A stretch of DNA of 64,000 bases from Deltaproteobacteria bacterium (GTDB lineage Bacteria > Myxococcota_A > UBA9160 > UBA6930). How positions within the stretch are numbered: position 1 is the first letter of the stretch; every line of letters starts with the position of its first letter. Shown here piece after piece: positions 1 through 64,000 of this stretch. The translations under genes were made by a program, and so were the position numbers. Location: assembly GCA_016875395.1 (NCBI GenBank), contig VGRF01000024.1, positions 1 to 64,000 of the forward strand. Reading direction: 5' to 3'. The notes below the pieces were generated by a model. The model did not search any database. It saw only the letters and a program-made list of their open reading frames with translations, and was not told the DNA's origin.

Positions 1-90
1 TCGTCGGGAATCCGCCAGCCCCGGTGAGCCTTCCCTCGTGCAGACACTTCACCCCCGGTCGCCAGTCGGAGGGTCACGGCTTGTCAATCA

Positions 91-723
91 TTAACACCCT
101 GGGCGGTTTTCGGATAGGCTCTTAGGCTCGATCTCGAGCACGACATCCGCGAACAGGCCGCGCTCCGGCGTCCAGTCGACGCGCCGCCCGGCTCGAGTCG
201 CCTCGGCCGGCGACTTCGTCTCCCAGGCGAGCACGAGCACGTTCCCGTTCGGCAGCGCCGTGACGTCGTGGTGAGAGATGTTCGCGGAGTCCGAGAGCTT
301 CCACTCCCACAGCACCTTCCCATCCCAGTCCAGCTCCTGAAGGATGCCGGCGACGCCGCCGACCTTGAAGTCGAGGGCGTGCGGATCGCGCGCGCCGCGC
401 AGGAGACTCCCGTTCGGGAGCAGCTCCATGTCACCGCCCGGCGAGTACGGCGTCTCCCAGCGGTGAACGACCAAGCCTGCGTTGTTCACCAGGTACGCCG
501 CGCCGGAAAGTGTGGGGTTGAACAGCACGTAGCCGTCGGCGACACCCGGCTCGCTCGCGATGAGTCCGCGCGGCATGAGCGGCGGCGGCACGAAGAACTC
601 CGGGATCGGAGGCGCCTCGGGCACTGCTGCGGGCGCCTCCGGCGCGGCGTTCTCGGTGGCTTCACGCTCGCTGCAGGCGGCGAGCAGCGCGGCGAGAACG
701 GTCACAGCGGCGAGCGATCGCAT
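91..723 (-). pseudogene. truncated arylsulfotransferase-like lipoprotein
   Basis: The start is the ATG at 723; it gives a lipoprotein signal peptide ending in the lipobox LLAAC (Cys16). The mature part has the N-terminal repeats of the arylsulfotransferase (ASST) beta-propeller family: GYVLFNP, VHRWETP, LLPNGSLL and HHDVTALPNGNVLVLAWE, where a His-rich loop precedes LPNGN. Family members usually run well over 400 residues. This one stops at 210, and its last dozen residues (after VLEIEPK, from about 122 downward) do not look like the family. A rearrangement or insertion probably removed the 3' half. The remaining bases 1-90 show no gene. The ASST-like identity is fairly secure; loss of function is inferred. 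Confidence 0.6.
101..121. mobile_element. possible IS5-like terminal inverted repeat
   Basis: Read on the minus strand, this stretch is GAGCCTATCCGAAAACCGCC and follows directly on a CTAA tetranucleotide. Several IS5-group elements, as I recall them, start with GAGCCTATCC and target YTAR sites, so this may be one end of an element lying mostly outside the window. It falls exactly where the lipoprotein reading frame loses family similarity. Neither the transposase nor the second end is visible, so the call is tentative. Confidence 0.3.
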
Positions 724-832
724 GGACGCCTCCCGAGCGAGCGGTGGTCCACTCTGCGGAAGTATGCGCTCATCGCGCGCGTAGCTGCGAGATTCTCGGC
801 GATATGCTCGGGTGCGCCCTGGGAGAGGTTCG

Positions 833-1324
833 ATGGCCGCGCTCACGCTTCCGAACATCGCCGCGCTGCGCGAATGGGTCGGGAAGAAGCTCGGCACGTC
901 GGACTGGGTCGAGATCACGCAGCGCCGCATCGATCTCTTCGCCGACGCGACGGGCGATCACCAGTGGATCCACGTCGACGCCGAGCGCGCACGCCGCGAA
1001 TCCCCCTTCGGCACGACGATCGCGCACGGCCATCTCACGCTCTCGCTCTCGCCGATGCTGCTGGCGCAGATCGTCGAGGTGCAGGGTGTGCGGCTCGTGG
1101 TCAACCCTGGCATCGAGCACATGCGCCTGCGCTCGCCCGTGCGCTGCGGCGACAAGCTGCGCCTGCACGCCACCCTCAAGGACCTGCGCGACGTGCCTGG
1201 CGGTGGCGTGCGTGCAACGGTGAGCGTGAGCTTCGAGATCGAGGGCCAGAAAAAGCCCGCGGCGTTCGGCGATGCGCTGCTCGTCTACTACGGAGATGGC
1301 GCCGCGGCGACGGAAGAAGGCTGA
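833..1324 (+). CDS. MaoC-like (R)-enoyl-CoA hydratase
   Basis: This 163-residue hot-dog-fold protein belongs to the MaoC / (R)-specific enoyl-CoA hydratase family, cytosolic enzymes that hydrate trans-2-enoyl-CoA. The hydratase-2 signature is present as FADATGDHQWIHVD, with the catalytic Asp-His pair in GDHQWIH, followed by FGTTIAHGHLTLSL. The ATG at 833 is preceded by a strong GGGAGAGG (821-828); an upstream in-frame GTG at 812 has no such site. It is convergent with the hydrolase gene ending at 1328. The substrate chain length cannot be read from the sequence. Confidence 0.85.
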   Translation: MAALTLPNIAALREWVGKKLGTSDWVEITQRRIDLFADATGDHQWIHVDAERARRESPFGTTIAHGHLTLSLSPMLLAQIVEVQGVRLVVNPGIEHMRLRSPVRCGDKLRLHATLKDLRDVPGGGVRATVSVSFEIEGQKKPAAFGDALLVYYGDGAAATEEG

Positions 1325-1327
1325 CGC

Positions 1328-2215
1328 TCACTCCGCGAGGAACTTCCGCACCTCGCGGAGGAACACGTCCAGCTGATCGTGATGCACCCAGTGCCCGGCC
1401 TTCGGCACGTTCGCGAGCCGCGCGTTCTTGAACGACGCAATGCGGCCGTCCTTCATCGGATCGCTCGCCCAGCTGTCCTCGCCGCGCACGAGCAGCGTCG
1501 GGCACGTGACGCGCTCCCAGAGCGAGCGCACGTCTGCGCCGCGGAAGCGCACGGGCGCGAAGCTGCGCACGTACGGATCGAACTTCCAGCTGAACGTGCC
1601 GTCTTCGTTGCGCGCGACGCCGTGCACGGTGAGGTGGCGCGCCTGCTCGGGCGAGAGGAACTCGTTCTCGTCTTGCATGCGCTTCGCGGCGTCGTCGATC
1701 GACGCGTAGCGGCGCGGCTGCCGGCGCGCGATCTCCTTCTGCGACTTGATCCACTCGCGGTAACGCGCGGAGGCCGGCGGCGCTTCGAGCTTCTCCTCGA
1801 GCTCGGGCGAGGGACCGAGACCCTCGATCGCGACGAGCTTCTTCACGTTCTGCGGATAGAGCCCGGTGTAGTGGAGCGAGATCGCGCCCCCTAATGAGTG
1901 GCCGATGATGGTGAGCGGCGCGAGATGCAGCGCGTCCACGAGCTGAATGATGTCGAAGACGAACTCGCTGATCGCGTAGGAGCCGCCGATCGCCCACGCG
2001 GAGTCGCCGTGGCCACGCAGATCGGGCGCGATCACGTGAAACTCGCTGCGCAGCTCGCGCGCCACCCAGTCCCAGTTGCGCGCGTGATCCTTGCCGCCGT
2101 GGATCAGCAGCAGTGGCGGCGCCGACTCGTTGCCCCAGTCCACGTAGTGCATGCGCAGCCGCTGCGACACGTAGAAGCTCGAGCTGGGTCCGATCACGTC
2201 CGCGTCGCGCGCCAT
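1328..2215 (-). CDS. alpha/beta-fold hydrolase
   Basis: A 295-residue alpha/beta hydrolase. It shows the oxyanion region LLLIHGGKDHARNWDW, the Asp-rich strand VIAPDLRGHGDS, the nucleophile elbow GHSLGG and the C-terminal catalytic His in AGHWVHHD. The ATG at 2215 follows a good GGAGG; a longer frame starting at 2245 lacks one. Such enzymes are usually cytosolic esterases, lipases or C-C hydrolases, and no residue here fixes the substrate. It runs towards the MaoC-like gene (3-base gap), so its placement says little about its role. Confidence 0.85.
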   Translation of the reverse strand: MARDADVIGPSSSFYVSQRLRMHYVDWGNESAPPLLLIHGGKDHARNWDWVARELRSEFHVIAPDLRGHGDSAWAIGGSYAISEFVFDIIQLVDALHLAPLTIIGHSLGGAISLHYTGLYPQNVKKLVAIEGLGPSPELEEKLEAPPASARYREWIKSQKEIARRQPRRYASIDDAAKRMQDENEFLSPEQARHLTVHGVARNEDGTFSWKFDPYVRSFAPVRFRGADVRSLWERVTCPTLLVRGEDSWASDPMKDGRIASFKNARLANVPKAGHWVHHDQLDVFLREVRKFLAE

Positions 2216-2307
2216 CTTTCCTCCGCAGGCGCGCGATTCTGACACGCAGGAACCGACGGCGCGCGGGCGCGTTCCATCAGCAATCTCGCGCGCCCGAAGG
2301 AGTCCCG

Positions 2308-3288
2308 ATGAGATTGCACGCTGCGCTCTGCGCCCTGCTCGCTCTCGCTTCAGCGCCCGCGCGCGCGCAGGAGGCGCCCGCGGAGGACGCGAGCAGCGCG
2401 CCCGTCGAGGAGATCCAGATCCTCGGCGAGCGCCCCGGTCCGCAGCTCTGGAAGATCACGAACGGCGAGCACACGCTTTGGTTGTTAGGGCTGTTGCAGC
2501 CCTTGCCGAAGCGCATGCAGTGGAAGTCCGGCGCGGTGGAGCAGGTGCTCGACGAGTCCCAGGAAGTGATCGCGTCGGGCGCCGCTGTGGGTGCGCGCAT
2601 CGGACCGATCAAGCTCTATCGGCTGTATCGCCAATGGCGCGGCCTCCGCGTGAACCCGAACGAGCAGACGCTCGCCGACGTGCTGCCGCCGCCGCTCTAC
2701 GCGCGCTTCGAGACGCTGCGCGTGAAGTACGCGCCGCGCGATCGCGACATGGCGGAGCTGCGGCCGATCTTCGCGGCGGGCGCGCTGTTCCAAGCCGCGG
2801 TCGATCGCGTCGGCCTCACGACCGAGAACGACGTCCACGACCGCGTCGAGAAGCTCGCGAAGAAGCGCGATCTCCCGATCCGCCAGGTGAAGCTGATGCT
2901 GGAGAACCCGAGCGACACGCTCGGTGCGCTGGGCGACATCCCGCTCGCGCAAGAGATCGCGTGCCTCGAGACGACGATCGCGCGCCTCGAGACCGACGTG
3001 GACGCGATGCGCGTGCGCGCGACGGCGTGGGCCGACGGCGACATCGACGCTTTCAAGGCCGCGGCGTACCCGGATCAGCAGCAGGCGTGCTGGAACGCGA
3101 TCGGCAGCGCGGGCGAGATCAAGCCGCTGATCGAGCAGGCGCAGCGCGACTGGCTCGCGTTCTTCGACGCCGCGCTCGCGAGCAGCAAGGTGTCGCTCGC
3201 GATGCAGTCGATGGACCGCGTGCTCGCGCCCGACGGCGTGCTCGCGCATGCGCGCAGCCAGGGATACGAGGTGCGCGGGCCGGAGTAG
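2308..3288 (+). CDS. TraB/GumN-family exported protein
   Basis: A 326-residue protein with a signal peptide of about 20 residues (MRLHAALCALLALASAPARA). The mature part begins like TraB/PrgY/GumN proteins (LWKITNGEHTLWLLGLLQPLP), with an alternating helical C-terminal half. The ATG at 2308 follows GAAGGAG. In the family, the first conserved block usually ends in a Gly-x-x-His metal-ligand motif. Here the corresponding place reads GLLQ, so a key His appears to be Gln. The protein may therefore be a non-catalytic relative. Function is otherwise unknown. Confidence 0.7.
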   Translation: MRLHAALCALLALASAPARAQEAPAEDASSAPVEEIQILGERPGPQLWKITNGEHTLWLLGLLQPLPKRMQWKSGAVEQVLDESQEVIASGAAVGARIGPIKLYRLYRQWRGLRVNPNEQTLADVLPPPLYARFETLRVKYAPRDRDMAELRPIFAAGALFQAAVDRVGLTTENDVHDRVEKLAKKRDLPIRQVKLMLENPSDTLGALGDIPLAQEIACLETTIARLETDVDAMRVRATAWADGDIDAFKAAAYPDQQQACWNAIGSAGEIKPLIEQAQRDWLAFFDAALASSKVSLAMQSMDRVLAPDGVLAHARSQGYEVRGPE

Positions 3289-3323
3289 TTGCGGCCCTCG
3301 GCCTCGCGCGAGACTCTGGGCCC

Positions 3324-4964
3324 ATGCGCATCGCGCTTGCACAAATCAATCCCACCGTTGGCGACCTCGCGGGCAATCGCAAGCTGATCGAGGAGGCCGC
3401 TGCGCGCGCGAGCGCCGAGCGCGCGGATCTCGTCGTGCTGCCCGAGCTCGCGCTGACGGGCTATCCGCCGCTCGATCTCGTCGAGCGCGACGGCTTCGTG
3501 CGCGATCAGCTGCGCGAGCTCGAGGCGCTCGCGGCGGCGTCGCGCGGCGTCGCGATCGCACTCGGCGCGGTGCTGCCCGTGCCGCAGCGCGACGGGAAGA
3601 AGCTCGCGAACGCGGCGGTGTTGCTCGCCGGCGGGAAGCAAGCGTTCGCGCAGGCGAAGACCCATCTGCCGACGTACGACGTGTTCGACGAGAAGCGCTA
3701 CTTCGCGCCGGCCGAGGAGCGCGAGCTTGCGGCGCTACCGAGCGGCGCGCGCGTCGGCCTGACAGTTTGCGAAGACGGCTGGGTGGATCGCGTCGGCTAC
3801 AGCAAGGATCCCACCGGCGAGCTCTCACGAAAGGGCGCGCAGCTCGTCGCGAACCTCAGCGCCTCGCCGTGGCACGCGGGCAAGCCGGCGGAGCTGCGCC
3901 GCATCTTCTGCGAACTCGCCGCGAAGCGCAGCGTGCCGATCGCGTTCTGCAACCAAGTGGGCGGCAACGACGAGCTGATCTTCCACGGCGGCTCGTTCGT
4001 TGCAGACGCGCGTGGCCGCGTGCTCGCGCAGCTCCCGCTCTTCGAGCCCGCCTTCGCGGTCGTCGACCTCGACACGCAGGCGGCGACGGCGCCAGAAGCG
4101 GTGCGCGAGCCCGAGCCCGTCGCCCAGCTCGAGCGCGCGCTCGTGCTCGGCATCCACGACTACTTCCGCAAACAAGGCCTCCCGCCCGGCGCCGTGATCG
4201 GCCTCAGCGGCGGCATCGACTCCGCGCTGACGGCGCACCTCGCCGTCGAGGCATTGGGGCGCGACAAAGTCACCGGCGTCGCGATGCCGGGACCGTTCAG
4301 CTCCGATCACTCGATCGAAGACGCCTACGCGCTCGCGAAGAACCTCGGCATCACGATTCGCACGGTCGACATCAAGCCGATCTACGAGAGCTATCGGCGC
4401 GTGTTCGCGGAGCTGTTCGGCGCGAAGGACAACTACGGCCTCGCGCAGCAGAACATCCAGTCGCGCATCCGCGGCGCGACGCTGATGGCCGTCTCCAACG
4501 CCGAGAACCGCCTCGTGCTCGCGACCGGCAACAAGAGCGAGCTGTCGATGGGCTACTGCACGCTCTACGGCGACACCGTCGGCGGCATCGCGGTGATCGG
4601 CGACGTCTACAAGCGCGACATCTACGCGCTCGCGCGGCACGCGAATCGCGAACGCGAAGTGATCCCGTGGCGCACGATCGAGAAGCCGCCGAGCGCCGAG
4701 CTCGCGCCGAATCAGAAGGACAGCGACGACCTGCCCGAGTACGGCGTGCTCGACGCGGTGCTCGAGCAAGCGATCGAAGGCGAGCGCGCAGCGGCCCTAA
4801 TCACTCCGCCGCCCGGCGCCACGCGCGAGACCGTGGCCGGCATCGTGCGCCGCGTCGACCGCAACGAGTACAAGCGCCGCCAAGCGCCGCTCGTGCTGCG
4901 CGTCTCGCCGAAGGCTTTCGGCAGCGGGAGGAAGCTGCCGATCGTGCATCGCTATCAGCTGTAG
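3324..4964 (+). CDS. nadE: glutamine-dependent NAD+ synthetase
   Basis: A 546-residue two-domain cytosolic enzyme that makes NAD+ from deamido-NAD+, ATP and glutamine. The N-terminal nitrilase-type amidase domain (about residues 1-260) has the Glu41 / Lys112 / Cys149 triad (LPELALTGYPP, AKTHLPTYDVFDE, TVCEDGW). The C-terminal synthetase has the PP-loop GLSGGIDSAL and later ATGNKSELSMGY. The ATG at 3324 was chosen because MRIALAQINPTVGDLAGN is the standard N-terminus; the frame stays open upstream but carries no family sequence. The length is typical of the bacterial two-domain form. Confidence 0.96.
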   Translation: MRIALAQINPTVGDLAGNRKLIEEAAARASAERADLVVLPELALTGYPPLDLVERDGFVRDQLRELEALAAASRGVAIALGAVLPVPQRDGKKLANAAVLLAGGKQAFAQAKTHLPTYDVFDEKRYFAPAEERELAALPSGARVGLTVCEDGWVDRVGYSKDPTGELSRKGAQLVANLSASPWHAGKPAELRRIFCELAAKRSVPIAFCNQVGGNDELIFHGGSFVADARGRVLAQLPLFEPAFAVVDLDTQAATAPEAVREPEPVAQLERALVLGIHDYFRKQGLPPGAVIGLSGGIDSALTAHLAVEALGRDKVTGVAMPGPFSSDHSIEDAYALAKNLGITIRTVDIKPIYESYRRVFAELFGAKDNYGLAQQNIQSRIRGATLMAVSNAENRLVLATGNKSELSMGYCTLYGDTVGGIAVIGDVYKRDIYALARHANREREVIPWRTIEKPPSAELAPNQKDSDDLPEYGVLDAVLEQAIEGERAAALITPPPGATRETVAGIVRRVDRNEYKRRQAPLVLRVSPKAFGSGRKLPIVHRYQL

Positions 4965-4980
4965 CGCGCTCTCGGCGCCC

Positions 4981-5457
4981 TCACGCCCCTTCGGTCACCG
5001 CCTTCACGAACTCCGCCCTCGCGCCGCGCGGGCCTTCCTGGATCACGTACTCGACGGTCTGGCCTTCGCTCATGCCGTCGTACTCGCTGCCGTTCATGCC
5101 GCTGCGGTGGAAGAAGACTTCCTTGCCGTCTTCGCCGCGGATGAAGCCGAAACCGCGGTCGCGCACCATCTTCTTGATCTTGCCGCGCGATTTCGGGCCG
5201 GCGGGCGCGGTCGGCGCCTTCGCGGGAGGCTTGCCGCGGCGCGGGCCGCCGGGGGCGCCGCCGCTGCGGCGCTGCGAGTAGGCGCCGATCGCGAACTCAC
5301 TGAGGAACAGCGCGACGGGCACGGTCAGGTCGGTCATGCCGGCGCTCTCGGCGGAGAGCAGGACCTCGTCCTTGCTCACGTCGACGACGCTGTAGCGGAG
5401 GCCCGTGTTCTTGTGCGTGCAGGACGAGCCCGGCTCGACTTCGTCGATGGAAAGCAT
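4981..5457 (-). CDS. cold-shock-domain protein with N-terminal extension
   Basis: 158 residues. The C-terminal 65 form a cold-shock domain with RNP1 (RGFGFIRGEDG) and RNP2 (EVFFHRS), so single-stranded RNA or DNA binding is expected. The first 60 residues (MLSIDEVEPGSSCTHKNTGL onward) are a separate small domain that I do not recognise. A Gly/Pro/Lys-rich linker (about 62-92) joins the two. Classical Csp proteins are about 70 residues, so this is a two-domain relative. It is convergent with nadE, with 16 bases between them. Confidence 0.85.
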   Translation of the reverse strand: MLSIDEVEPGSSCTHKNTGLRYSVVDVSKDEVLLSAESAGMTDLTVPVALFLSEFAIGAYSQRRSGGAPGGPRRGKPPAKAPTAPAGPKSRGKIKKMVRDRGFGFIRGEDGKEVFFHRSGMNGSEYDGMSEGQTVEYVIQEGPRGARAEFVKAVTEGA

Positions 5458-5598
5458 GGCGAGGACCTCGCGGTTTGCGCGCGCGCGGCGGCGGGGGGAG
5501 GGAGACGCCGGGGCCGCCGCGAAAGGCGGCGCAACTTAGGCGAGGGGGGTAGGGGGGTCAAACCGACAGCGCCCGCGGTTACCGTGCTCCGCTTCGAT

Positions 5599-5645
5599 CC
5601 GAGAATCGCAGAGTCGGCGTCAGACGCGGATTCCTCGATTCTCGG
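5599..5645. repeat. 47-nt near-perfect palindrome
   Basis: The outer arms CCGAGAATCG and CGATTCTCGG pair perfectly over 10 bases. After two mismatches the pairing resumes with a 5-position segment (one G-T) and, past one mismatch, 4 more pairs, around a 3-base loop centred on 5622. It lies in the 239-bp gap between the divergent cold-shock and HAD genes, 52 bp before the HAD start. It could be a two-fold operator, a REP-like element or a hairpin. No T-run follows on either side, so a terminator is less likely. Confidence 0.6.
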
Positions 5646-5696
5646 ACCGTCGCCGGCCTCGCGATCGTTGCGCGGGCCGGCAGGAGGCGACCCAAG

Positions 5697-6398
5697 TTGG
5701 CGACGCGCGCGGTGTTCTTCGATCTCGGCGGGACGCTGTTCAGCTACCGCGCGACGCGCCCGCACTTCGACCGCGTGCTCGAGGGGCTCGCCCGCGAGCA
5801 CGGCATCGCGGAGCCCGCAGGCGAGCTGCGCCGCGTCTACCGCGAGGCGATGGCGCGCGCGGACGCAGTGCACAACCCGCGGCCCTACTACCTGCACCGC
5901 GACATGTTCCGCGACGCGTACCTCGGCTTTCTGCGCAGCTACGGCCTCACCGCGCGCGACAGCGAGGCGCTCTACGAGGGGCAGAGCCGCGTCGGCGCGG
6001 AGCACATCTCGCTGCGCGCCGGCGTGCGCGAGACGCTCGCCGCGCTGCGAGCGCGGGGGCTCCACCTCGGCATCGTGAGCAACATCGATCAAGACCAGTT
6101 CGACGCGATCTGGGCGCGCCTCGACATCGCGCACCTCTTCGACGCCACGACCACGAGCGAGGAAGCGCGCTCGTGCAAGCCCGACCCGGGCATCTACCGC
6201 GTGGCGCTGCGCAAAGCGCCAGGCATCACCGCGCGCGAGGTGCTGTTCGTCGGCGACTCGCCGCCGCACGACTTCGCGGGCGCGAAACCGCTCGGCATGC
6301 GCACGGCCTGGATCCAAGAGCGCGAGGCAGAGCCCGCGGAATCGATGCGCCCGGATCACGTGATCCGCGAGATCCCCGAGCTGCTGGGGCTGGTGTGA
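5697..6398 (+). CDS. HAD-superfamily hydrolase
   Basis: A 233-residue cytosolic phosphatase-type HAD protein. Motif I is VFFDLGGTLF (here D-L-G-G-T: the first Asp is present, the usual second Asp is Gly), motif II is IVSNID, motif III Lys is in CKPDPGIY and motif IV is FVGDSPPHDFAGA. Replacement of the general acid/base Asp by Gly is uncommon in phosphatases of this family. The start is TTG at 5697, chosen for the strong AGGAGGCGA at 5682-5690. Its stop overlaps the next start by four bases (GTGTGA), so it is translationally coupled to the PheC-AroQ gene. Confidence 0.85.
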   Translation: MATRAVFFDLGGTLFSYRATRPHFDRVLEGLAREHGIAEPAGELRRVYREAMARADAVHNPRPYYLHRDMFRDAYLGFLRSYGLTARDSEALYEGQSRVGAEHISLRAGVRETLAALRARGLHLGIVSNIDQDQFDAIWARLDIAHLFDATTTSEEARSCKPDPGIYRVALRKAPGITAREVLFVGDSPPHDFAGAKPLGMRTAWIQEREAEPAESMRPDHVIREIPELLGLV

Positions 6399-7660
6399 AC
6401 ACATCGCGGCGTTCGCAGCGCAGCCTCGCGCGCTTCGCCTTCCTGCTCTTCCTCACGCTCGCGGCGGCCGCCTTCGCGCAGCCGAAGCCCCTTCGCATCG
6501 GAGTCACGGGCGATTACCCGCCGCTCGTCGCGCGCACGGGCGATGGCGACTACGTCGGCTTCGACGCGGACGTGGCGCGCGCGTTCGCGGAGCAGCGCGG
6601 CTACGCGCTCGAGTGGGTGCCGGTGACGTGGCCCGAGCTCGCGGCGGCGCTTGCGGCCGGGCGCTTCGATGTCGCGATGACCGGCGTGACGGTGCGCGCG
6701 GATCGCTCGGTCGCGGGGCGCTTCACGGTGCCCGTCGCGGAGTCGGGCGCTGCGGTGCTGGTGCGCGACGCCGCGCTCGCGAGCGAGGCCGCGCTCGCCG
6801 CGCCCGGCGTCGCGCTCACGGTGAACGCGGGCGGGCATCTCGAGCGCGTCGCACGCGCGCGCTTCCCGGGCGCCGCGATCACCGCGCTCCCTGACAACTC
6901 GGCGGTGCGCGATGCGTTCGCCTCCGGCGCGGCGAGCGCAGTGGTCACGGACACGCTCGAAGCGCCGCGCTGGCGCAGCGCAGTGCCCAGCGCGCAGCTC
7001 GTCGGCCCGCTCACGCGCGACGTGAAGGCCTACTGGTTGCCTGCCGACCGCGCGGCGCTCGCGAGCGAGCTCGACGCGTGGCTGCTCGCGCGCGAGGCCG
7101 ACGGCACGCTCGCGCGACTGCGCGCGCAGTGGCTCGGCGCGGACGCGGCGCAGCGGCGCCCCGCGCTGCCCGCGCTCGCGCTCGTCGCGGTGCTCGCGGA
7201 GCGCCTCGCGCTGCAGCCGCACGTCGCAGAGGCCAAGCGCGCGAGCGGTGCGCCCGTGTTCGCGCCCGAACGCGAGGCGCAGCTGCTCGATTCCGCGATC
7301 GCGGCGACACAGGCGGCGGCTCGCGCGGCGCAGCGTCCAGCGCCCACACGCGCGGCCCTCGCGAAGTTCTTCACCACGCTGTTCGAAGTGAGCCGCAGCA
7401 TCCAGACCACCGTGCTCGCGCAGCCGGCGCCCGAGGCGGCGCCCGCGTTCGACCTCGATACCCAGCTTCGCCCCGCGCTCACGCGCCAGACCGAGCGCGT
7501 CGCGGCGCTGTTGCCGCTGCTCCCGATGGGGCTCAGTCAGAGCGCGCTCGCCGAGGAGCTCGCCGCGCGCACCAGCGACGTCGCCGGCCTCAGCGATGAA
7601 GCGCGCGCACAGCTCGCGGCCGCGCTGGCAGAGCTCGCCGCCGCGCGGCGCGCCCATTAG
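6395..7660 (+). CDS. pheC-aroQ: exported cyclohexadienyl dehydratase / chorismate mutase fusion
   Basis: 421 residues starting at GTG 6395. A signal peptide (about 1-28, ending AFAQ) is followed by a periplasmic-binding-protein fold matching cyclohexadienyl dehydratase (PheC), residues about 32-248: RIGVTGDYPP, GFDADVARAFA, FDVAMTGVTV, VNAGGHLERVA, LPDNS, VTDTLEA and KAYWLPADRA. Residues about 262-340 match the exported gamma class of AroQ chorismate mutase: LAERLALQPHVAEAK, APVFAPEREAQLL and FEVSRSIQ, with Arg270, Lys281, Arg293 and Gln337 as likely active-site residues. The last 80 residues are an Ala-rich helical tail. The two domains catalyse consecutive steps (chorismate to prephenate, then to phenylpyruvate), so one periplasmic polypeptide could do both. 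Membership of both families is from motif recall. Confidence 0.82.
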   Translation: MNTSRRSQRSLARFAFLLFLTLAAAAFAQPKPLRIGVTGDYPPLVARTGDGDYVGFDADVARAFAEQRGYALEWVPVTWPELAAALAAGRFDVAMTGVTVRADRSVAGRFTVPVAESGAAVLVRDAALASEAALAAPGVALTVNAGGHLERVARARFPGAAITALPDNSAVRDAFASGAASAVVTDTLEAPRWRSAVPSAQLVGPLTRDVKAYWLPADRAALASELDAWLLAREADGTLARLRAQWLGADAAQRRPALPALALVAVLAERLALQPHVAEAKRASGAPVFAPEREAQLLDSAIAATQAAARAAQRPAPTRAALAKFFTTLFEVSRSIQTTVLAQPAPEAAPAFDLDTQLRPALTRQTERVAALLPLLPMGLSQSALAEELAARTSDVAGLSDEARAQLAAALAELAAARRAH

Positions 7661-7669
7661 GGAGTGCGG

Positions 7670-8263
7670 CTACTTACAGCGGTAGTGCCCGACGATCGCG
7701 AATTCGAAGAGGCGATCTTCGATCTGCGTCCCGGCGCCGATGTTGTGGACGAGCAGCGGACGCGCGCCGTCGGCGCTGCGCTGCGCGGCGACGATGCCGA
7801 TGTGCGGGAGATTTCCCGGCAGCGTGTACGCGACGATGTCGCCCGTCGCGTAGTCTCGCGCGTTCTTCGTGATCGGCAGCGAGAAGCCGCGGCGTGCGAA
7901 GTAAGTCTGCAGGTTGAGCACGCGGCGGTGGTCGATGCTGCGGTCCGTGCTCCGCAGGCCCCAGTTCTTCGGATACGACGCGAAGTGCGCGCGCATGTCC
8001 TCGTGCACGAGGCGCTGCAGGTCCACGCCTTGCCTGCGCAGCGCGCGGATCACGACATCGCTGCACACGCCGCGTTCGAGCGGAACGTCGCCGTTCGGGT
8101 ACGCGAGCTTCGTGTAGGCCGGGTCGTAGTGCAGCGTGACGCCGACCTGCGCGACTGCCGCCGCGGCGAGGCGCTGCCCGAACGTGGCGTCGGCGGCGGC
8201 GGCGAGCGCGAGTCCCGTGACGAGTGCGGCGCACAGCGCAGCGGCGGCGCGGCGCGCGCGCAC
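7670..8263 (-). CDS. DUF1287 family exported protein
   Basis: 197 residues with an N-terminal signal peptide (about 1-25). It has the conserved DUF1287 (YijF-type) sequence: QVGVTLHYDPAY, LAYPNGDVPLERGVCSDVVIRALR, LVHEDMRAHFASYP, ARRGFSLPITKNARDY and LPHIGIVA. The Cys in RGVCSDV and the His in PHIGIV suggest a papain-like (NlpC/P60-related) fold acting in the envelope; that is inference. A GTG at 8263 with GGTGGGA six bases upstream is the likely start; a TTG at 8269 is the alternative. The corA stop lies just upstream, so the two are probably co-transcribed. Confidence 0.85.
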   Translation of the reverse strand: MRARRAAAALCAALVTGLALAAAADATFGQRLAAAAVAQVGVTLHYDPAYTKLAYPNGDVPLERGVCSDVVIRALRRQGVDLQRLVHEDMRAHFASYPKNWGLRSTDRSIDHRRVLNLQTYFARRGFSLPITKNARDYATGDIVAYTLPGNLPHIGIVAAQRSADGARPLLVHNIGAGTQIEDRLFEFAIVGHYRCK

Positions 8264-8265
8264 GC

Positions 8266-9327
8266 TCAATCCCACCAGCCGCGGCGACGGAACCAGAGGA
8301 TCAGGCCGACCGCGACGGCGCCCATGAACAGCATCACGACGGGGTAGCCGAGCTTCGCGTGAAGCTCGGGCATGTAGTCGAAGTTCATGCCGTAGATGCC
8401 GACGATGAACGTGAGCGGGATGAAGATGCTCGACACGAGCGTCAGCACCTTCATCACTTCGTTCGTGCGATGGCCCACCTGCGAGAGATAGATCTCGGTC
8501 GCGAGGCCGGCGAGCTCGCGCGAGGAGTCCGCGAGCTCGACGATCTGGCGGATGTGCTGCTCGGCGTCGCGGAGGTACACGCGCGCGGCGTCGCTCACGA
8601 AGGCCGAGGGCTCGCGCGCGAGCTCCCCTAACGCCTCGCGCTGCGGCCAGCCCACGCGCCGGATCACCGTGAGCGCGCGCCGCACCTGCTGAATGCGCGG
8701 CAGCTGCGTGCTCGACGCGCGCTCCACCACCTCCGCCTCGAGATCTTCGAGCTGCTCCGCGAGCTGCTGCACGACGGGGAAGTAGCGGTCCACGACCGCG
8801 TCGATCAGCGCGTACGCCAGGTAGTCCGCGCCGTGGCCGCGAATCTCCTCGATGCCATCGCGAATCTGGGCGCGCACGGGATCGAAGAAGCCGCGCCGAT
8901 GGTCTTGCATCGTGATCAGCCAGCCGCGGCCGAGAATGATGCACACCTGCGGCGTCTCGACGCCGCCGCCCTCCGTGAGCACCGGCACGCGGCACACGAT
9001 CACGTGCTCGTGTGCGTGCACCTCGGACTTCGCGCGCTGCGGCACGTTCGTCGCGTCTTCGAGCACGAGCGGGTGAAGCGCGAAGACTTCCGCGATCGCC
9101 CACAGCTTGTCCTCGTCGCGAAAGCCCTGAACGTCGACCCACACCGTGGTCTCGGGCTTCACGTACATCCGCAGATCCTGCGGATCCTCCACGTCGCGCT
9201 CGCGCAGAACGCCCGTCGTGTACTCGAAGACGTGGATGCGCGTGGGCGCCGCATCCGCAGGAATCGCGAGCGTGCCCGGCGCGGAGCCAGGCGGCGGCGT
9301 GTTGTGCTTCGCCACCGCGGGCGGCAT
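8266..9327 (-). CDS. corA: CorA-family divalent cation transporter
   Basis: A 353-residue inner-membrane magnesium/cobalt channel subunit. The long cytoplasmic N-domain (about 1-285) contains the alpha-helical stalk (VVQQLAEQLEDLEAEVVERA). Two C-terminal membrane segments follow, the first ending in the signature YGMNFDYMPEL, where GMN is the selectivity-filter motif, and the chain ends in a basic tail (WFRRRGWWD). The ATG at 9327 gives the normal length. It is downstream of the small H1-like gene and upstream of the DUF1287 gene on the same strand. Confidence 0.92.
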   Translation of the reverse strand: MPPAVAKHNTPPPGSAPGTLAIPADAAPTRIHVFEYTTGVLRERDVEDPQDLRMYVKPETTVWVDVQGFRDEDKLWAIAEVFALHPLVLEDATNVPQRAKSEVHAHEHVIVCRVPVLTEGGGVETPQVCIILGRGWLITMQDHRRGFFDPVRAQIRDGIEEIRGHGADYLAYALIDAVVDRYFPVVQQLAEQLEDLEAEVVERASSTQLPRIQQVRRALTVIRRVGWPQREALGELAREPSAFVSDAARVYLRDAEQHIRQIVELADSSRELAGLATEIYLSQVGHRTNEVMKVLTLVSSIFIPLTFIVGIYGMNFDYMPELHAKLGYPVVMLFMGAVAVGLILWFRRRGWWD

Positions 9328-9362
9328 CGGCGCTCGCGCCGCTCGCTGCTTGTGGCGTCGCG

Positions 9363-9521
9363 CTATTGCAGCCGCCTCAGCGCGTGCGCGAGAGCAACCT
9401 TCCGCAGATCGGACGAAATCTCGGGCCCCGCCGCCTTCGCCTTCTTCGGCGCCTTCGCCACGGCCTTCTTCGCCGCCGCCTTCTTCACCGGCTTCGCCTT
9501 CTTCTTCGCCTTCGCCGCCAT
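9363..9521 (-). CDS. 52-residue Lys/Ala-rich histone H1-like protein
   Basis: A small frame with ATG at 9521 behind AAGGGGTGAGCG and a TAG at 9363. The first 31 residues are almost only Ala, Lys, Pro and Val (MAAKAKKKAKPVKKAAAKKA and on), like the C-terminal tail of histone H1 or the AlgP/HctB-type bacterial basic proteins. The last 21 (GPEISSDLRKVALAHALRRL then Q) look like one amphipathic helix. The likely role is nucleic-acid binding or nucleoid compaction. It lies 35 bp upstream of corA on the same strand. The coding call rests on the ribosome-binding site and on the strongly lysine-biased frame. Confidence 0.6.
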   Translation of the reverse strand: MAAKAKKKAKPVKKAAAKKAVAKAPKKAKAAGPEISSDLRKVALAHALRRLQ

Positions 9522-9660
9522 CGCTCACCCCTTCCGAATGGCCGCGCACGATAGAGGCTCAAACAACCCCGCGCGCCTCCCAATTCCTCCTCACCGACCT
9601 CAGTGCCTCGCGCTGGTGGGAATGGTCGCGCCGCGGAAACGGCTGACGCACCTCACCGAC

Positions 9661-9775
9661 GCCAGAACGAACTCCAAGTCGAACGCTCCACCCAAGCAAG
9701 TCGGCCGAGGCCGCAAGCGAAGCGCGCAGCAGCGGGCGAGTCCGCGAGCCCGATGCGAAGTAAACGAGGAAAAGC
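9661..9775 (+). repeat. dispersed intergenic repeat, copy A
   Basis: Contains AAGCAAGTCGGCCGAGGCCG followed by CAAGCGAAGCGCGCAGCAGC and GATGCGAAGTAAACGAGGAA. About 55 bases (9716-9770) match 55951-56005 with only a few differences, and the left part matches 33199-33250 and 55801-55850. It fills most of the 296-bp gap between the H1-like gene and the queuosine-salvage gene. No gene is seen in this gap. Confidence 0.7.
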
Positions 9776-9817
9776 GCGGCACTTCCCGGCGAAGCCCGGA
9801 AGACGCGCCCGCCGCAA

Positions 9818-10795
9818 TCAGTAGAACGTGCAGCGCGTCCGATGCCGAGGCCGCGCTTTGATCTGCGGTGATTGCCCGCGCGACCACAACAATAAATCCA
9901 GCTTGTGCGGCGGCACCGCGTAGCCGCGGCGCGCGCAAGCAGCCGACAACAGCTCGACCGCGTGCAGCGCGACGGCGCGAATCTCCACCTCTTCCTCGCA
10001 GCCGCTCGGCAGCACTTCCTCGCGCTCGATCTTGTTCAGCAGCAGATGGTCGTACGAGAGCACGCCGAGCATGCGCAGCGTGTGGGGCACGAGGTTGTCG
10101 GCGAAGATCGTCAGCTTCGCGAGATCGTCGAAGCGCCCGAGGCCGCGGCCGCGCAGCGCCGTCGCGAGATCTGCGCAGGTGATCTGCGCGCGCTTCAGGA
10201 ACGGCACGCGAAATCCCTGATGAGTCGCGACGTCCTGGTAGCGCGGCATGCGCGCGAACAGGCGCACGAGCCGCTCCGCGTTGCCGCGCGCCTCCTTGAC
10301 CGGGCCCTCGAATGCGCCGCCGTAGAACACGAGCAGCCAGTCGCCGAGCTCGTTCCACGCATCGGCGAACATCCCCATCAGCTCGCCCGCTTCGCCGCCC
10401 TCGTCCTGCTCGAACAGCGCCGCACAGTCCGCACGCGTCATGCGCTTCAGCTGCCCCGCGCTGTAGGCGCCCTCGCTCTCGAAGCGCCTCCGCAGCGCGG
10501 TCGCGACGGTGCGGTAGCCCGAGAGCTCGCCGCGCTTCTTGAGGTGCGGGAAGTAGCCCGAGCCGAAGTTGATCGCGTTCAGCGTGACGCAGAACGCGAC
10601 GGTCGTGGCGTCGTCCGCGAACGCGAGGTGCGCGGGATCGAGCTGCGGCGGCTGCGGGCGCTGCTGCGCGAGCAGCGCCGCGAAGCGCTCGAGCTCGCCG
10701 CTCTCGATGCGCACGAAGCGCGCGCGCCGTGCCACCTCCGCGCAGGCCTCGCGGATGAACGCGAACAGCGGCTCGTCGGGGAGCACGTCGGTCAC
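9818..10795 (-). CDS. queuosine salvage protein (DUF2419 / Qng1-like)
   Basis: A 325-residue protein matching the DUF2419 family, now known as queuosine 5'-phosphate N-glycosylase (Qng1), which frees queuine base for tRNA modification. Family-typical blocks are LNAINFGSGYFPHL, GYRTVATALRR, RVPFLKRAQITCADL, FDDLAKLTIFADNLVPH and KIEREEVLPSGCEEEVEIRA. The GTG start at 10795 overlaps the stop of the upstream lipid-kinase gene by four bases (GTGA), so the pair is coupled. The family name is from recall of these motifs. Confidence 0.8.
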   Translation of the reverse strand: MTDVLPDEPLFAFIREACAEVARRARFVRIESGELERFAALLAQQRPQPPQLDPAHLAFADDATTVAFCVTLNAINFGSGYFPHLKKRGELSGYRTVATALRRRFESEGAYSAGQLKRMTRADCAALFEQDEGGEAGELMGMFADAWNELGDWLLVFYGGAFEGPVKEARGNAERLVRLFARMPRYQDVATHQGFRVPFLKRAQITCADLATALRGRGLGRFDDLAKLTIFADNLVPHTLRMLGVLSYDHLLLNKIEREEVLPSGCEEEVEIRAVALHAVELLSAACARRGYAVPPHKLDLLLWSRGQSPQIKARPRHRTRCTFY

Positions 10796-11715
10796 GGAGC
10801 GATCACTCGCAGCGCGCGCGGCACGATCTCGGCGCGCAGCGGCGCCGAGCCGAGCGGCTCGCCGTCGCACTCGAAACGGTGCGCCTCGCGCGCGAGCGGC
10901 TCCAACTCGACGACGCGCCCGCGCAGCTCGCGCACGCCCGGCGCACTCAGGTGCTTGCCCGCGTACAGCGACGGGAGGCGAACGAGCAGCTCCGGCTTCG
11001 GCATGCCGGGAATGATCACGCTGTGAAAGAGTCCGTCGTCGAGCGATGCGTTCGGCGCGGCCATCATGCCGGCGCCGAAGTAGCGGCCGTTCGAAGCGGT
11101 CGCGAGCACGAGCGGGCCTTCGTGCGCGAGCGCACCGTCGACGCGCACGCGCGCTTCGAGCGGAGCGAAGCGCGCGATGCCGCGCAGCGTCCCCAACAAG
11201 AAGCTGCCCGTCGGCCCGAGTGACTTCGTCGCGCGCGTCACCAGCTGCGCCACGAGGCCGGCGAGCCCGGCGCTGGTTTCGTTCGCGAAGTACGTCTGCG
11301 CGCGCGCGCCGTGGTCGTCCGTGTACTCGAGCCGGCCCGCGTCGATCTCGCGCGTCTTGCCCGCGCGCAGAATCTCGAGCGCGCCGCCGAGCGCGCGCGG
11401 CACGCCGAGCGTCCGTAACAAGTCGCCGCCCGTGCCGAGCGGCAGGAAGCCGAGCGTCACGTCCGCGCCGGCGTCGGCAGCGAGCAGGCCCGTCGTGATC
11501 TCGCTCGCGGTGCCGTCGCCGCCGCCCACGAGCAGCCGCGCGTAGCCCGCGGTCGCCGCCTCGCGCGCGATGCGCACCGCGTCGCGCGGCCCCTTCGTCC
11601 ACGCGAGGTCGTAGTCGCCGAGCGCCGCGCGCAGCTCGCGCTCGATCCCCGCAAAGCGCCGCTCCGTCGCGCCAGCGCGCGAGGCGGGGTTCACGACGAG
11701 CAGGGTGCGGGACAA
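10792..11715 (-). CDS. diacylglycerol/lipid kinase family protein
   Basis: About 307 residues, with the DAGK catalytic fold of YegS/DgkB-type lipid kinases. It has the N-terminal strand TLLVVNPASRAG, the nucleotide-binding glycine motif LLVGGGDGTASEITTGLL, the LGFLPLGTGGD loop, and a C-terminal beta-sandwich (LATASNGRYFGAGMMAAPNA, DDGLFHSVII). It likely phosphorylates a membrane lipid such as diacylglycerol at the cytosolic face. A TTG at 11715 is the likely start; an ATG at 11763 would add a 16-residue Arg/Pro-rich stretch unlike the family. It is coupled to the downstream queuosine-salvage gene. Confidence 0.8.
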   Translation of the reverse strand: MSRTLLVVNPASRAGATERRFAGIERELRAALGDYDLAWTKGPRDAVRIAREAATAGYARLLVGGGDGTASEITTGLLAADAGADVTLGFLPLGTGGDLLRTLGVPRALGGALEILRAGKTREIDAGRLEYTDDHGARAQTYFANETSAGLAGLVAQLVTRATKSLGPTGSFLLGTLRGIARFAPLEARVRVDGALAHEGPLVLATASNGRYFGAGMMAAPNASLDDGLFHSVIIPGMPKPELLVRLPSLYAGKHLSAPGVRELRGRVVELEPLAREAHRFECDGEPLGSAPLRAEIVPRALRVIAP

Positions 11716-11864
11716 CGGGCAGTACCTCGGTCGAGGCGGTTGGCGCTCGAGCTGGCCGCACAATAGGCGGAGCCAGTCGGCCGACGCGAGCGTTCTCGAG
11801 GCCGCCGAGCGAGGCGGCTTCGCCGACCGAAGCGGATCGGCCGTGACCCCGAGCCGAGCTCAGC

Positions 11865-12317
11865 CTACGGCGTTGCCGGCCGGTCCTCATTCGGCGCGAA
11901 GCCCAAGAGATCACAGGCGCGGGAAAACGTCTCTCGATGGGCCGCGAGCCAACTCCTGCCGCCCGGGTGATTCAAGAGAACTTCGTGGTAGTGGCGCCGC
12001 AGCACCTCTCGCGTCGAAGGCGGGAAGCCCTGAGATTCGATCACGCCGAACTGGCGGTGCATCAGCAGATTGAAGACGAACGCGTCGTTCGCATCGAGCT
12101 CGGCGGGCGCTTCCAATCCAGCGCGAAAGATCTCGGCGTTGCGGCCGGAGTAGATCGGGTCGTAGGCGCTGTTCACTTCGCGCATGTACTCCGCGATCTC
12201 TTGACTCTCGAGCTGACGGCGCGTGTACCGCACTTGCGCCGCCAAGTATCCCAGCGTCACGAGGACGCCGACCGACCCCAACAGCTGGCCGACTGCGCCG
12301 ATCGCCTCCCAGCTCAT
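11865..12317 (-). CDS. small single-pass membrane protein, unknown function
   Basis: 150 residues from the ATG at 12317. One N-terminal transmembrane segment (IGAVGQLLGSVGVLVTLGYL) is followed by a soluble helical domain with several Arg/Glu pairs (QVRYTRRQLESQEIAEYMRE). Proteins beginning WEAIGAxGxxxG...LxxLIYLAxQxR are a common uncharacterised group in aquatic bacteria, as I recall. No catalytic motif is visible. The gene follows aconitase on the same strand by 32 bp. A GC-rich stem (GCCGCC / GGCGGC, 11801-11816) lies 49 bp beyond its stop and might end transcription. Confidence 0.75.
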   Translation of the reverse strand: MSWEAIGAVGQLLGSVGVLVTLGYLAAQVRYTRRQLESQEIAEYMREVNSAYDPIYSGRNAEIFRAGLEAPAELDANDAFVFNLLMHRQFGVIESQGFPPSTREVLRRHYHEVLLNHPGGRSWLAAHRETFSRACDLLGFAPNEDRPATP

Positions 12318-12349
12318 CGGCGTTCCCCGCGCTCCTCGGGGCCGAGCAA

Positions 12350-14620
12350 CTACTTCCCCTTCCGCAGAATGTTCAGCGCCGAGCCCGCCTTGAACCACGC
12401 GATCTGCTCGGCCGAGAACGTGTGCTTCGCGTCGAACGTGTCCGTGGTTCCGTCCGCGTGCTTCACCGTCACCTTGAGCGGAACGCCCGGCGTGAACGTG
12501 GTGAGGCCGCTGATCGAGATGCGGTCGCGCTCCTGGATCTTCTCGTAGTCCTTCGGGTTCGCGAAGGTGAGCGGGAGCAGGCCCTGCTTCTTCAAGTTCG
12601 TCTCGTGGATGCGCGCGAAGCTCCGCACGAGCACGGCGCCGGCGCCGAGGTGGCGCGGCTCCATCGCGGCGTGCTCGCGCGACGAGCCCTCGCCGTAGTT
12701 CTCGTCGCCGATCGCGATCCATTTCAGGCCGCGCGCCTTGTAGTCGCGCGCGACGGCCGGATACGCCGCGGTCGCGCCGGTCAGCACGTTCACGCCTTCG
12801 CCCGTCTTGCCGGTGAACGCGTTGATCGCGCCGATGAAGAGGTTGTCGCTGATGCGATCGAGGTGGCCGCGGAAGCGCAGCCACGGGCCGGCGGCGCTGA
12901 TGTGATCCGTCGTGCACTTGCCCTTCGCCTTCATCAGCACGGGCATGTCCACCAGATCCTTCCCGTCCCACGGCGCGAACGGCTCGAGCAGGGCGAGGCG
13001 CTCCGAGTCCTTCGCCACCGCCACGTTCACGCCGCTGCGATCCGCGGGCGGCGCCTGATAACCCTCGAAGCTCATCACGAAGCCGCGCGACGGAATCTCG
13101 GGCGCGGGCGCCGGCGCCTTCAGCTTGAACTTCGTGCCGTCGCTCGCGGTGAGCTCGTCCTTCTGCGGGTCGAACGCGAGCGTGCCCGCGAGCGCGTAGG
13201 CGACGACGATCTCGGGGCTGCCGATGAACGCGAGCGTGCCGGGGTTCGAGTCGTTGCGCGCGGGGAAGTTGCGGTTGAACGAGGTGAGGATCGAGTTGGC
13301 CTCGCCCTTCGCCACGTCGTCGCGCTTCCACTGGCCGATGCACGGGCCGCACGCGTTCGCGAGCACCGTGGCGCCGATCTCCTCGAGCTCCGTCATCTGG
13401 CCGTCGCGCTTGATCGTCAGGTGAATCTGCTCCGAGCCCGGCGAGACCCACAGCGTGCACTTCGACTTCACGCCGCGCGCCGCGGCCTGCCGCGCGACGT
13501 CGGCCGCGCGCGAGAGATCCTCGTACGACGAGTTCGTGCACGAGCCGATCAGCGCCGACGAGAGCTGCGCGGGGTAGCCGTTCTTCGCGACGTCCGCGCC
13601 CATCTGCGAGATCGCGCGCGCGAGGTCCGGCGTGTGCGGGCCGACGATGTGCGGCTCGAGCTTCGAGAGATCAATCTCGATCACCTCGTCGTAGAACTTC
13701 TCGGGCGAGCGCTCGACTTCGGGGTCGCTCCGTAACAACTCGGCATGGCGCGTCGCGAGATCCGCGAGCTCTTCGCGCGCGGTCGACTTCAGGTAGATCG
13801 CCATGCGCTCGTCGTACGGGAAGATCGAGGTCGTGGCGCCGAGCTCGGCGCCCATGTTCGTGATCGTGCCCTTGCCCGTGCACGAGAGCGACGCCGTACC
13901 GGGGCCGAAGTACTCGACCACGCGGTTCGTGCCGCCCTTCACCGTGAGCAGCGCGCAAACCTTGAGGATCACGTCCTTCGGCGCCACCCAGCCGTTCAGC
14001 GCACCTGTTAGGCGCACGCCCACGAGGCGCGGGTAGAGCACCTCCCACGGGAAGCCCGCCATCACGTCGACCGCGTCCGCGCCGCCGACGCCGCACGCGA
14101 ACATGCCGAGCCCGCCCGCGTTCGGCGTGTGCGAGTCGGTGCCGATCATCATGCCGCCGGGGTACGCGTACTTCTCGAGCACGACCTGATGGATGATGCC
14201 GGCGCCGGGCCCCCAGAAGCCGATGCCGTAGCGCGCAGACGCCGTGCGCAAGAAGTCGAACACCTCGCGGTTGGTGACGTTGGACGTCGCCATGTCCTTG
14301 GCCGCGCCCTGATACGCCTGGATCAGGTGATCGCAGTGCACGGTCGACGGCACCGCGGTCTCGGCGCGGCCCGACGAGATGAACTGCAGGATCGCCATCT
14401 GCGCCGTCGCATCCTGCATCGCGACGCGGTCGGGATTCAGCTCGAGGTACGACTTGCCCGCATCGAGCTCCTGCGTCTCCGGGTGCGCGAGGTGCCCGAG
14501 CAGCACCTTCTCCGCGTACGTGAGGGGCCGGCCGAGGCGCTTCCGCACGATCGCGAGGTTCTTCTCGACGGTCGCGTAGGTGCGCTTCACGAGGTCCGGA
14601 GTCGTCTCGATCGCGGGCAT
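12350..14620 (-). CDS. acn: aconitate hydratase, mitochondrial type
   Basis: 756 residues, the length of mitochondrial-type aconitase (shorter than AcnA at about 890). It isomerises citrate and isocitrate in the TCA cycle using a [4Fe-4S] cluster. Ligand cysteines are visible in [11 protein letters not shown] and [12 protein letters not shown]. Substrate and active-site motifs include [45 protein letters not shown] and [20 protein letters not shown]. The ATG at 14620 follows GAGGAG. It is a monocistronic-looking gene divergent from the hydrolase at 14813, with a GC hairpin in its leader (14657-14677). Confidence 0.97.
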
Positions 14621-14656
14621 GCGGCTCTCCTCAGACGGGGCGGCTGCGCGCCTCGC

Positions 14657-14677
14657 GCGCGCCGAAAAGCGGCGCGC
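14657..14677 (-). promoter_or_regulatory. GC hairpin in the acn leader
   Basis: GCGCGCCG and CGGCGCGC form a perfect 8-bp stem around AAAAG, 37 bp upstream of the acn ATG. In RNA from the acn strand this would be a stable 5'-UTR hairpin. Whether it regulates acn (for example by affecting translation) cannot be told; in such GC-rich DNA, 8-bp stems can arise by chance. Confidence 0.25.
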
Positions 14678-14812
14678 AACCTAGCGCCGGTTCGGTGCGC
14701 CTCGCGCGGGAATTGAGCGCGAAATCAACGCGCACGCGCGAATCACGCGCGGCTGAGCGCTGGCGCCGCGCGAACGATGCAATCTGAAATGCTCGCGGAG
14801 TAACGTGCGCGC

Positions 14813-15673
14813 ATGACACCGCGCGACTTCTTCGTTCCCGGCGCCCACGGCAACGCGATCCACTGCCTCGAATGGAGCAGCGAGGGCGTGCCCCTCGTGC
14901 TCGTGCACGGCTTCGGCAACGAAGCGCACATCTGGGACGACTTCGCGCCGCTGGTCGCGCCGCACTACCGCGTGATCGCGATCGACCAGCGCGGTCACGG
15001 CGACTCCGCGCACGACGCGGAGCTGCGATACGACTACGAGTACCTCGTCGCCGACCTCGAGGCCGTAACAACAGCGCTCGGCATCGAGCGCTTCGTGCTG
15101 GTGGGCCACTCGCTCGGCGGCCGCACCTCGATGTTCTTCGCGGGCAAGCACCCCGAGCGGATGGCCGGGCTCGTGATCGTCGACAGCGCGCCCGAGTTCG
15201 ACGTGCGCGGCACCACGCGCATCCGCCAAGAAGCCGAAGGGCGCGGCGACGGCTCGGTGGCGAGCGTCGCCGAGTACCACCGCATCCTCGCGCACAACTT
15301 CCCCGCCGGTCGCCCTGACGCGCTCGCGCGCATGGCGAAGCACGAGCTGAGGCCGCGCGGCGACGGCCGCTTCGTGCGCAAGCTCGACCCGAAGTTCCAC
15401 GCCGGCCGGCCGCAGACCGAAGCCGAAGCGCTCGCGCGCGAGAAGCAAGTCGCGAAAGACCTTTGGGCCGCGCTCGCGAAGATCCCGTGCCCCACGCTGG
15501 TGGTGCGAGGCGCCGCGAGCGACGTGATGTCGCCCGAAGTCGCGGACAAGATGGTCGACGAAGTGCTGCCGAAGGGAACGCTCGCCGTGGTGCCGCAAGC
15601 CGCGCACTCCGTGATGACGGACAACCCGGATGGGTTCAACAAGGTGGTGTGTGCGTTTGTGTTAGGGGAGTGA
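14813..15673 (+). CDS. alpha/beta-fold hydrolase
   Basis: 286 residues. Motifs: VPLVLVHGFGNEAHIWDDF, VIAIDQRGHGDS, the nucleophile elbow GHSLGG and the catalytic His in QAAHSVMTDNPDG. The fold resembles that of the protein encoded at 1328-2215, and both have a long lid between the nucleophile strand and the CPTLVVRG strand; a distant paralogue is possible. It is likely cytosolic. The substrate is unknown. It is divergent from acn and stands alone. Confidence 0.87.
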   Translation: MTPRDFFVPGAHGNAIHCLEWSSEGVPLVLVHGFGNEAHIWDDFAPLVAPHYRVIAIDQRGHGDSAHDAELRYDYEYLVADLEAVTTALGIERFVLVGHSLGGRTSMFFAGKHPERMAGLVIVDSAPEFDVRGTTRIRQEAEGRGDGSVASVAEYHRILAHNFPAGRPDALARMAKHELRPRGDGRFVRKLDPKFHAGRPQTEAEALAREKQVAKDLWAALAKIPCPTLVVRGAASDVMSPEVADKMVDEVLPKGTLAVVPQAAHSVMTDNPDGFNKVVCAFVLGE

Positions 15674-15842
15674 GGAGACGCTCGTTCTCGACTACCTGAG
15701 GAACGGACCCATTGGGGCAGCGTGGGCGGGAAGCGAGCCCTCTGGCTCGTCTTCTGGCGATGTGCGTCGTGCATTGAATCCCGAGCGCACGACAGTGCTC
15801 TCAACAGAAGTCGCTCCCCAATCGCCGCTAAGGTCCGCCGCC

Positions 15843-16484
15843 ATGCACCGCGCCCTGTTCCCTCTGCTCGCACTCCTCCTGCTCGCAACGTCTCCTCTCG
15901 CGTCGCTCGCGCAGCCCGCCGCTGCGGCGAAGCCTTCGCTCGACGCCGCGAGGGCGCCGATCGAGTCGTTCTACGCCGCGCTCGACGCGTCGATGAAGGC
16001 CGGCGACTCGCTCGCGTTCGACGCGCGCAAGAAGCAGCTCGAGCCGGTCGTGGTGAAGACGTTCGACCTGCCGCTGATGGCGGCGAAGGTGTTAGGGCGG
16101 CACTGGAAATCGCTCGCGCCGGCGGATCAGAAGCGCTGGGCGGCGGCGTTCGCGGGGCTCACGGTGAAGACGTACGCGGAGCAGTTCGACGAGAACAGCG
16201 GGCTCGTGTTCGAGATCGGCGCGGTGCAGGCGGCGCCCGGCGGCACCGCGCTCGTGCGCACGAAGCTGAAGCGCGCGAACGACGACCCCGTCGCGATCGA
16301 CTACCGCATGCGTCCCGCCGCGAACGGCTGGCGCATCATGGACATCTTCCTGAACGGCACCGTCAGCGAGCTCGCGCTACGCCGCAGCGAGTACAGCTCG
16401 GTGCTCGAGCGCGACGGCTTCGAGAAGCTCGTGGTGACGCTGCAGAACCGCAGCCTCGTGCCGGCGAGTCACGCCAAGAAGTAA
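15843..16484 (+). CDS. mlaC: MlaC-type phospholipid-binding protein
   Basis: 213 residues with a cleavable signal peptide (about 1-24, ending SLAQ). The mature part has MlaC/Ttg2D family sequence: IESFYAALDASMKAG, FDLPLMAAKVLGRHWKSL, FAGLTVKTYAEQFDEN, VAIDYRMRPAANGWRIMDIFLNG and YSSVLERDGFEKLV. MlaC shuttles phospholipid across the periplasm between outer-membrane MlaA and the inner-membrane MlaFEDB transporter. The ATG at 15843 begins the signal peptide; the longer upstream frame lacks one. mlaA lies immediately downstream in the opposite direction. No mlaFED is in the window. Confidence 0.88.
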   Translation: MHRALFPLLALLLLATSPLASLAQPAAAAKPSLDAARAPIESFYAALDASMKAGDSLAFDARKKQLEPVVVKTFDLPLMAAKVLGRHWKSLAPADQKRWAAAFAGLTVKTYAEQFDENSGLVFEIGAVQAAPGGTALVRTKLKRANDDPVAIDYRMRPAANGWRIMDIFLNGTVSELALRRSEYSSVLERDGFEKLVVTLQNRSLVPASHAKK

Positions 16485-16497
16485 GCGCGGGCCGCCC

Positions 16498-17397
16498 TCA
16501 CTCGCCCCCGCGCTTGCGCTTCCCCCAGCGGCAGCGCCCGGCTTCGCGCAGCTGCTCGATCTTCGCGTCGCGGTCCATCAGATACGCGCTGCGCAGCGCG
16601 GCGTAGAAGTCGACCGAGGTGTCGCGCAGCGCGTCGAGGCGCTCGCCGTCGATGTCGTAGGTGGCGAGGCCGTCGCCGCCGGTGAGCGCGAGGCGCGGAA
16701 ACCCGCCTAACAACCACACCTCGGGGCGCAGCGCGGTGTCGACGATCTCGCCGAAGGTGTCGCGCGCGGTCGAGGGGCCGAGCACGGGCAGCATGAAGAA
16801 GGAGCCGCTGCGCACGCCGTAGCGGCCCAGCGTCTCGCCGAAGTCGGTGTCGTGGCGCGCGAGGCCCATCTCCTTCGCCACGTCGAACGTGCCCGCGATA
16901 CCGACGGTCGTGTTGAGCGCGAAGCGCCCGAACGTGCGGCCGGCGCGACACACGTCCAGCTGCATCAGGTCGTTGGCGAGGATCACCGGGCTCTCGAGGT
17001 TGTCGAAGCCGTTGTGGACCATCTCCCGCACGAACTTCGGCGTGATCGCCTGATAACCGCGCGAGATCGGGCGCATCACGAACTTGAGGAAGCTCTCGTT
17101 GAAGTTGAAGACGCGGCGGTTCCAGCGTGGCGTGTGGTCGCGCTCGGCGGGATCAGGCCCGAGGTCGTCCTCGTCGAGCCAGCTGTCGTCGATCGATTCG
17201 ATGTCGTCGTAGCTCTCGCCCTCCGCGGCTTCCCCTGGCGGCGCCTCGGGCTCCGGCTCCTCGCCTGCGAACGGCAGCGCGTGCTGCTCGAAATCGGTGC
17301 GCTCCGTAACGACTGCGCCGCTCGCCTCCGAGCCGCGCTGCGCCGCGAGCGCGGGCGACGCGAGCAGCAGCGCAGCCAGGAACGCGCGCAGCTTCAT
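16498..17397 (-). CDS. mlaA: MlaA (VacJ)-family protein
   Basis: 299 residues. The core (about 95-265) is MlaA/VacJ: RWNRRVFNFNESFLKFVMRP, PKFVREMVHNGFDNLESPV, FGRFALNTTVGIAGTFDVA, DFGETLGRYGV and GPSTARDTFGEIVD. MlaA removes mislocalised phospholipid from the outer leaflet of the outer membrane. Unusual features: the signal peptide (LLASPALAAQ) has no lipobox Cys, whereas MlaA is normally a lipoprotein, and an acidic linker (about 45-85, rich in Glu/Asp) precedes the core. The start overlaps the stop of the AAA+ gene by four bases (ATGA). Confidence 0.88.
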   Translation of the reverse strand: MKLRAFLAALLLASPALAAQRGSEASGAVVTERTDFEQHALPFAGEEPEPEAPPGEAAEGESYDDIESIDDSWLDEDDLGPDPAERDHTPRWNRRVFNFNESFLKFVMRPISRGYQAITPKFVREMVHNGFDNLESPVILANDLMQLDVCRAGRTFGRFALNTTVGIAGTFDVAKEMGLARHDTDFGETLGRYGVRSGSFFMLPVLGPSTARDTFGEIVDTALRPEVWLLGGFPRLALTGGDGLATYDIDGERLDALRDTSVDFYAALRSAYLMDRDAKIEQLREAGRCRWGKRKRGGE

Positions 17398-18293
17398 CGC
17401 GCGCGCTCGAGCGCGAGCCGCCCGGCGAGATCGTTCACGAACTGGCGCGCGGTGCGGCCCGAGCGCGAGCTGCGGTCGAGCGCCCAGCGCAGCGCATCGG
17501 CGCGCATCGCGTCGTCGAGCGAAACGCCCGCCTTGCGCGCGAGGTGCTCCACGATGCGGAGGTACGTCGGCTGATCGAAACCGAAGAAGCCGAGCACGAG
17601 CCCGAAGCGATCCGACAGCGCGAGCTTCTCGTCGATCGCTTCGCCGAGCCGCAGCTCGCCGTCCTCGTCGACGCGCACGGCTTGGTTCTCGGAGCGCTTC
17701 TCGGGCAGCAGATGCCGCCGATTGCTCGTGGCGATGATGCGCACGTTCTCGGGCGGCGCTTCGAGGCTGCCTTCCAGCGCGGCCTTCAGCTCGCGGTAGC
17801 CGCTCTCGCCTTCGTCGAAGGATAGGTCGTCGCTGAAGAGCAGGAAGCGATACGGCGCGCCGCGCAGCGCGGCGAGCACGTCGGGCAGCGCGAGCAGATC
17901 GCTCTTGTGCACCTCGACGATGCGCAGGCCGCGCGCGGCGAATCGCCCTAACAAACCGCGCACGGCCGAGGACTTGCCCGTGCCGCGCTCGCCGTAGAGC
18001 AGCACGTGGTTCGAGGGCAGCCCCGCCACGAACTGCTCCGTGTTGCGCATCAGCTTCGCGAGCGCGCGCTCGATGCCGAGCAGGTCGTCGAGATCGTGCA
18101 GCGCGGGATCCGCGATCGGCACGAGCCGCCCGACTCGCCCCTCGCGCGCGCTCTCCCAGCGGAACGCGAGATGGCGCGCGAACGCGTCGGCGCTCGGCGG
18201 CTCCGCGACGCGCGGCGCGAGCCAGCGCTCTACGAGGGCGAGCACGCGCGCGAGGCGCTGCGAGACGTCGGGCGCGGAGTCGTCAGCGGGCAT
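17394..18293 (-). CDS. DUF815-family AAA+ ATPase
   Basis: 299 residues. It is a DUF815 ATPase with Walker A LLYGERGTGKSS, Walker B-like FLLFSDDLSFD, sensor region RIIATSNRRHLLPE and a C-terminal helical lid (FDQPTYLRIVEHLARKAGV). Family members are predicted cytosolic AAA+ proteins of unsettled function. The ATG at 18293 was chosen as the N-terminus nearest to the first conserved helix. It is coupled to mlaA by a four-base overlap, which links this ATPase to outer-membrane lipid homeostasis; that link is positional only. Confidence 0.87.
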   Translation of the reverse strand: MPADDSAPDVSQRLARVLALVERWLAPRVAEPPSADAFARHLAFRWESAREGRVGRLVPIADPALHDLDDLLGIERALAKLMRNTEQFVAGLPSNHVLLYGERGTGKSSAVRGLLGRFAARGLRIVEVHKSDLLALPDVLAALRGAPYRFLLFSDDLSFDEGESGYRELKAALEGSLEAPPENVRIIATSNRRHLLPEKRSENQAVRVDEDGELRLGEAIDEKLALSDRFGLVLGFFGFDQPTYLRIVEHLARKAGVSLDDAMRADALRWALDRSSRSGRTARQFVNDLAGRLALERAR

Positions 18294-18370
18294 GGGCGCG
18301 CATTCTATGCGGGCGCCACGACTCGTCAGTACGGTGCGCGACACAAATCTGCGTCGCGTGGGAGTCGCGC

Positions 18371-18568
18371 GTGAACCGAGACGACATCGCCGCCGGCCTC
18401 TGCGCCGTCTGCCTCCACGCGCGCGTTCAGGAGAGCGCCCGCGGCAGCACGTTCTGGCGCTGCGCTCGCGCCGACGACGACGCGCGCTACCGCAAGTATC
18501 CGCCGCTTCCGGTGCGCGTCTGCGCCGGCCACGAGCGCGGCGAGCCGCAGCGCGCGAAGCGGAGTTAG
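18371..18568 (+). CDS. 65-residue Cys-rich putative zinc-ribbon protein
   Basis: Starts at GTG 18371. Four cysteines are arranged as CAVC near residues 11-14, C at 31 (FWRCARA) and C at 48 (VRVCAGHE), a pattern fit for one zinc site. The central PPLPVRVCAGHE resembles a small uncharacterised proteobacterial family that I recall only vaguely. It lies 29 bp before the ACT-domain gene on the same strand and may share its transcript. Function is unknown. Confidence 0.65.
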   Translation: MNRDDIAAGLCAVCLHARVQESARGSTFWRCARADDDARYRKYPPLPVRVCAGHERGEPQRAKRS

Positions 18569-18597
18569 GCTCGGCCCCGTTCTTCGAGGAGTCGCCC

Positions 18598-19134
18598 ATG
18601 CGCCGTTGGTTCATTCTCTCCGCGATCGGCCGCGATCGCCCCGGCCTCGTCTCGGAGCTCGCGCGCCTCGTGCTCGACTCCGATGCGAACCTCGAGGACT
18701 CGCGCATGACGATCCTCGGCAGCGACTTCGCGGTGATCCTGCTCTGCTCGTCCGCCGCCGCGAACACCGCCGACTCGCTCGCGGTCGGCGCGAAGCGCCT
18801 CGAGCGCGAGCACGGCCTCACGATCTTGTTACGGCACCTCGAGCAGGGCCCGCGTTCGGGCGTACCGGCGCCCGGCACGCGCCTCTACCGCATCGAGGCC
18901 GCGGGCGAAGACAGAGCCGGCATCGTGGCCGCGATCTGCGGCGTGCTCGCCGAGCGCGGCGTGAACATCGTCGAGCTCGCGACGCGCACGAAGCCCGGCC
19001 CCGGCGGCGCGCCCAACTACGAGCTCGACCTCAAGGCCGAAGTGCCCGACGCCTGCGACGTGCGCGCGCTGCGCGAAGCGCTCGACAAGGAGGCGGACCG
19101 CTTGGTGCTCGATCTCGCGGTCATGCCGGCGTAG
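18598..19134 (+). CDS. tandem ACT-domain protein (GcvR-like)
   Basis: 178 residues with two ACT domains. The first is at about 4-75 (WFILSAIGRDRPGLVSELAR), the second at about 94-175 (YRIEAAGEDRAGIVAAICGV, GVNIVELATRT). The arrangement is that of GcvR, a regulator of the glycine-cleavage system in enterics, and of related amino-acid-sensing proteins. It has no DNA-binding domain, so it is expected to act by small-molecule and protein contacts in the cytosol. The ATG at 18598 follows a GAGGAG. No gcv genes are nearby, so the ligand is open. Confidence 0.82.
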   Translation: MRRWFILSAIGRDRPGLVSELARLVLDSDANLEDSRMTILGSDFAVILLCSSAAANTADSLAVGAKRLEREHGLTILLRHLEQGPRSGVPAPGTRLYRIEAAGEDRAGIVAAICGVLAERGVNIVELATRTKPGPGGAPNYELDLKAEVPDACDVRALREALDKEADRLVLDLAVMPA

Positions 19135-19136
19135 CG

Positions 19137-19180
19137 GCAAGCGAAGCGCGCAGCGAGGCGGAGTCTTCGCAGCCGCCGCC
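19137..19180 (+). repeat. dispersed intergenic repeat, copy B (short)
   Basis: GCAAGCGAAGCGCGCAGCGA followed by GGCGGAGTCTTCGCAGCCG. It begins two bases after the stop of the ACT-domain gene and ends just before the convergent Nudix gene, so it fills the gap between two 3' ends. The first 18 bases are identical to the core of the longer copies at 9.7, 33.2 and 55.8 kb. Confidence 0.65.
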
Positions 19181-19189
19181 GCTCGCCAG

Positions 19190-19810
19190 CTACTTCACCA
19201 AGCTCTCGATCGCGCCCCACCTGTTGGGAAACGGGCGATCGATCACGCGGTGGAACACCTCGATGAAGCGGTACGTGAGACCCCACACGATGTGCCGCTC
19301 GGGGTGGCCGACGACGATGCCGGGGAACGACATGTCCGCCGTGCCGCGGAACGCTTTGTGGATGTGGCGGTCGGGCGCGGACAAGTAGGAGACGGGCACC
19401 CAGAAGGCTTCGGCGACTTCGGATTCTTGGAAGATGAGTGGCGTCTCGCCGTGGTGCTGAAACACGAACGCCGAGATGATCATGCCGCTCGATGCCGCGC
19501 CGGCGCGTCGACCTGTTAGGTCGTCGAGGCGGCCCAGCGGCTCGGCGTCGTGGAGCGAGAGGCCGACCTCTTCGAGCGTCTCGCGGCGCGCGGCCTGCTC
19601 GACGGTCTCGCCCGCGTCGAGGCGGCCGCCGGGAAACGCCATGTGACCGCTCCACGGGTCGTCGGGTTTTTGCGAGCGCTCGATGAACAGCACCTCGGTG
19701 CCGTGGTCGCGCTCGCGCAGCACCATCGACACCGCGGCGCGCGAGGATCCGTCGAGCAGCAGCGGCGAGTAGCCACTGAGCGCGCGCTTCACGGTGCGGA
19801 TGTCGGCCAT
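19190..19810 (-). CDS. Nudix hydrolase, CoA-pyrophosphatase type
   Basis: 206 residues with a complete Nudix box: GGRLDAGETVEQAARRETLE then EVGL, fitting GX5EX7REUXEEXGU. The preceding SGHMAFPGG and the following DDLTGRRAG resemble NudL/NUDT7-type CoA and acyl-CoA diphosphatases (UPF0035), which cut CoA to 3',5'-ADP and phosphopantetheine. It is cytosolic and probably Mg- or Mn-dependent. The subfamily assignment is less sure than the Nudix call. It is convergent with the ACT-domain gene. Confidence 0.87.
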   Translation of the reverse strand: MADIRTVKRALSGYSPLLLDGSSRAAVSMVLRERDHGTEVLFIERSQKPDDPWSGHMAFPGGRLDAGETVEQAARRETLEEVGLSLHDAEPLGRLDDLTGRRAGAASSGMIISAFVFQHHGETPLIFQESEVAEAFWVPVSYLSAPDRHIHKAFRGTADMSFPGIVVGHPERHIVWGLTYRFIEVFHRVIDRPFPNRWGAIESLVK

Positions 19811-19842
19811 GCCGCGACTTTACCCCGCAGACATTGGAGTCG

Positions 19843-20853
19843 TTATGGGGCGGCAGGCGCTGCGCAGTCGAGCTGCGCCCACGAGATGCGCTCCTCGCCG
19901 GCGCGCGTTTGCGCGAGCGCGAACGCCTCGCCGTCGGGCGCGAGCGCGATGCCCGCGGGCGCGCCCCACGCCGCGAGCTCGCCGAGCGCGACCTCGCGCG
20001 TGTCGCCACGCGCTTCGCCGAGCACGACGCGCGTGCCTTCGGCGCTCGCCTCCGCGCGCGCGACGAGCGTGCCGTCTGCGGAGAACGCGACGTGCTCCGA
20101 GCCGAGCGTGCGCGAGTCGCCGGCGAAGTCGACGAGGCGCGTGTCTCCTGCGGTCGCGACGACGAAGCTGCGCGCATCGGGCGACCACGCGAGCGGGCGC
20201 GCGCTTCCGAAACCACCGCGCGCGAGGGTCGCGGGACTGCCCAGCGAGATGCTGCCGTGGCCGAAGCGGATCAGCGCGCGCTGCGTGCGGCCCGCGAGCG
20301 CCCAGCGCGACCACGCGAGGCCGAGGCCGCTCGGGTCGTAGAGCGCGTGCGTGTCGCGCGCGGCGTCCCAGGTGAGGCGCCGCGAGGGGTGCGGCGGCTG
20401 CGTCGGGTTCGTGGTGAGCACCATCAGCTCGCGGTCGAACGGGCGCAGCGCGCTCGCGAAGCGGTCCGTGTCGAACAGCACGGCGCGCGCGGTGGGATGC
20501 GGCGCGGGGCGGCGGTTGTTGCCGGGCTCGCTGCAGGTGAGGCACTCGACCTCGCGCGTACGCCACGCGAAGCGCTGCACCTGGCGGCGCCCGTCCGGCC
20601 CCGCGCCCTCGAACCACACGAAGCGCGCCTCGGCGTCGAGGCGCGGCGCGATGCCGGCGGCGATCGCTTCGGATGCGGCGACGCGCGGCTCGCACGCGAT
20701 CCGCTCGCGCAGCGCGACGCGCGAGTCGAGGTCGAGCACCGCGTCGCGCAGCGTGTCGCTGTGCTCGATGCCGCGATCGGCGAAGTGCCACGCGAGCGCT
20801 GCGACGAGCGCGACCGCGCACAGCGCCGAGGCTCGCTTTGCGCCGCTCGTCAT
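19843..20853 (-). CDS. exported beta-propeller-like protein of unknown function
   Basis: 336 residues with an N-terminal hydrophobic segment (LCAVALVAALAWHFA) that may be a signal peptide or anchor. The C-terminal half has blade-like repeats: LAWSPDARSFVVATAGDTRL, VAFSADGTLVARAEAS and IALAPDGEAFALAQTR, the pattern of WD40/TolB propellers. A CLTC pair sits near residue 104. Its start lies 23 bp from the 29-bp repeat array, diverging from the DUF6178-like gene. No enzyme motif is seen. Confidence 0.7.
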   Translation of the reverse strand: MTSGAKRASALCAVALVAALAWHFADRGIEHSDTLRDAVLDLDSRVALRERIACEPRVAASEAIAAGIAPRLDAEARFVWFEGAGPDGRRQVQRFAWRTREVECLTCSEPGNNRRPAPHPTARAVLFDTDRFASALRPFDRELMVLTTNPTQPPHPSRRLTWDAARDTHALYDPSGLGLAWSRWALAGRTQRALIRFGHGSISLGSPATLARGGFGSARPLAWSPDARSFVVATAGDTRLVDFAGDSRTLGSEHVAFSADGTLVARAEASAEGTRVVLGEARGDTREVALGELAAWGAPAGIALAPDGEAFALAQTRAGEERISWAQLDCAAPAAP

Positions 20854-20875
20854 CGCCTCAGCGCTCGCGAGCTTC

Positions 20876-20962
20876 GGTGCACGTGTGTCCCCGGTGCGCG
20901 GTCTTGTGCACGTACGTCCCCAGTGCGCGCAGTTGTGCAGGTACGTCCCTGGTGCGCGGGCG
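20876..20962 (+). repeat. three tandem 29-bp repeats, array 1
   Basis: Units run 20876-20904, 20905-20933 and 20934-20962 with an exact 29-bp period. The consensus over both arrays is NGTGCANGTACGTCCCNNGT followed by GCGCG and four variable bases. The array takes up most of the 131-bp gap between two divergent start codons (20853 on the minus strand and 20985 on the plus strand). A second array of the same unit and copy number lies at 37672-37758. No spacers separate the units, so it is not a CRISPR. It may be a promoter-proximal protein-binding array. Confidence 0.9.
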
Positions 20963-20984
20963 CGCAGGCTAACGTGCCTCGCAC

Positions 20985-22187
20985 ATGTTCAAGCCCGCCC
21001 TGCCGCCGACTGCGCGCGCACTCCTCGATCTCGCGCGCGCGGATCGCGCCGCCGCCGCGAAGCAGCTGGCGGCGCTCGACCCCGACGCACTGCTGGCACT
21101 CGTGTGCGAGACGCCCGCCGCGCGCCGCGCAGAGCTGATCGCGCTGGCGCCGCTGCCCGAGGCGCTGATTCCGCGCCTGCCGCCCGCGGAGCTGGTCTTC
21201 ACCGCGAAGGCGGTCGGCCTGCACGACGCGGGCTGGCTGCTCGAGCACGCGAGCGAGGAGCAGCTCGTCGCGTGCCTCGATCTCGACGGCTGGGCGCTCG
21301 AAGCGCCCGATCGCGAGAAGCTGCACGGCTGGCTCGCGGCGCTCGCTGACGCGGGTGAAGAGACGCTGCTGCGCGCCGCCCACGCGCTCGACGCGGAGCT
21401 GTTCGTGCTCGAGCTGCGCGACCGCGCGCGCGTCACGCTGAAGCCCGACGGCGATGACTCCTGGGAGCCTCCGGTCGGCGCGCACACGCTCGATGGCCAG
21501 TTCTATCTCGAGCCGCTGCGCGACGACGACGACTTCGCCGACCTCACCACGTTCCTGCGCGTGCTCTTCCAGAATGACTATTGGACGTACTACCGCCTCC
21601 TGCAGGGAGCGCAGCACGAGCTGGAATCCGACGCCGAGGAGTGGGCGCTGCGCTGGCGCGACGGGCGGCTGCAGGATCTCGGCTTTCCTCCCTTCGAGGA
21701 TGCGAAGCGCATCTACGCGTTCATTCGTCCGGATCAGCTCGGCGCGCTCCCGAAGCCCGAGGACTATCAGGCCGTGGGCGAGTGGGCGCTGCCGGTGTGG
21801 ATGCCGAATCTGCCCGTCTCGCGCGATCAGGAGCTCGCGCTGTTCCGCGCACTCGCCGCGCTTCCGGAAGACGAGCGCCGCCCACACGCGTTCGCGTTCA
21901 TGGCGCTCGCGAACCGCGTCGCGATGGCCGACGAGCTGCCGCTGGGCGACGCCGAGACGCTGCCGGTCGCGCTCGAGAAGGCCGCGCGCCTCACCAGTCG
22001 CGGCCTCGAGCACATCGCCCTGACGAACGCCGTGTCACTTCCCGACGTGCTGCGCGCCGCCACGCTCGAGCGCCTGTTCCGCGTGGGGCATCAGCTGGAC
22101 GTGCGCGACGGATTGCTCGCGCCGCCGAAGCCGCGCGAGATCGGGGATGAGGACGCTCAGTCGGGCGACGAGCAAGAGCCGAGCTGA
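20985..22187 (+). CDS. DUF6178-like protein
   Basis: 400 residues, mostly helical, with no signal peptide. A helical N-terminal half (repeated DPDALLALVCETP, LPPAELVFTAKAVG) precedes a characteristic block (FLRVLFQNDYWTYYRLLQGA, ERDALRWRDG-like EEWALRWRDGRLQDLGFPPF, DAKRIYAFIRPDQ). This resembles the DUF6178 family seen in deltaproteobacteria; the name is from recall and moderately sure. The C-terminus is acidic (DEDAQSGDEQ). The ATG at 20985 lies 23 bp past the repeat array. A perfect terminator follows. The role is unknown. Confidence 0.75.
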   Translation: MFKPALPPTARALLDLARADRAAAAKQLAALDPDALLALVCETPAARRAELIALAPLPEALIPRLPPAELVFTAKAVGLHDAGWLLEHASEEQLVACLDLDGWALEAPDREKLHGWLAALADAGEETLLRAAHALDAELFVLELRDRARVTLKPDGDDSWEPPVGAHTLDGQFYLEPLRDDDDFADLTTFLRVLFQNDYWTYYRLLQGAQHELESDAEEWALRWRDGRLQDLGFPPFEDAKRIYAFIRPDQLGALPKPEDYQAVGEWALPVWMPNLPVSRDQELALFRALAALPEDERRPHAFAFMALANRVAMADELPLGDAETLPVALEKAARLTSRGLEHIALTNAVSLPDVLRAATLERLFRVGHQLDVRDGLLAPPKPREIGDEDAQSGDEQEPS

Positions 22188-22200
22188 GCGCCCAAATGCG

Positions 22201-22232
22201 AAGAGCCCGCGAGATCGCTCTCGCGGGCTCTT
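22201..22232. terminator. bidirectional intrinsic terminator
   Basis: AAGAGCCCGCGAGA and TCTCGCGGGCTCTT form a perfect 14-bp stem with a TCGC loop. On the plus strand it is followed by GTTAGG. The stem ends in TT on each strand, so it can serve both the DUF6178-like gene and the convergent histone-fold gene. Confidence 0.85.
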
Positions 22233-22250
22233 GTTAGGTCTCGGCGTGGA

Positions 22251-22445
22251 CTAGAGGTCCTGCGCCTTCAGCGTCTTGCGCTTGTTGCCGACCGCGCGGG
22301 CTTCGGCCTGCGCGATGAGCTTGCGGACTGCGGCGTCGAGGGCGCCGTAGAACTCACCGCCCACGTTGCACGTCTTGGTCGCGGCCTTCGTGCGCGACTT
22401 CGAAATGATGAGCTCGCCGCTCGCCGCCTTCTTCTTCGCTGCCAT
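22251..22445 (-). CDS. 64-residue bacterial histone-fold protein
   Basis: Starts at ATG 22445. A short Lys-rich head ([11 protein letters not shown]) precedes a compact helical domain ending [13 protein letters not shown]. That ending is the loop-helix 3 signature of histone folds (archaeal HMf has GRKTIKAEDI at the same place). The long middle helix is [20 protein letters not shown]. Short bacterial histones of this form, such as those described from Bdellovibrio, bind DNA. The likely role is nucleoid organisation. Cys26 in KTCNVGG is a possible extra feature. It ends at a shared terminator, so it is probably monocistronic. The fold call is by motif, not by structure. Confidence 0.68.
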
Positions 22446-22789
22446 GGAACGAATCCTCCCACCACCGAGCTGCCTGCGGCTCGCCGCAAACTTCGTCGCT
22501 CGGCCATCGAACCCGGCGCCCCACTGCCGTCCCTCCGACGGAGTCAGGCGCGCCGCGGCGCGGATGTTTGAAGGTCCGCGCCGAAGAGTCAAGCGCGAAA
22601 TGCGTCAAATCAGGCTCTGGCGCGCGAATTCGAGGGTTTCGCGCAGGCCAGTGAACAGCGCGCTCGGCTGGCGCAAGCGAAGCGCGCCGCGAGGCGGAGT
22701 CCTCGGAGCCGAGCGAAGATCGAACAGTGGCCTCGTTGGTTTGGACGACCCGCGAGGCGCGCATTCTCTCACCGGTGCGAGACGCCCCC
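22446..22789. other. 344-bp divergent intergenic region
   Basis: It separates the histone-fold gene (minus) and threonine aldolase (plus) and must hold both promoters. The AT-richer part around 22585-22640 (GCGAAATGCGTCAAATCAGG) is the most promoter-like segment. Repeat copy C occupies 22671-22720. No credible gene was found in either direction. Confidence 0.5.
22671..22720 (+). repeat. dispersed intergenic repeat, copy C
   Basis: GCGCAAGCGAAGCGCGCCGC followed by GAGGCGGAGTCCTCGGAGCC and GAGCGAAG. It shares the core with the other copies and the GGCGGAGTCTTCGGAG right half with copies at 19137 and 33250. It lies 70 bp upstream of the threonine aldolase start. Confidence 0.65.
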
Positions 22790-23788
22790 ATGATCGACCT
22801 GCGCAGCGACACCGTGACGAAGCCGACGCCCGCGATGCGCGAGGCGATGGCGAAGGCGCCCGTCGGCGACGACGTGTACGGCGAGGACCCGAGCGTGAAC
22901 GCGCTGCAAGAGCGCGTGGCCGCGCTGCTCGGCAAAGAAGCGGCGGTGTTCTTCCCGTCTGGCACGATGGCGAACCAGGCTTCGCTGCGCGTGCACACGC
23001 GCGCGGGCGACGTGGTGCTCGCGAGTGAGGGCGCGCACATCCTGAAGTACGAGGGCGGCGCGGCGGCCGCGCTGTCGGGGCTGCAGATCGCGACGCTCGG
23101 CGCGAACGGCGTGTTCGATGGCGACGCAGTGCGCGCGGCAATGCCTCCGAGCGATCCGCACTTCGCACCGGTCGCGCTCGTCGCGATCGAGAACACGCAC
23201 AACGTCGCGGGCGGCGCGATCTTCCCCGACGACGCACTTGCGAGCGTCGTCTCCGCGGCGCGCGATGCCGGCGTCGCGCTGCACCTCGATGGCGCGCGGC
23301 TGTGGAACGCAGCGGTCGCGACGAATCGCACGCCTGCGCAGCTCGCGGCGCCGTTCGACACGGTGTCGGTGTGTCTCTCGAAGGGGCTCGGCGCACCGGT
23401 CGGCTCGCTCGTCGCGACTTCGCACGCGCTCGCGCAGAAGCTGCGCCGCGCGCGCAAGCAGCTCGGCGGCGGCATGCGGCAAGCGGGTGTGCTCGCGGCG
23501 GCCGGGATGTACGCGCTCGAGCACCACGTCGAGCGCTTGCGCGACGACCACGCGAACGCGCGCAATCTCGCGAGCGGACTCGCGGCGCTCGGGCTCGAGA
23601 CGAACACGCCCGCCACCAACATCGTGCTGTTCCGCACGCAGCGCAGCGCGAGCTTCCAAGCCGAGGCGCGCGCCCGCGGCGTCCTCGTCGGCGTTCGCGA
23701 CGCGCAGTGGATGCGCGCCGTGACGCACCTCGACGTGAGCGCGGGCGACATCGACGACGCGCTCGCGCGCCTGCGCGGGCTCACGTAG
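22790..23788 (+). CDS. low-specificity threonine aldolase family PLP enzyme
   Basis: A 332-residue fold-type I PLP enzyme of the beta-eliminating lyase/threonine aldolase family, which splits threonine to glycine and acetaldehyde. Motifs: [56 protein letters not shown] and the PLP lysine in [12 protein letters not shown]. The ATG at 22790 matches the canonical N-terminus. It is cytosolic. The SRPBCC gene follows after repeat copy D. L-allo specificity cannot be told from this sequence. Confidence 0.93.
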
Positions 23789-23851
23789 CCCGCGCGCAAG
23801 CCGGCCTGCCTGACGCACCGCGAGGCGCGGCTGATAGCTTCGCGCGCGAAC

Positions 23852-23891
23852 CCGCAAGCGAAGCGCGCAGCGAGCCGTAGGCGAGCGAAGT
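23852..23891 (+). repeat. dispersed intergenic repeat, copy D
   Basis: CCGCAAGCGAAGCGCGCAGC followed by GAGCCGTAGGCGAGCGAAGT. It is nearly identical to 55849-55886 (one or two differences). It lies between the threonine aldolase stop and the ribosome-binding site of the next gene. Confidence 0.65.
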
Positions 23892-23909
23892 AATCCCGGG
23901 AGGGATCGG

Positions 23910-24374
23910 GTGCTGACCCTCGCGTTCATTGCACGTGCCAGCGCGAGTCCGCGCGTCGTGTCGCGCGTGCTCACGGACTCCGCGCTCGTTGCGGATTGGT
24001 TGCCTGGCTTCGAGGCATGGCGCGAGGAGCCGCCCGCGCTGCTCTCCCCTAATAACACGCTGCGCTTTCGCGCGAAGCGTCACGGCGTCCCGGTGCAGGC
24101 CGAGCTGCACGTGCTCGGCGTGACTCCGAGGCGCCTGCGAGCGCAGATGCGCCTCGGGCTGCTCGACTTCACCGCGACCTTCTCGATCTCGCCAGCGGTC
24201 GACGACGCGCATGCGACGCGCCTCGGCCTCGCGATCACGGTCGAGAGCGAGCTGCCGGTCGTGGGCGGCAGCCTCGACCGCTTCTCGGTGCGGGAGCAGG
24301 CTTCGCAGCTCGCGGAGTCGATGCTCGCCGCGCTGTCGGCCGCCGCGGAAAAGCTGCGAGACGGCCCGGCCTGA
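23910..24374 (+). CDS. SRPBCC-fold protein
   Basis: 154 residues starting at GTG 23910 behind GGGAGGGATCGG. The pattern fits the START/SRPBCC (polyketide cyclase-like) helix-grip fold: [20 protein letters not shown] gives the first helix and the typical W-P pair, and a long C-terminal helix ([20 protein letters not shown]) closes the pocket. These proteins bind hydrophobic ligands. No catalytic residue is evident. It is convergent with the amidase gene 17 bp away. Confidence 0.65.
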
Positions 24375-24390
24375 TCGCAGCGTTCCGCCG

Positions 24391-25860
24391 CTACTGCGCC
24401 AGCGCAGCCCTTCGCTCCCCAACGCGGGTCGCCTGCTCGAACGCGTGCGCGAGCTGCAGCACCGCGAAGTCGCGCCCGCGCGCGGCGGCGATCTGCACGC
24501 CGATCGGCAGCCCCTCAGGCGTAAAGCCCGCGGGCACCGAGATCGCGGGACCGTGCGTCGCAGTGATCCAGCACGCGCTGCGCATCCAAGCGAGGTAGCT
24601 CTCCATCGGCGCGCCCTCGATCGACTTCGGCCAATCGAGCTCCGCGTCGAAGGGCGGCAGCTGGTTCACGGCGCACACGAGAAACTCGTAGCGCGTGAAG
24701 AACGCGCTCACGCGAGCGAGCAGCTGCGCGTGCTGCGCAAACGCGCGCGCGACATCGGCGCCCGAGAGCCGCTGCCCCGCCTCGATCTCCTCGATGGCCG
24801 CGGGCTTGAGCTGCGCGCGGTGGGGCTCGAGCAGCGGACCGAGCTGCGCGGCGATCGACCAGGCGCGAATCGTGCGGAAGCACTCGTCGGCGCCGGTGAA
24901 GTCCGGGTGCGCCTGCTCGACGACGCAGCCGAGCGTCTCGAAGCTGGCGCGCTGCGACTCGAGCACGTCGCGCACGCGGCGGTCGAGCGGAAGCGAGCCG
25001 AGATCGGGCGACCACGCGACGCGTACGCCGCGGAAGTCGCGGGCGAGCGGCGCAGCGAAACGCGTAGCGTCGGAATCGCGGCAGCCGGGATCGCGCACAT
25101 CGGGGCCCGCCATCACGCTGAGCAGCCACGCGACGTCGTCGACCGAGCGCGCCATCGGCCCGTTCACGACCCAGCTCGCAGTCGGCATCAGCGCCGGTGC
25201 GTTCGGCACGAGCCCGACGCTCGGCCGCAGCGCGACCACGTTGTTCCAGTTCGCGGGATTGCGCAGCGAGCCGCCGTAATCACTCCCGTCGGCGATCGCG
25301 AGCATGCCGCTGGCGAGCGCCGCGCCCGCGCCGCCGCTCGAGCCGCCCGCGCTCTTCGTGAGGTCGTACGGGTTGCGCGTCGTGCCGTACACCGAGTTGT
25401 ACGTGTGCGAGCCGAGCCCGAACTCGGGCACGTTCGTCTTGCCGATGACGAGCGCGCCCGCGCGGCGGATGCGCGAGGCGAGCACCGAGTCTTCGGCGGG
25501 CATCGAGTGGGCGAAGAGCGGCGAGCCCAGCGTGCACGGGAAGCCTGCGACTTGCTGCATGTCCTTGATCGCGATGGGCAGCCCGTGCAGCGCGCCCACG
25601 TCTTCGCCGCGCGCGAGCTTCGCGTCGGCCGCATCGGCGAGGGCGAGACACGCGTCGTCGGGGAGCTTCGCGACGATCGCGTTGACACGCGGATTCAGGC
25701 GCGCGATCTGCGCGAGCGTCGCCCGCATCAGCTCGCGTGCGGACAGCTCCCGCGCGCGAAGCCGGCGCGCCAGCTCGCGCGCGGGCGTGAAGCAGAGCGC
25801 CGATCCGGCGGAGGCGCGGCCCGCTTCGGGTTCGGAGCGGCGGTCGGGGGCCGAGGCCAC
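24391..25860 (-). CDS. amidase signature family protein
   Basis: 489 residues. The amidase-signature Ser-cisSer-Lys triad is visible: Lys in LPIAIKDMQQVAG, the Gly/Ser loop KSAGGSSGGAGAAL, and the nucleophile Ser in GSDYGGSLRNPA. Typical flanks are AGALVIGKTNVPEFGLGSHT and PTASWVVNGPMARSVDDVAW. The enzyme hydrolyses a C-N amide bond in the cytosol. GatA is less likely: there is no gatB or gatC nearby, and the usual GSDTGGSIR is GSDYGGSLR. It ends 47 bp before the basic-tail gene in gene order on the minus strand. Confidence 0.9.
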   Translation of the reverse strand: MASAPDRRSEPEAGRASAGSALCFTPARELARRLRARELSARELMRATLAQIARLNPRVNAIVAKLPDDACLALADAADAKLARGEDVGALHGLPIAIKDMQQVAGFPCTLGSPLFAHSMPAEDSVLASRIRRAGALVIGKTNVPEFGLGSHTYNSVYGTTRNPYDLTKSAGGSSGGAGAALASGMLAIADGSDYGGSLRNPANWNNVVALRPSVGLVPNAPALMPTASWVVNGPMARSVDDVAWLLSVMAGPDVRDPGCRDSDATRFAAPLARDFRGVRVAWSPDLGSLPLDRRVRDVLESQRASFETLGCVVEQAHPDFTGADECFRTIRAWSIAAQLGPLLEPHRAQLKPAAIEEIEAGQRLSGADVARAFAQHAQLLARVSAFFTRYEFLVCAVNQLPPFDAELDWPKSIEGAPMESYLAWMRSACWITATHGPAISVPAGFTPEGLPIGVQIAAARGRDFAVLQLAHAFEQATRVGERRAALAQ

Positions 25861-25907
25861 GGATTGTCCCCCGCTCGCTGCCGTTGGCTGGGCGAAGCGG
25901 CGCTTGC

Positions 25908-26348
25908 TCAGCGCCGCTTGCCTCGCTTCGCGCTCGGCGCCTTCTTGCGCGCGGGCTTCGCCTTCTTGGCGCGCGCGGCTGCGCGCTTACGGCGCGTCGG
26001 CGCCGCCTTGCGCGCGCGCGGCGTGGTCACGTCGACCGGCTCGAAGCCCGCGAACATCTCGCCGGCTTCGGCGAGCTGCCCGAACGTGGGGTAGTCCGCG
26101 CACTCGCCGAAGCGCGTCCAGATCGCCTGCACCGCCGGATCGCGGTGCGCGCGCTCGATCGCTTCGTTCGAGGCCCACTCGAACACCTCGATGATCGTGC
26201 CGTCCTTGCGCGAGCGCGCGACGATCGGCGTGCGCGCCGTGACGAGTCCGAGCTCGCGCAGCGCGGGCACGTGCCCCTTCACGATCGCGAGCAAGTCGGC
26301 TTCGCGGCCGAGCTTCGGGCGATAGAGCGCGAACACGATCTCGGGCAT
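25908..26348 (-). CDS. dimeric alpha/beta-barrel-like protein with basic tail
   Basis: 146 residues. The first 100 look like an ABM/ferredoxin-like dimeric barrel: EIVFALYRPKLGREADLLAI, GTIIEVFEWASNEAIERAHR and IWTRFGECADYPTFGQLAEA. Residues about 113-146 are a Lys/Arg/Ala tail (RKAAPTRRKRAAARAKKAKP) like that of DNA- or RNA-binding proteins. The fusion of such a barrel with a histone-tail-like sequence is unusual. The ATG at 26348 overlaps the LLM stop by one base (TGATG), so it is translated after the LLM gene. Confidence 0.7.
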   Translation of the reverse strand: MPEIVFALYRPKLGREADLLAIVKGHVPALRELGLVTARTPIVARSRKDGTIIEVFEWASNEAIERAHRDPAVQAIWTRFGECADYPTFGQLAEAGEMFAGFEPVDVTTPRARKAAPTRRKRAAARAKKAKPARKKAPSAKRGKRR

Positions 26349-27376
26349 CACAGCACCGCCTTCGCGAGCACCTCGAGCGCCTCGACTTGGCCCGCGCCGG
26401 CGATCAGGTCCGTCACGCCGGACTTCTTCCAGACCGCGAGCCGCTCGGTCACGCGTTCCTTCGGGCCCACCAGCGCGATCTCGTCGACGAGCTCGTCGGG
26501 CACCGCGGCCATCGCCTCCATCTTCTTCCCGTCGAGATAGAGGTCTTGAATCTTCACCGCGGCCTCCTCGTAGCCGAGCCGCTTCGCGTAGTCGTTGTAG
26601 AAGTTCTTGCCGCGCGCACCCATGCCGCCGATGTAGAGCGCGAGGAAGCCCTTCACGGGCATGCGGCAGCGCGCGAGGTCGTCGCCGATCACGACGGTCA
26701 CGAACGGCGCGATGCGGAAGCTCGCGAGGTTGTTACGGCCGCCGCTCTTCGCGAAGCCCTTCTCGAGCGGAGGCTTCAGCAGGTCCATGCGCTCGGGACT
26801 CATCCAGACGGGGATCAATCCGTCGCCGACTTCGGCGCTGCACTCGATGCCCGCAGGCCCGATCGAGGCGGTGAAGATCGGCATGTCCTTGCGGCCGTGC
26901 AGGATGCTCTTCAGCGGCTTGCCGAGCCCCGTCGTGCCGGGGCCGACGTTCGGGATCTGGTAGTGCTCGCCCGAGAACGTCACCGCCTTCTCGCGCGCGA
27001 GGATCTGGCGGACGATCGCGACGTACTCGCGCGTGCGCGTGAGCGGCTTGCCGTAGGGCACGCCGTGCCAGCCCTCGACGACCTGCGGTCCCGAGGGCCC
27101 GAGGCCGAGGATGAAGCGGCCCCCGCTGAGCGCGTCGAGCGTCATCGCGGTCATCGCCGTCATCGCGGGAGTGCGGCCGGGCATCTGCATGATCGCGGTG
27201 CCGAGCTTGATCTTGCTCGTCAGGGCCGCGACGTACGCGAGCGGCGTGATCGCGTCCGAGCCGTACGCCTCCGCGCTCCACAGCGAGTCGAAGCCGAGCG
27301 CCTCCGCGCGCTTCACCTTCTCCATGTCGATCGACGCTTCCGCGCCCGAGTAGCCGAGGTTCAGGCCGAGACGCAT
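26348..27376 (-). CDS. LLM-class F420-dependent oxidoreductase
   Basis: A 342-residue luciferase-like TIM barrel. Family sequence: [80 protein letters not shown] and [15 protein letters not shown] proteins of this branch usually use F420, otherwise FMN; the cofactor cannot be settled here. The enzyme is cytosolic. Repeated AMTAMTAMT (about 72-80) is a small local duplication in an otherwise normal helix. It is coupled to the basic-tail protein downstream. Confidence 0.9.
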
Positions 27377-27463
27377 GTCGTGCTCCTTCGTGGAAGACGC
27401 GCAGCGTACTCCGACGCCCGCCGACTTGCGCCGCAGATTGGGCCGTTGCCCACTCGACGCTCG

Positions 27464-30022
27464 CTACGCCGCAGTCTCAGCGTCGGCATCCAAGGGCTTG
27501 GCCACCAACGGCAACTCGATGCTGAACACGGTGCCGCCCTCCGGCGGGCACTCGACGCTGAGCCTTCCACCGTGACGCTCCACGATGCCGTGCGAGATCG
27601 AGAGGCCGAGGCCGGTGCCCTGGCCGGCGGGCTTGGTCGTGAAGAACGGCTCGAAGATGCGCGCGCGGATGGCAGGGGGAATGCCGGGGCCGTCGTCGGC
27701 GATCGAGATGCGCACGCCGTCCGCGCTGGGCTCGCTCGAGACGCGCACGGTGCCGCGGCCTTCGAGCGCATCGCAGGCGTTCATCACGAGGTTCATGAAC
27801 ACCTGATTCAGCTGAGCGGGGTAGCAGCGCACGAGCGGCAGCTTCTCGAACGCGCGCTCCACCTGGACGCCGTCCTTGAAGCGCGGCTCCATCAGGCCGA
27901 GCGTGCGCGTGAGCTCGGCGTTCAAGTCTGCGTCGGTGAGCTCGGCTTGGTCCATGCGCGAGAAGCTGCGCAGGTCCATCACGATGTTCTTCACGCGCTC
28001 CGTGCCTTCGCGGCTGCGCGAGAGCAGCTTGCGAATCGCCTCGCGCGGCTTCTCCACGTCGCCGCCGCTCTCCTGCGCCTCGACGAGCTTCTCCACGTAG
28101 CCGGGCAGCAGCTGGAGGTTCGCGTGCACGAAGCCGATCGGGTTGTTCAGCTCGTGTGCAACGCCCGCCACGAGCTGCCCGAGCGAGCGCATCTTCTCGC
28201 TCTGCAGCAGCTGCGTCTGCGTTTGCTCGAGCTCGCGCGTGCGCTCGTCGACGCGCGCCTCGAGCGTCTCGTTCAGCTTCGCGATCTCGTCGAACGCCTG
28301 CGCGTTCTCGATCGCAATGGCGCTCTGGTTCGCGAGCGTGCGCAACAGCTGGCGGTCCTCGGGTCCGAGCTTCTCGCCCGAGAGGCGCTCGCCGATCGCG
28401 ATCACCCCTAACAAGTCGACGCCGAACAGGATCGGCACGAGCAGCTGCACGCCGAGCGCGTCGTACACCTCGCCGCAGCGCGAGCGCGTCTCTGGATCCG
28501 CGGCGTTCTCGAAGTCGGCGGCAGAAAGCTCCTGGCGCCGCATCCAGAGATGGCGCGCGACGGGGTGGCTCGCTTCGAGCGAGAACGCGTGCGCCCCGGC
28601 GCCCCACTCGCCGCGCCACGCGCTCGGCTTCAGCACGCGCGTCTCCTCGTCGAGCAGCAGCACGAGCGAGCGCGAGACCGGAATCGTGTCCTGAATCGCG
28701 AGCAGGAGGCGCTCGCTGATCTCGCCGAGCGAGAGCATCGAGACCATCGCCTCGGAGATCTCGCGCAGCGCGTCGCGGTGGCCGGCGCGGTCGCGGTCGA
28801 ATATGCGGTCGACGAGCGCCTGCAGGCGGTTGCGCAGCGGATTGAAGGCGAGGATCGCGAGGAACAGGAACACGATCGAGAAGAGCGGCGACTCGGCGTT
28901 GACGTTGAATCTGCGAAACGCGGCGTCGGCGAAGGTGATCGTGCCTGCGAACAGACCCGTGATCGCGAGCGTGGCCGCGCCGTACGCGCCCGAGGAGCGC
29001 GCGAAGTTGCGCACGTCGAAGAGTCGCCCGCGCACGAGTCCGTAGCCGACCGCGAGCGGAAACACGCCGAACCAGATCAGCGCCGCGGAGACCGGCAGCG
29101 AGACCGGCGCCCACAACAACAGCGCGAACAGCAGCGACATCGGCGCGAAGCTGAGCAGCGCGCCGGCGAGCACGATGTCGGCGGCCGCGGTCTCGCCGCT
29201 GCCGCGGATCCGCCAACGCTCGGCGATCAGGATTCCGATCGAGAGGAACGCGGCGGCGAACGCGAAGTCGAGGCCCGCGGACATCGCGATGCCGGGCGGG
29301 AGCAGACCCGCGCGCTCGATCGGCAGCGTCGCGATGCAGGCGAGCGCAATCGCGTACGGAAGCGCGCGCAGCCAGGCGCGGCCGCGCATCCAGAGCGGTT
29401 CGGTCGGGAAGCGCGTGAAGAGGTGCAGCATCGTCGCGCCGAGCAGCGGCTGCGTGATCGCCATGCGCTCGTAGCCGAACGGCGCGTCGAAGGTGTGCAC
29501 CGCGCTGAACAGCGTCGTCGCCATGCACGACGAGAACAGCAGGAACGACCAGGCTTCGGTTCTGCCCGAGCGCAGCCGCCACACGAACGCGCCCACGAAC
29601 AAGTACACCGCACCCGCCGCTACGAGTGCGGCGAAGATCGGCACGAGCAGAAGCGCGTAGCCGCTCTCGGTGTGCCGCGGAAGCAGGGAGACCTCGGAGA
29701 CGAGCCCGCCGCGCTGCTCCAAGCGGTAGACGACGGGCTTGCCGGCCTCGAGCCGCTCCCAGCCGCGCTCGCGATACCACTGCTGCACCGGCACGCCGTC
29801 GACCGCGAGCACGCGCTGCCCGCGCTCGACGCCCGCTTCGACGCACGCCTCGTCGGCGGTGCTCACGATCACGAGGCCGCCGAGCGAGCTGGTGAAGATC
29901 GGCGCCTCGACGCGGGGCGGCAGCGTGACCTGCCCGTAGATCACGAGCACCAGCGAAAGCACGGCCCACGCGACTGCGGCGAGGCCCGTCACGCGCTGGA
30001 AGCTCGTCGCGCGGTGCTTCAT
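27464..30022 (-). CDS. membrane sensor histidine kinase with PDZ-like and GAF domains (A)
   Basis: 852 residues. Order: a first membrane segment (about 12-32), a PDZ-like fold (about 45-95: [35 protein letters not shown]), a cluster of about seven to eight more membrane helices (about 120-390), a GAF domain (about 430-590; [20 protein letters not shown]), a coiled-coil linker ([20 protein letters not shown]), then HisKA with phospho-acceptor His623 in GVAHELNNP and HATPase_c ([30 protein letters not shown]). The start (ATG 30022) overlaps the stop of kinase B by four bases. No response regulator or receiver domain is adjacent. It is a paralogue of kinase B. Confidence 0.9.
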
Positions 30023-32565
30023 GCCGCGCCCGCCTCGATTTCCGCAGGCGGAGCGAGCGGCAAACGAATCGTGAACTTCGCGCCGTGTCCGGGCTCGGAC
30101 TCGACGCTCATCGTGCCGCCGTGGCGCTCGACGATGCCGTGCGAGATCGAGAGGCCGAGGCCGGTACCCTTGCCGACGGGCTTGGTCGTGAAGAACGGCT
30201 CTAACACGCGGCTCGACACTTCGGGGCTCATGCCCGGGCCGTCGTCCGCGAACTCGAGCACCACGCCGTCCTCTGCCGGCCGCGTGCGGACCGTGATCTT
30301 CCCGCGCTCGCCGAGCGCGTCGCACGCGTTCATCAGCAGGTTCATGAACACCTGATTCAGCTGGCCGGCATAACAACGCACGTCCGGCAGATCGCCGAGA
30401 TCGCGCTCCACCGCGATGCGGTTCTTCGTGCGCGGCTCGATCAGCGTCAGCGTTCGCTCGATCGCCTCGTTCAGCGAAACCTGCGTGAGCTCGGCCTGAT
30501 CGGTGCGCGAGAACGTGCGCAGATCCTGCACGATCTGCTTCACGCGCCCCGCGCCCTCTTGGCTGCGCACGAGCAGCTTGTCGATCGCGTCGCGCGCCCG
30601 TACCCGCCGCCCGGAATCGACGTCGGCGCGCATCAAGCGCTCCACGTTCTCCTCGAGCAGCTGGAGGTTCGCGTGCACGAAGCCGATCGGGTTGTTGAGC
30701 TCGTGCGCGACGCCCGCGACGAGCTGGCCGAGCGAGCGCATCTTCTCGCTCTGCACGAGCTGCGCCTGCGTGTCGCGCAGCTCGCGCGTGCGCTCCTCGA
30801 CGCGCGCTTCGAGCGTCTTGTTGAGCTGCGCGATCTCGTCGAAGGCCTTCGCGTTCTCGATCGCGATCGCGCTCTGGTTCGCGAGCGTCCGCAACAGCTG
30901 ACGCTCGTCGGGCCCGAGGCGCTCGCCCGTGAGCTTGCGGCCCACCGCGATGATGCCGAGCAGATCGACGCCGAACAGAATCGGGACGAGCAGCTCGACG
31001 TCGAGCGTGTCGAAGGCGTCTTGGCATGCCGAGCGCGTCTCCGCGTCGGCCTCGTCGTCGAAGTCGCCGCGCGCGAGCTCTTGGCGCTGCATCCAGAGCT
31101 GGCGACAGACCGGGTGGTCCGGCTCCAGCTCGAGCGCGAGCGCGTCCTCGTCCCAGTCGCCGCGCGACGCCGCCGCGCGCAGCGTCGCGCCGCCGCCGTC
31201 GTGCAGCATCACGAGCGCGCGCTCGACGCCCATCGTGTCCGTCACCGCGATCAGGATGCGCTCGACGATCTCCTTCGCGGACAGCATCGAGACCATCGCT
31301 TCCGAGATCTCGCGCACCGCGCGGCGATATGCGCGGCGCTCGCGATCGAACACGTCGTCGACCAGGCGCTGCACGCGCCGCAGCATCGGGTTGAACGCGA
31401 GAATCGCGATCGGGAGGAACACGACGCTCGCGATCGGCGTGCGCGCGTCGACGTCGAACCGGCGCAGCGCGCCCGCGGCGAGCGTGATGAGCGCGGCGAA
31501 GAGGCCGGTGATCGCGAGCGTGGCGGCGCCGTAGGCCGCGCTCGAGCGCGCGACGACGCGCAGATCGAACAGATCGCGCCGCACGATTCCGTAGCCGACG
31601 GCGGCGGGGAACAAGAAGAAGATCAGCATCGAGAGCGTCCACGTGAACGGCGTACCGACCGTGACGTGGACGCCGAGCGCGATCACGATCGGTAGGAACG
31701 AGAGCGTTCCGCCCACGAGCATCACATCGGCGCGCTCGGCGGCCTTCACACTCGGGCACCGCAGCCGCTCCGTCACCGCGATGCCGAGGCAAACGAGTGC
31801 CATGCCGGCGGCGAACGCGGTGGAGACCGCGTCGAGACCGTCGTGCGTGAAGGTGAGCCACGGCCGTAACAAGTGGAGCGTGCTGAGCGCCAGCGCCGCG
31901 TAGTAGACGCCGGCGCGAATCTGCGGGTACCGCACGATCCAGGCGGGCTCGATCGGATACGTCGTAAAGAGATGGAACGCCGTGGCGCCGACCCACGGAA
32001 TCGTCACGCCGATGAAGATCCACACCGGACCGAACGCGGGCCCGACGAGCGTCAGCAGCGCCGACGACATCGCGCAGAACAGCAAGAACACCCACGACTC
32101 GCGGCGGTCGGGCTTGAGCAACCACACCGCGAGCCCGATCACGGCGTAGACGAGGCCGACGATCGGGATCGCGATCATCGCGAGGCGATCGAGCGGGCAG
32201 GACGCCTCCTCCTCCGGTACCGCGTGCAGCGTCACCTCGATCACGCGCCCGTCGCGCTTCTGTAAGCGTACGAGCGCCTCGCCGCCGACCTCGAGGGCGG
32301 GCATCCCGAGCCGCATCCAGTCGCCGACCGGGTGGCCGTCGATCGTCAGCAACCGGTCGCGCGACTCGATCCCGAGCTTGCGCGCCTCGGGCCCGAGCTC
32401 GTTGATGACGTGCACGCCCGCGGCGGTCGAGAACGAGAACGGCAGGAACGGCCGCTCGCGCGCGGCGAGCTTCGCCTGTAGGCCGGCGACGAACGACGCG
32501 AGCGCCCACAGAATTGCGAGCGCCGCGGTCAGACGCCGAAAGCGAGTTCTCGCTCCCGGGCTCAT
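30019..32565 (-). CDS. membrane sensor histidine kinase with PDZ-like and GAF domains (B)
   Basis: 848 residues with the same layout as kinase A: first membrane helix (about 10-32), PDZ-like segment (about 48-100; GVHVINELGPEARKLGIESR, LLTIDGHPVGDW), multi-helix membrane block (about 125-385), GAF (about 420-585), HisKA with His621 in GVAHELNNP, and HATPase_c ([30 protein letters not shown]). The ATG at 32565 follows GGAGGGA; an in-frame ATG at 32580 lacks a site. It is first in a two-gene unit. The kinase cores are far more alike than the sensor halves, pointing to duplication then sensor divergence. Confidence 0.9.
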   Translation of the reverse strand: MSPGARTRFRRLTAALAILWALASFVAGLQAKLAARERPFLPFSFSTAAGVHVINELGPEARKLGIESRDRLLTIDGHPVGDWMRLGMPALEVGGEALVRLQKRDGRVIEVTLHAVPEEEASCPLDRLAMIAIPIVGLVYAVIGLAVWLLKPDRRESWVFLLFCAMSSALLTLVGPAFGPVWIFIGVTIPWVGATAFHLFTTYPIEPAWIVRYPQIRAGVYYAALALSTLHLLRPWLTFTHDGLDAVSTAFAAGMALVCLGIAVTERLRCPSVKAAERADVMLVGGTLSFLPIVIALGVHVTVGTPFTWTLSMLIFFLFPAAVGYGIVRRDLFDLRVVARSSAAYGAATLAITGLFAALITLAAGALRRFDVDARTPIASVVFLPIAILAFNPMLRRVQRLVDDVFDRERRAYRRAVREISEAMVSMLSAKEIVERILIAVTDTMGVERALVMLHDGGGATLRAAASRGDWDEDALALELEPDHPVCRQLWMQRQELARGDFDDEADAETRSACQDAFDTLDVELLVPILFGVDLLGIIAVGRKLTGERLGPDERQLLRTLANQSAIAIENAKAFDEIAQLNKTLEARVEERTRELRDTQAQLVQSEKMRSLGQLVAGVAHELNNPIGFVHANLQLLEENVERLMRADVDSGRRVRARDAIDKLLVRSQEGAGRVKQIVQDLRTFSRTDQAELTQVSLNEAIERTLTLIEPRTKNRIAVERDLGDLPDVRCYAGQLNQVFMNLLMNACDALGERGKITVRTRPAEDGVVLEFADDGPGMSPEVSSRVLEPFFTTKPVGKGTGLGLSISHGIVERHGGTMSVESEPGHGAKFTIRLPLAPPAEIEAGAA

Positions 32566-32647
32566 CGCTCCCTCCGGCACGCGCGCCGGGGCAGCTTAGG
32601 CAGCTGCGCTCGTTCGAGTCAAAGCGAAGAAGCGACCCGCGCGGGCG

Positions 32648-33040
32648 TTACTGCTGCTCTGCGTGTTGACGAGCCTCGGCTCGGAGGCGGGAGAGCTCGA
32701 GCGCGATGTCGGTTTGCCGCTCGTAGTTGAGGCCGCGCCCATTCATCGGCTGGAGGTCGCCGGGGCCGGTCGCTTGGGCGAGCTGGCGCATCACGTCTCG
32801 CTGCCTCGCCTCTTGCGCCGCCACCACCTTCGCATCCGGGACTTCGCAACCGGGCGCGGGCGCGCCAGCCGCTGCGGGTGGCGGCGGTGTGCCAAGGCCG
32901 ATCAGCTCGCGCGAGGAAGGTGCCAGGTCGCGAGGCTCGCCCGCGCTCACCTCAATGCCGGGCCAAGCGAGCGCCAGCAGTAGTGCGAAGCCGAGCGCGA
33001 ACAGCGCGCGATCAACCGAAATCGCGATGGACGAGTGCAT
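32648..33040 (-). CDS. small exported protein, unknown function
   Basis: 130 residues from the ATG at 33040, preceded by GGAGGTGTTGCCA. The N-terminus has a hydrophobic segment (ALFALGFALLLALAWPGIEV) fit for a signal peptide or anchor. A Pro/Ala linker with one Cys (GCEVPDAK) leads to a Gln/Glu/Arg-rich helix (VAAQEARQRDVMRQLAQATG, LELSRLRAEARQHAEQQ). No known domain is recognised. It stands upstream of the kinase pair on the same strand but is separated from it by 82 bp. Confidence 0.6.
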   Translation of the reverse strand: MHSSIAISVDRALFALGFALLLALAWPGIEVSAGEPRDLAPSSRELIGLGTPPPPAAAGAPAPGCEVPDAKVVAAQEARQRDVMRQLAQATGPGDLQPMNGRGLNYERQTDIALELSRLRAEARQHAEQQ

Positions 33041-33351
33041 TGGCAACACCTCCACGGGCGTCGCTCCTGCTTCGGACCACACCGCGAATTCCTTGAGCCC
33101 CCGCGATCACAAACGCACCCAAGCTGCGCACGAGACGCTCGCTGCCTGCAACCGCCAGACTAGGCGCGCCGAGGACGTGCATTGACGCGCAGCGCACACG
33201 CCAGAACGCCCTCGAAGTCGAACGCTCCTACCCAGCAGGTCGGCCGAGACCGCAAGCGAAGCGCGCAGCAAAGGCGGAGTCTTCGGAGCGCTTTGCGAAG
33301 TCAACAGGGAACGCATAGGCCGTCGCGTGAACGCAGGAAGTCGGAAGGAGG
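33041..33351. other. 311-bp intergenic region with repeat copy E
   Basis: It lies between the small exported gene and the 3' end of cysH (both on the minus strand). Bases 33199-33300 are repeat copy E. The segment 33041-33190 holds a moderately AT-richer stretch (GCGAATTCCTTGAGCC) that could contain the promoter of the exported gene. No coding frame here is convincing. Confidence 0.5.
33199..33300 (+). repeat. dispersed intergenic repeat, copy E (long)
   Basis: CGCCAGAACGCCCTCGAAGT, CGAACGCTCCTACCCAGCAG, GTCGGCCGAGACCGCAAGCG then AAGCGCGCAGCAAAGGCGGA. The left half matches 9661-9712 and 55801-55850, showing that the long form extends about 50 bp left of the GCAAGCGAAGCG core. Confidence 0.7.
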
Positions 33352-34113
33352 CTAGATGCCGGACCCGTCTTGCTCCGACGGACTATGCATCCCGCACTCC
33401 TTCGTCTCCGCCTGCTCCCACCACCAGCGCCCCGCGCGCGCGTCCTCGCCCGGCTTCACCGCGCGTGTGCACGGCATGCAGCCGACCGTCGGGAAGCCCT
33501 CGGCGTGGAGGCGATTCACCGGCACGCCGTTCTTGCGCACGTAGTCCCACACCTGGGCGCCGCTCCAGTCGACGAGCGGGTTCACCTTCACGAGCCGCCC
33601 GCCCTGCTCGAGCTCGATCTTCGAGACACCCACGCGCGTGACGTTCTGTGTGCGGCGAAGGCCGGTGACGTGCGCGTCGAGCGTCGCGAGATAGCGGCGG
33701 TTCGGCTCGACCTTGCGAACGCGGCAGCACAGCTGGCGCTTCTCGAGCGACTCGTAGAAGAGGTTCATGCCGTGCTCGCGCACGAGCTTCTGCACCGCCT
33801 CAGCGTCGGGGTAGATCACCTCGACGTTCACGCCGTAGCGGTCGCGCACGCGATCGATCAGGTCGTAGGTCGACTGCGGCAGGCGGCCCGTATCGAGCGT
33901 GTAGACCCGCAGGCCCGGCTCGATGCGGTGCAGCATGTCGATCAGCACGAGGCCGTCGGGGTTGCCGAACGAGCACGAGACGGCCATGTGCGGATGGAAG
34001 TTCTCGACGGCCCAGCTGAGGATTTCCTCCGGGCCTGCCTCCGCCGCCCAGCTGGCCGTGGACGCGACCAACTCCGTGAAATCAGTGGCTTCTCGTGCGA
34101 TCGCGGCAGTCAT
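33352..34113 (-). CDS. cysH: adenylyl-sulfate (APS) reductase, assimilatory
   Basis: 253 residues of the PAPS/APS reductase family, which reduces activated sulfate to sulfite in cysteine synthesis. The PP-loop-like region is AVSCSFGNPDGLVLIDM; TLDTGRLPQSTYDL and GLRRTQNVTR are substrate blocks. The paired cysteines CCRVRKVEP and GCMPCTR are the [4Fe-4S] ligands that mark the APS-using type, and the redox Cys is in KECGMH near the C-terminus. It is cytosolic. The gene appears single, with no other cys genes in the window. Confidence 0.93.
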   Translation of the reverse strand: MTAAIAREATDFTELVASTASWAAEAGPEEILSWAVENFHPHMAVSCSFGNPDGLVLIDMLHRIEPGLRVYTLDTGRLPQSTYDLIDRVRDRYGVNVEVIYPDAEAVQKLVREHGMNLFYESLEKRQLCCRVRKVEPNRRYLATLDAHVTGLRRTQNVTRVGVSKIELEQGGRLVKVNPLVDWSGAQVWDYVRKNGVPVNRLHAEGFPTVGCMPCTRAVKPGEDARAGRWWWEQAETKECGMHSPSEQDGSGI

Positions 34114-34243
34114 CGGGGGCTCTCGTCGTCCGGGCAGGCGCGAATTTGTAGCCGACCGATGCGGAATCCCGCCCGCCGGTTACGCGCGAATCGAACCGCG
34201 CAGGTGGCGGCCCGGACGCGCGGTCGGGCGAGCGAGCATCCGG

Positions 34244-34627
34244 CTACTTCGGGGGCCCCGGCATCTGCTTCACCCACTGCTGCATGTCGAAGTAGTCGCG
34301 CCACGCGGTGATCTGCCCGTCGCGCAGCTCGAACGTGCCCATCACCGGCAGCTCGAGCCACTTGCCCGCGATCTTGAAGCGGTCGGTGCGCTCGGTCAGC
34401 ACCACACCGTGCGCGTTCTCGGCGATTTGGTGCAGCACCCACTCGGCCTCGCTCGCCATCGTGGAGAAACCGGAGATCGCCTTGCGAATCGCCTCGGCGC
34501 CCTTCACCGGGTCGACGGGGATGTTGTGGTAGACCGCGTCGGACGCGAAGTAGCTCATGATCTCGTCGACGTTGTTACGGCTCCACGCGGCGACGAAGTC
34601 GCGCACGCGCTGGGTGTTGGCGCTCAT
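34244..34627 (-). CDS. limonene-epoxide-hydrolase/SnoaL-like protein
   Basis: A 127-residue NTF2-like protein: VRDFVAAWSRNNVDEIMSYF, DAVYHNIPVDPVKGAEAIRK, GVVLTERTDRFKIAGKWLEL and MGTFELRDGQITAWRDYFDM. The last block, with an Arg-Asp pair (WRDYFD) and an upstream Asp/Tyr, matches the limonene-1,2-epoxide hydrolase branch, where Asp-Arg-Asp act on water. The substrate is unknown. The ATG at 34627 is divergent from the small membrane gene at 34686. Confidence 0.8.
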   Translation of the reverse strand: MSANTQRVRDFVAAWSRNNVDEIMSYFASDAVYHNIPVDPVKGAEAIRKAISGFSTMASEAEWVLHQIAENAHGVVLTERTDRFKIAGKWLELPVMGTFELRDGQITAWRDYFDMQQWVKQMPGPPK

Positions 34628-34685
34628 CGGATGCTCCCTGAGAAGTTGAGGCGCGCGAGGCTATCGCAACGAGATCGCCGCTAGC

Positions 34686-35045
34686 GTGAACTTCGTGGAG
34701 CTCGCACACACCTTCCACGTCGCCGGCGCGATCGCGACGCTGCTGCGCGGCGTCTACGCGCTGCTCACGCCGAACTTGTTCGCGCGCCGCAGCGGCCTCG
34801 CCGCGAGCGACGCGCTCGGCCGCAGCGAGCTCCGCGCGACGCACGGCGCGCTGCTCGCCGCGCTCGGTGGGTTCGCGGTGTTCGCGCAAGATCAGGTCGC
34901 GTTCGCGTTGCTCGGCGGCGCGTGGGTCGCGGCAGCCTGCGTGCGCGTGGGCGGAGCCGTGCTGACGAGCGACCTCGACGCGCGCGTATGGCGCGCCGCG
35001 CTGCGCGACGGCCTGTTCGGCGTGCTGCTCCTTTACCCGGGCTGA
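34686..35045 (+). CDS. small multi-pass membrane protein (DUF4345-like)
   Basis: 119 residues starting at GTG 34686. Three to four hydrophobic helices (HVAGAIATLLRGVYALL, ALLAALGGFAVFAQDQVAFA, GGAWVAAACVRVGGAVL, GLFGVLLLYPG) surround a polar loop LGRSELRATHGAL, the kind of R-A-x-Y/H-G motif seen in DUF4345 proteins. The family assignment is weak. It is four bases upstream of the DUF2332 gene and probably co-transcribed. Confidence 0.6.
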   Translation: MNFVELAHTFHVAGAIATLLRGVYALLTPNLFARRSGLAASDALGRSELRATHGALLAALGGFAVFAQDQVAFALLGGAWVAAACVRVGGAVLTSDLDARVWRAALRDGLFGVLLLYPG

Positions 35046-35049
35046 CCCG

Positions 35050-36105
35050 ATGAGCGAGTCCGCGCGCGACGCCGAGATCCTCGCGATGTTCCGAAAGCAG
35101 GCGGACGCCTGCGCCGCGATGGGCTCGGCAATCTACGCGGACCTGCTGGCGCGCTGCGGCGACGACTTCGCGGCGGGCGGCGGCGTCGCGCGCGCGCTCG
35201 CGGACTGGGTCGGCCACCCATTGCTCGACAACGTCGCGCTGCGCTTGTTAGGCGCCGCGCACTTCCTCGCCCTGCGCGGCGACGCGCCCGCGCTCGGGGC
35301 GTTCCTGCCGAGCTGCGGCGGCGCCTACGACGCCGCACGGGCGTGGCCGGCGCTACGCGACGTAATCGCGCAGCACGAAGCGCGCATCCGCGTGCATCTC
35401 ACCGAGCAGATCCAAACCAACGAGGTGCGCCGCTGCTGCGCTCTGATCGGCGGCTTCGTGGAGATCGCGCGCAATTTCCCGTTTCCGATGCGCCTGCTCG
35501 AGATCGGCGCGAGCGCGGGCCTCAATCAATGCTTCGACCAGTTCCGCTACGAGCTCGGCGCGCAGCGCTTCGGGCACGCGGACGCGCCGCTCACCCTCGA
35601 CTGCGAGTGGCGCGGCAAGCCGCTCGAAACGAGCGGCGCCTCGCTCCGAATCGCGAGCCGCAAAGGCTGCGACCTCTTCCCGATCGACCTGCGCGACCGC
35701 GACCGCCGCCTGCGCCTCGAGTCGTTCTTCTGGCCCGATCAGGTCGAACGGCTCGCGCGCCTCCGCGCTGCGATCGAGTGCGCCCTGCGCTCGGGCGTAA
35801 GGCTCGAGCAAGCGAGCGCCGGCGACTGGATCGCGCGCGAGGTCGCCACCCTGCCCGCGCGCACGACCAGCGTGCTCTTCCACAGCGTGATGTGGATGTA
35901 CGTGCCTGAAGCCGAGCGCAAGCGCATCTACCTGCTGATGGAAGAAGCAGGCGCGCGCGCAACCGCCGAGTCCCCGCTCGCGTGGCTGCGCATGGAAGGC
36001 CCGAACTTCGAGTACTGCGAGATCCGCCTGCGCACGTGGCCGAGAGGCGAGGATCGATTGTTAGGGAAGTGCCACTACCACGGGGCGTGGGTGGAGTGGA
36101 CTTGA
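35050..36105 (+). CDS. DUF2332 family protein
   Basis: 351 residues matching DUF2332. It shows FRKQADACAAMGSAIYADLL, the glycine-rich RLLEIGASAGLNQCFDQFRY (similar to a SAM-binding motif I), CDLFPIDLRDRDRRLRLESF and TSVLFHSVMWMYVPEAERKR. The ExGASAGLN motif suggests a Rossmann-like, possibly methyltransferase-derived fold, but the function is not established. The ATG at 35050 follows directly on the small membrane gene. Confidence 0.87.
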   Translation: MSESARDAEILAMFRKQADACAAMGSAIYADLLARCGDDFAAGGGVARALADWVGHPLLDNVALRLLGAAHFLALRGDAPALGAFLPSCGGAYDAARAWPALRDVIAQHEARIRVHLTEQIQTNEVRRCCALIGGFVEIARNFPFPMRLLEIGASAGLNQCFDQFRYELGAQRFGHADAPLTLDCEWRGKPLETSGASLRIASRKGCDLFPIDLRDRDRRLRLESFFWPDQVERLARLRAAIECALRSGVRLEQASAGDWIAREVATLPARTTSVLFHSVMWMYVPEAERKRIYLLMEEAGARATAESPLAWLRMEGPNFEYCEIRLRTWPRGEDRLLGKCHYHGAWVEWT

Positions 36106-36239
36106 GGAAACCACGCGCGCTCCTCGTCTTCGCCTGAGTCGTCGCATCGATGCCGTTGGGGGCAGCCGCCGAAGTCTCGGACGAGAGTCCGTCTTGGATC
36201 GAGCACTGGCTCCGCGCGCTCGCCGGCCCCGGTCTTGGC

Positions 36240-36728
36240 TTAGGGAAGCGGCCGCGCCTTCTCCGAGTGGCGCACTCGCGCAGCAAGTTCCGCGATCGTT
36301 TTCCCCAACGCCGGATGCACCTCGCCCCCCGCGATCTCCGCGAGCGGCTCCAGCACGAAGGCGCGCTCGTGCATGCGCGGGTGCGGCACCACTAGCTCCG
36401 GCGCGTCGATCACGAGACCTCCGAACAACAACAAGTCGAGATCCAGCGTGCGCGGCAGGTTGCGCTCGTCCCCGCGCGTGCGGCCGAGCTCGCGCTCGAT
36501 CTCGTGCAAGCGCCCGAGCAGCGAGAGCGCGTCGAGCTCGGTGTCGAGCGCTGCGGCGGCGTTCAGGTACGCGGGCTGCGGTGGGCCGACGGGCGCGGTC
36601 TCCCAGTGGCGCGACGCCGTAACAACTCGTACGCCTGGCGTCGCGCGCAGCTGCTCGAGTGCGCGCGCGATGTTCGCTGCGCGGTCGCCGAGGTTCGCGC
36701 CGAGAGCGATGTAAGCGCGCGTCGTCAC
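36240..36728 (-). CDS. folK: 2-amino-4-hydroxy-6-hydroxymethyldihydropteridine pyrophosphokinase
   Basis: A 162-residue HPPK, which transfers pyrophosphate from ATP to the pterin in folate synthesis. Signatures: YIALGANLGDRAANI, SRHWETAPVGPPQPAYLNAA, LGRLHEIERELGRTRG, the Mg-binding RTLDLDLLLFG and PHPRMHERAFVLEPLAEIA. The start is the GTG at 36728, overlapping the hydrolase stop by four bases (GTGA). No other fol genes are nearby. Confidence 0.95.
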   Translation of the reverse strand: MTTRAYIALGANLGDRAANIARALEQLRATPGVRVVTASRHWETAPVGPPQPAYLNAAAALDTELDALSLLGRLHEIERELGRTRGDERNLPRTLDLDLLLFGGLVIDAPELVVPHPRMHERAFVLEPLAEIAGGEVHPALGKTIAELAARVRHSEKARPLP

Positions 36729-37636
36729 TTTGCCGCGAGGTCGCGGCAGAACGCGCGCACGGCGCTGTTCAGCGCGTGCGCCGCTTCCCACTGCAGGAAG
36801 TGGCCGGCGTCGCGCACGAGGAAGGGGCCGACGTGGTTCGGGAACACGACCGCCGCCATGCGATCGAACTCGGGATAGATCACGTGGTCCGAGGGGCCGT
36901 GCAGGATCAGCGTCTCGTGCGAGATCGTGCCGCGCAGCGCGGGCTCGCTGCGCGCGCTCGCGTGGAAGCTGCTCTCGTAGCCGCCAAAGCTCGCGCGCAG
37001 CTTCGCGGCGTCGGCGAAGGGCTCCGTCATGAAGTCCACCGCGGCTTGGTCGAATGAACCCGGGTGCGCCCAGAAGCGCGAGCCGTAGAAGGTCGCGATG
37101 TAGCGGCGCAGCTTGTCAGGCGTATCGAGCTCCGCCGCGAGCGCGTCGGCGTCGTTGCCTTGGCGCAGGAAGTAATCGCCCGCCTCGCGCGCGGGGCGCG
37201 TGCGCATCCCCGCCATCGCGTCCTTCACGAACGGGAGCGGCGAGTTGAACACGACGATGCGCAGCACGCGCTCGGGGAAGCGCAGCGCGAAGTCCTGCAG
37301 CACGGCGCCGCCGAGGTCGCCGCCCACGAGCACGACCTGCGCGACGCCGAGCTGATCGAGCAGCGCGGCGAGATCGCGCGAGTGCGACGGCACGTCGTGA
37401 AAGCCGTCCCGCGCGACATCGCTCGCGCCGAAGCCGCGCAGGTCGGGCGCGATCACGCGAAAGCCCGCGGCCGCGAGCGGCGCGATGTTGCGCCACCAGA
37501 TGCGCATCGTCTCCGGCCAGCCGTGCACGAGCAGCAGCGCCGCGCCGCGTCCCTCGTCCACGTAGGCGAGCTTGAACCCGCGCGGCGAGGCGAACTGGAG
37601 GCGGTGGCGGTCGGGGCGGGTGTCGTCGCGGGTCAT
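36725..37636 (-). CDS. epoxide-hydrolase-like alpha/beta hydrolase
   Basis: 303 residues. The elbow reads GGDLGG with Asp as nucleophile, as in epoxide hydrolases and haloalkane dehalogenases rather than esterases (GxSxG). Other motifs: LLLVHGWPETMRIWWRNIAP (the HGWP oxyanion loop), VIAPDLRGFGASD and the catalytic His in DAGHFLQWE. A long lid (about 130-230) contains candidate ring-opening tyrosines (YFLRQG, YIATFYGSRFW). The ATG at 37636 lies 36 bp from repeat array 2 and diverges from the aminotransferase operon. It is coupled to folK. Confidence 0.87.
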   Translation of the reverse strand: MTRDDTRPDRHRLQFASPRGFKLAYVDEGRGAALLLVHGWPETMRIWWRNIAPLAAAGFRVIAPDLRGFGASDVARDGFHDVPSHSRDLAALLDQLGVAQVVLVGGDLGGAVLQDFALRFPERVLRIVVFNSPLPFVKDAMAGMRTRPAREAGDYFLRQGNDADALAAELDTPDKLRRYIATFYGSRFWAHPGSFDQAAVDFMTEPFADAAKLRASFGGYESSFHASARSEPALRGTISHETLILHGPSDHVIYPEFDRMAAVVFPNHVGPFLVRDAGHFLQWEAAHALNSAVRAFCRDLAAK

Positions 37637-37671
37637 GGGTTCTCCGAAGGGCGGCGACGCTACGCCAGGGG

Positions 37672-37758
37672 AGTGCAAGAGCGTCCCGCGTGCGCGGCGA
37701 TGTGCATGTACGTCCCAGGTGCGCGTCTTGGTGCACGTACGTCCCCAGTGCGCGCCCC
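37672..37758 (+). repeat. three tandem 29-bp repeats, array 2
   Basis: Units run 37672-37700 (degenerate), 37701-37729 and 37730-37758 with an exact 29-bp period. They share with array 1 the fixed blocks GTGCA, GTCCC and GTGCGCG at the same offsets. As in array 1, the units sit between two divergent start codons (37636 minus, 37785 plus), with the last unit 27 bp before the plus-strand ATG, here that of the aminotransferase-LuxE-LuxC operon. Confidence 0.88.
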
Positions 37759-37784
37759 CTCGAGTCCCTAAGCTGCGCGCCCTC

Positions 37785-39062
37785 ATGCGTTCGCCCGCGA
37801 CACTTCTGCCCGACGTGCGCACGGCCGTGCCGGGGCCGCGTTCGCGAGCGCTCGCGGCGCGGCTTGCGGCGGTGGAGAGCCGCAACGTCACGTGTCTCGT
37901 GCCGGAGCCGCCGATCTGCTGGGAGCGCGCGAGCGGCGCGAACGTGTGGGACGCGGACGGCAATCGCTTCGTCGATCTCGGCGGCGGCTTTGGCGTGGCG
38001 AACGCGGGGCATGCGCATCCGCGCGTGGTCGCAGCGGTGGCGGAGCAGAGCGCACGGCTGATGCACGCGATGGGCGACGTGCATCCGCCCGCGGTGAAGG
38101 TCGCGCTGCTCGAAGCGCTCGCGGCGCGCTTCCCCGGCGGCGGGCCGGTGCGCGCGGTGCTCGGCAGCTCGGGCTCGGACGCGGTGGAGACTGCGCTGAA
38201 GACCGCGCTCGTGGCGACGGGGAAGCCCGGCGTGATCGCGTTCGCGGGCGCGTACCACGGCCTCGCGTTTGGCGCGCTCGACGCGACGCATCGCCCGATG
38301 TTCCGCGCGCCGTTCGCCGCGCGCCTCCCGGTGCGCACCGGCTTCGCGCGCTTCGGCGATGCGCGCGACGTGCTGCGCGCCGCGCGCGAGCTCGGCGCCG
38401 AAGTCGGCGCGGTGCTCGTGGAGCCGATCCAAGGCCGCGGCGGCGAGCGCGTTCCTCCCGACGGTTTTCTCAGCGAGCTGCGCGCGATCTGCGAACGCGC
38501 AGGCTGGCTGCTGATCCTCGACGAGATCTACACGGGCTTCGGGCGCACCGGCCGCTGGTTCGCGTGCGAGCACGAGGGCGTGCAGCCCGACTTGTTATGC
38601 GTGGGCAAGGGCTTCGCGTCGGGCATGCCGATCTCGGCGTGCATTGGGCGCGCCGCGGTGATGGATGCGTGGCCCGCGTCGCACGGCGAGGCGCTGCACA
38701 CGCAGACGTTCCTCGGTCACCCGCCGAGCTGCGCGGCGGCGCTCGCGTCGATGGCGGTGCTCGAAGACGAGAAGCTCGTGGAGCGCGCGGCCGAAGGCGG
38801 CGCCGCGGCGCTTGCGTTCCTGCGCGCACGCACGCGCGGGCTCGCGCGCGTGAGCGAGGTGCGCGGGCGCGGCCTCATGCTCGGCATCGAGTGCGACACG
38901 CCCGAAACCGCGCAGCGCGCCTGCGCGGCGGCGCTCGCGCGCGGCGTGATCCTGCTGCCGAGCGGCGACGACGGCCGCGTGCTCTCCGTAACACCTCCGC
39001 TCTGCATCGGGCGCGAGGCGCTCGAGCACGCGCTCGGCATCCTCGTCGCGGAGCTCGCGTGA
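37785..39062 (+). CDS. class III PLP-dependent aminotransferase
   Basis: 425 residues, fold-type I class III transaminase (omega-amino or acetylornithine-like). Motifs: NVWDADGNRFVDLGGGFGVA, NAGHAHPRVVAAVAEQ, LGSSGSDAVETALKTA, AYHGLAFGAL, the PLP Asp in LLILDEIYTGFGRTGRWFAC and the Schiff-base Lys in LLCVGKGFASGMPISA. Enzymes of this class move an amino group between an amino acid and a primary aldehyde or ketone. It is first in the operon; its stop overlaps the LuxE-like start by one base (TGATG). The partner genes suggest that its acceptor is an aldehyde made by LuxC; that is inference. Confidence 0.93.
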   Translation: MRSPATLLPDVRTAVPGPRSRALAARLAAVESRNVTCLVPEPPICWERASGANVWDADGNRFVDLGGGFGVANAGHAHPRVVAAVAEQSARLMHAMGDVHPPAVKVALLEALAARFPGGGPVRAVLGSSGSDAVETALKTALVATGKPGVIAFAGAYHGLAFGALDATHRPMFRAPFAARLPVRTGFARFGDARDVLRAARELGAEVGAVLVEPIQGRGGERVPPDGFLSELRAICERAGWLLILDEIYTGFGRTGRWFACEHEGVQPDLLCVGKGFASGMPISACIGRAAVMDAWPASHGEALHTQTFLGHPPSCAAALASMAVLEDEKLVERAAEGGAAALAFLRARTRGLARVSEVRGRGLMLGIECDTPETAQRACAAALARGVILLPSGDDGRVLSVTPPLCIGREALEHALGILVAELA

Positions 39063-40156
39063 TGGAGCGCCGCGAGATCGAGCGCGAGCTGCTGCATTGG
39101 ATGCGCAGCGAGCCGGATCGCCACGACCCCGAGCGCTTCGAGCGCCTCGCGCTCGCGCTCTACGCGCATCAGTTCGAGCACTGCGTGCCGTACGGGAAGT
39201 TCGCCGCGGGCCGCGGCGCGCGGCCGACGCAGGTTTCGACTTGGCGCGAGATTCCGTGCGTGCCCACGGGCGCGTTCAAGGAAATGCCGCTGCGCTCCTT
39301 CGCGCCGCTCGCGACGAAGCACGTGTTCCGCACCAGCGGCACCAGCACCGAGAAGCGCGGCGCGCTCTACCTCGACACGCTCGAGCTGTACGAGGCGTCT
39401 CTGCTGCCAAGCTTCGAGACGGGCGTGCTCCCCGAGTTGTTGGGGACGCGCGGGCGCATGCCGATCCTCGTGCTGGCGCCGAGCCCGGCGGAGGCGGAGG
39501 ACTCTTCGCTCTCGCACATGTTCGGGATCGTGCTGCGCGAGCGCGGCGCCGACGGAAGCGACTACTTCGTGCGCCGCGGCCGGCTCGAAGTCGCTTCGCT
39601 CGCACTCGCACTCGAAGCGGCCGTCGCGAAGGGCGCGCCGATCGCGCTGTGCGGCACGGCGTTCGCGTTCGTGCATCTGCTCGAGGCGATGGAGCAAGCG
39701 GGCCGGCGCATCGCGCTGCCGCTCGGCACGCGCATCATGGAGACGGGCGGCTTCAAGGGCCGCGCGCGCGAGCTCGGGCGCGACGAGCTCTACGCGCAGC
39801 TGCAGCAGCGGCTCGGCGTGGCGCCTGCGCAGATTGTGAACCAGTACGGCATGACCGAGCTCGGCAGTCAGTTCTACGACAGCGTGCTCGTGCAGCCGTC
39901 CGCCGCGCGCCACAAGCTCGCGCCGCCGTGGACGCGCGTACGCGTCGTCGACCCGAACACGGGCTGGGACGTGCCCGCGGGCGAAGCCGGCCTCGTCCAG
40001 ATCGTCGACCTCGCCAACACCGGCAGCGTGCTCGCGGTACAGACCGCGGACCTCGGACGCGAGCTGCCGGGTGGCTTCGAGGTGTTAGGCCGCTCCGCCG
40101 GCGCCGAGGCGCGCGGCTGCTCGATCGCCGCGGACGAGATGCTCGGTGCCGGCTAG
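39062..40156 (+). CDS. LuxE-like acyl-protein synthetase
   Basis: A 364-residue LuxE/acyl-protein-synthetase family protein. It activates an acid with ATP as an acyl-adenylate and holds it on a Cys for delivery to LuxC. Motifs: CVPYGKFAAGRG, IPCVPTGAFKEMPLRSF, the adenylation loop FRTSGTSTEKRG, METGGFKGRARELGRDELY, NQYGMTELGSQFYDS and a C-terminal RGCSIAADE, where Cys353 is placed like the acylated Cys of luminous-bacteria LuxE. It lies between the aminotransferase and the LuxC-like gene. No luxA, luxB or luxD is present. Confidence 0.88.
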   Translation: MERREIERELLHWMRSEPDRHDPERFERLALALYAHQFEHCVPYGKFAAGRGARPTQVSTWREIPCVPTGAFKEMPLRSFAPLATKHVFRTSGTSTEKRGALYLDTLELYEASLLPSFETGVLPELLGTRGRMPILVLAPSPAEAEDSSLSHMFGIVLRERGADGSDYFVRRGRLEVASLALALEAAVAKGAPIALCGTAFAFVHLLEAMEQAGRRIALPLGTRIMETGGFKGRARELGRDELYAQLQQRLGVAPAQIVNQYGMTELGSQFYDSVLVQPSAARHKLAPPWTRVRVVDPNTGWDVPAGEAGLVQIVDLANTGSVLAVQTADLGRELPGGFEVLGRSAGAEARGCSIAADEMLGAG

Positions 40157-41399
40157 CGCGAGCGAAGTGCGCGCGGCATCGGCGCGCTTGCGTGCAGCGG
40201 GCGCCGCGCTGCGCGCGCGACCTCGCGCCGAGATCGTGCGCGTGCTCGGCACGTTGCTCGAGCGGCTGCGCGACCCCGCGAGCGCGATCCGCGCGCGACT
40301 CGCGGCGGAGCTTCCCGCCGCGACGGGCTTCCATCCCGCGACGCTCGCGGCCGGGCTCGATTTGGGCTTCGAGCCCTGGACGGCGGAGGCGCTCGCGGCG
40401 CTCGTCGCGCGCGAGCTTGGAGGCGACCCGAGCCGCATCGCCTCCGGGTTCCCGCTGACCGCAGTCGTGCTCGGCGGCGCGATCCCGATGCCCAGCGTGC
40501 TGCAGGGAATCGCGCCCCTCGCGCTCGGGTCGCCGGTGCTGGTGCGTACGGGCGCACACGACCCCGTCACCGCGCGCGCCGTCGCGCACGAGCTCGCGCG
40601 CCTCGACCCTGAGCTCGGCGCTTGCGTCGAGGTCGTGTCGTTCCCGCACGGCGACGCGGAGGCGATGGCCGCGCTGTGCGAGGCCGAGTGCGTGGTGGCG
40701 ACCGGCAGTGACGCAGCGGTTGCCTCGATCCGCGCGCGCACGCAGCCGTGGCAGCGCTTCGTCGGTTACGGACATCGCTTCTCGGTCGCCGCGATCGGGC
40801 GGGAGGGCGATCTCGTGGAGGCGTGCGGCGCGGTCGCCGTCGACACCGCGCTGTGGGACCAGCTCGGCTGCCTCTCGCCGATCGCGCTGTTCGCGGTGGG
40901 TTGGCCCTGGGACGAGCGCGCCGCGCTGCTGGGCGAGTTGGCGCGCGCGTTCGCAAACCGAGCGGCGGCCTGGCCCCTTGGACGGCTCACCCCTGAGGAC
41001 GCCGCGCGGCGCGCGAACGAGATCGCCACGTTCGAGCTGCGCGCGGCGAGCAGTGGCGAGGCCGAGCTGCGACGCGATGCCGGGAACGCGTGGGCGCTGC
41101 TCGCGGAGCGCGAGTCGGTCTTTCGCGGCTCGCCGCTCGGCCGGGCGCTGCGCGTCCTCTTCATCCCGGACCTGAGTGCGCTCGAGGCAACCCTCGCGCC
41201 GGTCGCGCGCCATCTCGCGTCTGCGGGCGTCGCGGGATTCACCCGTACCGCGGCGGCTGAAGTCGGGCAGCGGCTCGCTGCCCTCGGTGCCTCCCGCATC
41301 TGCCCCGCGGGATCGATGCAGGCACCCCCCATCTCCTGGTGTCACGACGGGCAGGGCGTGCTGGCAACGCTGGCGAGGCTCGGCTCGGTCGAGATCTGA
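40146..41399 (+). CDS. LuxC-like acyl-CoA/acyl-enzyme reductase
   Basis: 417 residues starting at GTG 40146, overlapping the LuxE-like gene by 11 bases. It belongs to the LuxC branch of aldehyde dehydrogenases, which reduces an enzyme-bound acyl group to aldehyde with NADPH. Family sequence: VVLGGAIPMPSVLQGIAPLA, SPVLVRTGAHDPVTA, VVATGSDAAVASIRARTQ, RFVGYGHRFSVAAIG and the catalytic Cys242 in WDQLGCLSPIALF. It is the last gene of the operon and is followed 121 bp later by the SUF regulator. The acyl substrate is unknown. Confidence 0.88.
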   Translation: MPASASEVRAASARLRAAGAALRARPRAEIVRVLGTLLERLRDPASAIRARLAAELPAATGFHPATLAAGLDLGFEPWTAEALAALVARELGGDPSRIASGFPLTAVVLGGAIPMPSVLQGIAPLALGSPVLVRTGAHDPVTARAVAHELARLDPELGACVEVVSFPHGDAEAMAALCEAECVVATGSDAAVASIRARTQPWQRFVGYGHRFSVAAIGREGDLVEACGAVAVDTALWDQLGCLSPIALFAVGWPWDERAALLGELARAFANRAAAWPLGRLTPEDAARRANEIATFELRAASSGEAELRRDAGNAWALLAERESVFRGSPLGRALRVLFIPDLSALEATLAPVARHLASAGVAGFTRTAAAEVGQRLAALGASRICPAGSMQAPPISWCHDGQGVLATLARLGSVEI

Positions 41400-41445
41400 C
41401 CTTGGCCGCCGATCCCCGCCGGCCCCAAAGTTCCGCGGGCGAATC

Positions 41446-41487
41446 CGGACCGAGCGAGTCCGAGATTTACAGCACCAATTCGGTCCG
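41446..41487. promoter_or_regulatory. 8-bp inverted repeat upstream of rrf2, candidate operator
   Basis: CGGACCGA (41446-41453) and TCGGTCCG (41480-41487) are perfect inverted arms with a 26-bp spacer. The spacer includes the locally AT-rich GAGATTTACAGCACCAATT. The pair ends 33 bp before the rrf2 ATG. Rrf2 regulators of SUF/ISC operons commonly control their own promoters, so this is the natural place for an operator. The spacing is longer than that of a classical single Rrf2 site, so the match is only suggestive. Confidence 0.35.
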
Positions 41488-41520
41488 ATACGGTCGACTG
41501 CTTCGCGGCGGGAGTCACCC

Positions 41521-41976
41521 ATGCTTCGCATCAGCAAGCTCACGGACTACGGGATCGTGCTGCTCGCGCGCATCGCCGCAGAACCCGAAGGCGCGCAGCT
41601 CTCGGCGAGAGAGCTGTCGGAGTCGACTCGCCTGCCGCTGCCGGCCGTGAGCAAGATGGCGAAGCAGTTGGCGGCCGCGGGCCTGCTCGAGTCGCTGCGC
41701 GGCGCCAAGGGCGGCTACCGGCTCGTGCGAACGCCGGGCTCGATCAGCGTGGCCGAGATCGTGCACGCGCTCGAGGGGCCGATCGCGCTGATGGACTGCA
41801 CCGCGGGCCCCGGGCACTGCGAGCAGGAAGCGCGCTGCACCGTCTCCGAGCCGTGGCACCGCATCAACCGCACCGTGCGCGACGCCCTCTCGCGCGTGTC
41901 ACTCGCCGATCTCGCGCGCCCGCGCGGCGGCTCGCCGCTGCTCGCGATCGAACCCGCCCCCACCACTAACAACTGA
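41521..41976 (+). CDS. Rrf2-family Fe-S-sensing regulator of the SUF operon
   Basis: A 151-residue winged-helix Rrf2 protein: [40 protein letters not shown] (recognition helix), [20 protein letters not shown] (wing). Three cysteines, Cys93, Cys100 and Cys106 ([17 protein letters not shown]), are placed as the Fe-S ligands of IscR-type regulators. It is likely a repressor or sensor of cluster supply for the downstream genes. It is seven bases upstream of sufB and is the first gene of the operon. Confidence 0.92.
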
Positions 41977-41983
41977 GCCCGCC

Positions 41984-43438
41984 ATGTCCGAGAACGCAGA
42001 GCTCCGCGACCTCGCCGCCAAAGAGTACGAGTACGGCTTCGTCACCGAGATCGAGATGGAGCGCATCCCGAAGGGGCTCTCCGAAGACGTGGTGCGCCTC
42101 ATCTCGGCGAAGAAGGAAGAGCCGGCGTGGCTGCTCGAGTGGCGGCTCAAGGCGTATCGCCGCTTCGTAGAGATGCTCGCGGCCGGGCATCACCCGAAGT
42201 GGGCGCAGGTGACGTACCCCGAGATCGACTACCAGGACATGTACTACTACGCCGCGCCCAAGAAGCAGGCGAAGTACGAGAAGATCGAAGACGTCGACCC
42301 CGAGTTGTTACGGACGTACGAGAAGCTCGGGATTCCGCTCGCGGAGCAGAAGCGGCTCGCGGGTGTCGCGGTCGACGCGGTGTTCGACTCGGTCTCGGTC
42401 GCCACCACCTACAAGGCCGAGCTCGAGAAGCACGGCATCATCTTCGGCTCGTTCTCGGACGCGGTGAAGAAGCACCCCGAGCTCGTGCAGCGTTACCTCG
42501 GCTCCGTCGTCCCCTACGGCGACAACTTCTTCGCCGCGCTCAACAGCGCCGTGTTCAGCGACGGCTCGTTCGCCTACATCCCGAAGGGCGTGCGCTGCCC
42601 GATGGAGCTGTCGACGTACTTCCGCATCAACGCGCAAGAAACAGGGCAGTTCGAGCGCACGCTGATCGTCGCCGAGGAAGGCGCCTACGTGTCGTACCTC
42701 GAGGGCTGCACCGCGCCGCGGCGCGACGAGAATCAGCTGCACGCGGCGGTCGTGGAGCTCGTCGCGCTCGACGACGCCGAGATCAAGTACTCGACCGTGC
42801 AGAACTGGTACCCCGGCGACGAGAACGGCCGCGGCGGAATCTTCAACTTCGTGACCAAGCGCGGCGCATGCCGCGGCAAGCGCAGCAAGATCAGCTGGAC
42901 GCAGGTGGAGACGGGCTCCTCGATCACGTGGAAGTACCCGAGCTGCATCCTGCAGGGCGACGACTCGGTGGGCGAGTTCTACTCGGTCGCCCTGACGAGA
43001 GCGCGCCAGCAAGCCGACACCGGCACAAAGATGATCCACATCGGGAAGAACACCCGGTCCACGATCGTCTCGAAGGGCATCTCCGCGGGCCACGGCCAGC
43101 AGAGCTACCGCGGGCTCGTGAAGATCGGCCCGAAGGCGACCGGCGCGCGCAACCACTCGCGCTGCGACTCGCTCTTGCTCGGCGACCAGTGCGGCGCGCA
43201 CACCTTCCCATACCTCGAGGTGAAGAACGCGAGCGCGACGGTGGAGCACGAGGCGACCACGTCGAAGATCTCCGAGGACCAGCTCTTCTACTGCCGCCAG
43301 CGCGGCATCTCGGAGGAGGACGCGGTCTCAATGATCGTGAACGGCTTCTGCCGCGAGGTGCTGCGCGAGCTGCCCATGGAGTTCGCGGTAGAGGCGCAGA
43401 AGCTGCTCGGGGTTTCGCTCGAAGGCAGCGTGGGATGA
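41984..43438 (+). CDS. sufB: Fe-S cluster assembly protein SufB
   Basis: A 484-residue scaffold subunit of the SufBC2D complex, where clusters form. Family blocks: [98 protein letters not shown] and [20 protein letters not shown]. Conserved cysteines in EGCTAP and RSRCDSL-type positions fit the cluster and persulfide sites. The length is normal. The stop overlaps the sufC start (ATGA). Confidence 0.97.
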
Positions 43439-44232
43439 CGAAGATGAGCGCAGAGAAGAAGCCGCTGCTCGAGATTCGCGGGCTGCACGCGCGCGTGGCG
43501 GAGAAGCCGATCCTGAGAGGCCTCGACCTGACGATCCGTCCCGGCGAGGTGCACGCGATCATGGGTCCGAACGGCTCGGGCAAGAGCACGCTCGCGGGCG
43601 TGCTCGCGGGGCGTCCCGCGTTCGAGGTGACCGCGGGCTCCGTGCACTACGAAGGCCGCGACCTGCTCGCACTCTCGCCCGAGGAGCGCGCGAGAGAGGG
43701 CATCTTCCTCGCGTTCCAGTACCCCGTCGAGATTCCCGGTGTCACCAATAATTACTTCCTCAAGGCGGCGGTGAACGCAGTCCGTGCCCACCGCGGACTG
43801 GACACGCTCGACGCGATGGATTTCCTCGCGCTCTCGCGCGAGAAGATGAAGATCGTCGGCATGAAGCAGGAAATGATGTCGCGCGCGGTGAACGAGGGTT
43901 TCTCGGGCGGCGAGAAGAAGCGCAACGAAGTGCTGCAGATGCTCTTGCTCGAGCCGAAGCTCGCGATCCTCGACGAAACGGACTCGGGCCTCGACATCGA
44001 CGCGCTGCGCGTCGTCGCGAGCGGCGTGAATCATCTGCGCGGCGAGGGCCGCGCGATGCTCGTGATCACGCACTACCAGCGCCTGCTCGACTACATCGTG
44101 CCGGACTTCGTGCACGTGCTCGCCGAGGGCCGCATCGCGACGAGCGGCGGCAAAGAGCTGGCGCTCGAGCTCGAAGCGAAGGGTTACGGCTGGCTCGAGA
44201 AAGAGCCGCCGAGCGCCGGGGCCGCGCGGTGA
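43435..44232 (+). CDS. sufC: Fe-S cluster assembly ATPase SufC
   Basis: A 265-residue ABC-type ATPase of the SufBCD complex. Walker [11 protein letters not shown]-loop [13 protein letters not shown], signature [13 protein letters not shown], Walker [13 protein letters not shown] and H-switch [12 protein letters not shown] are all present; [13 protein letters not shown] is specific to SufC. The ATG at 43435 is coupled to sufB; a second ATG at 43444 is possible. The stop overlaps the sufD start (GTGA). Confidence 0.97.
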
Positions 44233-45422
44233 GCGCGCTCGCCGCAGCGAACGCGCGCCTGCTCGCGCTGTGCGACGCCGCAGCGCAGCGCAGCGACGCG
44301 CTCGCGCCTCTGCGCCGCGCCGGCCGCGAGGCGTTCGCGGCGTCGGGGCTGCCCGACACGTCACGCGAGGAGTGGCGCTACACGAACCTCGCCGCGCTGG
44401 CAGCGCACGAGTTCGCGCTCGCGCCGGCGTGGGCACCGGTGGTCATGGGAGGCGGCGGCGAGATCACCTCGCTCAGGGAGCATGCCGCGGCGCAGGGCCT
44501 CGGCGATCTCGTCGACCTGAAGCAGCATCCGCTTGCCGCTCTCGCGACCGCGCTCGTCGAGAACGGCCTCGTGATTCGCAGCGCCGCGAGTGCTGACGTC
44601 GCGCCGATCGCGCTCGCCTTCGCGGCATCTGCGAGCGAACGCGCGCTGATCTCGCTCCCGCGGCTTCGCGTCGAGGCCGCGCGCGGGAGCCGCGTGGCAG
44701 TCGTGCTCGACTGCACTTCGGCTGGCGCGCGCGCCGCACACTTCACGAACGCGATCATCGAGGTCGACGCTGCGCCGAACGCGCAGGTCGATCTCACGCT
44801 CGTGCAGCGCGAGCACGACGAAGCGTTTCACGCCTCGCTCACCGCGGTTCGCCTCGCGCGCGACGCGCGCTTCACGAGCCGCGTCGTGACGCTCGGCGGC
44901 CGCCTCGTGCGCAACGACCTCTCGGTGGTGCTCGCCGGCGAGGGCGCGGAGTGCACGCTCGACGGCCTCTACCTCGGCACGGGCGAACGCGTGGTCGACA
45001 ACCACTCGCTCGTGGACCACGCCGTCCCGCACTGCGCGAGCCGCCAGCTCTACAAGGGCGTGCTCGGCGGCGCGTCGCAAGGTGTCTTTCGCGGGCGCGT
45101 GATCGTGCGGCCGGGCGCGCAGAAGACGAACGCGGCGCAGTCGAACCCGAACTTGTTGCTTGCCGACGGCGCCGAGATCGACACGAAACCGCAGCTCGAG
45201 ATCTACGCCGACGACGTGAAGTGCAGCCACGGCTCGGCGATCGGCCGTCTCGACGAGAACGCGCTCTTCTACCTGCGCTCGCGCGGCCTCGGCGAGCGCG
45301 AGGCGCGCGCGCTGCTCACGCACGGCTTCGCCGCGGAGATTCTGAACGCGCTCCCGGAATCGCTGCGCGAGGAATGCAGCGCGGAGTTCGCGCATCGCGT
45401 CGCCGAGGATGCGAAGTCGTGA
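44229..45422 (+). CDS. sufD: Fe-S cluster assembly protein SufD
   Basis: 397 residues from GTG 44229. N-terminal helices contain SREEWRYTNLAALAAHEF, the usual SufD 'EEWRYT' block. The beta-helix core has LIEVDAAPNAQVDLTLVQRE, CTLDGLYLGTGERVVDNHSL, FRGRVIVRPGAQKTNAAQSN and KCSHGSAIGRLDENALFYLR. The conserved His of NHSLVDH and the Cys of KCSHG are the likely interface residues with SufB. It is coupled to sufC and sufS by four-base overlaps on each side. Confidence 0.95.
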   Translation: MSALAAANARLLALCDAAAQRSDALAPLRRAGREAFAASGLPDTSREEWRYTNLAALAAHEFALAPAWAPVVMGGGGEITSLREHAAAQGLGDLVDLKQHPLAALATALVENGLVIRSAASADVAPIALAFAASASERALISLPRLRVEAARGSRVAVVLDCTSAGARAAHFTNAIIEVDAAPNAQVDLTLVQREHDEAFHASLTAVRLARDARFTSRVVTLGGRLVRNDLSVVLAGEGAECTLDGLYLGTGERVVDNHSLVDHAVPHCASRQLYKGVLGGASQGVFRGRVIVRPGAQKTNAAQSNPNLLLADGAEIDTKPQLEIYADDVKCSHGSAIGRLDENALFYLRSRGLGEREARALLTHGFAAEILNALPESLREECSAEFAHRVAEDAKS

Positions 45423-46663
45423 GCGCCGCGGTGAACAGCGCGCCCGCGCTCGACGTCGCGAAGAGTCGGCGCGACTTCCCCGTGTTAGAGCGGCTCTCGC
45501 GCGGCAAGCGCGTCGCCTACCTCGACACCGGCGCGAGCGCGCAGAAGCCGCGGCAGGTGATCGACGCCGTCGCCGAGTTCAGCGCGCACTCCTACGCGAA
45601 CATCCACCGCGGCGTGTACGAGCTCTCCGCGCTCGCGACGCAGCGCTTCGAGGCGGCGCGCGCGCGCGTCGCACGCTTCCTCGGCGCGAGCGAGGCGCGC
45701 GAGATCGTGTTCGTGCGCAACACCACCGAGGCGATCAACCTCGTCGCGTTCGCATGGGGCCGCGCGAACGTGCGAGCCGGCGACGAGGTGCTCATCACCG
45801 AGATGGAGCACCACGCGAACATCGTGCCATGGCAGCAGCTGTGCCTGGAACGCGGCGCTGCGTTGCGAGTGGCGCCGATTCTCGACGATGGCGCGCTCGA
45901 CATGGAAGCGTTCGCGCGGCTCGTTTCGGCGCGCACCAAGCTCGTCGCGGTCGCGCACGCGAGCAACGTGCTCGGCACGCTGAACCCCATTTCGCGCATC
46001 TGTGAGCTCGCGCGTGCGCACGGGGCGCTCGTGCTGGTGGACGGCGCGCAGGCGGCGCCGCGCATTCCCGTCGACGTGCGCGCGCTCGGCTGCGATTTCT
46101 ACGCATTCTCCGGGCACAAGGCCTACGGGCCGAGCGGCGCGAGCGCGCTGTGGGGCCGTGCGCGCGTGCTCGAAGCGATGCCGCCGTTCATGACGGGCGG
46201 CGGGATGATCGCGAGCGTCGCGTTCGAGAAGACGACCTTCGCGCCGATTCCCGAGCGCTTCGAAGCGGGCACGCCCGCGATCGCGGAAGTGGTCGGCCTC
46301 GGCGTCGCGCTCGACTACCTCGACTCGATCGGGCTCGCGGCGATCGACCGACACGAGACTGAGTTGCTGGCGTACGGCACGGAGCTGTTACGAGCGATTC
46401 CCGGCCTGCGCCTGATCGGCACGGCGCGGGAGAAGGTCGGCGTGCTCTCGTTCGTGGTGGACGGCGTTCATCCGCACGACCTCGGCACGATCCTCGACGA
46501 AGAGGGCGTCGCGATACGCGCCGGCCATCACTGCGCGCAGCCGCTGCACGCGCGCTTCGGCATCGCCGCGAGCGCGCGCGCCTCCCTCGGCCTCTACAAC
46601 GACCGGGACGACCTCGATCGCCTCGCCGCCGCGATCCGCAAAGCGATCGCGCTGTTCTCCTAA
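45419..46663 (+). CDS. sufS: cysteine desulfurase SufS
   Basis: A 414-residue PLP-dependent group II cysteine desulfurase; it takes sulfur from cysteine as a persulfide. Motifs: AYLDTGASAQKPRQVIDAV, IHRGVYELSALATQRFEAAR, ITEMEHHANIVPWQ, the PLP Lys in FSGHKAYGPSGASALWG and the persulfide Cys372 in AGHHCAQPLH. The GTG start at 45419 overlaps the sufD stop. The stop codon TAA lies inside a CCTAACAA motif. SufU, the expected partner, is encoded next. Confidence 0.96.
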   Translation: MSAAVNSAPALDVAKSRRDFPVLERLSRGKRVAYLDTGASAQKPRQVIDAVAEFSAHSYANIHRGVYELSALATQRFEAARARVARFLGASEAREIVFVRNTTEAINLVAFAWGRANVRAGDEVLITEMEHHANIVPWQQLCLERGAALRVAPILDDGALDMEAFARLVSARTKLVAVAHASNVLGTLNPISRICELARAHGALVLVDGAQAAPRIPVDVRALGCDFYAFSGHKAYGPSGASALWGRARVLEAMPPFMTGGGMIASVAFEKTTFAPIPERFEAGTPAIAEVVGLGVALDYLDSIGLAAIDRHETELLAYGTELLRAIPGLRLIGTAREKVGVLSFVVDGVHPHDLGTILDEEGVAIRAGHHCAQPLHARFGIAASARASLGLYNDRDDLDRLAAAIRKAIALFS

Positions 46664-46677
46664 CAACCGAGCCCAGT

Positions 46678-47121
<444 letters not shown>

Positions 47122-47130
47122 GAGCGCGGC

Positions 47131-47445
47131 ATGGCGGACGTCACCGAGATCAAGCAGAGCGTCATCGACGTGCTGAAGACCGTCTACGACCCCGAGATTC
47201 CCGTCGACATCTACGAGCTCGGTCTCGTGTACGACGTGAACGTCGAAGAGAGCGGCGCCGTCGCGATTCGCATGACGCTGACGTCGCCGATGTGTCCGGT
47301 CGCCGAGAGCCTGCCGCCCGAGGTCGAGGAGAAGGTGCGCGGTGTGCCGGGCGTTACGGAAGTGAAGCTCGATCTCGTGTGGGAGCCGCCGTGGAGCCCG
47401 AGCTTGATGTCGGAAGCGGCGCGGCTCGAGCTGGGGATGGAGTAG
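47131..47445 (+). CDS. sufT: SufT / MIP18-family Fe-S maturation protein
   Basis: 104 residues of the DUF59/MIP18 family: IKQSVIDVLKTVYDPEIPVD, IYELGLVYDVNVEESG, IRMTLTSPMCPVAESLPPEV and KLDLVWEPPWSPSLMSEAAR. The Cys in SPMCPVAE is the family's conserved residue. SufT proteins help deliver clusters to target proteins. The ATG at 47131 follows GGAG. Its 3' end may overlap the fdhD frame. Confidence 0.94.
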   Translation: MADVTEIKQSVIDVLKTVYDPEIPVDIYELGLVYDVNVEESGAVAIRMTLTSPMCPVAESLPPEVEEKVRGVPGVTEVKLDLVWEPPWSPSLMSEAARLELGME

Positions 47446-48278
47446 CTACGGCGGCGCGAGATCCCGAGCGGATTGGCGAGACGACGCGCACGCGCATCGA
47501 GCGCGGCGAGTTTGCTGCGCAGGAGCCTGACCTCGTCGCGCGCGAGGAGCCGCTCGAGCTGCAGGTGAACGGCGCGCAGATCGCGGTCGTGATGCGCACG
47601 CCCGGCGACGACCTCGATCTCGCGGCGGGCTTTCTCGTCACCGAGCGCATCGTGGCGCGCCTCGAGGACGTGACCTCGCTGCATCACGCGAGCAGCGGCG
47701 ATGCCGAGCGCGCGGACAACGTGATCCGCGCGACGCTCGCTCCCGGCGTCGCCTTCGACGCGGAGTCGCTGCGCCGCAACCTGTTCGCGAGCTCGTCGTG
47801 CGGCGTGTGCGGCAAGGCCTCGCTCGAGCGCGCGCTCGCGACGGCGCCGCCACTCGCGAGCGACGCACGCTTCTCTGCGACGTTCTTCACGGCGCTGCCC
47901 GCGCGCCTCCGCGAGGCGCAGCGCGTGTTCGACGCGACGGGTGGCCTGCACGCTGCGGCGCTCGTGAGCGCGCGCGGCGAGCTGCAGTGCGTGCGCGAAG
48001 ACGTCGGCCGCCACAACGCGGTCGACAAAGTCGTGGGCTGGGCAGCGCGCGGCGGGCGGCTCCCCCTAACAAGCTCCGTGCTGCTCGTCTCGGGCCGCGT
48101 CTCGTTCGAGATCGTGCAGAAGGCGCTCGCCGCGCGAGTCCCCGCGATCGCCGCCGTCTCCGCCCCGACCTCGTTGGCGGTCGAGCTCGCCGAGAGTGCA
48201 GGCATCGCGCTGGTCGCGTTCCTGCGCGGCGACTCGATGAGCGTGTACGGCGCGCGGGAGCGAGTCAGCGCCGGCTGA
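47391..48278 (+). CDS. fdhD: formate dehydrogenase accessory sulfurtransferase FdhD
   Basis: FdhD moves sulfur from a cysteine desulfurase to the molybdenum cofactor of formate dehydrogenases. Motifs: EEPLELQVNGAQIAVVMRTP, DDLDLAAGFLVTERI, the sulfur-carrying loop SSSCGVCGKASLE, VREDVGRHNAVDKVVGWA and LLVSGRVSFEIVQKALA. The start is uncertain. The only standard in-frame codon near the expected N-terminus is GTG 47391, which would overlap sufT by 55 bases and give 295 residues. The recognisable homology begins near 47480, so a rarer start such as ATT (about 47495 or upstream) is possible. It ends the SUF transcription unit. Confidence 0.88.
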   Translation: MEPELDVGSGAARAGDGVATAARDPERIGETTRTRIERGEFAAQEPDLVAREEPLELQVNGAQIAVVMRTPGDDLDLAAGFLVTERIVARLEDVTSLHHASSGDAERADNVIRATLAPGVAFDAESLRRNLFASSSCGVCGKASLERALATAPPLASDARFSATFFTALPARLREAQRVFDATGGLHAAALVSARGELQCVREDVGRHNAVDKVVGWAARGGRLPLTSSVLLVSGRVSFEIVQKALAARVPAIAAVSAPTSLAVELAESAGIALVAFLRGDSMSVYGARERVSAG

Positions 48279-48403
48279 CCCTCTCGCCGCGAGGCGTCCA
48301 ACTCGACGAGACGACGTTGATCGCCGTCCCTGAAGCGCTGATGCCAGCTCTGACGCTGCTCGTAGCCGTCGCGCTTCTCAGCCTCCGCGCACGCCGCGAC
48401 TGA
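48278..48403 (+). pseudogene. orphan PEP-CTERM-like C-terminal sorting tail
   Basis: A 41-codon open stretch with no start codon of its own encodes LDETTLIAVPEALMPALTLL then VAVALLSLRARRD and a TGA. This is the layout of a PEP-CTERM exosortase signal: a VPEP-like motif (here VPEA), a hydrophobic helix, then a basic end. The body of the protein is absent; fdhD ends at the first base of the stretch. It is most simply read as the remnant of a deleted surface-protein gene. Confidence 0.5.
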
Positions 48404-48413
48404 TGCCGCGCCG

Positions 48414-50702
48414 TCACGCCAGCCGCCCGTCCGCAATCGCCGCCGCAACTTCCTCCTCGCTCACGCCGCACGCGCCGAGCACTTCGACGTTGTGCTCGCC
48501 CACGTACGCCGGCGCGCGCAGGTAGGGATCGAGCGCGCTCGCGCTGAAGAGAGCGGGGAAGCGCTCGTGCGGGCGCACGCCGAACACGGGCGATTCGAGC
48601 GTGCGGAAGAAGTCGCGCGCGGCGAGCTGCGCGTCGTCGGCGAAGAGATGCTGCGCGTTCTGCACGCGGCCCGCGGGCACGCCCGCGGCTTGCAGGGCGT
48701 GCATCGCGTCCGCAGCGCTGCGCGCGGCGCACCACGCGGCGAGCGCCTCGGGGCCGCCGCCGGTCACGCGCCTCAATGCGGCGAGCTCGGCGTCGCTTCG
48801 AGTTGTTATTGCGATCTCGCCGTCGCTCGCTTTGAACACGTCGTTCACGGCAAAAGCGGCGTATGGATCGACGTTGCCGTTCGGCTCGGCGGCGCGGCCG
48901 TTCGTGAGCACGTCCATCACTGCGGCGCCGACCATGTAGGAGCCGACTTCGAGCTGCGCGATGTCGACGAGCTGGCCCTCGCCCGTGCGCTCGCGCGCCT
49001 CGAGCGCAGCGATCACCGCGAGCGCCGCGAGCCCGCCGGCCGCCATGTCGTTCAGCGCGTAGCCCACGCCCACGTCGCCGCGGCCCGGCGGATTCGAGAG
49101 AGCCGTCAGGCCGCACAGCGCCTGCACGGTCGGCCCGTACGAGACGACGCCGTTCCACGGCCCCTCGTGCCCGCAGCCGCTCATCGTCACGTACACGAGC
49201 CGCGGGTTCCACGAACGCAGCGTGTCCCACGTGAGGCCCCAGCGCGCGAGCACGCCCGCGGCGTAGTTCTCGATCACCACGTCCGCGCTCTCGACGAGCT
49301 TGCGCATGATCGCGAGCGAGCCCTGCGCCTTCATGTCGAGCGCGACGCTGCGCTTGGAGCGGTTGAACGTGGCGTAGAAGCCCGCGTTGGGATCGTTCAC
49401 GCTGGTGGCACGCGCGGCGGTCTGCAGCTTCACCACGTCGGCGCCCAGATCGCCGAGCATGCGGCACGCGAACGGGCCCGCGAGCACCCAGCTGAAGTCG
49501 AGCACGCGCATGCCTTCGAGCGGCCGGCGCTTCGGCGGCGCCGAAGTTGTTACGGCCGCGCGCGGCGTCCAGGCGGCGAGCACCTCATCGAGCGCCCTCT
49601 GAGCTGGACCCGCAGGCGCAGCGCACGGCGTGCCGCCGAACACGATCGGGAAGCGGCCGCGGCGCACGCTCGCGTCGCCCTGCGCCGGCACGAACGCGCC
49701 GCGGAAGGCGAGCTGCTCGTTCGCCTCGAGGTCGCGCACGGTCTGCACCTGGCCCCACGCGAGGTGGCGCTTCTGCGCCTCGTGAAACAGCCACTTCGCG
49801 TCGTGCTTCAGCGCGAACTGCGCGGCGAGGCCGACCAGCGCGGGCAGGTGCATCAGCGTGACCTGCTCGCCTGCCGGCACGAGCTCCTTCGCGCCGGGCA
49901 CGCCTTCTTCCACGAGCCACTGATGCAGCGCCGCGGGTGCAGGCGTGGGCGTGATCATGCACGCGCCCGTTTTCGCGGGCAGCACGAGGTAGCCGCGCGA
50001 CCAGTGCAGGCTGCCCTGGCGCGGCGCGATCTTCGCGAAGCCGGGCTGCACGTCGTCGTAGTGGAACTGGAACCACGGCTGCTCGAGGCTCGACGTGACC
50101 GCCTCCTGCGCCGAGATGTCGACGAACTCTCCGCGCCCCGTCTCGCGCGCGGCGCGCGCGCACGCGAGGCCCGCGAGCGCGGCGACGATCGACGCCGCCG
50201 CGAAGCTCTGCCGCCCCCACGGCACCACGGCCTGCTCGGGTGTTCCGCACACCGAGAGCACACCGCTCAGTGCGGCCGTCACGAGATCGCTCGCCACCCA
50301 GCCCGCGCGCGGGCCGGTGCGGCCGAACGGCGTGAGGCTCACGTGAACCAGGCGCGGGTTCGCAGCTGTTAGGTCCGCGTAGTCGAGGCCGAGCGCGGCG
50401 AGGCGGCCGGGCGCGAGCGTCTCGACCACGAGGTCGGCGCCGCTCGCGAGCTGGCGATAGGCGCTCGCGCCCTGCGCGGTGCCCAGCTGCAGCGGCACGA
50501 TCCGCTTGCTCGCGTCGAGCCACCAGTCGAGCAAGCCGCCGCGCGCGTTCGCCGAGGGCGCGTTCATCGCCGGCCCGTGCGTCACGCCCGCGCCGTCGTG
50601 GACGCGCACCACGTCGGCGCCCATCTCGGCGAGCAGCTTCGTCGCGAAGCGGCCTAGGTCGTCCGTGAGATCGATGACTCGCAGGCCCTGCAGCGGTCCC
50701 AT
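48414..50702 (-). CDS. double-domain CaiB/BaiF (class III) CoA-transferase
   Basis: 762 residues made of two class III CoA-transferase units. The N-half (about 1-385; LQGLRVIDLTDDLGRFATKL, EMGADVVRVHDGAG) and the C-half (about 398-762; LEGMRVLDFSWVLAGPFACR, DLGADVVKLQTAARA) each carry the family start block. The C-half keeps an Asp at the expected catalytic place (GYALNDMAAGGLAALAV). In the N-half the matching region reads WGRQSFAAASIVAALAG without Asp, so that half is probably structural. Class III enzymes normally dimerise as interlocked rings; a fused asymmetric pair would make one active site. Its acyl substrate is unknown. Confidence 0.9.
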   Translation of the reverse strand: MGPLQGLRVIDLTDDLGRFATKLLAEMGADVVRVHDGAGVTHGPAMNAPSANARGGLLDWWLDASKRIVPLQLGTAQGASAYRQLASGADLVVETLAPGRLAALGLDYADLTAANPRLVHVSLTPFGRTGPRAGWVASDLVTAALSGVLSVCGTPEQAVVPWGRQSFAAASIVAALAGLACARAARETGRGEFVDISAQEAVTSSLEQPWFQFHYDDVQPGFAKIAPRQGSLHWSRGYLVLPAKTGACMITPTPAPAALHQWLVEEGVPGAKELVPAGEQVTLMHLPALVGLAAQFALKHDAKWLFHEAQKRHLAWGQVQTVRDLEANEQLAFRGAFVPAQGDASVRRGRFPIVFGGTPCAAPAGPAQRALDEVLAAWTPRAAVTTSAPPKRRPLEGMRVLDFSWVLAGPFACRMLGDLGADVVKLQTAARATSVNDPNAGFYATFNRSKRSVALDMKAQGSLAIMRKLVESADVVIENYAAGVLARWGLTWDTLRSWNPRLVYVTMSGCGHEGPWNGVVSYGPTVQALCGLTALSNPPGRGDVGVGYALNDMAAGGLAALAVIAALEARERTGEGQLVDIAQLEVGSYMVGAAVMDVLTNGRAAEPNGNVDPYAAFAVNDVFKASDGEIAITTRSDAELAALRRVTGGGPEALAAWCAARSAADAMHALQAAGVPAGRVQNAQHLFADDAQLAARDFFRTLESPVFGVRPHERFPALFSASALDPYLRAPAYVGEHNVEVLGACGVSEEEVAAAIADGRLA

Positions 50703-50761
50703 CGTGCGCGCTCCGAATCGAGGTGGCGCGAGTGGTTAGCGCGAGTCGGGGCGCGGACCGA

Positions 50762-51361
50762 CTACGCCTCGATCAGGGGAATCTGCGGCGCCGCGCTGCG
50801 CGGCAGATGACCGCTCACGCGCGGGTCGTCGTGCACCTCGACGCGGCGCTCGTACACGCGAAAGCCCGAGCGCAGGTAGAAGCCGAGCGCGCTCGGGTGA
50901 TCGTGCGTGCAGGTGTGCACCCAGAAGCGCGCGATCGCCTGCGACCACGCGCGCGCGATCGCGGCGTCCATCAGCGCGGCGCCGGCGCCGGTGCCGATCG
51001 CGGAAGCTGTTAGGCCGAAGAACGCGAGCTCGCACTGGCCGGCGTCGCGGAAGTCGAGGTCGAGGATCCCGATCGCGCGCCCGCGCTCACGCAGCACGTA
51101 CGGCTCGTAGCGTTCGTCGCCGAGGATGCGCGCCAGCTCCACGTCGGGCATCACGAGACGCGAGAACCACAGGTAGTCGGCGCCGACTTCGGCAAACAGC
51201 GCGCGGTACGCGGTGAGGTCGCGCCGATTCGCGGGCTCGAGCGCGAGGCCCGGCGCGAATCCGCGCCCGCGCATCTTCGGCGGCGCGCTCATCTCGAGGC
51301 AACTCACGACGTTGGCGAGCTTGCCGCGCGGAAGAACGTGGTAGCCGTCGGGAATCGCCAT
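50762..51361 (-). CDS. GNAT-family acetyltransferase
   Basis: 199 residues from the ATG at 51361. A GNAT fold is supported by GIGILDLDFRD-like strands (RAIGILDLDFRDAGQCELAF), an acetyl-CoA loop (GLTASAIGTGAGAALMDAAI) and the C-terminal ARFWVHTCTHDHPSALGFYL followed by RSGFRVYERR, which is typical of GNAT motif B. The substrate is not predictable. It follows the CoA-transferase gene upstream on the same strand by 59 bp in reading order. Confidence 0.83.
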   Translation of the reverse strand: MAIPDGYHVLPRGKLANVVSCLEMSAPPKMRGRGFAPGLALEPANRRDLTAYRALFAEVGADYLWFSRLVMPDVELARILGDERYEPYVLRERGRAIGILDLDFRDAGQCELAFFGLTASAIGTGAGAALMDAAIARAWSQAIARFWVHTCTHDHPSALGFYLRSGFRVYERRVEVHDDPRVSGHLPRSAAPQIPLIEA

Positions 51362-51483
51362 GCGCGAGCGGTATCGCCCACGCGCGCAAAGCACAACGCC
51401 CGCGCCAGCCCTGCGGCCATCTCAGCCTTGCCCTCTTTCAGCGGACCGGCGATTCCCTTGCGCGTCATGCCGGAGGCGACCCG

Positions 51484-52785
51484 ATGCCGCGAACGCTGAG
51501 CGCCCTGCTGTGTCTGTTGCTCTCCACTGGCGCGAGCGCCGAGCTGCTCGGCGGCTCGCTCGTGCTGCGCTGCGGGCGCGTGATCGACGGCGTCTCGCCG
51601 CGCGTGCGGCGCGACATCGCGATCGTGATTCGCGACGGGCGCATCACCGACGTCGGCCGCATCCCCCGCAGCGCGCGCAAGCTGCCCACGCTCGACTTGC
51701 GCGAGCACACGTGTCTGCCCGGCCTCATCGACTTGCACACGCACCTCACCGATCGCCCGCAAGACACCGCGGACCTGCGCGTCTACTTCACGCGCACGCG
51801 CGAGGAGCAGCTGCCGCTCGCGCGCGAGAACGCCGCGGCCACGCTCGCCGCCGGCTTCACGAGCGTGCGCAACGTGGGCACGTACGTCGACGGCTACGAC
51901 CGCGAGATGCGCGACGCGATCGCGCGCGGCGAGTACCCGGGGCCGCGCATGCAGGTGAGCAGCCCGTACCTGACGATTCCGGGCGGCGGAGGGGACCTGC
52001 GGCTCCCCGATGTCGCGGAAGGCGACATCCCGGCGCGCGTGCGCATGGGCGTGGCGCGGGGACCGGAGCTGTTCCGCGCGAGAGCAGAGCGCGCCCTCTC
52101 GCTCGGCGCGGACCTCGTGAAGGTGATCGCGTCGGGCGCGGTGCTCGCCTTCGGCAATGAGCCCGGCGCGCCGGAGATGACGCCCGAGGAGCTGCGCGCG
52201 GTGGTCGAGGTCGCACTGGCGCGCGGCGCACGCGTGGCGGCGCACGCCCACGGCGCGCGCTCGATTCGCGAGGCGATCCTCGCCGGCGCGAGCACGATCG
52301 AGCACGCCTCGCTGATCGACGACGAGGGCATCCGCCTCGCGCGCGAGCACGGCGTGGTGCTGGTGATGGACGTCTACAACGGCGACTACATCGACAGCGA
52401 AGGCCGCGCGCAGGGTTGGCCCGCGGACTTCCTGCGCAAGAACCTCGACACGACCGAGGCGCAGCGTCAGGCCTTCACGCGCGCCCTAACAGCTGGCGCG
52501 ACGATCGCCTTCGGCACGGACGCGGGCGTGTTTCCGCACGGGCAGAACGCGCGCCAGTTTCGCGTGATGGTCGCGCGCGGCATGACGCCGCTGCAGGCGA
52601 TTCAGTCCGCGACTTCGGTGGCTGCGCGCGCGATGGGCTGGGAGGATCGCGTGGGTGCGCTCGCGCCGGGGCGCTTCGGCGACGTAATCGCGCTGCGCGG
52701 CGATCCGCTGAGCGACATCACGCGGCTCGAGCGCCTTGAGGTCGTCGTGCAGGGCGGCATCGTGAAGCGCGCACCCGCGCGCTGA
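51484..52785 (+). CDS. exported metal-dependent amidohydrolase
   Basis: 433 residues with a short signal peptide (about 1-19, ending SAE). It is an amidohydrolase-superfamily barrel of the imidazolonepropionase/Xaa-Pro dipeptidase-like group: TCLPGLIDLHTHL gives the HxH metal ligands, DLVKVIASGAV has the bridging Lys, VAAHAHGARSIREAI and TIEHASLIDDEGIRL supply further His ligands, and AFGTDAGVFPHG the Asp. The C-terminus has GALAPGRFGDVIAL. It is likely a periplasmic peptidase or lactamase with two metals. The ATG at 51484 is preceded by GGAGGCGACCCG. Confidence 0.9.
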   Translation: MPRTLSALLCLLLSTGASAELLGGSLVLRCGRVIDGVSPRVRRDIAIVIRDGRITDVGRIPRSARKLPTLDLREHTCLPGLIDLHTHLTDRPQDTADLRVYFTRTREEQLPLARENAAATLAAGFTSVRNVGTYVDGYDREMRDAIARGEYPGPRMQVSSPYLTIPGGGGDLRLPDVAEGDIPARVRMGVARGPELFRARAERALSLGADLVKVIASGAVLAFGNEPGAPEMTPEELRAVVEVALARGARVAAHAHGARSIREAILAGASTIEHASLIDDEGIRLAREHGVVLVMDVYNGDYIDSEGRAQGWPADFLRKNLDTTEAQRQAFTRALTAGATIAFGTDAGVFPHGQNARQFRVMVARGMTPLQAIQSATSVAARAMGWEDRVGALAPGRFGDVIALRGDPLSDITRLERLEVVVQGGIVKRAPAR

Positions 52786-52922
52786 GCGCACGTGCCGCGG
52801 GGCCGCGCCCCAACGCGGCTTGGCGGCGCGCGCAGCGCAGCGGGCAGCTCGCGCGGCTCGGCCCGTCGCCGCCGACCGCCGCGCGCGCTGACTCTCGCTG
52901 CGCGCGCGCATACCATGCGCGC

Positions 52923-55166
52923 ATGGCGCGAGACGACGAGGCAGCTGGCGGTCTCCCCGCAGTTCTTCACACCGCGAAGCACGCGATCGCCGCGGGCCTA
53001 ACAAGAACGCTGCCGGCGCTGCGCATCGTCAACCAGCCGAGCGGGTTCGACTGTCCGGGCTGCGCGTGGCCCGAGGGTCACGAGCACGGGCCCATCGAGT
53101 TCTGCGAGAACGGCGCGAAGGCCGTCGCGCACGAGGCGACGCGCAAGCGCGTCACGCGCGAGCTCTTCCTCAACCACACGGTGCCCGCGCTGCTGAAGCA
53201 CTCGCACCGCGAGCTCGAAGCGCACGGGCGCCTCAGCGAGCCGATGATTCGCCGGCCGGGCACGGAGCGCTTCGTGCCGATCTCGTGGACCGCGGCGTTC
53301 CAGCGCATCGGCGAAGCATTGCGCGCGCTCGCGTCGCCGAACGAAGCCGTCTTCTACACGTCGGGCCGCACGAGCAACGAAGCCGCGTTCCTCTATCAGC
53401 TGTTCGTGCGCGAGTACGGCACGAACAACCTGCCCGACTGCTCGAACATGTGTCACGAGTCGAGCGGCAGCGGGCTCGGCGAGATGATCGGCATCGGCAA
53501 GGGCACGGTGAGCCTCGCGGACTTCGAGCAGGCCGACCTGATCCTCGTGCTCGGCCAGAACCCCGGCAGCAATCACCCGCGCATGCTCACGACGCTGGCC
53601 GCGGCCGCCGAGCGCGGCTGCCGCATCGTCAGCATCAACCCCCTGCGCGAGCGCGGGCTCGTGCGCTTCAAGCATCCCCAACAACTCAGCGGGATTCTCG
53701 GCAGCGGCACGAAGCTCGCCGATCGCTTCGTGCAGGTGAAGGTGGGCGGCGACGTCGCGCTGCTGAAGGGCGTGATGAAGGAGCTGCTCGCGCTCGAAGC
53801 GGAGCGCCCGGGCCAGGTGCTCGACGCCGCGTTCCTCGAGCAGCACACCACCGGCTTCGAGGCGCTGCGTTCCTCGCTCGATGCCGCGAGCTTCGAGGAG
53901 CTGAAGCGCGGCTCGGGCATCGCGCGCAGCGAGATGCGCGAGCTCGCGGAGCTGTACGCGGCGAGCTCGCGCGTGATCGCGTGCTGGGCGATGGGGCTCA
54001 CGCAGCACGCGCACGGCGTCGCGAACGTGCAGGAGGTGATGAACCTCCTGTTGTTACGGGGAAACATCGGCAAGCCCGGCGCGGGCCCGTGCCCGGTGCG
54101 CGGCCACAGCAACGTGCAGGGCGACCGCACGATGGGCATCTGGGAGCGTCCGACGGTCGCGTTCCTCGACGCGCTCGAACGGGAGTTCGCATTCACGCCG
54201 CCGCGCGCGCACGGCTTCACCACGATCGAGGCCATTCGTGCGCTCCACGAGCGCCGCGCGAGGTTCTTCCTCGCGATGGGCGGGAACTTCGCGGCTGCGA
54301 GCCCCGACACCGCCTACACGGAGGAAGCGCTCGCGCGCGCGGAGCTCGCCGTGCACGTCGCCACCACGCTGAATCGCACGCACGTCGTCGCGGGCCGCGA
54401 GGCGATTCTGCTGCCGTGCCTCGGGCGCAGCGAGCGCGATGTGCAGAATGCGCGCGCGCAGTTCGTGACGGTCGAGGACTCGATGGCGACCGTGCACCGC
54501 TCGCAGGGCACGCTCGCGCCGGCGTCGCCGAACCTGATGAGCGAAGTCGCGATCGTCGCCGGCATCGCTCGCGCGACGCTGCGCGAGAAGAGCGCGACGC
54601 CGTGGGAGCAATTCGTCGCGGACTACGACCGCATCCGCGAGCGCATCGCGCGCGTGGTGCCCGGCTGCGAGCGCATGAACGAGCGCGTGCGCGAGGGCGG
54701 CTTCGTGCTGCCGCGCCCGCCCGCGGAGCGCAGGTTCGCGACGCCGAGCGGCAAAGCCGAGCTGCGCGCCGTCCCGGTCCCGAGGCTCGACGTGCCCGCG
54801 GACCGGCTCGTCCTAATGACCATTCGCAGCCACGACCAGTTCAACACCACGGTTTACACGGACGACGACCGCTACCGCGGCGTGCGAGGCGACCGCCGCG
54901 TCGTGCTGATGAATGCCGAGGACATCGCCGCGCTCGGCCTCACGTCGGGGCAACGCGTGGACGTGACGAGTCATTGGCCGGCGGGCGAGCGCGACGAGCA
55001 GCGTCGCCTGCTCGGCTACCGCGTGCGCCCCTACGAACTGCCGCGCGGCTGCGCCGCCGCGTACTTCCCCGAAGCCAACGCGCTCGTGCCGATCGGGCAG
55101 TTCGCGGAGAAGAGCTTCACGCCGGCGTACAAATCGATCGTGGTGTCGCTGTCTCCCGCGTTGTGA
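52923..55166 (+). CDS. FdhF/YdeP-type molybdopterin oxidoreductase
   Basis: 747 residues, the size of E. coli YdeP. It belongs to the formate-dehydrogenase-alpha-like branch of molybdopterin enzymes: SGFDCPGCAWPEG and EFCENGAKAVAHE at the N-terminus, HTVPALLKHSHRELEAHGRL, NMCHESSGSGLGEMIGIGKG (near the Mo-binding region), LGQNPGSNHPRM and GNIGKPGAGPCPVRGHSNVQ. It has no signal peptide, so it is cytosolic, and no selenocysteine codon is seen. fdhD lies 4.6 kb upstream, consistent with a sulfurated cofactor. Whether it oxidises formate is not established for this branch. Confidence 0.9.
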   Translation: MARDDEAAGGLPAVLHTAKHAIAAGLTRTLPALRIVNQPSGFDCPGCAWPEGHEHGPIEFCENGAKAVAHEATRKRVTRELFLNHTVPALLKHSHRELEAHGRLSEPMIRRPGTERFVPISWTAAFQRIGEALRALASPNEAVFYTSGRTSNEAAFLYQLFVREYGTNNLPDCSNMCHESSGSGLGEMIGIGKGTVSLADFEQADLILVLGQNPGSNHPRMLTTLAAAAERGCRIVSINPLRERGLVRFKHPQQLSGILGSGTKLADRFVQVKVGGDVALLKGVMKELLALEAERPGQVLDAAFLEQHTTGFEALRSSLDAASFEELKRGSGIARSEMRELAELYAASSRVIACWAMGLTQHAHGVANVQEVMNLLLLRGNIGKPGAGPCPVRGHSNVQGDRTMGIWERPTVAFLDALEREFAFTPPRAHGFTTIEAIRALHERRARFFLAMGGNFAAASPDTAYTEEALARAELAVHVATTLNRTHVVAGREAILLPCLGRSERDVQNARAQFVTVEDSMATVHRSQGTLAPASPNLMSEVAIVAGIARATLREKSATPWEQFVADYDRIRERIARVVPGCERMNERVREGGFVLPRPPAERRFATPSGKAELRAVPVPRLDVPADRLVLMTIRSHDQFNTTVYTDDDRYRGVRGDRRVVLMNAEDIAALGLTSGQRVDVTSHWPAGERDEQRRLLGYRVRPYELPRGCAAAYFPEANALVPIGQFAEKSFTPAYKSIVVSLSPAL

Positions 55167-55286
55167 TGGCAGCCGCGGGCTCGTCCCCCTATTCGCATTT
55201 CGCAAGTTCGCACCGGGCGAGTGAGGCAACACTGTTAGGGTGCGCCGGCTCACGACTTGTTGGGCCGAAACAGGAGGGATTGCCCG

Positions 55287-55655
55287 ATGTCCATGATCCA
55301 GGAATTCAAAGCGTTCGCGATGCGCGGAAACGTCGTCGACTTGGCGGTCGGCGTCGTGATCGGCGGCGCGTTCGGAAAGATCGTCTCGTCCGTCGTCGAA
55401 GACCTCATCACGCCGATCATCGGCATCGTGCTGGGCGGCGTCGACTTCAGCGCGATCAAGGCCGGCCCGTTTGGCATCGGGAAGTTCGTTCAGGCAGTGA
55501 TCGACTTCACGATCATCGCGTTCGTGCTGTTCATGATCATCAAGGCGATGAACGCGGCGAAGAAGAAGGAAGAGGCCGCACCGGCGGCTCCGCCCGAGCC
55601 CCCGGCGGACGTCAAGCTCTTGACCGAGATTCGCGACCTGCTGAGCCGCCGCTAA
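55287..55655 (+). CDS. mscL: large-conductance mechanosensitive channel MscL
   Basis: A 122-residue inner-membrane channel subunit that opens under membrane tension to release solutes. TM1 is [20 protein letters not shown], with the constriction-lining glycines, and TM2 is [20 protein letters not shown]. The periplasmic loop is short ([18 protein letters not shown]). The charged C-terminal bundle [10 protein letters not shown] is canonical. The ATG at 55287 follows AGGAGGGA. A terminator lies 16 bp after the stop. Confidence 0.96.
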
Positions 55656-55670
55656 CGGCTCGCGCTTCCA

Positions 55671-55704
55671 GAAGGGCCGCGTGGCACACGCCGCGCGGCC
55701 CTTC
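55671..55704 (+). terminator. intrinsic terminator of mscL
   Basis: GAAGGGCCGCG (55671-55681) and CGCGGCCCTTC (55694-55704) form an 11-bp perfect stem around a 12-base loop, followed by GTGTCTTCG. It lies 16 bp after the mscL stop. Confidence 0.75.
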
Positions 55705-55800
55705 GTGTCTTCGCGACCGGAGCCGAGAACTCCCTGACGCAACGAGCGTGAGGCGATCGTCGAGGCCGACTCGAAGGCTGACGCGCCGCAACAGCAGCCA

Positions 55801-56063
55801 GAGCGCCCTCGACATCGACCGCTACTCCCAAGCAGGTCGGCCGAGGCCGCAAGCGAAGCGCGCAGCGAGCCGGAGGCGAGCGAAGCCAACGAGGAAGATT
55901 CGCCGACGCGCCTCCGCGCATGAGCGTGAATGGATGGCGGATGCGCGTCGGCGAAGCGCGCAGCAGCGGGCGAGTCCACGAGCCCGATGCGAAGTAAACG
56001 TGGAAGATTCGCCGACGCGCTCCCACGGATGCGCGGGTCCCAACGAATCGCTGCGCGTCGGCG
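55801..56063 (+). repeat. dispersed intergenic repeat, copies F and G in tandem, with inverted arms
   Basis: The 428-bp gap 55656-56083 holds the mscL terminator and this double repeat, and no gene. Copy F (55801-55898) has the long left arm and the GCAAGCGAAGCGCGCAGC core; copy G starts at 55951, 98 bp later. TTCGCCGACGCGC at 55899-55911 pairs with GCGCGTCGGCGAA at 55943-55955. The same 13-mer recurs at 56008-56020 and pairs with GCGCGTCGGCG at 56053-56063. The region can therefore fold into two large hairpins. Confidence 0.75.
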
Positions 56064-56083
56064 TCTCCCGACTCCGCGAGTCG

Positions 56084-56815
56084 CTAGAAGGTCGCGCCGC
56101 TTCGCGTGCGCCCTGCGAAGAACGGAATCGCGACGAAGCCGGCGAGGAAGCCGCCGGCGTGGGCCCAGAAGGCGACGCCTCCGCCGCCGGTCGCGCCGAG
56201 CGTCGGCAGGCCGCTCACGATCTGCAGCAGGAACCAGAGCCCGAGCACGACCACCGCGGGCACGACCATGCGCTGCACGAAGATCAGCCACACCGCGAGC
56301 ATGTGGACGCGCGCGCGCGGATAGAGGCGCGCGTACGCCCATAACACCCCGCCGATCGCGCCCGACGCGCCGACCATCGGCACCGGGCTCGCGGGGTCCG
56401 AGGCCGCCTGCGCGGCGAACGCGGCGAGCCCGCACAGCACGTAGAACGCGAGGAAGCGCACGTGCCCCATCGCGTCCTCGACGTTGTCGCCGAAGACCCA
56501 GAGGAACCACATGTTGCCGATCAGGTGGAGCCAGCCCGCGTGCATGAACATCGAGGTGAGCACCGTGCTCCAGCGCGCAGGCGCCTCGATCACGCAGCTG
56601 AGCTCGTCGCCCATCGGCACCGCGGTTCCCGGCGCGGCGCGCCCTAACAGCTCACCTGGAATCGCGCCGTGCTCGCAAACCGAGAGCGCGAGGGCGCGCG
56701 AGTCGAAGCCGAGCCCCTGCAGCAGCGCCCAGGTCGCGACGTTGGCGCCGATCAGCGCGATCGTGACGATGCTCGCGCGGAGCGTCGGGTTTTCGTCGCG
56801 GAGCGGGAAGAACAC
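56084..56815 (-). CDS. rhomboid-family intramembrane serine protease
   Basis: A 243-residue protein with about six to seven membrane helices. The catalytic Ser is in GASGAIGGVLWAY, the conserved His in AHAGGFLAGF (last helix), and LTSMFMHAGWLHLIGNMWFL carries the family's H-x-x-x-N loop motif. The N-terminal extension up to residue 80 contains one periplasmic loop with two Cys (SVCEHG, LSCVIE). It cleaves membrane proteins within the bilayer; the substrate is unknown. It lies four bases downstream of the lipoprotein hydrolase gene. Confidence 0.92.
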   Translation of the reverse strand: MFFPLRDENPTLRASIVTIALIGANVATWALLQGLGFDSRALALSVCEHGAIPGELLGRAAPGTAVPMGDELSCVIEAPARWSTVLTSMFMHAGWLHLIGNMWFLWVFGDNVEDAMGHVRFLAFYVLCGLAAFAAQAASDPASPVPMVGASGAIGGVLWAYARLYPRARVHMLAVWLIFVQRMVVPAVVVLGLWFLLQIVSGLPTLGATGGGGVAFWAHAGGFLAGFVAIPFFAGRTRSGATF

Positions 56816-56819
56816 GCGC

Positions 56820-57737
56820 TCAGTCTCCCGCGAGGCGCGGCAGACACTCGCGCTGCGCCCAGTCGAGCACGGTGCGCGCGAGCGCGATGCGCGCGTCCGA
56901 GAACGCGTGGTCCGAGCCGAGCTCGACTTCGCGCAGCTGCGCGCCGCCTTGCGCGCGGATCGCGGCCACGAGCGGCGCGTGGTGCTGCGCTGGCGGCGTC
57001 ACGTCGTCGCGCGCGCCGGCGACGAGCAGCACGGGCTTGCGCGCGAGCGCTTCCGCATGACTCGTCGCCGCGTACTCGACGCGATGCGCGACGAGATCCT
57101 CGAGCATCGCCGCTCCCGAGATGTCGCGAATGCGCCCCTCGCCCCAGCTCTGGAAGAGCGCCGCCGTCTGCTTTGCCGCTTCCGGGCTCGCGCTCGCGCG
57201 TTCGCCGAGCGCTGCGAAGTTCGCGCCCGCTAGCGACGCGACGCACTTCACCGCGTCGAGCTTCGCCGCCGACACGAGCGCCGCTGCGCCGCCCATGCTG
57301 TGGCCGACGAGCACGATGCGCTGCGCGTCGACGCGATACCTCCGTGCGAACGCGGGCTCGCGCAGCGTCGCGACGACGGCGGCGACGTCTTCGAGCGCAT
57401 TGCCGAAGCTGAACTCGCCGCCGCTGCCCCACGCGCCGCGATACGTGAAGTAGAGAGCGTTCCAGCCCGCGCGGCGCAGCGCCTGCGCGAGATCGAGATT
57501 GCGCTCGTTGCCGGGGAAGCCATGCAGCAGCACCGCCGTGGGATGCGGACCCGGCCCCGCCGCGATGTGTGCGTACGCGTTCAGGTGCGCGCCCGCGGAA
57601 ACGAACTGCAGCTCCGGACTCTCCGCGGGCGGCTCGCCGCGCGGTGCGTCCATCGTCACGGGATCGAACGCAGGCGAAGCCGCGCACCCCGCGAGCGCGC
57701 TGGTCAGGGCCAAGAGCAGCGGCGAGAGCCTGCGCAC
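56820..57737 (-). CDS. lipoprotein alpha/beta hydrolase (dienelactone-hydrolase-like)
   Basis: 305 residues starting at GTG 57737 behind GAGGAGAATTC. A lipoprotein signal (LTSALAGC, Cys18) anchors it to a membrane. The hydrolase core has TAVLLHGFPGNERNLDLAQA, a GHSMGG elbow, LLVAGARDDVTPPAQHH and the catalytic His in LGSDHAFSDARI. It may be an esterase or peptidase at the cell envelope. Its neighbours on the same strand are the rhomboid gene (downstream) and the AhpC-like gene (upstream). Confidence 0.87.
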   Translation of the reverse strand: MRRLSPLLLALTSALAGCAASPAFDPVTMDAPRGEPPAESPELQFVSAGAHLNAYAHIAAGPGPHPTAVLLHGFPGNERNLDLAQALRRAGWNALYFTYRGAWGSGGEFSFGNALEDVAAVVATLREPAFARRYRVDAQRIVLVGHSMGGAAALVSAAKLDAVKCVASLAGANFAALGERASASPEAAKQTAALFQSWGEGRIRDISGAAMLEDLVAHRVEYAATSHAEALARKPVLLVAGARDDVTPPAQHHAPLVAAIRAQGGAQLREVELGSDHAFSDARIALARTVLDWAQRECLPRLAGD

Positions 57738-57753
57738 GAATTCTCCTCGCGCT

Positions 57754-58299
57754 TCAGCGAGCCGCGATCCCGGCGAGCTCGGGAATTCGCGCGAACTCGG
57801 GGTGATCCGCCTGGTGCCGCGCGCGGTGCGCCCAAACGATCTCGGCGCCGCGCACGAGGAACATGCCGGGCATGCGCCGCGCGTCGCCCACACCGCGCTC
57901 GCCCGGCTCGTCGAGCAGCCCCTGCGCGCGCGCCCGTAACAACACCGGCACGACACCGGGATGAAACAGCTGCATGATCCCGCCGCGCCCGATGCCAATG
58001 CCGTCGTAGAACTGCGCGTCGGGATCCGCGACCGCGCGCGCCTCGGGCCAGTAGCGCCGCATGAAGGCCTTCCCCTCGGTCGGCGAGCCCTGATAGAAGA
58101 ACAGCACCGCCGGGTAGCGGGCGTCTCGCAGCGTCGCCTCGCGCAGCCCCGCGATCGTCTCCTTGCAGAACGGACAGCCGAAGTGCCGCAAGAAAGCGAG
58201 CAACGTCGGGCCCTCGCCCAGCTGATCGCGCAGGCGCCCAGGCACCAGGTTCACGCCCTGCACGAAACGCGAGAGCAGCTCGTCGGGGATTTTTTCCAC
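57754..58299 (-). CDS. AhpC/TSA-like thioredoxin-fold protein
   Basis: About 181 residues. It has a thioredoxin-fold redox motif CPFC in LLAFLRHFGCPFCKETIAGL, with GIGRGGIMQLFHPG and MPGMFLVRGAEIVWAHRARH, the cis-Pro region. This resembles the AhpC/TSA or SelL-like group that reduces disulfides or peroxides. The start is uncertain: GTG 58299 gives a compact protein, and an ATG at 58386 would add 29 Arg/Ser-rich residues. It is 16 bp upstream of the lipoprotein gene in reading order. Confidence 0.75.
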   Translation of the reverse strand: MEKIPDELLSRFVQGVNLVPGRLRDQLGEGPTLLAFLRHFGCPFCKETIAGLREATLRDARYPAVLFFYQGSPTEGKAFMRRYWPEARAVADPDAQFYDGIGIGRGGIMQLFHPGVVPVLLRARAQGLLDEPGERGVGDARRMPGMFLVRGAEIVWAHRARHQADHPEFARIPELAGIAAR

Positions 58300-58432
58300 C
58301 GGGCGACTGTACAGACGTGTGGCGCGCGAGCCCTCTCGGCGCACGGAGGTTCTCTTGCGACCCGCTTGAGTGAGGGCCACCTGCAAACAAAGTGAGGCAA
58401 CGAGCGCAGCCCGATGCCACTATGCGAGCACG

Positions 58433-59326
58433 ATGCCTCGCTTCGTTCTCACCGGCGCCAACGGCAGGATCGGACAGAACCTGGTCGCTCGCGCAGCTGG
58501 CGCACGCGCGCTCGTGCGCTCGCAGCGCGCGGCGGATTCGCTCGCGGGCCTCGGCGCTGACGTGCGCGTGCTCGACGTGCGCGACGTGGACGCGCTCGCG
58601 CGCGCCGCCGAGGGCTGCGAGGCGTGGATCCATCTCGTCGGCATTCTCAAGGAAACGCGCAGCGCGAAGTACGTGGACGCGCACGAGCGCAGCTGCGAGG
58701 CCGTCGCGCGCGCAGCGGAGCGCGCGGGCGTGAGGCGCATCGTGTGCCTCAGCATCCTCGGCGCGCGCCCCGACTCCGCGAACGCGTGCCTCGCGTCGAA
58801 GGGGCGCGCGGATGCGCTGCTGCTCGGCGGCCGCGCGCCCGCGACCGTGCTGCGCGTGCCGATGGTGCTCGGGCCGGGTGAGATCGCGGCGTTTGCGCTG
58901 CGTGCGCAGGCGCGTGCGCGCGTCGCGTTCATGGTGCGCGGCGGCGCCACGCGCGAGCAGCCGATCGACACGCGCGACATCGTGTCGGCGCTTCTGCTCG
59001 GCGCGGCGGACAGCAGCGACGGGCACGTCGCGCTCGACCTCGCGGGCCCGGAGTCGCTCACGCATCGCGAACTGGTCGTGCGCATCGCGCGCGTGCTCGG
59101 GAAGCCCGCGCCCGCAGTGGTGCCGATTCCCGCTGCGCTCGCGTTCGGCGCCGCAGCGCTGCTCGAGCGCCTCGCCGAGCCGCCCGTCACGCGCGCGATG
59201 CTCGGCGTGCTCGAGCACGACGACCAGATCGACCCGCGCCCTGCCGCGCAGCGCCTCGGGCTCACGCTCACGCCGCTCGCCGACACGCTCTCCCACACCT
59301 TCGCGCCGGAGAACCGCGCCGCATGA
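58433..59326 (+). CDS. NAD(P)-binding NmrA/NDUFA9-like protein
   Basis: 297 residues: an atypical short-chain-dehydrogenase (Rossmann) protein. The nucleotide loop is FVLTGANGRIGQNLV, followed by VRVLDVRDVDALARAAEGCE, WIHLVGILKETRSAKYVDAH and RRIVCLSILGARPDS. The catalytic YxxxK is not obvious (CLASKGRAD lies in its place), as in NmrA/NDUFA9-type members that bind but may not turn over NADPH. The ATG at 58433 starts exactly at the Rossmann strand. The stop overlaps the next start by four bases (ATGA). Confidence 0.83.
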   Translation: MPRFVLTGANGRIGQNLVARAAGARALVRSQRAADSLAGLGADVRVLDVRDVDALARAAEGCEAWIHLVGILKETRSAKYVDAHERSCEAVARAAERAGVRRIVCLSILGARPDSANACLASKGRADALLLGGRAPATVLRVPMVLGPGEIAAFALRAQARARVAFMVRGGATREQPIDTRDIVSALLLGAADSSDGHVALDLAGPESLTHRELVVRIARVLGKPAPAVVPIPAALAFGAAALLERLAEPPVTRAMLGVLEHDDQIDPRPAAQRLGLTLTPLADTLSHTFAPENRAA

Positions 59327-60294
59327 GCGAACCCGTAACAACCGAGGGCGCGCCGAAGCCGAAGGGCGGCATCGTCCGCCACGCGATCCCTTGGGCGATC
59401 ACGCTCGCGTGCTTCGCTTACCTCTACACGCGCATCGGTCGCGGCGCGCCGCCCGGGCAATCGGTGCCCGCGTATCTCGCTTCGATCTTCGCGTCGATCG
59501 ACTGGGCCGCGTGGCTCGGGCTGATGATCCCGTACTCGCTGCTCTACCTGTTCGTCGACACCGCCGTGCTGTGGCGCGTCGTGAACTGGTTCAACACGCG
59601 CGTCTCGTACCGCGAGCTGCTGCCGATTCGCGCGAGCGCGTACATCATCTCGATCCTCAACGAGCAGGTCGGCAAGGGAGCGATCGGCTGGTACCTGAAC
59701 CACAAGCACGGCGTGCCCGGCTGGCAGGTCGCGTCGAGCCTGCTCTTCATCATGCTGTGCGAGCCGCTCTACTTGTTGTTGTGGGCGGCGCTCGGTGTTC
59801 AGCTCACGTGGGACCGGCTGCCTGGGCTGTTCCACTGGATTCCCGCGATCGCGCTCGTCGCCGTGCTGCTCGTCGCCGCGATCGTCGCGTTCTTCCGGCT
59901 GCCCGCCTTCGCGAGCGTCGCGCTGCGCGAACGCCAGCTCTTCCACGCGTTCCGCCAGGCGCGCCCGCACCGGTACCTCGCGATCCTCGCGCTGCGCTCG
60001 CCGGCGCTGCTCGCCGCGGTCTACGTCTACTCGAAGTCGGCTGCGCTCTTCGGCGTCGAGATCCCGCTCGCGGACATGCTCGGCTTCCTGCCCGTGATCT
60101 TCTTCGGAACGTTCATCCCGGGCCCGTTCCGCGCCGCCGCCGTCACGATGTGGACCGTGATCTTCCCCGACCACACCGCCCAGATGGCGGTGTTCGGCCT
60201 CGTCATGCACAACTTCTTCGTGCTCTTCAACGCCGCGATCGGCGCGATCTTCCTGCCGAAGGCGAACGCGGAGCTGGCTCAGGCCAAGGCCTGA
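59323..60294 (+). CDS. multi-pass membrane protein, flippase-like (YbhN-type)
   Basis: 323 residues with about seven to eight membrane helices (AIPWAITLACFAYLYTRIG, LIPYSLLYLFVDTAVLWRVV, HWIPAIALVAVLLVAAIVAF and others). The pattern of a long hydrophobic protein with the loop SILNEQVGKGAIGWYLNHKH and the late FFGTFIPGPFRAAAVTMW resembles lysylphosphatidylglycerol synthetase TM-region (UPF0104) proteins. Identification is moderate; the function is not known. It is coupled to the NAD-binding gene and followed by a hairpin terminator. Confidence 0.72.
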   Translation: MSEPVTTEGAPKPKGGIVRHAIPWAITLACFAYLYTRIGRGAPPGQSVPAYLASIFASIDWAAWLGLMIPYSLLYLFVDTAVLWRVVNWFNTRVSYRELLPIRASAYIISILNEQVGKGAIGWYLNHKHGVPGWQVASSLLFIMLCEPLYLLLWAALGVQLTWDRLPGLFHWIPAIALVAVLLVAAIVAFFRLPAFASVALRERQLFHAFRQARPHRYLAILALRSPALLAAVYVYSKSAALFGVEIPLADMLGFLPVIFFGTFIPGPFRAAAVTMWTVIFPDHTAQMAVFGLVMHNFFVLFNAAIGAIFLPKANAELAQAKA

Positions 60295-60305
60295 TCACGG
60301 CGTCT

Positions 60306-60329
60306 GGGGCGCGTCTCCCGAAGCGCCCC
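60306..60329 (+). terminator. GC-rich hairpin terminator candidate
   Basis: GGGGCGC (60306-60312) and GCGCCCC (60323-60329) pair across a 10-base loop, 12 bp after the membrane-protein stop. A second 7-bp stem (ACTGCGG / CCGCAGT, 60335-60355) follows at once. Neither has a clear T-run. Confidence 0.5.
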
Positions 60330-60435
60330 GCCCAACTGCGGTCCTGCGCCGCAGTCGTTCCCGCGCGTGAGCGCCGTGCGCCGCCACGGCGTTGGCACGA
60401 GCGCTGCAGTCCTTCCCTCGCGGGAGGCTCGAACC

Positions 60436-60549
60436 GTGGCCAAAGCCCAATCGCCGGAAATGCTCGTCCGCAACGTCTTCTACCTGATGCTGTTCGGGGT
60501 CGTGATCGAGATCATCGTGATGGCGATCCTGCCGCGCGTGAACGTGTGA
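60436..60549 (+). CDS. 37-residue single-pass membrane protein
   Basis: GTG at 60436, with GGGAGG at 60422-60427. It encodes a short polar head (VAKAQSPEMLVRN) and one strong transmembrane helix (VFYLMLFGVVIEIIVMAILP) then RVNV. Stretches this hydrophobic and free of Ala/Arg runs are rare in non-coding frames of such GC-rich DNA, which supports a real gene. It lies 141 bp after the flippase-like gene. Function is unknown; it could be a small subunit or regulator in the membrane. Confidence 0.6.
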   Translation: MAKAQSPEMLVRNVFYLMLFGVVIEIIVMAILPRVNV

Positions 60550-60571
60550 AGTCGGCCTGACGAGCGGACTG

Positions 60572-61165
60572 TCACTTCGTTTCCGGCGCGTACGGATTCG
60601 GGTCCACGTCCGCGCACAGGCCGTCGCCGTCCTCGTCGTCCGAAGAGTCGTGCGGGCACTTGTCGCACGCGTCGCCCCGGCCGTCGGCGTCGTCGTCGGC
60701 TTGGTTCTCGCTCGCGAGATCCGGGCACGTGTCGCACATGTCTTTCACGCCGTCGCCATCTCGATCGCCCATGTCGGCGAAGATCTTCAGGTGGAGCGAG
60801 GTGAGCAGGCGCGGCCCACCATGATCACCCGCGCCCTCCACGCGAATGCGCGCGTCCTCGCCTGGCGTGGCCTGCGCAGGAATTGCAACGGTCGCGCTCA
60901 GCGTGCCGCGTTCAGTCGCGCGCAGCGGCGGGAACGGACGCTCACCGCCGTCCTGTTCGAGCACTGCGGTGAGCGGCGTGCGCGGCACGAAGCCGCCGCC
61001 GGAGAGCAGCACCTGCTGGCCGCGCGCGAACGCGGTGGGGTCGCACTCCATGTACTCCGCGGGGTTCACGTTGAGCCGCGCGCGCAGCCGCTGAGGCTCG
61101 TCCTGTGCGCTCACCGCGAGCGCGGCGCCCAACCAGGCGCCAACGACGGCGAGGCGCACGCGCAT
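60572..61165 (-). CDS. exported protein with thrombospondin type 3-like calcium repeats
   Basis: 197 residues from the ATG at 61165 (GGGAGGTCGCGTG before it). A signal peptide (about 1-20, ending AVSAQ) precedes a beta-rich domain (GQQVLLSGGGFVPRTPLTAV, GTLSATVAIPAQATPGEDAR). The C-terminal 60 residues contain TSP3-type Asp-rich repeats with Cys pairs: DRDGDGVKDMCDTCPD, DDDADGRGDACDKCPH and DEDGDGLCADVDPNP. Such repeats bind Ca2+ and are common in deltaproteobacterial surface proteins. The ATG shares one base with the upstream stop. Confidence 0.87.
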   Translation of the reverse strand: MRVRLAVVGAWLGAALAVSAQDEPQRLRARLNVNPAEYMECDPTAFARGQQVLLSGGGFVPRTPLTAVLEQDGGERPFPPLRATERGTLSATVAIPAQATPGEDARIRVEGAGDHGGPRLLTSLHLKIFADMGDRDGDGVKDMCDTCPDLASENQADDDADGRGDACDKCPHDSSDDEDGDGLCADVDPNPYAPETK

Positions 61166-61722
61166 CACGCGACCTCCCGAGAGCGAGTGGCGCGCAGTGC
61201 GGCGAGGCGACCCTGCATCGAGAGCAGCGTGGTCGCGACGAGCGCCCAGCCGAGCGCGCGCACGAGCGCGTCCGTGGGCCACGCGAGCGCGAGGCCGTCG
61301 CGTACGACGGGAATGCCCAGCAGCACGAAGTACGCGATGCCGTTCCAGCGCCCGAGCGCGCTCGCGCGCAGCGGGCGGCCCGCGAGCGCGCGCGAGTCGA
61401 GCGCGTACTGCGCGAAAGCGGCGAGCACGAGCAGCGGCAGCGGCGCGGGCACGATCCCTAACAATGCGAGCGCGCCGAGCCCGGCGGACACGAACAGCGC
61501 ATCCGTGACGTGATCGAGGAATCCGCCGAGCGGGCTCGCCTCACCGAAGCGCCGCGCCACGCGTCCGTCGGCGAGATCGGTGCCGACCGCGAGCGCGAAC
61601 GCCGCGAGCGCGAGCCCAGCGCTGCGCTCGCACAGCGCCCACACGAGCAACGGCGCGAGCACGAGCCGCACACCCGTGAGCGCGTTCGCGCGCGTGAGCA
61701 ACCGCGACTTCGTCTGCGCCAT
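61165..61722 (-). CDS. CDP-alcohol phosphatidyltransferase family protein
   Basis: 185 residues with about five to six membrane helices. The full CDP-alcohol motif DGX2ARX8GX3DX3D is present as DGRVARRFGEASPLGGFLDH then VTD. It joins a CDP-linked lipid to an alcohol in the inner membrane, as in phosphatidylglycerophosphate synthase (PgsA). The exact alcohol is not clear and the protein is on the short side. It overlaps the TSP3 gene downstream by one base (TGATG). Confidence 0.9.
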   Translation of the reverse strand: MAQTKSRLLTRANALTGVRLVLAPLLVWALCERSAGLALAAFALAVGTDLADGRVARRFGEASPLGGFLDHVTDALFVSAGLGALALLGIVPAPLPLLVLAAFAQYALDSRALAGRPLRASALGRWNGIAYFVLLGIPVVRDGLALAWPTDALVRALGWALVATTLLSMQGRLAALRATRSREVA

Positions 61723-61855
61723 GCGCGCGATCCTACACCTCGCCCGGTCGCCCTCTGCTCGCCTCCGCGCTGCCTGCAGCTCTGCTTCGCGTGCGCGTTG
61801 CGCGCGAAGACGCGCCGCTTGCCGCAGCTACGCTGCGCGCCCCTTCGGAGGTCCG

Positions 61856-62197
61856 ATGCGCACGCTGTCCGCTTTCGCCGCACTTCTCGCGCTGTCGCTG
61901 CTTGCCGCCTGTGACTCCGGCGGCGGCGATGCGAACGCCGCAGCGATCAAGCGCGGCAAAGTCGTGTTCGAGACGAATTGCACCGCCTGCCACGCGCGCG
62001 ACGCGAAGCTCGACGGCCCGGTCGGCCCCGCCATCGCCTGCGCCTCGCTCGAGCTGCTCACCGCGAAAGTGATCCGCAACGAGTACCCGCCGGGCTACAC
62101 GCCCAAGCGCGACACGCAGGGCATGGCGCCGCTGCCGCACCTCGAGCCGGAGCTGCCCGCCCTCGCGGCCTACCTGGGATCGCTCGGCTGCGAGTGA
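61856..62197 (+). CDS. c-type cytochrome lipoprotein
   Basis: 113 residues. The lipoprotein signal ends in LLAAC (Cys19). The mono-heme cytochrome c domain has CTACH (heme attachment) in FETNCTACHARDAKLDGPVG and a late Met ligand candidate in QGMAPLPHLEPEL, followed by LAAYLGSLGC. It is periplasmic, membrane-anchored and likely an electron carrier. The ATG at 61856 follows CGGAGG. It is convergent with the Rieske oxygenase gene. A final Cys (GCE) is unusual for this type. Confidence 0.88.
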   Translation: MRTLSAFAALLALSLLAACDSGGGDANAAAIKRGKVVFETNCTACHARDAKLDGPVGPAIACASLELLTAKVIRNEYPPGYTPKRDTQGMAPLPHLEPELPALAAYLGSLGCE

Positions 62198-62209
62198 CGC
62201 CCGCGGCCT

Positions 62210-63196
62210 TCAGCCCACGCGCTTCACCGGCGCGAGCGGCTTCGGCTCTGCAGGCTCGCTGTAGAACTGCTGCGCGAATTTCCGATAGATCGCGATCGGC
62301 TGCTCGCCTTCGATCAGCGAAGGCCGCGCGACGTAGCGCTTGCGCGCCCAGATCGGCACGTCCGCCATCAGGTCGCTCGTGTAGCCGCGCACGAACAGCT
62401 GGCGCAGGATCGGCGCCACGAATGGGACGCGCGGGTTCTTCACGCGCGCGGCGAAGTTCAGCTCGACCTCGTTCGCCGTGATCGGCGTCGGCATCACCAA
62501 CAAGTCCGCTTCGACGCCGATGCTCGGCATGCGCGCGTGCACGCGCGAGAAGCCGAGGCCGAACACCTCCGCCGAGAAGACGAGCGGCGCGCGGCGATTC
62601 GGCATGCCGAGGAAGTCGAGGCTGCGGTTCATCGCGTAGTCGACGTAGAGCACGTGGCCGTCGACGTGCGGCTCGCGCGTCGCGTGCGGATCGCCGTAGC
62701 CATGCGTGGGGCCGAAGTGCACGAGGTCGGAGCTGTTCTCGCAAATCTCCTGCGGGTGACCGCGGAACGCGCGGCGCAGGAACTTGAACGAGGTGAAGCC
62801 AGGCTGATCGATCGCAGGCGGCTGCCAGTGCGGCGCCTCGCCCTCCGCGTGCCAGTACGCGAGCACGATCCCGTTGCTCTCGCGGAGCGGCAGCGTGCGG
62901 AGGCGCACGCGCGGAGGTGTGCGGCCATCGGGCGTCGCCGCGCAAGCGCCGTCGCGGGCATAGGCGAAGCCATGGAACGGGCAGTGCAGCCGGTCGCCGC
63001 GCACCTTGCCGCCGCCGAGGTGCGCGCCGAGATGCGGGCAGTACGCGTCGTTCATCACCGCGGCGCCGCTCGCGTCGCGCCACATCACCCACTCGCGGCC
63101 GAAGTACTTCTTCTCGAGCACGCGACCCGCTTTGAGCTCGCGCGTCGTGGCGACGGCGAACCAGCCATTCGGGATCGATTCGTAGGGAACGGTCAC
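62210..63196 (-). CDS. Rieske non-heme iron oxygenase
   Basis: 328 residues from GTG 63196. The Rieske [2Fe-2S] ligands are CPHLGAHLGGG and CPFHGF. The mononuclear iron site is in ENSSDLVHFGPTHGYG (His-His plus an Asp). This is the architecture of terminal oxygenases such as KshA (3-ketosteroid 9-alpha-hydroxylase) and of the Neverland/DAF-36 cholesterol desaturases, so a steroid or bulky hydrophobic substrate is possible. No reductase is next to it. It lies 30 bp after the YkgJ-like gene on the same strand in reading order. Confidence 0.9.
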   Translation of the reverse strand: MTVPYESIPNGWFAVATTRELKAGRVLEKKYFGREWVMWRDASGAAVMNDAYCPHLGAHLGGGKVRGDRLHCPFHGFAYARDGACAATPDGRTPPRVRLRTLPLRESNGIVLAYWHAEGEAPHWQPPAIDQPGFTSFKFLRRAFRGHPQEICENSSDLVHFGPTHGYGDPHATREPHVDGHVLYVDYAMNRSLDFLGMPNRRAPLVFSAEVFGLGFSRVHARMPSIGVEADLLVMPTPITANEVELNFAARVKNPRVPFVAPILRQLFVRGYTSDLMADVPIWARKRYVARPSLIEGEQPIAIYRKFAQQFYSEPAEPKPLAPVKRVG

Positions 63197-63226
63197 GCGC
63201 GGGGGCCTCGGTGCGAAGCGGGCAAG

Positions 63227-63820
63227 TTAGGCGTCGCGCCCCCGGACCGCAGCAGAGCCGTCCCCGTAGCCGCGAATCCGCCGGCGCTGCCACGCGAGCG
63301 CGAGGCGGCGCAGCCCGCGCTCGAGCCATGGCGCGCGCGTGGTGTCCAGCTCGCGCCCGTCGCGCAGGCGCGTCACGACCTCGCCGCGCGCAAGCAGCTC
63401 CTCGCCGCCCGGGAGGAGAGTTCGCACGGGTGCGTCGCTCGCGAGCACGTCCTCGACGCCGCTGATGCGCACGGGCATCGCCTCGCGGTAGCGCACCGCG
63501 ATCGCGCGCAGCCGCGCGCTGGCGGCGAGCGCGCCGGGTTTCGCCTCGCGAATCGCGAGCACGCTGTGCGCGCCCTCGAACACGACGTCGAGCACGGCGC
63601 CCAAGCGATCGGGGCGATCCTCGATGTCGAGCTTTCCCTGCAGCCAGAGGCACTGGTACGCGCGGCAGATGTGCGGGCGACGCGCGTAGATCGTGCAGCC
63701 GCGGGCGCCGAGCGCCGCGCACGAGATGCCGCCGAGTTTCTTCAACTCGTCGACCCGCAAGACCGTGCAGCACAACGTGCAATCGCCGCAGGAACGCGCG
63801 GGCTCCTGCGGCGATTGCAT
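63227..63820 (-). CDS. YkgJ-family cysteine-cluster protein
   Basis: 197 residues. A Cys-rich N-terminal half: CGDCTLCC, SCAALGARGCTIYARRPHIC and YQCLWLQG, the pattern of the YkgJ (CxxCxxCC, GCxIYxxRPxxC) family, which is thought to bind zinc or an Fe-S cluster. The C-terminal half (about 95-197) lacks cysteines and is Arg-rich. Function is unknown. It is cytosolic. It is first in a short unit with the Rieske oxygenase. Confidence 0.88.
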   Translation of the reverse strand: MQSPQEPARSCGDCTLCCTVLRVDELKKLGGISCAALGARGCTIYARRPHICRAYQCLWLQGKLDIEDRPDRLGAVLDVVFEGAHSVLAIREAKPGALAASARLRAIAVRYREAMPVRISGVEDVLASDAPVRTLLPGGEELLARGEVVTRLRDGRELDTTRAPWLERGLRRLALAWQRRRIRGYGDGSAAVRGRDA

Positions 63821-63838
63821 GAGTCGAGCTTGCTAGGG

Positions 63839-64000
63839 CTAGCTGTTGATGAGCAGCCCCGCACCGAACAGCACCACCGAGAGCGCGAGGCCGAAGTGGA
63901 TCACGCCCGAGACGGTCGTGAGGTACTTCTGGCGCGCCGGCGCCGCGGGGCCGATCGCGTTGAACTCGAGCAGACCGACGAGCACTGCGAACACCACCCA
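63839..64000 (-). CDS. partial membrane protein (3' end only)
   Basis: The last 53 codons of a minus-strand gene that runs past the window edge; the stop TAG is at 63839-63841. Two hydrophobic helices (VVFAVLVGLLEF and ISGVIHFGLALSVVLFGAGL-like VSGVIHFGLALSVVLFGAGL) flank a short polar loop (ARQKYLTT). Not identifiable from this fragment. Confidence 0.65.
   Translation of the reverse strand, partial: WVVFAVLVGLLEFNAIGPAAPARQKYLTTVSGVIHFGLALSVVLFGAGLLINS

Follow-up and report, generated by a model that had tools for sequence, protein, structure and literature searches.

A route from a carboxylic acid to an amine is described in the tambjamine pathway of Pseudoalteromonas tunicata, in which TamA and TamH take a fatty acid and ATP through a thioester and an aldehyde to an amine, using a class III transaminase (PMC9594044). 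In TamA an adenylation domain is fused to an ACP, and in TamH a transaminase is joined to an AAR-type reductase; both enzymes, like the related PigE of the prodigiosin pathway, belong to natural-product clusters. Acid activation, reduction and class III transamination also follow one another in ArgB-ArgC-ArgD and in LysZ-LysY-LysJ, with a kinase and a phosphate-dependent reductase for the first two steps. The acyl-protein synthetase LuxE and the acyl reductase LuxC are known mainly from bioluminescence. Here, we compared with these systems a locus of three genes in the window, i.e. the whole 64,000-nucleotide stretch of DNA that was analyzed, which the sequence-only reading had put forward as a possible acid-to-amine pathway.

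As presented in Table 1, the window carries a class III aminotransferase gene (AT), a LuxE-like gene and a LuxC-like gene, in the order AT-LuxE-LuxC and with overlapping ends. The ATG start codon of LuxE has one base in common with the TGA stop codon of AT, and LuxC starts with a GTG and overlaps the LuxE stop codon by 11 bases. The three overlapping genes first noticed at positions 37785-41399 were recovered after small coordinate corrections. We propose, with a probability of about 0.7, that this trio forms one stand-alone pathway that would make a primary amine from a carboxylic acid. No description of a LuxE, LuxC and aminotransferase trio was found in the open literature searched.

Table 1. 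Coordinates of the trio and of other features mentioned in the text (positions in the window)
Feature	Position	Strand	Characteristics
Luciferase-family gene	26348-27376	-	PF00296
Sensor histidine kinase-like protein	~27464-30000	-	
Sensor histidine kinase-like protein	30019-32580	-	
Class III (fold type I) PLP aminotransferase (AT)	37785-39062	+	425 aa; Pfam Aminotran_3 328.5 bits
LuxE-like acyl-protein synthetase	39062-40156	+	364 aa; acyl-accepting Cys353 in RGCS; Pfam LuxE 57.5 bits
LuxC-like acyl reductase (aldehyde-dehydrogenase superfamily)	40146-41399	+	417 aa; catalytic Cys242 in GCLSP; Pfam LuxC 143.6 bits
SUF iron-sulfur operon	41521-47445	+	Rrf2 regulator, SufB, SufC, SufD, SufS, SufU, DUF59-like gene; directly downstream of the trio
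Protein with apparent CaiB/BaiF CoA-transferase domains	48414-50702	-	762 aa

LuxE and LuxC both exceeded the curated Pfam cut-offs (24.9 bits and 21 bits, respectively) and therefore belong to these families, with a single copy of each in the genome of the window. For both proteins, the single good PDB match was the LuxC-LuxE complex 7xc6 (profile E values of 1e-34 for LuxE and 1e-37 for LuxC). In the profile alignments, Cys353 of LuxE corresponded to the C-terminal GCS cysteine of the 7xc6 LuxE, and Cys242 of LuxC to the cysteine in the DQQACFS motif of the 7xc6 LuxC. The acyl-accepting cysteine was present in 89/89 LuxE sequences covering that position, and the catalytic cysteine in 76/76 LuxC sequences. 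The alignment and this invariance uphold two earlier statements, namely that LuxE retains its C-terminal acylated cysteine and that Cys242 is the catalytic residue of LuxC. On the grounds of homology and of the invariant cysteines, LuxE would adenylate the acid with ATP and retain its acyl group in thioester linkage to Cys353, and LuxC would accept the acyl group on Cys242 and, using NAD(P)H, reduce it to the aldehyde. No carrier-protein domain was detected among the Pfam matches of the three separate proteins of the trio.

No luxA, luxB or other lux gene flanked the trio. Against the luminous equivalogs, LuxE and LuxC reached 44.8 bits (cut-off 550) and 56.4 bits (cut-off 750), respectively, far below the cut-offs. 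The trio has neither the adjacent luxA and luxB nor the equivalog-level LuxC and LuxE of a lux operon. The 4.5 Mb genome of the window contained 71 matches to the luciferase family (PF00296), and five of the best ones, including the one from the window itself, belonged to F420-dependent or other monooxygenase subfamilies and not to LuxA or LuxB. The absence of luxA and luxB next to the trio had also been reported from the sequence alone. LuxD gave no match in this genome, and the control genomes gave no match either, so that this result does not prove luxD to be missing. The luciferase-family genes checked were mostly F420-dependent LLM oxidoreductases, which points to an F420-rich metabolism.

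The aminotransferase contains an Aminotran_3 domain, and its catalytic Lys275 and PLP-binding Asp246 were found in 81/81 orthologues, which places it among the class III aminotransferases. Among solved structures, it comes closest to GabT (4ffc) and the putrescine aminotransferase YgjG (4uox), and PigE was among its NCBIfam and PDB matches. By this assignment, AT would convert the aldehyde to the amine via PLP on Lys275. In class III enzymes, a Glu and an Arg bind the alpha-carboxylate of 2-oxoglutarate (PMC4244111). In the alignment with YgjG, residues Lys183, Glu243, Gln274 and Arg426 corresponded to Leu160, Arg218, Tyr249 and Ser401 of the AT. The Glu243 position was an Arg in 79/81 AT orthologues; the Arg426 position was an Arg in 1/81 and a small or polar residue in the others; the substrate-side carboxylate-binding position (Arg/Lys) was a Leu in 75/81, and the Gln274 position was mostly aromatic. 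The AT lacks both the Glu-Arg pair and the substrate-side Arg or Lys that characterize the GabT, YgjG, AcOAT and OAT subfamilies. In the same residue comparison, the ArgD of the window's genome had the classical residues intact. From these residues we infer that the substrate side of the AT accommodates no carboxylate and that its donor site is altered: with a Leu at the substrate-side position, the product most likely bears no carboxylate close to its amino group (e.g. a fatty or other neutral amine), and with altered Glu and Arg positions the amine donor would be recognised otherwise than glutamate is in GabT and YgjG.

The missing Glu-Arg pair, which in class III enzymes contacts the alpha-carboxylate of 2-oxoglutarate (PMC4244111), would also fit a different reading, in which LuxE and LuxC make an aldehyde and the PLP enzyme acts on it as an aminomutase, a racemase or a condensing enzyme and not as a plain transaminase; class III takes in HemL-type aminomutases and amino-acid racemases, and racemases were among the AT matches. 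We consider such an activity unlikely, since the AT overall resembles GabT and YgjG and not HemL, and since Arg218, at the Glu position, could itself bind the donor carboxylate. A role of the trio as a stand-in for arginine or heme enzymes was rejected as the main idea because an ArgD (422 bits against a cut-off of 410) and a HemL-type enzyme (512 bits against a cut-off of 398) are encoded elsewhere in the genome.

To evaluate the conservation of the trio, we searched related genomes for the three families. LuxC was present in 57/61 close relatives and, at the level of the class, in 86/91 genomes, and LuxE profile matches were obtained in 306/379 genomes of the phylum (196/237 of the better assemblies), with search profiles built from the class of the window and with counts that are not independent since the genomes, many of them MAGs, are related. 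In 38/39 sampled genomes of the class, AT-LuxE-LuxC were contiguous and in unchanged order, a few being cut by contig ends; in the lone exception (G014), LuxE lies elsewhere on the chromosome. Elsewhere in the phylum, 36 of 49 additional genomes had AT and LuxE side by side and in the same orientation, one of these pairs being separated by about 1.5 kb. Two Candidatus Binatia-type genomes had the order LuxE-LuxC-AT, unlike that of the class; both of their AT sequences retain the Glu, and their specificity may differ from that of the AT of the class. The conserved co-occurrence of the three families thus extends across the class and the phylum, and their arrangement, which recurs across dozens of families, is not due to chance. 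The protein distances of AT, LuxE and LuxC were correlated (r 0.82-0.85, n = 65 genomes), and a quick LuxE tree grouped most families as predicted by vertical descent. Inheritance of the trio is largely vertical; no viral contig encoded a relative, and no close trio was found on plasmids. A single reading frame spans both LuxE and LuxC in two genomes distant from each other (L049:1143-3518 and L105:100-2487), which we take as apparent natural fusions.

We also compared the neighbourhoods of the trio. Within the order to which the window belongs, the trio was often preceded by folK and cysH and followed by the SUF operon. This synteny extends to many families of the order, whereas in the second order of the class the SUF operon does not follow the trio. 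A functional link between the trio and SUF was rejected on account of this absence in the other order; the gene order is probably inherited. In the second order and in other classes, the flanks consisted of differing housekeeping or regulatory genes, the flanks as a whole comprising SUF, folK, cysH, uracil-DNA glycosylase, ribosomal L17, PrmA, GGDEF and similar genes. No O-antigen, flagellar or natural-product cluster surrounded the trio in the loci examined, and an O-antigen or natural-product role was rejected as no such genes recur alongside it. The sequence-only reading had regarded two outcomes as arguments against a shared pathway, namely the lack of a conserved neighbourhood in related genomes and a LuxC with a clear other role, for example in an O-antigen cluster. 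The neighbourhood proved to be conserved in the class and the phylum, and no LuxC of that kind was found in these loci. There was likewise no conserved transporter or amine-responsive regulator alongside the trio in the loci examined, no conserved neighbour indicating the substrate, and no evident common neighbour of the split LuxC genes. With unrelated housekeeping neighbours, the trio therefore appears as a stand-alone core module.

Transaminases are reversible, and the two closest solved relatives of the AT, GabT and YgjG, are both catabolic. The trio could accordingly be read in the reverse direction as an amine breakdown, with the AT deaminating an amine to an aldehyde, LuxC, a member of the aldehyde dehydrogenase superfamily (with a weak match to 4h7n in the PDB), converting the aldehyde to an acyl thioester, and LuxE freeing the acid and possibly saving ATP. 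However, an ordinary aldehyde dehydrogenase suffices for such a breakdown without an ATP-using partner, and core status, a stand-alone location and the lack of a conserved adjoining transporter or amine-responsive regulator are unlike catabolism, so that we judge this direction improbable. In the acid-to-amine pathway that we favour, the steps would run from acid to thioester, aldehyde and amine because LuxE is needed only in the uphill, reductive direction.

Some further features were observed around these loci. A calcineurin-like phosphoesterase gene (approximately 73% identical) lies on the opposite strand near LuxC in L114:5147-5881, and similarly in L115, L119, L122 and L124; these loci belong to several families outside the class, and this may be plain synteny. 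In the window itself, two similar sensor histidine kinase-like proteins stand in tandem as an apparent duplication, and a 762 aa protein seems to combine two CaiB/BaiF CoA-transferase domains within a single polypeptide (Table 1).

LuxE-LuxC pairs were also found with other neighbours. Plasmids of Pantoea and Azospirillum carry non-luminous pairs, whose LuxE is 37-44% identical, and no class III aminotransferase is annotated within 6 kb of them. An SDR gene lies nearby in Pantoea (L176:4703-8050) and farther along in Azospirillum (L178:4726-10579), and these plasmid pairs adjoin peptidase or ABC-transporter genes. LuxE-LuxC pairs of a second type (L107:3067-8404, L106, L111, L134 and L064:6907-9404) branch together as a separate clade. 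In L106, L107 and L111 this pair comes after aconitase/LeuC-LeuD-like and FAD-oxidoreductase genes, and the pair of L064 (second copy in G069) has aconitase-like genes downstream.

We then analyzed whether the three genes are kept together when they are not adjacent. LuxC was detected in 12/12 LuxE-positive genomes, mostly ones where it had not been seen adjoining LuxE, and in 0/12 LuxE-negative genomes. In one family (f18), AT lies apart from LuxE, and an AT orthologue was still recovered in 8/8 such genomes searched (461-487 bits), all eight from this family; the lone AT is followed by a NUDIX-family gene in 4/6 genomes (L156:6882-7397, L157, L158 and L161). By comparison, 0/12 of the same LuxE-negative genomes had an AT orthologue, their best class III enzymes being generic (250-335 bits). 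Five of these twelve genomes come from one family and the other seven from seven different families, so a single loss is unlikely to explain the negative set. AT, LuxE and LuxC are retained or lost as one set even when unlinked. That the AT is a mere conserved neighbour, with LuxE and LuxC supplying the aldehyde for a different reaction, for example one that yields an alcohol, is suggested by the pairs with other partners (SDR in Pantoea and Azospirillum, aconitase-like genes in the second type) but is most improbable, given that AT and LuxE are kept jointly even when unlinked, are absent jointly and have correlated distances.

Overall, the acid-to-amine proposal is supported by the conservation of the trio, its retention as a set and the invariant catalytic residues, its direction, substrate and product being predicted from the sequences. 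The phylum-wide core status and the rebuilt active site of the AT go beyond the initial description of the locus. The chemistry and the protein families were already known; their phylum-wide combination with an altered transaminase is undescribed in the open literature searched. Since the trio is carried by approximately 80% of the genomes of the phylum and its genes are retained or lost jointly, it likely makes something that those cells need. The broader idea that the phylum, probably Myxococcota, and its Binatota relatives make a core amine not known before, such as a precursor of a lipid or a cofactor, through LuxE, LuxC and an AT with a rebuilt site is in our opinion evenly balanced. These results suggest that LuxE-LuxC serves more generally to reduce acids and that the product depends on the partner enzyme, being an amine with the AT and possibly an alcohol in pairs that have an SDR. 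A carrier-free acid-to-amine route with three separate enzymes would suit biocatalysis.

In comparison with the described systems, the trio shares with the luminous LuxC-LuxE of 7xc6 both protein families, the acyl-accepting cysteine of LuxE and the catalytic cysteine of LuxC, but differs by the absence of luxA and luxB alongside, where no luxD was seen either, by scores below the equivalog level and by its constant AT partner. With YgjG and GabT, its AT has in common the class III fold and the catalytic lysine but not the carboxylate-site residues. Where ArgB-ArgC-ArgD and LysZ-LysY-LysJ rely on a kinase and a phosphate-dependent reductase, the trio uses LuxE and LuxC. The chemical logic proposed for the trio is the same as that of TamA and TamH, with different enzymes: the carrier-bound acyl chain and the reductase-transaminase fusion of TamA/TamH or PigE are absent, and LuxE and LuxC are separate proteins without a carrier protein. 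In contrast to TamA/TamH and PigE in their natural-product clusters, the trio is found as a stand-alone module across a phylum.
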